Below are positions 1 through 33,066 of a DNA stretch of 33,066 bases, in pieces (within the stretch, counting starts at the first letter, position 1; the number at the start of each line of letters is the position of its first letter). The position numbers and the translations under genes are program-made. Origin of the DNA: an uncultured Pseudomonadales bacterium (GTDB taxonomy: Bacteria > Pseudomonadota > Gammaproteobacteria > Pseudomonadales > Porticoccaceae); NCBI GenBank assembly GCA_938092205.1, contig CALKMW010000016.1, positions 1-33,066 on the forward strand, read 5' to 3'. The notes under the pieces were generated by a model. The model did not search any database. It was not told where the DNA came from and saw only the letters and a program-made list of their open reading frames with translations.

Positions 1-34
1 TTTTTAAGTAATCACAAGCAAGAGGATTAGGTCG

Positions 35-961
35 ATGGCATTTTCTGACCGAGATGGTTTTATTTGGATGGATGGCAAACTAGTGGACTGGCGCGATGCG
101 CAGACACATTTTTTGACATCATCACTGCACTACGGAACAGGGGTTTTTGAAGGTATTCGCGCCTATGAAACAGACAAGGGCACCTGTATTTTTCGCCTTG
201 AAGACCATGTGCAACGCCTTTTCAATTCTGCCAAAATCCTTCACTTAGAAATACCCTATACACAAGAAGAAGTTAGCGCGGCAATTTGTGAAGTGGTTCG
301 AGAGAACAAACTTAAGGAAGGCTATATTCGTCCGTTGGTATTCCTTGGTTCAGAAGGCATGGGTCTAAGAGCTGAAGGGCTCAAGGTTCATCTAGGCATT
401 GCAGCATGGGAATGGCCGTCCTATACCTCGCCAGAAACACTAGAGTCGGGGTTAAAAGTACGCACATCTTCATATACAAGACACCACGTGAATATCACCA
501 TGGTGAAAGCTAAGGCTAGTGGTAACTATATCAACTCAATGTTAGCACTGCGTGAAGCGCTGGATTCGGGTTGTGACGAAGCTATTATGCTCGATCCTGA
601 GGGCTATGTGGCCGAGGGTAGCGCAGAGAACTTCTTTATTGTCCGCAAGGGTGCTATTTATACGCCGGATCTTACCTCCTGCTTGGACGGCATTACTCGT
701 GATACGGTGTTCACACTCGCCAAAGATCAGGGTATCGAGGTTCATGAAAAGCGCATCTCGCGCGATGAGGTTTATATCAGTGATGAGGCTTTCTTTAGTG
801 GCACTGCGGCTGAGATTGTACCTATTCGAGAATATGATAGCCGCATTATTGGAAGTGGTGCTCGCGGCACTGTTACTGGCTCACTGCAGTCGGCATACTT
901 TGATTTGGTGCGGGGTAAGAGTTCGATGCATTCTGAATGGCTGACGCCGGTTTCTGAGTAA
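35..961 (+). CDS. ilvE: Branched-chain amino acid aminotransferase
   Basis: 308 aa ORF; class IV aminotransferase motifs (HYGTGVFEGIRAY, EGYVAEGSAENFFIV, GTAAEIVPI). Confidence 0.93.
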   Translation: MAFSDRDGFIWMDGKLVDWRDAQTHFLTSSLHYGTGVFEGIRAYETDKGTCIFRLEDHVQRLFNSAKILHLEIPYTQEEVSAAICEVVRENKLKEGYIRPLVFLGSEGMGLRAEGLKVHLGIAAWEWPSYTSPETLESGLKVRTSSYTRHHVNITMVKAKASGNYINSMLALREALDSGCDEAIMLDPEGYVAEGSAENFFIVRKGAIYTPDLTSCLDGITRDTVFTLAKDQGIEVHEKRISRDEVYISDEAFFSGTAAEIVPIREYDSRIIGSGARGTVTGSLQSAYFDLVRGKSSMHSEWLTPVSE

Positions 962-1076
962 TATTGATAGTCATTGTAAAAGGCTAGTCACTGATATATT
1001 GAGAAGCTTTATTGCGGGACTTTTGCAATAACGGTAAAGGGTGCAATGATAGATTATCTTTAAGATAAATATTGTA

Positions 1077-2159
1077 CTAAGACCTTGTTGCTACTTCCCA
1101 ATACAGCTTTTCAACTTTATCTACCGCACTATCAAGAGAAATATGATTCATTGCATTTTTCTTTAAGTTAATTAATTGCCTGTCATACATATGGTAATTA
1201 TCGAAATAGTCCCTGATAAGCTTAAGTAACATTTCTGGGGATGGCGCTTGAAAATTTATCGGTACAAAGTTATTGCTCATAAAATTACTAAGGCTACTTT
1301 CTGTCACAATTTCACCTAAAGCACGAACATTCACAGGTAGTACATTTGTTCCATTACATAGTGCGTCCATTGCACATCGGCCACATGCAAGGGCAATTGA
1401 AGCCTCCTGATAATGCGCTCCGAGTTTATTGGTATACCCTCGATAGTCTATGGCGTGCCTAGTAGCACTTTGACTTTTAATGAGTGAGGATAGCTCTTCC
1501 GCATGTGTGCCCTGTCCATATATAACGAACTTTGCTTCAGGATATGTTTTTAATAGTTCAGGCATGACATCTTTGATCACCATTGCAATGACCGAAAAAT
1601 GACGTTTATCTAATCGACTGCCATACATTAGGGTGTGGGGATGTTTTTTATACGATAGAGGATGAACAATGACGCCATTTAAAATCAATGACGTTATCGA
1701 TGACAGTCTATGGTTTTTCTTAGCCTCTTCAAACGTTACTTTTCGCACGCAGATAAGTTTATCGACATGGTTGCGAATCAACGGGGAGCGTATATCGTAT
1801 TTTAATTGGCCGTGGACAGTCGCTACATTGGGTAAATTTGCCAATTTAGACAGGCAAACAGCTAGTGAAATGCCTAAGCGTTGATGTCCATGGATAAGGT
1901 GAATATTTTCGCGCCTAACTAAATTGTACAATCTGACCAGATTAGGTAAAAACAGCAGATCACTTATTAACAGCGGGTGAAAGTTAACTTTTTTAGATAA
2001 AGATTGTCTTTGCATGCCTTGCTTTGCAACTAAGTGAACATTATGACCTCTATTTGTTAGTTCATTGGCTAGATCGCAAACGTGAACTTCTGCTCCGCCC
2101 ATAGTAAAGTTTTTGGTAATTAGCAGGATATTTAGAGCAGAAGAGTTGTTTTTATTCAT
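1077..2159 (-). CDS. Glycosyltransferase, GT4-like (GT-B fold)
   Basis: 360 aa ORF; N-terminal GGAEVHVCDLANELTNRGHNVHLVA, HGHQRLG, ILNGV hinge and YGQG motif typical of GT4. Starts 39 bp after the tolC stop on the same strand. Confidence 0.8.
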   Translation of the reverse strand: MNKNNSSALNILLITKNFTMGGAEVHVCDLANELTNRGHNVHLVAKQGMQRQSLSKKVNFHPLLISDLLFLPNLVRLYNLVRRENIHLIHGHQRLGISLAVCLSKLANLPNVATVHGQLKYDIRSPLIRNHVDKLICVRKVTFEEAKKNHRLSSITSLILNGVIVHPLSYKKHPHTLMYGSRLDKRHFSVIAMVIKDVMPELLKTYPEAKFVIYGQGTHAEELSSLIKSQSATRHAIDYRGYTNKLGAHYQEASIALACGRCAMDALCNGTNVLPVNVRALGEIVTESSLSNFMSNNFVPINFQAPSPEMLLKLIRDYFDNYHMYDRQLINLKKNAMNHISLDSAVDKVEKLYWEVATRS

Positions 2160-2198
2160 AATGATTAAAATCAGATTAATTGAAAAACATTACTTATA

Positions 2199-3521
2199 TT
2201 AATAGCGCTCTATATTAATGTTCATATTGAGCGAATCATTTAACCCATAAATATCCTCTGGCGATAACTGCCCCGCCACCTGTTTTAGGCGCATCATCGA
2301 AAGAATATAGTCATAACGCGCATTAGAGAAATTTCGCTTCGCCTGAAACAGCGTCCGCTGTGCCACCAACACATCCACAATATTTCGTGTTCCAACCTCA
2401 TAGCCGGCTTGTGTCGCTTTTAAAGCGCTTTCAGCCGATGTAATAGCTTGCTTGCGCGCCTTAACTCGTGCGACATTAGTGATGGTCAGTTGATGATTAG
2501 ACCGAGCGGCTTGCATGGTATTACGTTTGGTAGCTATATAGTTTTGTTCTGCGGCCTGGGCTTGATAAGCAGATTGGCGTGCCTGAGAGCTGGTTAGACC
2601 ACCGGAAAAAATTGGCATGGTTAGGTTTAAGTTTACGGCTGTTTGCTCTGTATTCATCGGCTCTGCAGCAATAGTTGCCTCAATATCGCGCTTGCTATAA
2701 TCGGCAGAAACAGTAATTTTTGGCAAGTGCTGAGCTTTGGCCGCTTTAGCGGTTTGATTGGCGGCTTGTTGAGTTAATAGGCTAGCTTTGAGATCGAAGT
2801 TATTGGCTAGCGCAAATGCAACCCATGACTCTGAGGCAATTGGATTAGGTGCTTGGGCCACAAAGTCATCTTTAAGACCCGCTAACTGACTGTGATTTTT
2901 CCCGGTCAAAACCTGTAACTGATCAAAGGCTATATCTAGCGCACCATTGGCTTCTAGGCTATTGACGCTAGCGTCATCAAAAATAGCTTGAATTTCATGC
3001 ACATCGGTAATGGGTAGCAGGCCTACTTCAAACCGCTCAGTTACTTGCTCTAATTGACGCTCAATGGCTAGTTCCTCGGCTTTGCGAGTTTGCTTATTGT
3101 CGTAGGCGCGCAGCACATTGAAGTAAGATTCACTCACTCTAATGATAAGTGATTGCTGTTGGGTGGCGAATTGAGCCTCAGCCACCTGATCCATGTGTTT
3201 GGCGCTTTGAAATTGAAACCATGCAGGCACATTAAACAGTGACTGACTTAGGCTTGCCGCATAGGTTGTTTTTACCGGCTCAATATTATCATCTGATGAT
3301 GGTTCTTCTTTGCGTGAAGACGCTGTTAGCTGCGGCAATAAAACAGCTCTACCTTGTTTTAATGTTTCTTTACTGGCCTTATAAGAGGCTCTAGCCGCAC
3401 CGGCTATGGGGTCATTCTTAACAGCTGACTGATAAATATCGGCAAGTGTTTCTGCATTTGCCGATGTGCTAGTAAGCGCTATCAAAGCGATTAACGAAAT
3501 AAGTTTATTGATTGATAGCAT
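2199..3521 (-). CDS. tolC: TolC family outer membrane efflux protein
   Basis: TolC-type repeats (TLADIYQSAVKNDPIAGAARASYKA; GYEVGTRNIVDVLVAQRTLFQAKRNF). I prefer the internal ATG at 3521 over the ORF start at 3620: a signal peptide MLSINKLISLIALIALTSTSANA follows it and GGAG lies 5 nt upstream. Confidence 0.9.
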   Translation of the reverse strand: MLSINKLISLIALIALTSTSANAETLADIYQSAVKNDPIAGAARASYKASKETLKQGRAVLLPQLTASSRKEEPSSDDNIEPVKTTYAASLSQSLFNVPAWFQFQSAKHMDQVAEAQFATQQQSLIIRVSESYFNVLRAYDNKQTRKAEELAIERQLEQVTERFEVGLLPITDVHEIQAIFDDASVNSLEANGALDIAFDQLQVLTGKNHSQLAGLKDDFVAQAPNPIASESWVAFALANNFDLKASLLTQQAANQTAKAAKAQHLPKITVSADYSKRDIEATIAAEPMNTEQTAVNLNLTMPIFSGGLTSSQARQSAYQAQAAEQNYIATKRNTMQAARSNHQLTITNVARVKARKQAITSAESALKATQAGYEVGTRNIVDVLVAQRTLFQAKRNFSNARYDYILSMMRLKQVAGQLSPEDIYGLNDSLNMNINIERY

Positions 3522-3815
3522 ATGTTCTCCATGCATTTTTAGCAGCCATATTGACCCTATCCTGAGGCAAATAATTACCTTGCAAGTCTTATCATAATAT
3601 TTATTCATGTGGATAAACAATCACAAAGACAAGAAGATTGCTATAAGCGTTAAAGAATCATCAATTCTACGTTAATTAGGTAAAAAATGATCAATAAGCG
3701 TCAATTAAAGCGTAGATTAGTCAAATAAAAATCTCAGTCTATTTGATGGGCGTTAATGGAATAATACCGCGTAATCAGGTATATTTTTAAATCACATTAT
3801 TTGCTTAAAATATCT

Positions 3816-4241
3816 ATGCAAAGACAAAATTTTAGCCTAGCTTGCCTGCATCGAGAATGCGAGCTTAACTACGGTAGACTCGAGCGCCTTACAGACGAAG
3901 ATCTTTGTTTGGGTGCTCGCTTTCAGGTTAAAAACGCGCAAACATCGATGCTTGATTTTAAGGTCATCGAGCTGGCTAAATTTACCACTACTCTGTTTAT
4001 TAAAATTGAATCTAACAGTCCAAAATGGCTGCCAAGTATAGAGTTAAAAGCTAGAATTTATCGCGATGCTAAAATGGCCGAGGTCATTGAGTGGTGCTCA
4101 GATAGCACTATTCCTTGGGCGCTTGTAGAGCGCAAAGGGCCGCAATCAAGAGATGAAAAGTGGCAGTGGAATATCTTTTTAGGTGAGCTTCTATATCAGG
4201 CTTTACGTCATAGGCGCATTGCCCAAGTGCAAAGTAGTTAA
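3816..4241 (+). CDS. yqiB: DUF1249 family protein (YqiB-like)
   Basis: Resembles YqiB (RIYRDAKMAEVIEW, RDEKWQWNIFLGELLYQAL) and sits in the tolC/yqiB/cpdA/yqiA/parE context. ATG at 3816 preferred over TTG at 3801. Confidence 0.75.
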   Translation: MQRQNFSLACLHRECELNYGRLERLTDEDLCLGARFQVKNAQTSMLDFKVIELAKFTTTLFIKIESNSPKWLPSIELKARIYRDAKMAEVIEWCSDSTIPWALVERKGPQSRDEKWQWNIFLGELLYQALRHRRIAQVQSS

Positions 4242-4245
4242 TTAA

Positions 4246-4989
4246 GTGACGGTCTTAAAACTCACGCAGATTACTGATTTGCACCTTGGGCCTACCCCAG
4301 ATTTTACCTGTAGAAATATACCAACCTATCAAACACTCTTATCTGTTCTTGAGGCTATTAAACGCGATGGTCGTGGTGAAGATAGGCTTTTGCTGACAGG
4401 GGATATTGCCAGCGATGCCCAACCTGAAGCTTATCAGCAATTAGATCAATTACTGTTGGCGCAAAAAAAACAGGCGTTATGGCTTCCTGGAAATCATGAC
4501 AGTATGGATCTGATGCAAAAAAACTTTGTCCATTTTCCATTTATGCCTGTTTTCGAAACTAAAAGCTGGGCAATAATCATGTTAGATAGTTCATTGTCTG
4601 GTCAGCCCGAGGGGTCGATTTCAAAGGATCAGATACATCAACTAGAACGGTATTTGGTTGCTCTAACGCATAAAAATATCCTTGTCGCTATGCACCATAG
4701 TCCAGTTGCGGTAAATAGCCAATGGGTCGACAAGCATCGCATAGCGAACCATAAACTTTTACATAAGTTGCTAGTTGCCCATGGCAAGGTAAGGGCGGTC
4801 ATCAATGGCCATATCCATCAACAGCATACGGCCGATTGGGGTGGTATTGCTGTCTATGCGACACCCTCTACCTGTTTTCAATTTAAACCAGAGGCGGCTG
4901 ATTTTGCCCTAAGCGATCAATTACCTGCCTATAGATGGATTGATTTACATGATGATGGAAAAATCAATACAGGGGTTAAATTCTTATAA
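4246..4989 (+). CDS. cpdA: Metallophosphoesterase, 3',5'-cyclic-AMP phosphodiesterase type
   Basis: ITDLHLG, LLTGDIASD, WLPGNHD, AMHHSPV, INGHIHQ metallophosphoesterase motifs; GTG start; conserved synteny upstream of yqiA-parE. Confidence 0.85.
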   Translation: MTVLKLTQITDLHLGPTPDFTCRNIPTYQTLLSVLEAIKRDGRGEDRLLLTGDIASDAQPEAYQQLDQLLLAQKKQALWLPGNHDSMDLMQKNFVHFPFMPVFETKSWAIIMLDSSLSGQPEGSISKDQIHQLERYLVALTHKNILVAMHHSPVAVNSQWVDKHRIANHKLLHKLLVAHGKVRAVINGHIHQQHTADWGGIAVYATPSTCFQFKPEAADFALSDQLPAYRWIDLHDDGKINTGVKFL

Positions 4990-5081
4990 CCACTTTCAAC
5001 GGATGCTTAGGCTCAAATCAGTCGCTGACAATCGGACTTTTTTGACTATAATACTGTCTGAATCTCAGGTGACCTAAAACA

Positions 5082-5669
5082 ATGTCGATGCTACTTTACT
5101 TGCACGGTTTTAATAGTTCCCCGCAGTCAAAAAAAGCCATTGAGACTGAGCGGTGGTTGCAATTAAATGCACCAAATATAAAGTTTTTCTGCCCTCAGTT
5201 ATCACCCTACGCTTCAACGGTTATGCAGTCACTTGCGGAGCTTATAGAGGCTTATTTGCCGCAGCCGATTTATTTGGTAGGAAGTTCAATGGGCGGATTT
5301 TTCGCTACCTGTCTCTCTGAGCAATATAACTTGCCGGCTGTGCTGATAAATCCTGCCGTCAACCCAGGTTCTGGGTTACACTCATGGTTAGGAGAAAACA
5401 GCAACTTTATGACCGGTGAGCGCTGGGTTTTTGAGCCGCGACATATTAAAGAATACAGCGACTTAAACCCACAGCAAATTAAGCGCTTACAAAATTATAA
5501 AATATTGTTGCAAACAGGCGATGAGGTGTTGGATTATCGTCATGCGCAAAAGCGATATACAGGCTGTGCTATTAAGACGGAGGTTGGTGGAGACCACAGC
5601 TTTGTTGATTATCAGCGACATATACCAGCCATTTTAAAGTTTTTAACACATGTGAAAACATGCCAATAA
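5082..5669 (+). CDS. yqiA: YqiA/YcfP family alpha/beta hydrolase (esterase)
   Basis: YLHGFNSSPQSKKA, GSSMGGFFATCLSE, INPAVNP, TGDEVLDY, GGDHSF; directly upstream of parE. Confidence 0.88.
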   Translation: MSMLLYLHGFNSSPQSKKAIETERWLQLNAPNIKFFCPQLSPYASTVMQSLAELIEAYLPQPIYLVGSSMGGFFATCLSEQYNLPAVLINPAVNPGSGLHSWLGENSNFMTGERWVFEPRHIKEYSDLNPQQIKRLQNYKILLQTGDEVLDYRHAQKRYTGCAIKTEVGGDHSFVDYQRHIPAILKFLTHVKTCQ

Positions 5670-5690
5670 TAGAAAAGTAGCCAAAAAACA

Positions 5691-7583
5691 ATGAGCAACT
5701 ACAACGCAGAAGATATTGAAGTTCTAACTGGATTAGATCCGGTCAAAAAACGTCCGGGTATGTATACCGATACCAGTCGGCCGAATCATTTGGCGCAAGA
5801 GGTCATCGATAACAGTGTCGATGAGGCGTTGGCCGGGCACGCACGAAGAGTTGACGTTACTCTGCACAAAGATGGATCTCTGTCTGTCTGTGATGATGGC
5901 CGAGGAATGCCCGTTGATATTCATCCTGAGCAGGGCTTGCCTGGGGTGGAGGTGATCCTCTCTACGCTTCACGCCGGCGGTAAGTTTTCCAATAATAACT
6001 ACCAGTTTTCGGGCGGATTGCACGGTGTAGGTGTATCTGTGGTGAATGCCCTATCAGATCGTTTGGATGTCACGGTTAAGCGCGGCGGCCAGATTCATCA
6101 AATATTATTTTCTAACGGCGATAAAACCTCCGACTTACAAGTTATAGATACCTGTGGTCAGCGCAATACAGGCACAATTTTGCGCTTCTGGCCCAATCCT
6201 GAATACTTTGATTCAGCAAAGTTTAGTGTCTCTAGATTGCGTCATGTGTTAAGAGCTAAGGCGGTACTCTGCAGCGGCCTAACCATGAGTTTTTATGACG
6301 AAAATACCAGCGAAAGTTTGGAATGGTTCTATGAAGATGGATTAAAGGACTATATTGCCGATGCATTGCATGGCTGGGAAGTTCTGCCGGCAGAACCATT
6401 TATTGGCGCCTTTGCTACAGAAAACGAAGCGGTGGATTGGGCGGTACAATGGTTGCCCGAGGGTGGCGAGCTAGTGCAAGAAAGTTACGTTAACCTTATT
6501 CCAACGCCGCAAGGCGGAACCCATGTCAATGGTTTGCGTACTGGTCTGCTCGAAGCAATGCGTGAATTTTGTGAATTTCGCAATCTATTGCCTCGAGGAG
6601 TAAAACTTACCCCAGATGATATTTGGGATCGCTGTAGTTTTGTGTTGTCATCCAAAATGGCTGACCCACAATTCTCTGGCCAAACCAAAGATCGTTTATC
6701 TTCAAGGGAAGTAGCGGCATTTATTGCCGGTGTGGTAAAAGATGCCTTTAGTTTGTGGCTGAATCAGCATACCGAAGAATCTGAAAAGCTTGCGGAGCTG
6801 TGTATTTTGCATGCTCAGCGACGTATGCGTGCCAGTAAAAAAGTTGTGCGTAAAAAGGTTACCCAGGGGCCGGCACTACCGGGTAAATTGGCCGATTGCT
6901 CTAGCGATGAGCCAGAACAGTGCGAAATATTTTTGGTAGAGGGTGATTCTGCGGGCGGGTCTGCAAAGCAGGCGCGAAACCGCGAAAACCAGGCGATTAT
7001 GCCGTTGCGCGGTAAAATTCTAAATACTTGGGAAGTTGAATCTCAGGAAATTTTAGGGTCGCAAGAAGTGCATGATATCTCTGTCGCATTGGGGGTAGAC
7101 CCTGGTCTGGAATCTGCCGATGATTTGCGCTACCACAAGGTATGTATCCTCGCCGATGCTGACTCTGATGGCCTGCATATTGCCACCCTACTCTGTGCGC
7201 TATTTGTACGTCACTTCCGTCCACTGGTTGCCAGTGGACATGTGTATGTCGCCATGCCGCCGCTATTTAGGATCGATGTGGGCAAGGATGTCTATTATGC
7301 GCTTGATGATGCCGAGAGGCAGGGCATTCTCGATCGAATAGACGCTGAGGGTAAGCGTGGCAAGGTGAATGTTCAGCGATTTAAGGGCTTGGGTGAAATG
7401 AATCCACCACAGTTGCGCGAAACCACCATGGACCCAGATACCAGGCGCCTAGTTCAGCTAACTCTAGAGCCAGGCGATGATACCAATTCGGTACTTGATA
7501 TGTTGTTGGCCAAGAAACGTTCGCCAGACAGACGTCAATGGTTAGAGACCAAAGGCAATTTAGCCGACACTGGCAATCTGTAA
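5691..7583 (+). CDS. parE: DNA topoisomerase IV subunit B
   Basis: 630 aa; KKRPGMYTD, EVIDNSVDEALAG, GLHGVGVSVVNALS, EGDSAGGSAKQARNRENQAIMPLRGKILN, RFKGLGEMNPPQL. Confidence 0.96.
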   Translation: MSNYNAEDIEVLTGLDPVKKRPGMYTDTSRPNHLAQEVIDNSVDEALAGHARRVDVTLHKDGSLSVCDDGRGMPVDIHPEQGLPGVEVILSTLHAGGKFSNNNYQFSGGLHGVGVSVVNALSDRLDVTVKRGGQIHQILFSNGDKTSDLQVIDTCGQRNTGTILRFWPNPEYFDSAKFSVSRLRHVLRAKAVLCSGLTMSFYDENTSESLEWFYEDGLKDYIADALHGWEVLPAEPFIGAFATENEAVDWAVQWLPEGGELVQESYVNLIPTPQGGTHVNGLRTGLLEAMREFCEFRNLLPRGVKLTPDDIWDRCSFVLSSKMADPQFSGQTKDRLSSREVAAFIAGVVKDAFSLWLNQHTEESEKLAELCILHAQRRMRASKKVVRKKVTQGPALPGKLADCSSDEPEQCEIFLVEGDSAGGSAKQARNRENQAIMPLRGKILNTWEVESQEILGSQEVHDISVALGVDPGLESADDLRYHKVCILADADSDGLHIATLLCALFVRHFRPLVASGHVYVAMPPLFRIDVGKDVYYALDDAERQGILDRIDAEGKRGKVNVQRFKGLGEMNPPQLRETTMDPDTRRLVQLTLEPGDDTNSVLDMLLAKKRSPDRRQWLETKGNLADTGNL

Positions 7584-7607
7584 ACAGAATAAAATAAAGG
7601 AAGGGCA

Positions 7608-9869
7608 ATGAACGATACAGTAACCTTTAATGATCAGGGTCTTGAGAGCCGATCACTAAGTAGCTACACCGAGCAAGCATACCTGGATTATTCAATGTAT
7701 GTGATTCTCGATCGCGCCCTACCGCATATTGGTGACGGCCTAAAGCCGGTGCAACGACGCATCGTTTACGCTATGAGCGAGCTTGGTTTAAAGGCAACGG
7801 CCAAATATAAAAAATCAGCCAGAACCGTGGGTGATGTGATTGGTAAATTTCACCCCCATGGTGATAGCGCCGCCTATGAAGCTATGGTGCTGATGGCGCA
7901 GCCGTTTTCTTACCGTTATCCGCTTGTTGATGGTCAGGGCAACTGGGGCTCGCAAGATGATCCTAAGTCGTTCGCGGCGATGCGCTACACCGAATCTAAG
8001 CTATCAAAATATGCAGAATTACTACTTGCTGAATTAGGTCAGGGGACTAGTAATTGGCGCCCCAATTTTGATGCATCCCTGGAGGAACCGGAAATATTAC
8101 CCGCTCGAGTGCCGAGTATTTTACTTAATGGCACCACCGGTATTGCCGTAGGTATGGCGACAGATATCCCGCCGCACAATCTTAATGAAGTGGTCAGTGC
8201 TACTTTGCATTTGTTGGATAATCCCAAGGCCGATATACCCGAGCTAATGAACTTTATTCAAGCGCCAGATTTTCCTACTGATGCAGAAATCATTACGCCC
8301 AAAGCGGATATTTTAGCGGCCTATGAAAGCGGTCGTGGCTCAGTCAAAATGCGTGCGGTCTGGAGCAAGGAAGATGGCGATGTCATTGTTACTGCTCTGC
8401 CATTTCAGTCATCGGGTTCTAAAGTTTTGGAACAAATTGCCACTCAGATGCGCAATAAAAAATTACCTATGGTGGCGGATCTTCGCGATGAATCTGACCA
8501 TGAAAACCCAACACGCTTGGTGATCACACCAAAGTCTAATCGAGTAGACATAGATGGTTTAATGGATCATCTTTTTGCAACTACTGATCTAGAGCGCAGT
8601 TACCGAATCAATCTTAATATTATTGGCGTAGATGGCAGGCCAGCTGTAATGAATTTAAAGCGCATTCTAAAAGAATGGTTAAGCTTTAGAATTGATGTAA
8701 CTCGCCGACGTTTAGACTATCGATTGCAAAAAGTCGAAAAGCGTTTGCACCTATTAGATGGTTTGCTGATTGCTTTTTTGAATATTGATGAAGTGATTCA
8801 TATTATTCGTACTGAAGATCAGCCAAAGCCAGCATTAATGCAAAAATACGGGCTTTCGGATTTGCAAGCGGACTATATTCTCGACACCAAGTTACGTCAG
8901 TTAGCACGTTTAGAGGAAGTAAAAATTCGTGCTGAGCAAGAAGAGCTAGCGAAAGAAAAAGCTGAATTAGAGCTCTTGCTCAGTTCCGATGCTCGACTAA
9001 AAACTCTGGTCAAAAAAGAACTTAAAACCAGTGCCGAAGAATATGGCGATGAGCGTCGATCGACCCTTAGAGAGCGCACAGAAGCTCAAGCCTTTAGTGA
9101 AAAAGATTTGGTAACTGCAGAGCCGGTGACGGTAGTGCTATCGGATAAAGGCTGGCTTAGAGCGGCTAAGGGGCATGATATTGATCCCACCAGCCTGAAT
9201 TATAAAGCCGGGGATAAGTTCTTATCCTCAGCTCTAGGGCGCAGTAATCAAAATGTATTTCTTCAAGACACAACGGGGAGATTCTACGCGCTATCTGCCC
9301 ATACATTGCCATCAGCGCGAGGTCAGGGTGAGCCGGCTACAGGTAGGCTAAACCCACCATCTGGTTCGTTATTTACTCATTTGGTGATGGGTGATGATGC
9401 GCAAAAGATTCTTTTGGGTACTGATGCAGGCTACGGCTTTGTCGGCAAAATTGGCGATCTATATACCAAAAATAAAGCTGGTAAAGCGGTGGTTTCGATC
9501 CCTAAAGGCGCGAAAATACTCAGCCCTAAATTAGTCTCTGATGAAAATCTGCTGATTGCTGCAGTGAGTAATGAGGGCAGGCTACTTGCATTTCCGCTAA
9601 GTGATTTACCCGAGTTATCCAGAGGTAAGGGCAATAAGATTATCAATATACCAAGCTCTAGATTGCAGGCGCGAGAAGAATTTGTCGTTGACTTTGCCGT
9701 TATTCCAGAAGATGGTTCCCTTGTGGTTCACTCTGGCAAGCGGTACTTAGTGATGAAGCCAAAAGATTTAGAACATTATCGCGGCGAGCGTGGCCGTCGA
9801 GGGCATAAATTGCCTCGGGGGTTCCAAAAAGTGGATCGCTTGGAAGCAGAGTCAGGTTCAAAAGATTAA
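7608..9869 (+). CDS. parC: DNA topoisomerase IV subunit A
   Basis: 753 aa; [75 protein letters not shown]. Confidence 0.96.
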
Positions 9870-11122
9870 GATTCTTTTAATATTTGAACGGCGCGAGCAA
9901 TCTGGTTGTCATTGCTGCCAGGTGGTTGCTCTTTTTTCTCAACAATAATATCTGGCTCAATCCCCTGCCCATGAATAAATCGCCCATCAGGGGTTAAATA
10001 GTGCGCGGTGGTAAGTTTTATCGCACTCCCATCGCCTAGTGCGATAACGGATTGTACTGAGCCTTTGCCAAAACTTTGTGTGCCTATGATAGTGGCGCGC
10101 TCTTGGTCTTGAAGGGCGCCGGCAACAATTTCTGACGCTGATGCACTACCGCCATTTATAAGAACCGCAATTGGGGCGCCATTGGTAAGATCCCCATAGG
10201 TTGCATAGTACTGGTTATTGGCCTCATCCAAACGTCCCTCGGTATACAGCAATAGACCCTGATCAATTACAGTATCGGCAACTTCAACCGATATCGGCAT
10301 TAAGCCGCCAGGATTGTTTCTTAGATCCAATACCAAGCCTTTAAGTGGGCTTTCTACCTGTAGTTGATTAATTGCAGATTTAAATTCTTCGCTGGTTTCG
10401 TTCTGAAAAACAGCTATGCGAATATAGCCAATACCCTGTCCTAACATTTGGCTACGCACCGAGCTTTTTGGTGCGAGTTCTCGCTTTAATGTGAATTCAA
10501 TTCTTTCAGATTGGCCGGATCTTGCGATGCCTAAGATAATTTCTGAACCCTGCTTGCCACGCAATTCAGCTGTGACCTGTTGAAGGTTCATACCTTCAGT
10601 GGTTTGGTAATTGATATCTGTGATTTGATCGCCAGACTGAATCCCTGCTTGTCGGGCAGGGCTATTATCAAGAGTTGTAACTACCTGCACTGCTTGATTT
10701 TTTAGGCTAATATCAATGCCCAGCCCACCGGCATTGCCAGAGGTCTTGCCCTGTAACTGTTTATATTCATCTTTATCGAGAAAGGTTGAATATGGATCAA
10801 GATTATCCAAAAGGCCTTTTATGGATTTCTCTTGCAGTTGATTATCCGAGGGGATATCAACATAACTGGAGCGAACTCTGTCTAAAACCTGAGAATATAT
10901 CTGTAATTCTTGGCTTTTTTGTTGGTTATTAACTTCTTCTTTATCCAAAAGATCTTCTACAGGTGACGCCTGCAGTTGTTCATCTAAGGGATCATGAGCG
11001 TAACCTTCTTGAGCCTTGTGTAATAGCTGTAATTCTCGGTCTTTTTGTGGGCTATTACCTTCCTCATTAAAGTAAAGCGCGCCGGCCAAAATCAAACTAG
11101 CGGATAAGATAATTCTATACAT
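9866..11122 (-). CDS. S41 family carboxyl-terminal processing peptidase with PDZ domain
   Basis: [21 protein letters not shown]-like GGLGIDI...[14 protein letters not shown], catalytic region [36 protein letters not shown]-terminal hydrophobic segment. Confidence 0.93.
10801..11070 (-). repeat. In-frame imperfect tandem duplication inside the S41 peptidase N-terminus, two units offset by 126-138 bp
   Basis: On the + strand, ttatccaaaag recurs at 10803 and 10941 (138 bp), tgcagttg recurs in the same register, and ctgtaattct(t/c)gg...ttttttgt recurs at 10901 and 11027 (126 bp). A hand alignment of 42 nt from ctgtaattct gave 34 matches. Confidence 0.8.
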
Positions 11123-11334
11123 ACTGCATAACCTAATGGTTTTTCTATATACGTGTCAAAAATAGTTCGCGCTTTCTAAGCCATATTTCTAGGTTAAGCG
11201 GTAATCCTGTATCTAGTGCCTAAAAGTATAGAGCAAAATATTTGAGCTATCGGGACTTCCGACATCAGCGAACATATCAACAACTTGAATCCAGCCGCCA
11301 AGTTTAGGTATAAGTACTTTGCTGTGAATTAAGC

Positions 11335-12879
11335 TTATCGGCGTATCAGTGAGCGGCCCGACATTTCGACAGGTTTTTCAAGCCCCATCATGTCTAAGAT
11401 AGTTGGCGCTATATCAGCCAGCGAGCCGCCAGAATCTAAGCTTAGTTGACGTGAGCCGGCATATACCAAAGGAACTGGCAGCGTAGTATGTTGGGTATGG
11501 GGCTGATTACTAGCCTCATCGAACATCTCTTCAACATTGCCGTGATCGGCAGTAATCAACACTTCGCCATCCTGTTTTTCGGCTGCCTCTATAACCTGCT
11601 TTAGACAACTGTCGACAGTCTCAACTGCTTTGACAGAAGCGTCAAAGTTGCCAGTATGACCGACCTGATCACAGTTGGCATAGTTGCAAATAATGGTATC
11701 AAAGCGCCCAGAGTCTATAGCGTCTACTAACTTCTCTGTTACCTCAAATGCACTCATTTCAGGCTTTTGGTCATAGGTTTCAACATCTGGCGAGGGGATT
11801 AGGGTTCGTTCTTCGCCCTCATATAGGGCCTCGCGGCCGCCGCTAAAGAAAAAGGTCACATGAGCATATTTTTCAGTTTCGGCAATACGTAACTGCTGCA
11901 TGCCTTGATTTGAAAGATATTCGCCGAGTGAATTAACCAGATTTTCTGGCGGATAGGCGCAGGGTAAGTCCAGTGTGGCCTCATATTCAGTCGTCATAAC
12001 AAAGCTAGAAAGTTTGGGGGCTTTTTGCCGATTAAAGCCGTCAAATTCCTCATCCACCAAAGCGTGAGTAATTTCGCGCGCGCGGTCAGGGCGGAAATTC
12101 ATAGAAATAATGGCATCACCATCTTCAATGGCGATAGCAGTCTCGCCCTCAGCAACAATTGCCGTTGCCTTAACAAATTCGTCATTTTCATCACGGCCGT
12201 AAGCTGCCTCTAAGCCCTCTATAGCTGAGGTGGCTGTATAATCGGCATAGCCCTCAGTCATCAGGCGATAGGCCTGTTCAACTCGATCCCAGCGGTTGTC
12301 GCGATCCATAGAAAAGAAGCGGCCAATAATAGAGGCAATCTTACCGGTGCCTAGCTCGTCGCACAAAGCCTGAGTTTTTTCTAATGATGGCTTGGCACTG
12401 CGTGGAGGGCAATCGCGACCATCAAGTGAAGCATGAATGAAGACTTTTTTGGCGCCGCGTTGAACGGCCATCTCAAGCATGGCATTGATATGATCTTCAT
12501 GACTGTGAACGCCGCCCGGGGATAGCAAGCCAACGATATGTACCGCTTTGTCATTTTTGATTGCGCCATCAATGGCATCACAAAATACCGGATTGGTGAA
12601 AAAGTCGCCATCGGTAATTGCTTTATTAATGCGGGTAAAGTTTTGGTACACCACGCGACCGGCACCCAATGTCATATGGCCAACTTCAGAGTTGCCCATC
12701 TGGCCTTCAGGTAATCCTACGGCCATACCTGAGGTGCTAATTAAGGTTTTGGGGTTATTTTCCCATAGGTTTTGCCAGTAAGGGGCATTGGCAGCTGATA
12801 TAGCGTTATATTTTCCGCTATCGCTGTAGCCAAAGCCGTCGACAATAATTAATACCTTGGGTGATTTTTGTGAGCTCAT
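11335..12879 (-). CDS. gpmI: 2,3-bisphosphoglycerate-independent phosphoglycerate mutase
   Basis: [75 protein letters not shown]. Start could alternatively be the GTG at 12894. Confidence 0.95.
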
Positions 12880-12959
12880 ATTGTTTGTACGCACTAAATG
12901 AATATAGGAGGTAATTTTAAAGAGTTGTCGCAGTTTTCGCTATGCCGAACTCTAAAATA

Positions 12960-14843
12960 TTAAGCATTTTCGAGTATTTCCCAGCGCTCATAGCAGTTAC
13001 TCAGCTGATTTTGGAGCTCTGAAAGCCGGTTTTCTGTTTTTTGCACCTGATCCCGAGCGCCTTTAAAAAAATCTGGTTCGCTCATTTGTTGTGAGATGTC
13101 GGCAATTTCAAGTTCTAATTTTTCTATTTCAGTGGGCAGTCCGTCAAGTTCGCGCTGATCTTTGTAGGATAATTTAGCGGCTTTTGGCTTAGCTCTAGTG
13201 TCGGCCTTTTTCTGTATACTGGTTTGAGTTGTTTTTTGGGTGCGCTGGCGCAACCAGTCGTTATAGCCGCCGACATATTGATTAAATGCGCCATTACCCT
13301 CAAAGGCTAGAGTGCTGGTCACTACATTGTTAATAAAGGCGCGATCGTGGCTAACCAAAATAATAGTGCCCTTATAATCAATTAGTAGCTCCTCTAAAAG
13401 ATCTAGGGTGTCTATATCTAGATCATTGGTCGGCTCATCAAGTATTAACATATTAGATGGCTGAGTGAAAAGCTTGGCCAAAAGCAATCGATTGCGCTCT
13501 CCTCCAGATAGTACTTTTACCGGCTGTCGGCAGCGTTCTGGTGCAAATAAAAAATCCCTCAAATAGCTGATAACGTGACGCGATTTGCCGCCAACGTCTA
13601 ACATATCTCGCCCTCCGGAGACGTTGTCTTGAACGCTTTTTTCTTCATTTAAAGCACTTCTATACTGGTCAAAATAGGCAATATTAAGGTTGGTACCTAT
13701 TTTTATTTTGCCGGTGCTAGGTGCAAGTTCGCCCTGAAGCAATTTTATCAGTGTGGTTTTACCCGAGCCATTGCCGCCAATAAGGCCAATTTTATCGCCG
13801 CGCTGAATTAACGTAGAAAAGTCTTTTACTATGGGTTTTTGTTCAGGATCACTATCAAATATAAAATTGATATCTCTTGCTTCAACCACAATTTTGCCAG
13901 ATTTTTCTGCCTCCACAACATTGAGCTTGGCCTTGCCCTGATGCTTGCGTCGTTGTGAAAATTCAACGCGCATAGCTTCCAGTGCGCGAACACGACCCTC
14001 ATTGCGGGTACGGCGAGCTTTAATGCCCTCACGAATCCAGGCTTCTTCCTGCGAAAGGCGCTTATCAAACAGCGCATTATGCTTGTCTTCGGTTTCAAGC
14101 ATTTCTTTTTTACGCGTGAGATAGGTAGTGTAATTACAATTAAATTCCATTGTTTTACCCCGATCTATTTCGATAAATCGGGTGGCTAGATTGTCCATAA
14201 ACTCACGGTCATGGCTAATAAACAATAGGGCAGCTTCCCACTTCTTTAAAAAGGACTCTAGCCATTGTATGGCCTCGATATCTAAATGGTTGGTAGGCTC
14301 ATCAAGGACCAGCAGGTCTGGGTCGCTAACTAGCGCTCGAGCTAAAAGAACGCGGCGTTTGTAGCCGCCGGAAAGTTCTGCAATATCGGTATTCGCGTTG
14401 AGTCCCATTTTAGTGATAATGGCGTCAACCTTTGAATTGACGTCCCAGCCATCTACTAGATCTAGCTCTGCCTGACAGGCCTCGAGTTCAGCCATATTTT
14501 TGTTGGTAGGGTTGGTTGCTACTTCTGTGCTCAATCGATAATAGTTTTGAGCCAAGGCGCCCTCTTTGCCTAAGCCGTGGGCAATGACTTCATAAACACT
14601 ACCTTGAGTATCTGTTGGAACTGCCTGTTCCAATTGAGCTATTTTAACTCCGTCGGTGTATTTGACTAAGCCGTCATCAGGGATGATTTTTCCGGTAAGA
14701 ATATTAAGTAGGGTAGATTTTCCGGCGCCATTGCGACCGATAAGGCAGACGCGCTCACCGCGCTCAATTGACAGGTTAATACCATCAATAAGGGCAGGTT
14801 GGCCGTAGCTTAAATAGATATCTTGTAATGTAACTAGCGCCAT
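12960..14843 (-). CDS. uup: ABC-F family ATP-binding protein (Uup-like)
   Basis: Two Walker A (GRNGAGKST, GGNGSGKTT), two signature motifs (LSGGYKRR, LSGGERNR), no TM segments, C-terminal coiled coil. Confidence 0.88.
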   Translation of the reverse strand: MALVTLQDIYLSYGQPALIDGINLSIERGERVCLIGRNGAGKSTLLNILTGKIIPDDGLVKYTDGVKIAQLEQAVPTDTQGSVYEVIAHGLGKEGALAQNYYRLSTEVATNPTNKNMAELEACQAELDLVDGWDVNSKVDAIITKMGLNANTDIAELSGGYKRRVLLARALVSDPDLLVLDEPTNHLDIEAIQWLESFLKKWEAALLFISHDREFMDNLATRFIEIDRGKTMEFNCNYTTYLTRKKEMLETEDKHNALFDKRLSQEEAWIREGIKARRTRNEGRVRALEAMRVEFSQRRKHQGKAKLNVVEAEKSGKIVVEARDINFIFDSDPEQKPIVKDFSTLIQRGDKIGLIGGNGSGKTTLIKLLQGELAPSTGKIKIGTNLNIAYFDQYRSALNEEKSVQDNVSGGRDMLDVGGKSRHVISYLRDFLFAPERCRQPVKVLSGGERNRLLLAKLFTQPSNMLILDEPTNDLDIDTLDLLEELLIDYKGTIILVSHDRAFINNVVTSTLAFEGNGAFNQYVGGYNDWLRQRTQKTTQTSIQKKADTRAKPKAAKLSYKDQRELDGLPTEIEKLELEIADISQQMSEPDFFKGARDQVQKTENRLSELQNQLSNCYERWEILENA

Positions 14844-14856
14844 AGCAGGTTGTCGA

Positions 14857-17406
14857 TTATTTCCCTAGTGGTTTGAGCATAAGAATTAATTTCGGTAATA
14901 GCGTCATTGAGCCCAGTAGCGCAGCAATCATAGCCAAGCCGGTTAAGAGTCCGAAATAAATCGATGGGATAAAGTTAGACAATGCCAAAATTGAAAAGCC
15001 AATAATAATAGTTATCGCGGTATAAAACAGTGCCTGACCAATACTATTATGGGCGCGATGCATGCTGGCTAAATAGTTGTTGTCTTTGGCAAATTCACGC
15101 CTAAAGCGGGTAATGTAGTGAATACTGTGATCTACGCCAATGCCGACGGTAATCGCGGCTATAGTGATAGTCATCATATCCAGTGGAATTTTGAATATGC
15201 CCATGCCGCCAAGAACTGTACCGGCGGCTAAAAAGTTGGGGATAATCGCGATCAATGAAAGCTTAAACGATCTAAACAGAATTAAAAACATCAGCATAAT
15301 GCCAATAAATACTGCTCCTAGAGTCATTATTTGAGACTTAAACAAGCTTTGAAGCATATTGTTGTAAAGTACTAATAGGCCGGTAAAGCGTATATCGGTT
15401 TCTGCAATGCCTGCGTCTTGAGTAGCAAATGTTTGTATCTTAGCCAGTAGTTCTTTGCGGTTTAACCCAGCAGTTTCCATGGCGCGCAACTGAATTCTTG
15501 CTTCATCTAGATCTTCGATAAGGTATGGAGCTACCAGTTGTTTATAGATATCTTCGCTTAAACTTTTACGCATAAAAGCGATTTCAAAATCATTGAGTTT
15601 ATGTCCCGTTAAATCGGCAGCAACTTGGTTGAGCTGAACTAGCGAGCTCACTTTGCCTATTTCTGGTTGCGACTGTAAAAACTCAGTTAGCTCTGAGAGT
15701 ACCTTTAAGCCTGCTGATGAAAACCAATAACTTTCTTTTAGAGCTGCAACTGCATTGTCATTTTCAATGTCGCCATATTCGTCAATCTCACCATATTCAT
15801 CGAGCTCATCAAATTCATAATATTCATCATCTAAATCATACTCGTCGTTATCGATCTCATTAACCGTTGTTATGACATAGGATTGCTCAAAAGTAGGTGC
15901 CTGAATAATAATATCTAAGGGTGTTGTGCCCCCTAATGCAGTATCTATAACTTCCATGCCGCGATAAATTTCTGTGTCGCTTTTAAAATAATCTATAAAA
16001 CGATTTTCTACCTCGAGGCGAGAAATACCATAGCCTGATAAAAGCGTTAACAATAGGGCAAATAGTAGGACAACAGCGCCGCGTCTTTCTGTAAAGCTTG
16101 CAAACTTTGACGTTATTGCGCTGCTACCATCTTTTTTAGCGGCAACTTTTTCTTTACCTATGATCATCATGCCAGCAGGCATAACGATGAATGAGACCAC
16201 CAAAGCTACAACAATACCGATGGTCATCATCCAGCCAAAATCAATAACAGGCCTGATATTGCTAACCACCAATGAGCTAAAGGCGACGATTGTGGTTAGC
16301 ACTGTGTAGAAGCAGGGCTTGGCCATAGATTCAATCGTTTCAGTCACTAGTTGGCGCTGATCTTCCTTGGGCTTGGCTGCCTGTAGCTCTCGGTAGCGCA
16401 CAATTAAATGAATGGTTAATGCCAAGGTAATAATCAGCAGTAGTGAAACAAAATTAGACGATATAACCGTAAGGCGCCAATCAATCCAGCTTAAAAAGCC
16501 TAAAACAATAGTGAGGCATATGGCGCAGATGACTACAGGCAAAATAACCCAGCGTATAGCTCGAAAAATAAAGGCTAGAGTTGCTAGCATAAATAGCAAA
16601 ATACCAATGCCAAAAATAGCCAGATCACTTTTGATAAAGTCGATCATATCCGCGGTAATCATATCGGGACCACCGAGATAAATAGTGGCACGATCGCGAT
16701 ATTGATCCATCAGTTTTCGCACCTGAGCCACTCGCAGGTGATCCTCTGCAGTTTTCGCAGTGCGGTAATTAAGAAATTCAGTGCTGATTGCTTCCAGCTC
16801 AAGGTTTTGCTGCAAGCTTAAGCCCTGTGTGTCTCGCAATAGTCTTAGATTGTCGCGTTCAGTGACTAAAGCAAGATACTCTTGGTCTAGATTTAAAGTA
16901 GCAATAATGCCAGTAGTGTTGCCATCGGCGCTAAGTAGCATATCTTTATAGATTGGACTGGTTAAAAACTCTTGCTTGGCGAGTTGTTTATCGACGCCGT
17001 CAGAGGTAACTGTCTTGAGTGTTTGATCTAAATCGCTAACGCTTATTTTAGGGCTATACAGCAAAGGAACGTCGAGCATGGAAATAGTCGCCGCTATGCC
17101 GCTGATATCTTTAAGCTGATCGCTGATTGAGCTCAACGTGTCGAGGTTCTCTTGGTCAAAAAGATCGCCCGATTTAGGCGAGAATGTGATGATTAAAAAA
17201 TTATCACTGCCGTAGCGTTTAGATGCCTCGCGAAAGTAATTGAGGTCCTCATCGTATTCAAGAGTCAAGGAATCTGCAGAGGCATCTAACTTAAAGTTAG
17301 GCAATCCAAGGCTCATCACTAGAGTTGCAGCCAGAACAAGTACAATAGCTCGCCATGGATGGTCTATGATTATTCGTTGGTACAGTGCTAAAAAAGCGTT
17401 GGGCAT
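14857..17406 (-). CDS. RND/MMPL family transporter permease
   Basis: 849 aa; two hydrophobic TM bundles each with a large soluble loop; GVDHSIHYITRFRREF and GWMMTIGIVVALVVSF typical of MMPL proteins. 13 bp upstream of the uup-like gene on the same strand. Confidence 0.85.
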   Translation of the reverse strand: MPNAFLALYQRIIIDHPWRAIVLVLAATLVMSLGLPNFKLDASADSLTLEYDEDLNYFREASKRYGSDNFLIITFSPKSGDLFDQENLDTLSSISDQLKDISGIAATISMLDVPLLYSPKISVSDLDQTLKTVTSDGVDKQLAKQEFLTSPIYKDMLLSADGNTTGIIATLNLDQEYLALVTERDNLRLLRDTQGLSLQQNLELEAISTEFLNYRTAKTAEDHLRVAQVRKLMDQYRDRATIYLGGPDMITADMIDFIKSDLAIFGIGILLFMLATLAFIFRAIRWVILPVVICAICLTIVLGFLSWIDWRLTVISSNFVSLLLIITLALTIHLIVRYRELQAAKPKEDQRQLVTETIESMAKPCFYTVLTTIVAFSSLVVSNIRPVIDFGWMMTIGIVVALVVSFIVMPAGMMIIGKEKVAAKKDGSSAITSKFASFTERRGAVVLLFALLLTLLSGYGISRLEVENRFIDYFKSDTEIYRGMEVIDTALGGTTPLDIIIQAPTFEQSYVITTVNEIDNDEYDLDDEYYEFDELDEYGEIDEYGDIENDNAVAALKESYWFSSAGLKVLSELTEFLQSQPEIGKVSSLVQLNQVAADLTGHKLNDFEIAFMRKSLSEDIYKQLVAPYLIEDLDEARIQLRAMETAGLNRKELLAKIQTFATQDAGIAETDIRFTGLLVLYNNMLQSLFKSQIMTLGAVFIGIMLMFLILFRSFKLSLIAIIPNFLAAGTVLGGMGIFKIPLDMMTITIAAITVGIGVDHSIHYITRFRREFAKDNNYLASMHRAHNSIGQALFYTAITIIIGFSILALSNFIPSIYFGLLTGLAMIAALLGSMTLLPKLILMLKPLGK
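15752..15860 (-). repeat. Low-complexity hyperacidic repeat insert within the RND/MMPL permease loop
   Basis: Encodes EIDNDEYDLDDEYYEFDELDEYGEIDEYGDIENDN. Adjacent 18-bp units at 15773-15790 and 15791-15808 match at 15/18 positions. Confidence 0.85.
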
Positions 17407-17538
17407 GCTCGAGATTTTCCTAATACCTAAATTAAGGGTTACATTATGCGTTTATACCGGTCTTGGGGAAAGCCCTAAGGCACTTCTGTCGTTATCAAGC
17501 TACCATTAAAGTATAGGCAAACAAAGGAAGTGAGACAT

Positions 17539-18798
17539 ATGAAAAAAAATGCATTTTACGCGCAGTCAGGTGGTGTTACTGCGGTAATTAATGCTTCGGC
17601 TTGTGGGGTTATTGAAGCCTGTCGTAGCGAAAGCCATAAAATAGGCACTCTGTATGCAGGTCTAAACGGAATTATTGGTGCGCTCGAGGAAAATTTAATT
17701 GATACCAGTTTAGAGTCAGATCAAGCCATTGCTTCGTTACGGTATATTCCTGGGGGTGCCTTTGGTTCCTGTCGCTACAAATTACAGAATCTCAAAGACA
17801 ATGATGACCAGTACAGGCGCCTAATAGAAGTGTTTAAAGCGCATAATATAGGTTATTTCTTTTATAACGGTGGCGGTGATTCGGCCGATACCTGTTTAAA
17901 GGTGTCACAAATATCTGAGCTTATGGGCTATCCGGTTCAGGCTATTCATATCCCTAAAACTATAGATAATGATCTTGCATTAACTGATTGCTCGCCGGGT
18001 TTTGGTTCTGTCGCCAAGTACGTTGCGGTATCGACTAAGGAGGCAAGCCTTGATATAGCCTCAATGGCGGCCTCGTCAACCAAAGTATTTGTACTCGAGG
18101 TAATGGGTCGCCATGCCGGCTGGATCGCTGCAGCTGCAGGTCTGGCGTCGCAAGCTAAGGGCGAGCCGCCGCATATTATTTTATTCCCAGAGGTTCCATT
18201 TGAGCGAGAACAGTTTATCGCTTTAGTAAAAAAAACCGTTGAGCAGTCGGGTTACTGTGTGGTGGTGGCATCTGAAGGTGTTAGCTATGCTAACGGTGAT
18301 TTGTTGTCAGAGTCTATCGGTAAAGATGCTTTTGGCCATAAACAATTAGGCGGGGTAGCCCCAGCGCTATGCAGTATGATCAAGCATTCGCTCGATTATA
18401 AATACCATTATGCGATAGCCGACTATTTGCAGCGTTCCGCACGACATATGGCTTCTAAAACTGACGTTGAACAGGCGTATGCTGTAGGCAGAGCCGCGGT
18501 AAATGCAGCCTTGGCAGGCAAAAATGCGCTAATGGTCAGTATTAAGCGAGATGCTAGCAAGCCCTATGCCTGGTCATTGGGCGAGGTGCCCCTGAGCGCG
18601 GTAGCCAATCAGGAGAAAAAAATGCCCCAGGCATTTATTAGCAAGAATGGCTTTGGTATTACGCAGCAAGCAAGAAATTATTTGTTGCCACTTATTGCCG
18701 GTGAGGACTATCCGCCCTATCAAAATGGCCTGCCCTATTACCCGCGGCTAAAAAATACACTGATAACTAAGCGCTGCACGCAATGGGCACTATGCTAG
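17539..18798 (+). CDS. pfp: Pyrophosphate-dependent 6-phosphofructokinase
   Basis: AQSGGVTAVINAS, YNGGGDSADTCLKVSQI, PKTIDNDLALTDCSPGFGS (Lys in PKTIDND suggests PPi type). ATG at 17539 preferred, with AAAGGAAG 8 nt upstream. Confidence 0.88.
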   Translation: MKKNAFYAQSGGVTAVINASACGVIEACRSESHKIGTLYAGLNGIIGALEENLIDTSLESDQAIASLRYIPGGAFGSCRYKLQNLKDNDDQYRRLIEVFKAHNIGYFFYNGGGDSADTCLKVSQISELMGYPVQAIHIPKTIDNDLALTDCSPGFGSVAKYVAVSTKEASLDIASMAASSTKVFVLEVMGRHAGWIAAAAGLASQAKGEPPHIILFPEVPFEREQFIALVKKTVEQSGYCVVVASEGVSYANGDLLSESIGKDAFGHKQLGGVAPALCSMIKHSLDYKYHYAIADYLQRSARHMASKTDVEQAYAVGRAAVNAALAGKNALMVSIKRDASKPYAWSLGEVPLSAVANQEKKMPQAFISKNGFGITQQARNYLLPLIAGEDYPPYQNGLPYYPRLKNTLITKRCTQWALC

Positions 18799-18844
18799 CG
18801 GCTAATTTATTGTTCTAATAGGCTTTTACCTCATAGGACAGTTT

Positions 18845-20233
18845 ATGCATCTGCATTTTTTGGGTATTTGCGGCACATTTATGGGAAGCTTGGCTCAGTT
18901 GGCCAAGTCCGCCGGTCATCAGGTGTCTGGTTGTGATGCCAATGTCTATCCGCCGATGAGTACTCAGTTACAACAGGCGGGTATCGATTTAGTGGAAGGC
19001 TTTGACCCAATTCAATTAAAGCCTGCGCCAGACTTAATTATTGTTGGCAATGCGCTATCTCGCGGCAACCCCTGTATTGAATATATGTTGGATAATAAAC
19101 TTGCCTATACCTCCGGCCCTCAGTGGTTGGGTGAAAATATTTTAAAAGATAAGCACGTTATTTCTGTGTCTGGCACCCATGGCAAAACCTCGACCAGTAG
19201 CATGCTGGCAAAAATACTCGATACAGCGGGTTATCATCCTGGGTATTTGATCGGTGGCGTGCCTAAAGACTTTGGGGTATCCGCACGCATTGGAGGGACT
19301 GCTGTCGACGGTCGCAAATACTTTGTGATTGAAGCTGATGAATATGACACCGCTTTTTTCGATAAGCGATCTAAGTTCGTTCACTACCATAGCAATAGTT
19401 TGATTATTAATAATCTTGAGTATGATCATGCAGATATCTTTGATGACCTAGCCGCTATTCAGCGTCAATTCCATCACTGTGTGCGGACCTTGCCCAGTAA
19501 CGGCAATGTTATTTACCCAGCAGGTAACTCTGAGGTGTTAGAGGTTCTTGAGCAGGGCTGTTGGAGTCAGCAGTTAAGTTTTGGTGCTGCTGACGCCCCC
19601 TGGCAGTTCAAGCTTGCAGAGAATGACGGTTCCACATTTGCAGTGTCGCATAAGCATTCTAATCAGCAGGCTACGGTAAATTGGCAGCTGTCCGGGCTAC
19701 ATAATGTTAGTAATGCAATGGCCGCTATTGTTGCGGCATCTGAAGTTGGGGTAAGCCTTCAGCAGGCCTGTGATGCCCTGAATTCATTTGTTGGTATCAA
19801 GCGCCGTATGGAGCCGATTTATAGTGCTAAAAACATAACTGTTTATGATGACTTTGCCCATCATCCAACGGCCATCAAAACCACCCTTGAAGGGTTGCGA
19901 GCAAAAGTTGGTGATGCTCAGATAATGGCTGTGATAGAGCCAAGGTCGGCCACTATGAAGTTAGGTGTCCATCAGCAGGCGCTAAGTGATGTGGTGGGTG
20001 GCTCTGATCAGGTGTTTTGGTATCAAAATACGGCTATAGATTGGGATCTAGCATCCGTTGCTAAAGGTTGCTTGGTGCCGGCAATGATAGCCAAGAATAT
20101 CAATAGTTTATTGGATGCTGTTGTCAGCGCTGTAGGTACCGATCAAAATTCTGCTAAACCCATACATATAGTAATAATGAGTAATGGTGGCTTTGAGGGC
20201 TTTCACCGCTTGCTAGTTGAGCGGCTTAAATAA
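18845..20233 (+). CDS. mpl: UDP-N-acetylmuramate:L-alanyl-gamma-D-glutamyl-meso-diaminopimelate ligase
   Basis: MHLHFLGICGTFMGSLAQLAKSAGHQVSGCDANVYPPMS, SVSGTHGKTSTSSMLA, VIEADEYDTAFFDKRSKFVHY, DDFAHHPTAI. Confidence 0.95.
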   Translation: MHLHFLGICGTFMGSLAQLAKSAGHQVSGCDANVYPPMSTQLQQAGIDLVEGFDPIQLKPAPDLIIVGNALSRGNPCIEYMLDNKLAYTSGPQWLGENILKDKHVISVSGTHGKTSTSSMLAKILDTAGYHPGYLIGGVPKDFGVSARIGGTAVDGRKYFVIEADEYDTAFFDKRSKFVHYHSNSLIINNLEYDHADIFDDLAAIQRQFHHCVRTLPSNGNVIYPAGNSEVLEVLEQGCWSQQLSFGAADAPWQFKLAENDGSTFAVSHKHSNQQATVNWQLSGLHNVSNAMAAIVAASEVGVSLQQACDALNSFVGIKRRMEPIYSAKNITVYDDFAHHPTAIKTTLEGLRAKVGDAQIMAVIEPRSATMKLGVHQQALSDVVGGSDQVFWYQNTAIDWDLASVAKGCLVPAMIAKNINSLLDAVVSAVGTDQNSAKPIHIVIMSNGGFEGFHRLLVERLK

Positions 20234-20236
20234 TTG

Positions 20237-20677
20237 CTAAGTGTTAAGTAGGAACGTCACCGGTCCGTCGTTACATAGAGATACCTGCATATCTGCACCA
20301 AATTCCCCGCTGGCAGTTTTTCCGTTATGGATAGTATTAGCCTGAGCTAAGAAATAGTCATAAAGCATTTTTGCATCTGCTGGGGGTGCGGCCGAAGAAA
20401 AGCTTGGGCGCAACCCTTTTTTGGTATCGGCAGCTAGGGTAAATTGCGACACTATTAACAGATCGCCATTGATATCTGTTAAAGACCAATTCATTTTTCC
20501 GCCGTCATCGGTAAAAATACGATAGTTAAGCAGCTTTTTTAAAAGCTGATCAGCCTGATCGGTAGTATCATTTTTTTCTACGCCGAGTAATAACAGAATG
20601 CCCTGATTGATATGGCCATGCACATTATTATTAATCGATACTGAAGCTGATGAGACGCGTTGAATTAGGCCTAGCAT
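20237..20677 (-). CDS. dtd: D-aminoacyl-tRNA deacylase
   Basis: MLGLIQRVSSASVSI, VSQFTLAADTKKGLRPSFSSAAPP, FGADMQVSLCNDGPVTFLL. Confidence 0.95.
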   Translation of the reverse strand: MLGLIQRVSSASVSINNNVHGHINQGILLLLGVEKNDTTDQADQLLKKLLNYRIFTDDGGKMNWSLTDINGDLLIVSQFTLAADTKKGLRPSFSSAAPPADAKMLYDYFLAQANTIHNGKTASGEFGADMQVSLCNDGPVTFLLNT

Positions 20678-20770
20678 GCTAAGGCTCCTTTTTTAGGTCT
20701 AATTATAACGGGAAAGTTAGTCGGTGCTATTAATGATCATGTATCTTTTGATTTTCCAAGCATAAATCCG

Positions 20771-20796
20771 AAAAGGCTACTCGTATTGAGTAGCCT
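20771..20796 (-). terminator. Rho-independent terminator downstream of typA
   Basis: Perfect 9-bp stem AGGCTACTC-GTATT-GAGTAGCCT, followed on the minus strand by TTTT; lies just after the typA stop. Confidence 0.75.
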
Positions 20797-20831
20797 ATCA
20801 CTGCATGGATTTTAATGTGTTGCTGAGTACT

Positions 20832-22643
20832 TTATTTGGGGGCGCGTTTACGCAGGTTTTCTGTTAGTAATTTCTTGCGAATTCTGATGCTTTCTGGCGT
20901 AACCTCAACTAGCTCGTCATCTTCAATAAACTCTAATGCTTGCTCAAGAGTATGCTTGATAGGTGGTACCAGAGTGAGTGCTTCATCAGTTCCCGATGCA
21001 CGAACGTTGGTAAGTTGCTTACCCTTGATCGGGTTAACTACTAGATCATTGCCTCTACTGTGGATGCCGACAATCTGTCCCTCATAAACATCAACCGCAT
21101 GGCCCAAGAATAAACGGCCACGAGCCTGAATATTAAATAGCGCGAAAGCTGCCGTCTTACCTTTAACCATACTGACCAAAGCGCCATTTTGGCGACTGTG
21201 AGCTTCGCCCTCTTTGTACGGGCCGTAATGATCAAAGACGCTTGTCATAATGCCAGAGCCAGAGGTTAGTGTTAAAAAGGCACCGCGGAAGCCAATAAGT
21301 CCGCGCGAGGGAATCATAAACTCAAGGCGTACTCGTCCTTTACCGTCGGGCTCCATATTAGTCATTTCACCTTTGCGGATACCCAACTCTTCCATCACCG
21401 ATCCCTGATGTTGCTCTTCAACATCAATCACAACCTGCTCATAGGGTTCCTGAACGGTGCCATCGACAACCTTGGTTACAACCTCTGGGCGAGAAACACC
21501 CATTTCAAAACCTTCACGACGCATTGTTTCAATTAATACTGAAAGGTGCAGTTCGCCGCGTCCTGAAACAATAAATTTGTCTGGAGAGTCGCCCTGCGTG
21601 ACTCGCAACGCCACGTTGTGAATCAATTCTTGATCAAGTCGATCTTTAATATTCCTAGTAGTAACGTACTTTCCTTCTAAGCCAGCGAAAGGTGAGTTAT
21701 TTACAATAAAGGTCATACTCACTGTCGGCTCATCAACGCTGAGAGCGGGTAGAGATTCTATATGTTCTGGGTCGCAAAGCGTGTCTGAGATACCAAGACC
21801 ATCGATACCATTAATACAAACAATATCGCCTGCTTCCGCTAAGTCTGTTTCTACCTGGTCAAGCCCAAGATAGCCCTTGACGTTTAACACCTTGCCTTTA
21901 CGCTCTTTACCATCTGCTGCTTTAACCACTACCTGCTGCCCTGGCTTTAATGTGCCTCGAGTGATTCGTCCAACACCGATAACGCCAACATAGCTATCAT
22001 AAGCCAGTGCTGAAATCTGCATTTGGAATGGACCGTTAATATCAACCTTGGGGGAAGGAACGTCAGAAGCAATCATTTCGTATAGCGGAGTCATGTCCTC
22101 TGCCATATTGTCAGCGTCAGTTCCGGCAATGCCGTTTAACGCTGAAGCATAAATAACTGGGAAGTCGAGCTGTTCATCGGTAGCGCCAAGGCTATCAAAA
22201 AGATCAAATACCTGATCCATTACCCAGTCTGGTCGTGCGCCGGGACGATCTACTTTGTTGATAACTACAATTGGACGCAAGCCTTGCTCAAAGGCTTTAG
22301 AGGTTACAAATCGTGTTTGCGGCATGGGGCCATCTACGGCATCTACCAGAAGGAGTACCGAGTCAACCATAGAAAGTACACGCTCAACTTCACCGCCAAA
22401 ATCAGCGTGACCTGGTGTATCTACAATATTGATGCGGTAGTCATTCCAGTTGATCGCAGTGTTCTTGGCAAGAATGGTAATGCCACGCTCTTTTTCCTGA
22501 TCGTTAGAGTCCATTAGTCTCTCGGAGCCAACGTCCTTGCGATCCAGAGTGCCTGATTGGCTCAGAAGTTTATCGACCAAGGTGGTTTTACCGTGATCAA
22601 CGTGGGCGATAATGGCAATATTGCGCAAATTTTCAATAGACAT
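20832..22643 (-). CDS. typA: Ribosome-associated GTPase TypA/BipA
   Basis: [59 protein letters not shown]; full-length 603 aa. Confidence 0.96.
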
Positions 22644-22972
22644 GAAGATACCTGATGTTGGCCGTAAGGCGCGAAAAAGTCGCGATTATACGAGAATTTC
22701 AGGGAACTGCTATAAAAGTTTTTAATCTTTGTGCTTTTTTGTTGGTTAATCTGCCCTGTAAAAGGGTTCTAAGGCCGGTTGAGGTCAGTAATTGGCTGGG
22801 AAAATGGCCTTGCGTCAAAGTTATGGGTGAAATTTAGCCGCTCAATTTAGCCAGCCTTTTTAAGTTTGCAGAAGATCGATTTTATCTATCTTTTAATATA
22901 GAGGAGATATTTAACCCCAGTATGCTTTATACTGGGGCACTTCTGAGCTGATCGGCCGAGATCTGCTAAATA

Positions 22973-22989
22973 AGCACCAAAATAGTGCT
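22973..22989 (+). promoter_or_regulatory. Predicted NtrC-binding site 1 upstream of glnA
   Basis: AGCACCAAAATAGTGCT, close to the TGCACCA-N3-TGGTGCA consensus. Confidence 0.75.
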
Positions 22990-23002
22990 ACAATTGAGCA
23001 GA

Positions 23003-23019
23003 TGCACCACATTGGTGCT
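23003..23019 (+). promoter_or_regulatory. Predicted NtrC-binding site 2 upstream of glnA
   Basis: TGCACCACATTGGTGCT, near-perfect NtrC consensus; centre 30 bp from site 1. Confidence 0.85.
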
Positions 23020-23122
23020 ATTAGGTGCTTGGCAATTTTTTTGCTATCAAGCGCCTAAGCCTTGGCAGTGCATTCTAGACGAGTTGCCATTTAAAGCAGT
23101 AAATAATTTTGGCTTTAAAGTT

Positions 23123-23139
23123 TGGCACAAGAATTGCAA
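23123..23139 (+). promoter_or_regulatory. Sigma54 (-24/-12) promoter of glnA
   Basis: TTGGCACAAGAATTGCA: GG-N10-GC spacing and consensus TGGCAC/TTGC elements. Confidence 0.88.
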
Positions 23140-23248
23140 GTCACATCAGGGATTAATAAGGCATTTGATGCTTAAAACATAAGCTCATAGCCAAAAGAAC
23201 GACCAATTAAGTTAGTTTTACACGAATTAAAGTAAAGTGGAGAAAAAA

Positions 23249-24655
23249 ATGTCTAACAAGACCCTAGATCTTATTAAAGAAAGTGAAGCCCGTTGGGTTG
23301 ATCTTCGTTTCACCGACACCAAAGGTAAAGAGCAGCATGTGTCTATACCCATTTCTGAAGTAGGCGAAGATTTCTTTGTCGAAGGAAAAATGTTTGATGG
23401 GTCATCAATTTCTGGCTGGAAAGGTATCAATGAATCAGACATGATTCTTATGCCTGACGACAGCACAGCTGTTTTAGATCCTTTTACTGACGAAACAACA
23501 GTAATTGTCCGTTGTGGAATTGTTGAACCTACAACAATGCAAGGTTATGAGCGTGATCCGCGTTCTATCGCTGAGCGTGCTGAGCAATACCTAGAGTCAA
23601 CTGGCTTAGGTGATACAGCTTACTTTGGTCCAGAGCCTGAATTCTTTGTATTTGATGACGTTAAGTGGGGCGCTGATATGAGTGGTGCTTTCTACAAGAT
23701 CTCTTCTGAAGAAGCGGCTTGGTCATCATCTGCTGAACTTCCTGATGGCAATATGGGTCACCGTCCTGGCGTTAAAGGCGGTTATTTCCCCGTACCTCCA
23801 GTGGACAGCCTTCACGATATGCGTGCCGCAATGTGTGGTGCCATGGAGCAAATGGGTCTTGACGTAGAAGTACATCACCATGAAGTGGGTACAGCAGGTC
23901 AGTGCGAAATTGGTATTCGTTTTAATACGCTGGTTAAGAAAGCTGATGAAGTTCAAATTCTTAAGTACTGTGTGCACAACGTAGCTCATGCCTACGGTAA
24001 AACAGCAACCTTTATGCCTAAGCCACTCGTTGGCGATAATGGTTCTGGTATGCATTGTCACCAGTCATTCTGGAAAAATGGTGAAAACCAATTCGCTGGT
24101 GACGGTTATGCAGGTCTAAGTGAAACTGCTCTTTACTACATCGGTGGTATTATTAAGCACGCTAAGGCAATCAATGCATTTGCCAATGCGTCAACCAACT
24201 CATACAAGCGTTTGATTCCAGGATTCGAAGCGCCAGTAATGCTGGCATACTCAGCGCGTAACCGCTCTGCATCAATTCGTATTCCTTATGTGCCTAGCCC
24301 TAAAGGTAAGCGTATTGAAGCTCGTTTCGGTGATCCAACGGCTAACCCATACCTAATGTTTGCGGCTATGCTTATGGCGGGTATCGATGGCGTTAAAAAC
24401 AAAATTCACCCAGGTGATGCAGCTGATAAAGATCTTTATGATCTTCCAGCTGAAGAAGCAGCAGCTATTCCACAGGTTGCTGGTAGCTTGAGAGAAGCAC
24501 TTGACGAATTAGATGGTGATCGTGAGTTCTTAACCGCTGGTGACGTATTCACTAACGATATGATTGATGCTTACATCGAGTTGAAGATGGAAGAAGTATA
24601 TGCCGTTGAACATACAACTCACCCAATTGAGTTCGATATGTACTACAGTTGCTAA
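23249..24655 (+). CDS. glnA: Glutamine synthetase type I
   Basis: [53 protein letters not shown], and the adenylylation-site region [11 protein letters not shown] at 23249 preferred over GTG at 23237. Confidence 0.97.
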
Positions 24656-24690
24656 GTACTGTTTTTGCAGCGTGAAAGCGCAGCAAATAA

Positions 24691-24724
24691 AAAACCCGGC
24701 GCCATCAGGTGCCGGGTTTTTTTT
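24691..24724 (+). terminator. Rho-independent terminator after glnA
   Basis: AAAACCCGGCGCC-ATCA-GGTGCCGGGTTTTTTTT: GC-rich stem with T-run. Confidence 0.9.
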
Positions 24725-24751
24725 ACCTGTAATTAATGGCATCTATAAATA

Positions 24752-24768
24752 CGCACCAAAATAGTGCA
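24752..24768 (+). promoter_or_regulatory. Predicted NtrC-binding site upstream of glnL
   Basis: CGCACCAAAATAGTGCA; its 15-nt core GCACCAAAATAGTGC is identical to glnA site 1 (22974-22988). Confidence 0.75.
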
Positions 24769-24866
24769 TACTCTATTTTGGCGGTCATTATTTGGTAAAA
24801 AAATTGATCAAATGTCAGGTTATTTCATTGTTATGCAAGTCAATTACATCAAAATAATACCAATAC

Positions 24867-24883
24867 TTGGCGCGCAAATTGCA
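24867..24883 (+). promoter_or_regulatory. Predicted sigma54 promoter of glnLG
   Basis: TTGGCGCGCAAATTGCA: GG-N10-GC spacing, 34-45 nt upstream of the glnL GTG start. Confidence 0.75.
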
Positions 24884-24927
24884 AGTTAAGCAAATGCACT
24901 GAACTATCAGTTGGGAGATGCCCAAAA

Positions 24928-26004
24928 GTGGTTTCACAAAAGATACATCATTTTTTAATCGACAACCTCAATACAGCCGTGTTGCTGCTAGATGAGCATT
25001 TAACGGTTGAATACGCAAATGCTGCATTTGAGGCCTTGTTGCAAGTCAGCAGCTCTCGGTTACAAGGTTTGCCGGCAAGCGCTTTGTTTAGAGATGGCGA
25101 CAATGTGTTGAGCAGTATTGAGGCTTCGCTAGCTAGTGGGCGCCCCTATACCCGACGCCATGAGTTTTTGGATACCTATTCTGCGGGACCGATTAAAGTT
25201 GATTACTCAGGTATTCCCATTGAGTTAGACGGGGAAAAGAAGCTATTAATGGAGCTTCAGCCCATTGACCGGTTCTTAAAAATTAACCGTGAAGAGGCAA
25301 TGCTGTCTGTTCAAGACACATCAAAGACTTTGATTCGCGGTTTAGCACACGAAATCAAAAATCCTCTTGGAGGTATTCGCGGTGCCGCACAGTTATTAGA
25401 TGACGAAATTGCTGAGCAGAGTTTAGACAGTGAGACCAGAGAGCTTTGTCAGATTATTATGACTGAAACCGATCGCTTAAGAAATCTAGTTGATCGCTTA
25501 TTGGGTCCTAATCAGGTTCCAACTTATACGCAAATAAGTATCCATGAAGTAACAGAACGCGTTGTGGTTTTAATGCAGGCTGAGCTACAGGGGCAAATTG
25601 AGATTATTCGTGATTATGATCCGAGTATTCCGCCGATTGAGGGGGATGCCGAGCAGCTGATTCAGGCGGTGCTGAATGTGGCTAGAAATGCCATGCAGGC
25701 GCTGATCGATTGTGAGCAAAAACAGCCAAAAATAACCTTTAGAACCAGGGTTAGTAGGAGTTTCACCATTGCTGGTCAGCGCCACAAAATGATTTGTAAA
25801 ATTGAAATTATAGACAATGGCCCTGGCGTATCGGAAGAGATCAAAGAGCAGATATTCTTCCCCATGATCAGCGGTCGCAAGCAGGGTACAGGCCTGGGGC
25901 TAACCATTGCGCAAAATGCCGTTAATGGCCACCAGGGCACCATAGAATGTGATTCGAGACCAGGTGATACCTGTTTCTCTATATATTTACCAATAAAGGC
26001 ATAG
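24928..26004 (+). CDS. glnL: Nitrogen regulation sensor histidine kinase NtrB/GlnL
   Basis: PAS-like N-terminus; RGLAHEIKNPLGGIRGAAQLL H-box; ATPase boxes NVARNAMQAL, DNGPGVSEE, GTGLGLTIAQNAV; upstream of ntrC. Confidence 0.94.
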   Translation: MVSQKIHHFLIDNLNTAVLLLDEHLTVEYANAAFEALLQVSSSRLQGLPASALFRDGDNVLSSIEASLASGRPYTRRHEFLDTYSAGPIKVDYSGIPIELDGEKKLLMELQPIDRFLKINREEAMLSVQDTSKTLIRGLAHEIKNPLGGIRGAAQLLDDEIAEQSLDSETRELCQIIMTETDRLRNLVDRLLGPNQVPTYTQISIHEVTERVVVLMQAELQGQIEIIRDYDPSIPPIEGDAEQLIQAVLNVARNAMQALIDCEQKQPKITFRTRVSRSFTIAGQRHKMICKIEIIDNGPGVSEEIKEQIFFPMISGRKQGTGLGLTIAQNAVNGHQGTIECDSRPGDTCFSIYLPIKA

Positions 26005-26010
26005 TTTTAA

Positions 26011-27411
26011 ATGACTTCAGAAATTTGGATTGCAGAAGATGACCGTTCACTGCGCTGGGTGATGGAAAAGGCTATTCGCCGTGAAGATATTCAGGTACGT
26101 AGCTTTGAAAATGCCGAAGCTTTACTGGATGCCCTAGCTGATGACCAGCCTGAGATTATTATCTCGGATATAAGGATGCCGGGTATGGACGGCCTGGAGC
26201 TATTGCAGCGTATTCATGCCGATCACCCGGATATGCCGATTATTATCACTACAGCGCACTCTGATCTCGACAGTGCGGTTGCAGCCTATCAAAGTGGTGC
26301 TTTTGAATATTTGCCAAAGCCCTTTGATTTAGAAGAACTGGTGGATGTGGCGCGTCGAGCCATTAGCTTTGCCAGCGAGCAAAAAACCTCAGCTGAGGTA
26401 GCTCAGTCGCCGCAGAGTGAAATAATTGGTGAAGCGCCAGCTATGCAGGAAGTATTTCGTGCTATTGGCAGGTTATCTAATTCAAATATCACTGTATTAA
26501 TTAATGGTGAGTCTGGTACCGGTAAAGAGTTGGTTGCCCAAGCCCTTCACAAGCATAGTCCGCGCCGCAATAATAAGTTTATTGCGCTTAATATGGCGGC
26601 AATTCCACATGACTTGATTGAATCTGAGCTTTTTGGCCATGAAAAAGGCGCTTTTACTGGGGCTGCACAGCGTCGTGAAGGTCGATTTGAACAAGCTAAT
26701 GGCGGCACCCTGTTTCTCGATGAGATCGGCGATATGCCCTCAGAAGCACAGACCAGATTGCTAAGAGTGCTGGCTGATGGAGAATTCTATCGCGTAGGGG
26801 GGCATACAGCGGTTAAAGTTGACGTGCGAATTATTGCCGCAACGCACCAAAACCTAGAAACCTTGGTAACTGAGAACCGTTTTCGAGAGGATCTATTTCA
26901 CCGTTTAAATGTTATTAGAGTGCATCTGCCTAGATTGGCCGATAGGCGAGAAGATATACCAGAATTAATGCAGCATTTTTTCCACAGTGCTGCCAAAGAG
27001 TTAGAAATGGAGCCAAAGGCGCTATCGCCAGAGGCGGAAGAATTCCTCTACAGCTTGCCGTGGCCGGGTAATGTTCGTCAGTTAGAAAATATTTGTCGAT
27101 GGCTAACCGTTATGGCTGCGGGTCGAGAAGTGCTTCTTTCCGACCTGCCTCCAGAGCTGCGTGCTGAACAGTCAGACAAGGCGCAAAGAGTCTCTGGAGA
27201 CTGGCAAACAATGTTGCGCAGCTGGGTGGATAAAGCGCTTGGATCTGGCAGTAAAGATATACTGTCATCTGCTATTCCTGACTTTGAGCGCACAATGATA
27301 GAGGCGGCATTGGCACACACTGCGGGAAGGAAAAAAGATGCAGCCCAATTGTTAGGTTGGGGTCGTAATACCCTGACTAGAAAGCTTCAAGAATACAATA
27401 TAGAAAAGTAA
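26011..27411 (+). CDS. glnG: Nitrogen regulation response regulator NtrC/GlnG
   Basis: Receiver domain ([30 protein letters not shown]), sigma54 AAA+ domain ([42 protein letters not shown]), C-terminal Fis-type HTH. Confidence 0.96.
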
Positions 27412-27433
27412 TTCCTATCATTTAGAATGTAAT

Positions 27434-27462
27434 AAAAAACCCGCCAATTTGGCGGGTTTTTT
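27434..27462. terminator. Bidirectional Rho-independent terminator between glnG and secB
   Basis: AAAAAACCCGCCA-ATT-TGGCGGGTTTTTT between convergent genes. Confidence 0.9.
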
Positions 27463-27483
27463 AGTTGTTTATCGCACTATTGA

Positions 27484-27960
27484 TTAGTGCTGAGTGCTTT
27501 CTTTTTCCTCTGCAGACTGTTGCAGTGCATTAGCAAATAGCGCATCAAAATTGATCGGTGGCAGTAATAGCGCCGGGAACGAACCCTTGGTGACCACGTT
27601 ATCTAGTGTCTCGCGAAGATAGGGGAATAAGATTCCCGGGCATGTAGTATTTAGAATCTGAGGTAGTTGTTCTTCGGCAAAGCCGCTTACATTGAAAAGA
27701 CCAGCTTGTTCAGCTTCTACAATATAAATCGTATCTTCACCATCGGCTACGGTAATGGTGACTCGAAGCGCCACTTCAAATAAGCCGTCCTCAACCGGAT
27801 TGGTTTTGGTGTTGAGGTCTTGGCTAACTTTAGGTTGCCATTTTTTCTTGAACGCAGAAGGCCCCTGCGGAGTCTCAAACGAAAGATCCTTTAGATATAT
27901 ACGCTGTATTGAAAATTGTGGCTGTCCAGCATCTGGTTTTTGTTTTGTATCTTTAGCCAT
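27484..27960 (-). CDS. secB: Protein-export chaperone SecB
   Basis: FSIQRIYLKDLSFETPQGP; EQAGLFNVSGF; LNTTCPGILFPYLRETLDNVVTKGSFPALLLPPINFDALF. Confidence 0.96.
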   Translation of the reverse strand: MAKDTKQKPDAGQPQFSIQRIYLKDLSFETPQGPSAFKKKWQPKVSQDLNTKTNPVEDGLFEVALRVTITVADGEDTIYIVEAEQAGLFNVSGFAEEQLPQILNTTCPGILFPYLRETLDNVVTKGSFPALLLPPINFDALFANALQQSAEEKESTQH

Positions 27961-27993
27961 GGTAAAGCCCTTATAAATTTAACTTTTAATGAG

Positions 27994-28266
27994 TTATGCA
28001 CTGAGTAGGTGGTCTAATTCACCTGTTAATGCAAGTTTTCGTAGATCAGTAAACCCGCCTATATGCTGTTCACCAATCCAAATTTGTGGAACGGTTCTTT
28101 GGCCACTCCTTTGAATAACATTGTCTCGAAGATCAGGATCGTTATCAACTGCTATATATTGATACTGCACGCTTTTAGCGTCAAATAACTGCCTAGCCGC
28201 AATACAGTAAGGGCAGTATTGCGTCCCGTATATCACTATTTGATCTGAATTATCTAAATTTTCCAA
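27994..28266 (-). CDS. grxC: Glutaredoxin 3
   Basis: YGTQYCPYCIAARQLF active site, TVPQIWIGEQHIGGFTDL. Confidence 0.94.
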   Translation of the reverse strand: MENLDNSDQIVIYGTQYCPYCIAARQLFDAKSVQYQYIAVDNDPDLRDNVIQRSGQRTVPQIWIGEQHIGGFTDLRKLALTGELDHLLSA

Positions 28267-28269
28267 AAG

Positions 28270-28689
28270 TTATTTCTTACTGCCGCTGACTAGAGGTAAA
28301 TTGCTATGTCGCCATTGAGAAATACCACCGCTTAGGCGGCGTATATTATAGCCCTGCTTAGTAAGGATTCCGCCTGCGGAGCCTGCATGTTGGCCCATTT
28401 GGTCGGTCAGCACGATCATTGTAGATTTGTGTTTTTCTAGTTCATTGGTTCTGCTGGCTAAAGCGTTATGAGGGATATTGATTGATCCATGAATATGCCC
28501 CTGATTGAAGTCATTGGCAGAGCGAACATCAACTAGTACCGCTTTGTCTTGGTTCATTAACGTAACCAGTTCACTCGACAAGATAGGCAGGCCGTTATTT
28601 TTTCGCGTTACTGCCACCAAGGCGGCAATTAGGGCGAAAAGAAAAGTAATCAGTAGCCATTCTTGGCTGACAAAAATAAAGATATTCAC
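28270..28689 (-). CDS. Membrane-anchored rhodanese-like domain protein lacking the active-site cysteine
   Basis: N-terminal TM helix; DVRSANDFNQGHIHGSINIPHNAL and LSGGISQWRHSNLP rhodanese motifs; no Cys anywhere in the 139 aa. Confidence 0.88.
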   Translation of the reverse strand: MNIFIFVSQEWLLITFLFALIAALVAVTRKNNGLPILSSELVTLMNQDKAVLVDVRSANDFNQGHIHGSINIPHNALASRTNELEKHKSTMIVLTDQMGQHAGSAGGILTKQGYNIRRLSGGISQWRHSNLPLVSGSKK

Positions 28690-28818
28690 GTTTAGAATCT
28701 CATAGATAGTGGGTGTTTTTATAAAGCAAAACCTTTAGCGAGGGCAAGTATACACAGTATTTGCTTGCTGTGGAATTGGGCTAATATTTTTTAGTTGAGC
28801 TTTAATCTTGCGCTGAAG

Positions 28819-29640
28819 TTATGCCCACTTGCTCCATACAGGTGTTAGGTCAGCGGGTAGCTCAGATGCCATACCCAGAGCCGCCCAAGGTTGCCCCGGC
28901 GCATGAAAATCAGAGCCGCGCGAGGCGAGTAGATTGTATTGTTTGCAAAGTTTCGCCATAGACTGGGTTTCAGAAACAGTTTGAGAGCCTGAAATGACTT
29001 CCATAGCCTCGCCGCCAAGCTCGATAAAATCCTCTAACAATAGGCATAATTTGGTTCTAGTCATCTTGTATTTGGTTGGATGCGCTAGTACTGCAACGCC
29101 GCCGGCGCCTCGAATCCAGCTAATGACGTCGCCAAGACTTGCCCATTGCTGTTTTATGTCGCCAGCCTTGCCAGCGCCTAAATAGCGCTTAAATGCCTGC
29201 TGAAAATTGCTGACAGCGCCTATTTCCACCAGATATTGAGCGAAATGTGGGCGACCTACCTGTTGGCCGCAACAGAAGCGTTTAGCCCCTTCAAGACTGC
29301 CCTCAATGCCTAGCTGCTGTAGCTTTTTATCGATTAAATGGCCGCGTTTTTCTCTGGCCAAAGACTGAAATCGAATGCCCTCGAGTAAATCGGCATTATT
29401 TAGATCCATATTGAGCCCAACAATATGCACGCCAATATTTCGCCAGGTAGTCGAGAATTCAATCCCGCTAATAAGGGTTAAGTCTTCTTTTGAAGCGCTA
29501 ATTTCAGCATAACTGTCAATATTATCGTGGTCAGTAATGGCTAAAACATCAATTTCACGCTCAATAGCCAACGCTATAAGCTCTTTAGGGGATAAAGAGC
29601 CATCGGAAAGGTTGGTATGGCAGTGTAAATCAACGTTCAT
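28819..29640 (-). CDS. PHP-domain phosphoesterase (TrpH/YciV, RNase AM-like)
   Basis: MNVDLHCHTNLSDGSLSPKELI, LAITDHDNIDSYAEI, GIEFSTTW, VLAHPTKYKMTR, GSDFHAPGQPWAALG. Confidence 0.88.
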   Translation of the reverse strand: MNVDLHCHTNLSDGSLSPKELIALAIEREIDVLAITDHDNIDSYAEISASKEDLTLISGIEFSTTWRNIGVHIVGLNMDLNNADLLEGIRFQSLAREKRGHLIDKKLQQLGIEGSLEGAKRFCCGQQVGRPHFAQYLVEIGAVSNFQQAFKRYLGAGKAGDIKQQWASLGDVISWIRGAGGVAVLAHPTKYKMTRTKLCLLLEDFIELGGEAMEVISGSQTVSETQSMAKLCKQYNLLASRGSDFHAPGQPWAALGMASELPADLTPVWSKWA

Positions 29641-29694
29641 ATATAAAATTGCCTAATCATTAGCCCTATTATAACTGTCTCTTGTGCCGATGCT

Positions 29695-30261
29695 ATGAAT
29701 CTTTATAATCACTCTATGCCTAGCATTGCCCAACATACTGATCCTATTGCGCCTATTTCACAGCAGCAAATGACTGAGGTGCAAAGCGTCACTCTAGATT
29801 ATATTGCAATGGCACAGCAAATATACAAAAAGCCCTTTTCATCTATACCTGTCGTATTTGATTTGCGCGGCAAATGCGCAGGCATGTATAAGCGCAAGGG
29901 TCGAGATCGGCATATTCGTTTTAATCCATGGTTGTTTGCGAAATACTACAAGCATAGTATAGATCAGACCATACCTCATGAAGTGGCGCATTACATCACT
30001 GATTGCTTGTACCCATTTCGCCGAGTTAAGCCCCATGGTGAAGAGTGGCGATCAGTTATGCAGGCTTTCGGGGTTGCGCCAAAAGTCACCGGTGATTTTG
30101 ATTTGGCTGGCATCCCTACAAGGCACTATCAGCGAATTGACTACAACTGTGGTTGTAAAACACATCAACTCTCAATAATAAGGCACCGCAGAGTACAATC
30201 TGGGCAAGCAGAATACCGCTGTAAAGATTGTCGCCAGCTGTTAAAGGTGGCGTCAAAGTGA
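29695..30261 (+). CDS. SprT-like zinc metalloprotease-family protein
   Basis: Zn motif HEVAHYITDCLYP..VKPHGEEW; C-terminal cysteine-rich CGCKTHQ...YRCKDCRQLL. Confidence 0.88.
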   Translation: MNLYNHSMPSIAQHTDPIAPISQQQMTEVQSVTLDYIAMAQQIYKKPFSSIPVVFDLRGKCAGMYKRKGRDRHIRFNPWLFAKYYKHSIDQTIPHEVAHYITDCLYPFRRVKPHGEEWRSVMQAFGVAPKVTGDFDLAGIPTRHYQRIDYNCGCKTHQLSIIRHRRVQSGQAEYRCKDCRQLLKVASK

Positions 30262-30515
30262 GTGCTGAAGCGGCTGGTGGCTGGTTTGTGTATATTATTC
30301 GTGCCAGCGACGATTCTCTTTATACCGGCATAACTACTGATCTAGACCGGCGATTAAAGCAGCATCAAACCGGCAAGGGTGGTGCAAAGTACTTTCGTGG
30401 GCGTCAAGCCTGTGATTTTGTGTATACCGAATCTGGCCATAACCGTAGCAGTGCTTCTATTCGTGAGGCGCAAATAAAAAAAATGACTCGACAGCAAAAA
30501 GATCTGCTATTATAA
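30258..30515 (+). CDS. GIY-YIG nuclease superfamily protein (UPF0213/YhbQ-like)
   Basis: FVYIIRASDDSLYTGITTDLDRRLKQHQTGKGGAKYFRGR. GTG at 30258 overlaps the SprT stop (GTGA) and is preferred over the ORF start at 30228. Confidence 0.85.
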   Translation: MSAEAAGGWFVYIIRASDDSLYTGITTDLDRRLKQHQTGKGGAKYFRGRQACDFVYTESGHNRSSASIREAQIKKMTRQQKDLLL

Positions 30516-30522
30516 ATCTATA

Positions 30523-30539
30523 TTGTATATACAAATAAT
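30523..30539 (+). promoter_or_regulatory. Operator-like palindrome copy 1
   Basis: TTGTATATACAAATAAT; TTGTATATACAA is a perfect 12-bp palindrome. Confidence 0.7.
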
Positions 30540-30583
30540 TAATCTCCAATATACTGTTTATGTCGGATATTTGGTATTATAAG

Positions 30584-30600
30584 TTGTATATACAAATAAT
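30584..30600 (+). promoter_or_regulatory. Operator-like palindrome copy 2, identical 17 bp to copy 1
   Basis: TTGTATATACAAATAAT; lies between a possible -35 (TTGGTA, 30571) and -10 (AATAAT, 30595). Confidence 0.75.
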
Positions 30601-30612
30601 ATGTATATACAA
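30601..30612 (+). promoter_or_regulatory. Operator-like palindrome copy 3
   Basis: ATGTATATACAA; shares the TGTATATACA core, 17 bp from copy 2 and just upstream of the GGTGGG RBS and ATG at 30628. Confidence 0.75.
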
Positions 30613-30627
30613 ATATGGTGGGTATAT

Positions 30628-31353
30628 ATGGAAGCTAAGGATCATAAAATACCGCAATTTGCTGTTATAAAGCAGTATTTGGAGCAGCAAATTAACACTC
30701 AGCAGTGGGCGCCCGGCCGGCGAATACCCACAGAGCAATCTTTAGCCGATACTTTTTCTGTTAGTAGAATGACCGCAAGGCGAGCAGTGCAAGAATTAGC
30801 TGACAGGGGCATTCTTACCAGAACTCAGGGTTCTGGCACCTATGTTGCCGAAAAGTCGCAATCTATTCCAAATCTTCCTATTAAAGATGTTGTAGCTGTG
30901 GCAAAAGCAGAACACAGCCATAAACATAAAATAATTTCAGCGGATGCGGTTCAGATAACCTCCGATATAGCTAAATTAATGGGTTTACAAACAGATACAC
31001 TGGTATTTCAGCTAACCGTTGTTCATCTTTATGTTGATCGCCCCATACAGTGGCAAAAAATCTGGGTAAATCGCAGTATGGCGCCGGCATTGTTAAAACA
31101 GAAGCTCGATAAAGTTGACCCAAATGACTACCTTGACTGGCTGTGTCGGCCACAAAAAACAGATTATCAGTTAAAAGCAGTGCTACCAACGGCAAGTCAA
31201 AGATTGCAGTTAATGCTATCGCAACAGGATACGCTCAACTGTATGCAGTTATCACGCAGGCATTGGTCGGCAGACGCAGTATTTAGTTTTTCTATAATGC
31301 TGCACCCAGCGGAAAGTTATTACTTGGGTGATGAACTAAAGGAAGTACAGTGA
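30628..31353 (+). CDS. GntR/HutC-family transcriptional regulator (HTH + UTRA)
   Basis: N-terminal wHTH (ESLADTFSVSRMTARRAVQELADRGILTRTQGSGTYVAE-like) and UTRA domain (RPIQWQKIWVNRSMAP, RRHWSADAVFSFSIMLHPAESYYLGDEL). Preferred start ATG 30628, since the ORF start at 30601 lies inside palindrome 3. Confidence 0.9.
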   Translation: MEAKDHKIPQFAVIKQYLEQQINTQQWAPGRRIPTEQSLADTFSVSRMTARRAVQELADRGILTRTQGSGTYVAEKSQSIPNLPIKDVVAVAKAEHSHKHKIISADAVQITSDIAKLMGLQTDTLVFQLTVVHLYVDRPIQWQKIWVNRSMAPALLKQKLDKVDPNDYLDWLCRPQKTDYQLKAVLPTASQRLQLMLSQQDTLNCMQLSRRHWSADAVFSFSIMLHPAESYYLGDELKEVQ

Positions 31354-31838
31354 TGCAAAGAATTGCGCTATTTGTTGATGTGCAGAATATCTATTACACC
31401 GTTAGGGATAGCTACCAGGGTTTTTTTAACTATCAGGCGCTTTGGCATAAGCTGTCACAGGAGTTTACCTTAGTTGCTGCCAATGCCTATGCTATTGAGA
31501 GCAATAATTCTAAACAGCAAAGCTTTCAGCAAACTCTTAGAAATATTGGTTTTAATGTCCACTTAAAGCCTTATATTCAACGTGCTGATGGCTCTGCCAA
31601 GGGTGATTGGGATGTGGGTATTGCTATAGATATGATGGATGCTGCTGCTCGGCAAGATGTAGATAAGTTAGTGCTATTATCAGGCGATGGTGATTTTGAT
31701 CGGTTACTAGAGCGTCTATATCGTGGCAATGGAAAAGAGACTCTAGTCTATGGTGTTCCGCAGCTAACTGCGGCATCCCTAGTGAATGCCGCAGCAGAAT
31801 ATCGTCCTATCGATAAAACTCTGCTAATGACTAAGTAA
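31353..31838 (+). CDS. NYN-domain (LabA-like/PIN-fold) protein, putative RNase
   Basis: IALFVDVQNIYYTVRD, DWDVGIAIDMMDAA, LVLLSGDGDFDRLLERL NYN motifs with conserved Asp residues; ATG overlaps the regulator stop (TGATG). Confidence 0.85.
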   Translation: MQRIALFVDVQNIYYTVRDSYQGFFNYQALWHKLSQEFTLVAANAYAIESNNSKQQSFQQTLRNIGFNVHLKPYIQRADGSAKGDWDVGIAIDMMDAAARQDVDKLVLLSGDGDFDRLLERLYRGNGKETLVYGVPQLTAASLVNAAAEYRPIDKTLLMTK

Positions 31839-32196
31839 TAATACCGCCACCGGGGTTGTTGCCCTCTTGCCCCGGAACAACTATTTTGGATGCCTGCTCG
31901 CGACGCATGCGCTCGAGCTCTTTGCCAGCCTCTTCAACCGCAATCGCAGCTTTTCCAGCAAAGTCTTGAGCCGCTTCACCAATAGTATCGCCATCTAAAG
32001 CAAAATTTAGTGGAATAGCGCCCATAGGTGTCATTACCTGAGCTGAGCCAAAAAATGCTGTGGCACGGTCAGGGTCATCAGAGCCGTCGGCTAATACAGG
32101 GATCAATTTGCGTATAGCCCCAGTTTTTTGATCGGTATAGTTTTCTTCTCTAAAAAGCTCGTCCGGGCTCATTGCATTGCTTTGTTCGTCACTCAT
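31831..32196 (-). CDS. Conserved hypothetical protein
   Basis: 121 aa ORF (MSPDELFREENYTDQKTGAIRKLIPV...) resembling a small cytoplasmic protein I associate with gammaproteobacteria; 3' end overlaps the NYN gene 3' end by 8 bp. Confidence 0.7.
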   Translation of the reverse strand: MSDEQSNAMSPDELFREENYTDQKTGAIRKLIPVLADGSDDPDRATAFFGSAQVMTPMGAIPLNFALDGDTIGEAAQDFAGKAAIAVEEAGKELERMRREQASKIVVPGQEGNNPGGGIIT

Positions 32197-32288
32197 ATAT
32201 TGTCGCCAAAAAGGTTAGTTAGGTTTAAAGCGAAATGTAACAGAGATTGGCGCCTATGAATAGACGAGCATCTGCTGTGGCTATTTTA

Positions 32289-33066
32289 TTAGCGACTAAT
32301 TTTAGCGCTTAAAAGGGTGCTGATAATAACCATCGCAGATGACACTGCTAGGCAGGAAGCCAGACCCTGTTGTTGATATATAAGGCCCGATAGTAAGGTC
32401 CCAGAAAGTCTACCTGCAGCATTGGCCATATAGTAAAAGCCGACATCAGTAGACACAGAGTCGCGCTTTGAGAAGGCGACAATTAAAAATGAGTGGATGC
32501 TCGAGTTAATGGCAAAAACAGCGCCATAGATAAGTAAGCCGGCAATTAAAATGATTGCAGGCTCTAGTCCATAAATAAGGCCAGCTGCGATTAGTGCGGG
32601 TATAAAGGCTAACTTAGCAACCCAAGATGTAAGCGCAGAGCCTGTTGGCGCCTGCTGTTGATTATCGCCTGTAATTTTAGGGGCAAGGGCTTGAATCAAG
32701 CCATAGCCAATAACCCAGCATGCCATAAAACTGCCGACTTGAAGGTGGGTCCATTGTAATTGGCTCTGTAAAAATACCGGCAGGGCAATAACAAACCAAA
32801 TATCTCTGGAGCCAAATAGAAAAAAGCGTGCGCCAGATAACAGATTAATATCACGGCTTTTGGACAAAGACTCACTAAATTTGGGCTTATAGCTGGTTTT
32901 TTGCGGCTTTAAAAATAATAGGCTCAGCACTAATGTAATGGCTAATAACGCCATCAGGGCGTGGAGACTACTGGCAAAGCCTAGGGTTGTCATTAAAAAG
33001 CCACCCAGGAAAAACCCCAAGCCTTTAAGGCTATTTTTGGACCCCGTTAGCAGCGCCACCCAGTGG
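32289..33066 (-). CDS. arsJ: MFS transporter, ArsJ-like organoarsenical efflux permease (5' end truncated by the window)
   Basis: LLTGSKNSLKGLGFFLGGFLM, INLLSGARFFLFGSRDIWFVIALPVFLQSQLQW, SFMACWVIGYGLIQALAP resemble ArsJ from memory; frame stays open to the window edge (HWVALLTG). Confidence 0.6.
   Translation of the reverse strand, partial: HWVALLTGSKNSLKGLGFFLGGFLMTTLGFASSLHALMALLAITLVLSLLFLKPQKTSYKPKFSESLSKSRDINLLSGARFFLFGSRDIWFVIALPVFLQSQLQWTHLQVGSFMACWVIGYGLIQALAPKITGDNQQQAPTGSALTSWVAKLAFIPALIAAGLIYGLEPAIILIAGLLIYGAVFAINSSIHSFLIVAFSKRDSVSTDVGFYYMANAAGRLSGTLLSGLIYQQQGLASCLAVSSAMVIISTLLSAKISR

Follow-up and report, generated by a model that had tools for sequence, protein, structure and literature searches.

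The window analysed here, meaning the whole stretch of 33,066 nucleotides, comes from a 1.27 Mb genome, 79% complete, of SAR92 (Porticoccaceae), a widespread marine clade. It carries a gene for a GntR/UTRA regulator, here termed Reg, whose stop codon overlaps the start of a downstream NYN gene by one base (TGATG), confirming the overlapping pair of a GntR/HutC-type regulator and a NYN gene described in the original prediction (Table 1). The open reading frame of Reg extends over 30601-31353, and the ATG at 30628, where its relatives begin, was taken as the start; the alternative ATG at 30601 falls within the third of three operators that precede the gene. Reg matches the Pfam families GntR (1e-19) and UTRA (1e-16), both above the Pfam cut-offs. 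ORF121, the flanking gene beyond NYN, has no match in Pfam, NCBIfam or PHROG; it is about 67-97% identical across SAR92 and is also present in several sister genera. An Rfam search of 29600-32400 gave no match.

Table 1. Features of the Reg-NYN locus, in window positions.
Feature	Position	Strand	Remarks
Flanking gene, GIY-YIG protein	30258..30515	+	Kept neighbour, outside the module
Distal operator, TGTATATACA	30524..30533		Matches the HutC consensus TGTA-N2-TACA (PMC12977541)
Proximal operator 1, TGTATATACA	30585..30594		AATAAT, a possible -10 hexamer, directly after
Proximal operator 2, TGTATATACA	30602..30611		16 bp upstream of Reg's conserved start codon
Reg, HutC-derived GntR/UTRA regulator, 241 aa	30628..31353	+	Domain profiles, starts of relatives, phylogeny
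NYN (LabA-type PIN-fold) predicted RNase, 161 aa	31353..31838	+	PF01936, PDB 2qip match, acidic residues
ORF121, family-less convergent flanking gene	31831..32196	-	Kept neighbour, outside the module

Against the NCBIfam HutC model TIGR02018, Reg scores 190 bits (3e-56), under the cut-off of 220, placing it between the HutC proteins of the order that exceed the cut-off, at 244-302 bits, and other UTRA regulators, which reach at most 135. In the phylogeny the Reg proteins, including two from genus g13, form one clade (support 100/99) that is nested in HutC, sister to the HutC proteins of other families (98/83) and apart from those encoded in the hut clusters of SAR92 itself. Six genomes (G037, G052, G072, G081, G084 and G088) carry Reg together with a separate hut-linked HutC, and the Reg locus is unlinked to hut genes. 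Among 50 genomes of the genus, hutU was found in 12 and hutH in 11, in nearly identical sets, leaving about three quarters without either; neither was found in the window's genome, where incompleteness makes the absence weak evidence. On sequence evidence, Reg is a HutC paralogue other than the hut regulator. That it might control only a distant hut operon had been named beforehand as a result that would count against a two-gene module; the outcome went the other way and favours the module.

Upstream of Reg lie three copies of TGTATATACA, the core of the published HutC operator, whose TGTA-N2-TACA site was defined in Pseudomonas by footprinting (PMC12977541). The distal copy sits inside a perfect 12-bp palindrome, TTGTATATACAA (30523-30534), 8 bp past the GIY-YIG stop codon. 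TGTA-N2-TACA sites are strongly conserved upstream of Reg across the 29 genus loci, 26 of which hold at least one exact TGTATATACA, and in three loci the sites have diverged into forms resembling TTGTCTATACAA. Over these 29 loci the 200 bp upstream of Reg contain 50 exact copies, against a dinucleotide-shuffle mean of 0.02, and a chance origin is excluded. When 11 whole genomes were searched for exact or one-mismatch sites, 23 of the 34 exact copies fell in Reg's own promoter, and those elsewhere lay mostly within coding sequence. The only one of these others to make clear regulatory sense stands between hutC and hutF in G052 (L214:4985), so that in this cell both proteins, HutC as well as Reg, probably recognise the same sequence, with cross-talk possible; G052 carries Reg-NYN as well. 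Copies of TGTATATACA were also seen between mnmE and dnaA, possibly an origin region, in G080 (L205:1520) and G043 (L211:1482).

Reg would most likely act as a promoter repressor, since the second operator stands directly before a possible -10 box and the third 16 bp before the start codon; the sigma-70 matches in this promoter, AATAAT as -10 among them, are not above chance. Looping between the distal and proximal operators was considered and rejected, the operator spacings lacking a common helical phase. Subclade-conserved pieces, such as GGCGAAAATTG, lie between the distal and proximal operators in L015-L023.

Reg directly precedes NYN in all 33 NYN-bearing SAR92 genomes with readable upstream sequence, a set made up of 27 of the 29 genus loci and six further genomes, with locus L171 left out as it starts at a contig edge. 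The order PHP / SprT / GIY-YIG / Reg / NYN / ORF121 / MFS is constant in the 29 genus loci as far as their contigs extend and the genes can be recognised, GIY-Reg-NYN-ORF121 being found in 27 of them and the other two being without NYN. Gene order had been set beforehand as a refutation test; its conservation, with the operators at the Reg promoter, supports the proposal of a self-regulated, conserved two-gene module. The suggested translational coupling fits the one-base overlap in the window, but strict coupling is not general because relatives differ at the junction, where the two genes overlap by up to 14 nt or are separated by up to 62 nt. The Reg-NYN order holds within SAR92 but not across other marine gammaproteobacteria: no Reg-like gene was found near NYN outside SAR92 in 30 order-wide NYN loci, the window's own included, and 80 from a public genome collection.

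In the sister genera g10 and g6, GIY-YIG and ORF121 face each other with no space for Reg or NYN, and thus the module was inserted into an already existing convergent gene pair. The NYN gene of g10 is located elsewhere in its genome and belongs to the same NYN lineage (tree support 95/76). The genomes compared are mostly drafts or MAGs, and Reg went undetected in six from the genus. ORF121 is missing as well from five of these, a pattern that points to a gap in the assembly at this place and not to a true loss; in the sixth, G087, the contig breaks off within ORF121.

Reg and its operators are also present in genomes where NYN was not found, namely G010, G055, G096 and those of genus g13. At the g13 loci (L256 and L257, about 3230-4060) the only gene between GIY-YIG and ORF121 is Reg, which has two operators and whose ligand domain is strongly altered; NYN was not detected in these genomes. 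Trees of Reg and of the neighbour gene suggest about three separate losses of NYN, and several lineages can do without it. An origin with Reg first and NYN later is weakened by the position of g13, which falls inside SAR92 in both trees, on long branches and, in the neighbour-gene tree, with support no higher than 81. Because these genomes have kept Reg and its operators in the absence of NYN, either the control of NYN is not the sole selected role of Reg or NYN is easily lost. No second exact operator target was found to account for these cases; Reg may be kept for targets with non-canonical sites, as in HutC, or the losses may be recent, or Reg may have another role.

A rival reading is that Reg mainly acts on genes elsewhere in the genome, by way of sites that are diverged or non-canonical, its position before NYN being incidental. 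Retention of Reg without NYN in about three lineages is in keeping with this, as are the non-canonical sites reported for Pseudomonas HutC, with ntrBC among the targets (PMC12977541), and the presence of glnA-ntrBC about 3 kb upstream in the window. We nevertheless think it unlikely, as exact operators are largely confined to Reg's own promoter and the gap between Reg and NYN is at most 62 nt genus-wide. Control of ntrBC by Reg was rejected specifically: the regions upstream of glnA and ntrB in the window's glnA-ntrB-ntrC cluster (23237-27408) are without TGTA-N2-TACA, and there is one NtrC-box-like site, at 23004.

Retention of HutC features differs between the two domains of Reg. Of the positions where at least 85% of 26 HutC proteins share one residue, 21 lie in the DNA-binding domain and 31 in the UTRA domain; Reg retains 19 of the former and 13 of the latter. 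Within the UTRA domain, H133, Q141, C205 and mostly R210 are kept; many or all Reg proteins depart from HutC at I88, A89, E91, R95, the G-H that follows, E143 and R145, all of them residues with at least 88% conservation in HutC. Position 143, a glutamine in Reg and a glutamate in HutC, corresponds in the alignment to Glu145 of NagR, which is a ligand contact (PMC4333415). The ligand of Reg would seem to have changed relative to HutC. Were Reg instead a functional HutC that senses urocanate or another environmental imidazole compound and thereby controls NYN, its nesting within HutC, its identical operator core and the retained UTRA residues would all be expected, but the many altered positions would not, nor would the roughly 27 NYN-bearing genomes without hutU, most of them also without hutH; we judge this quite improbable. 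Urocanate, the signal originally put forward, is probably not sensed by Reg, because the HutC-specific UTRA residues are largely altered and neither hutH nor hutU is seen in the majority of module-bearing genomes.

The NYN protein matches PF01936 (5e-40, above the cut-off), and its nearest solved structure is Vibrio VPA0982 (PDB 2qip; 1e-49, full-length). Its DxxN-type, KGDWD and SGDGDF motifs are conserved, and D9, N12, D85, D87, D112 and D114 are unchanged in all 14 aligned relatives, as we would presume for a working PIN/NYN nuclease; it is a probable RNase. A defence or phage origin of the module was rejected, since the PADLOC matches are merely to the general NYN domain and a phage search with NYN gave no match. 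The same results, together with the full GntR/UTRA architecture of Reg and the occurrence of the NYN family without a nearby Reg-like gene across Pseudomonadales and beyond, where NYN alone is evidently non-toxic, make it highly unlikely that the pair is a toxin-antitoxin-like operon in which Reg, besides being an autorepressor, binds a toxic NYN nuclease or keeps it in check, even though an autoregulated first gene is followed by an overlapping RNase-fold gene and SAR92 NYN is always accompanied by Reg (33/33) while Reg sometimes stands without NYN.

The reading we prefer, at a probability of roughly two in three, is that Reg is a ligand-released autorepressor of one two-gene operon with a probable RNase as its product, a HutC paralogue whose effector domain has changed and whose DNA-binding domain and operator have been retained. 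We infer that Reg would repress a co-transcribed reg-nyn operon by binding two or three copies of TGTATATACA around the operon's promoter, until released by a small molecule, probably other than urocanate, so that more Reg and NYN protein would be made; NYN would then act as a nuclease, with RNA as its probable target. A bolder version, which we hold only tentatively and regard as rather doubtful, is that a HutC copy came to sense a new ligand and has a single target, the one RNase that it gates, forming a metabolite-to-RNA-turnover switch of SAR92 origin whose carriers mostly lack the hut pathway. No description of a GntR/UTRA repressor paired with NYN was found in a narrow literature search.

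The locus would offer a clear example from nature of a catabolic repressor whose ligand and target gene have apparently both been swapped with the operator retained. It would also provide a defined operon for studying the role of NYN/LabA proteins in a bacterium. Where a genome encodes Reg as well as HutC, one operator sequence is probably open to both repressors, and whether they cross-talk is a testable question.

Three known systems bear comparison with Reg-NYN. HutC (GntR/HutC, TIGR02018) shares with Reg the GntR and UTRA domains, the operator core TGTA-N2-TACA (PMC12977541) and operators at its own promoter, whereas Reg has a lower profile score, lacks hut linkage, has an altered effector domain and precedes a NYN gene. 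The VapBC-like type II toxin-antitoxin systems, with their PIN-fold RNases, have in common with the module an autoregulated first gene and an overlapping RNase-fold second gene; in Reg-NYN, by contrast, the first gene encodes a GntR/UTRA repressor and the NYN family is widespread without Reg. The LabA-like NYN protein VPA0982 resembles SAR92 NYN over its full length, with the motifs conserved, but LabA-like NYN proteins elsewhere have no adjoining Reg-like regulator, while that of SAR92 belongs to an operator-controlled gene pair.
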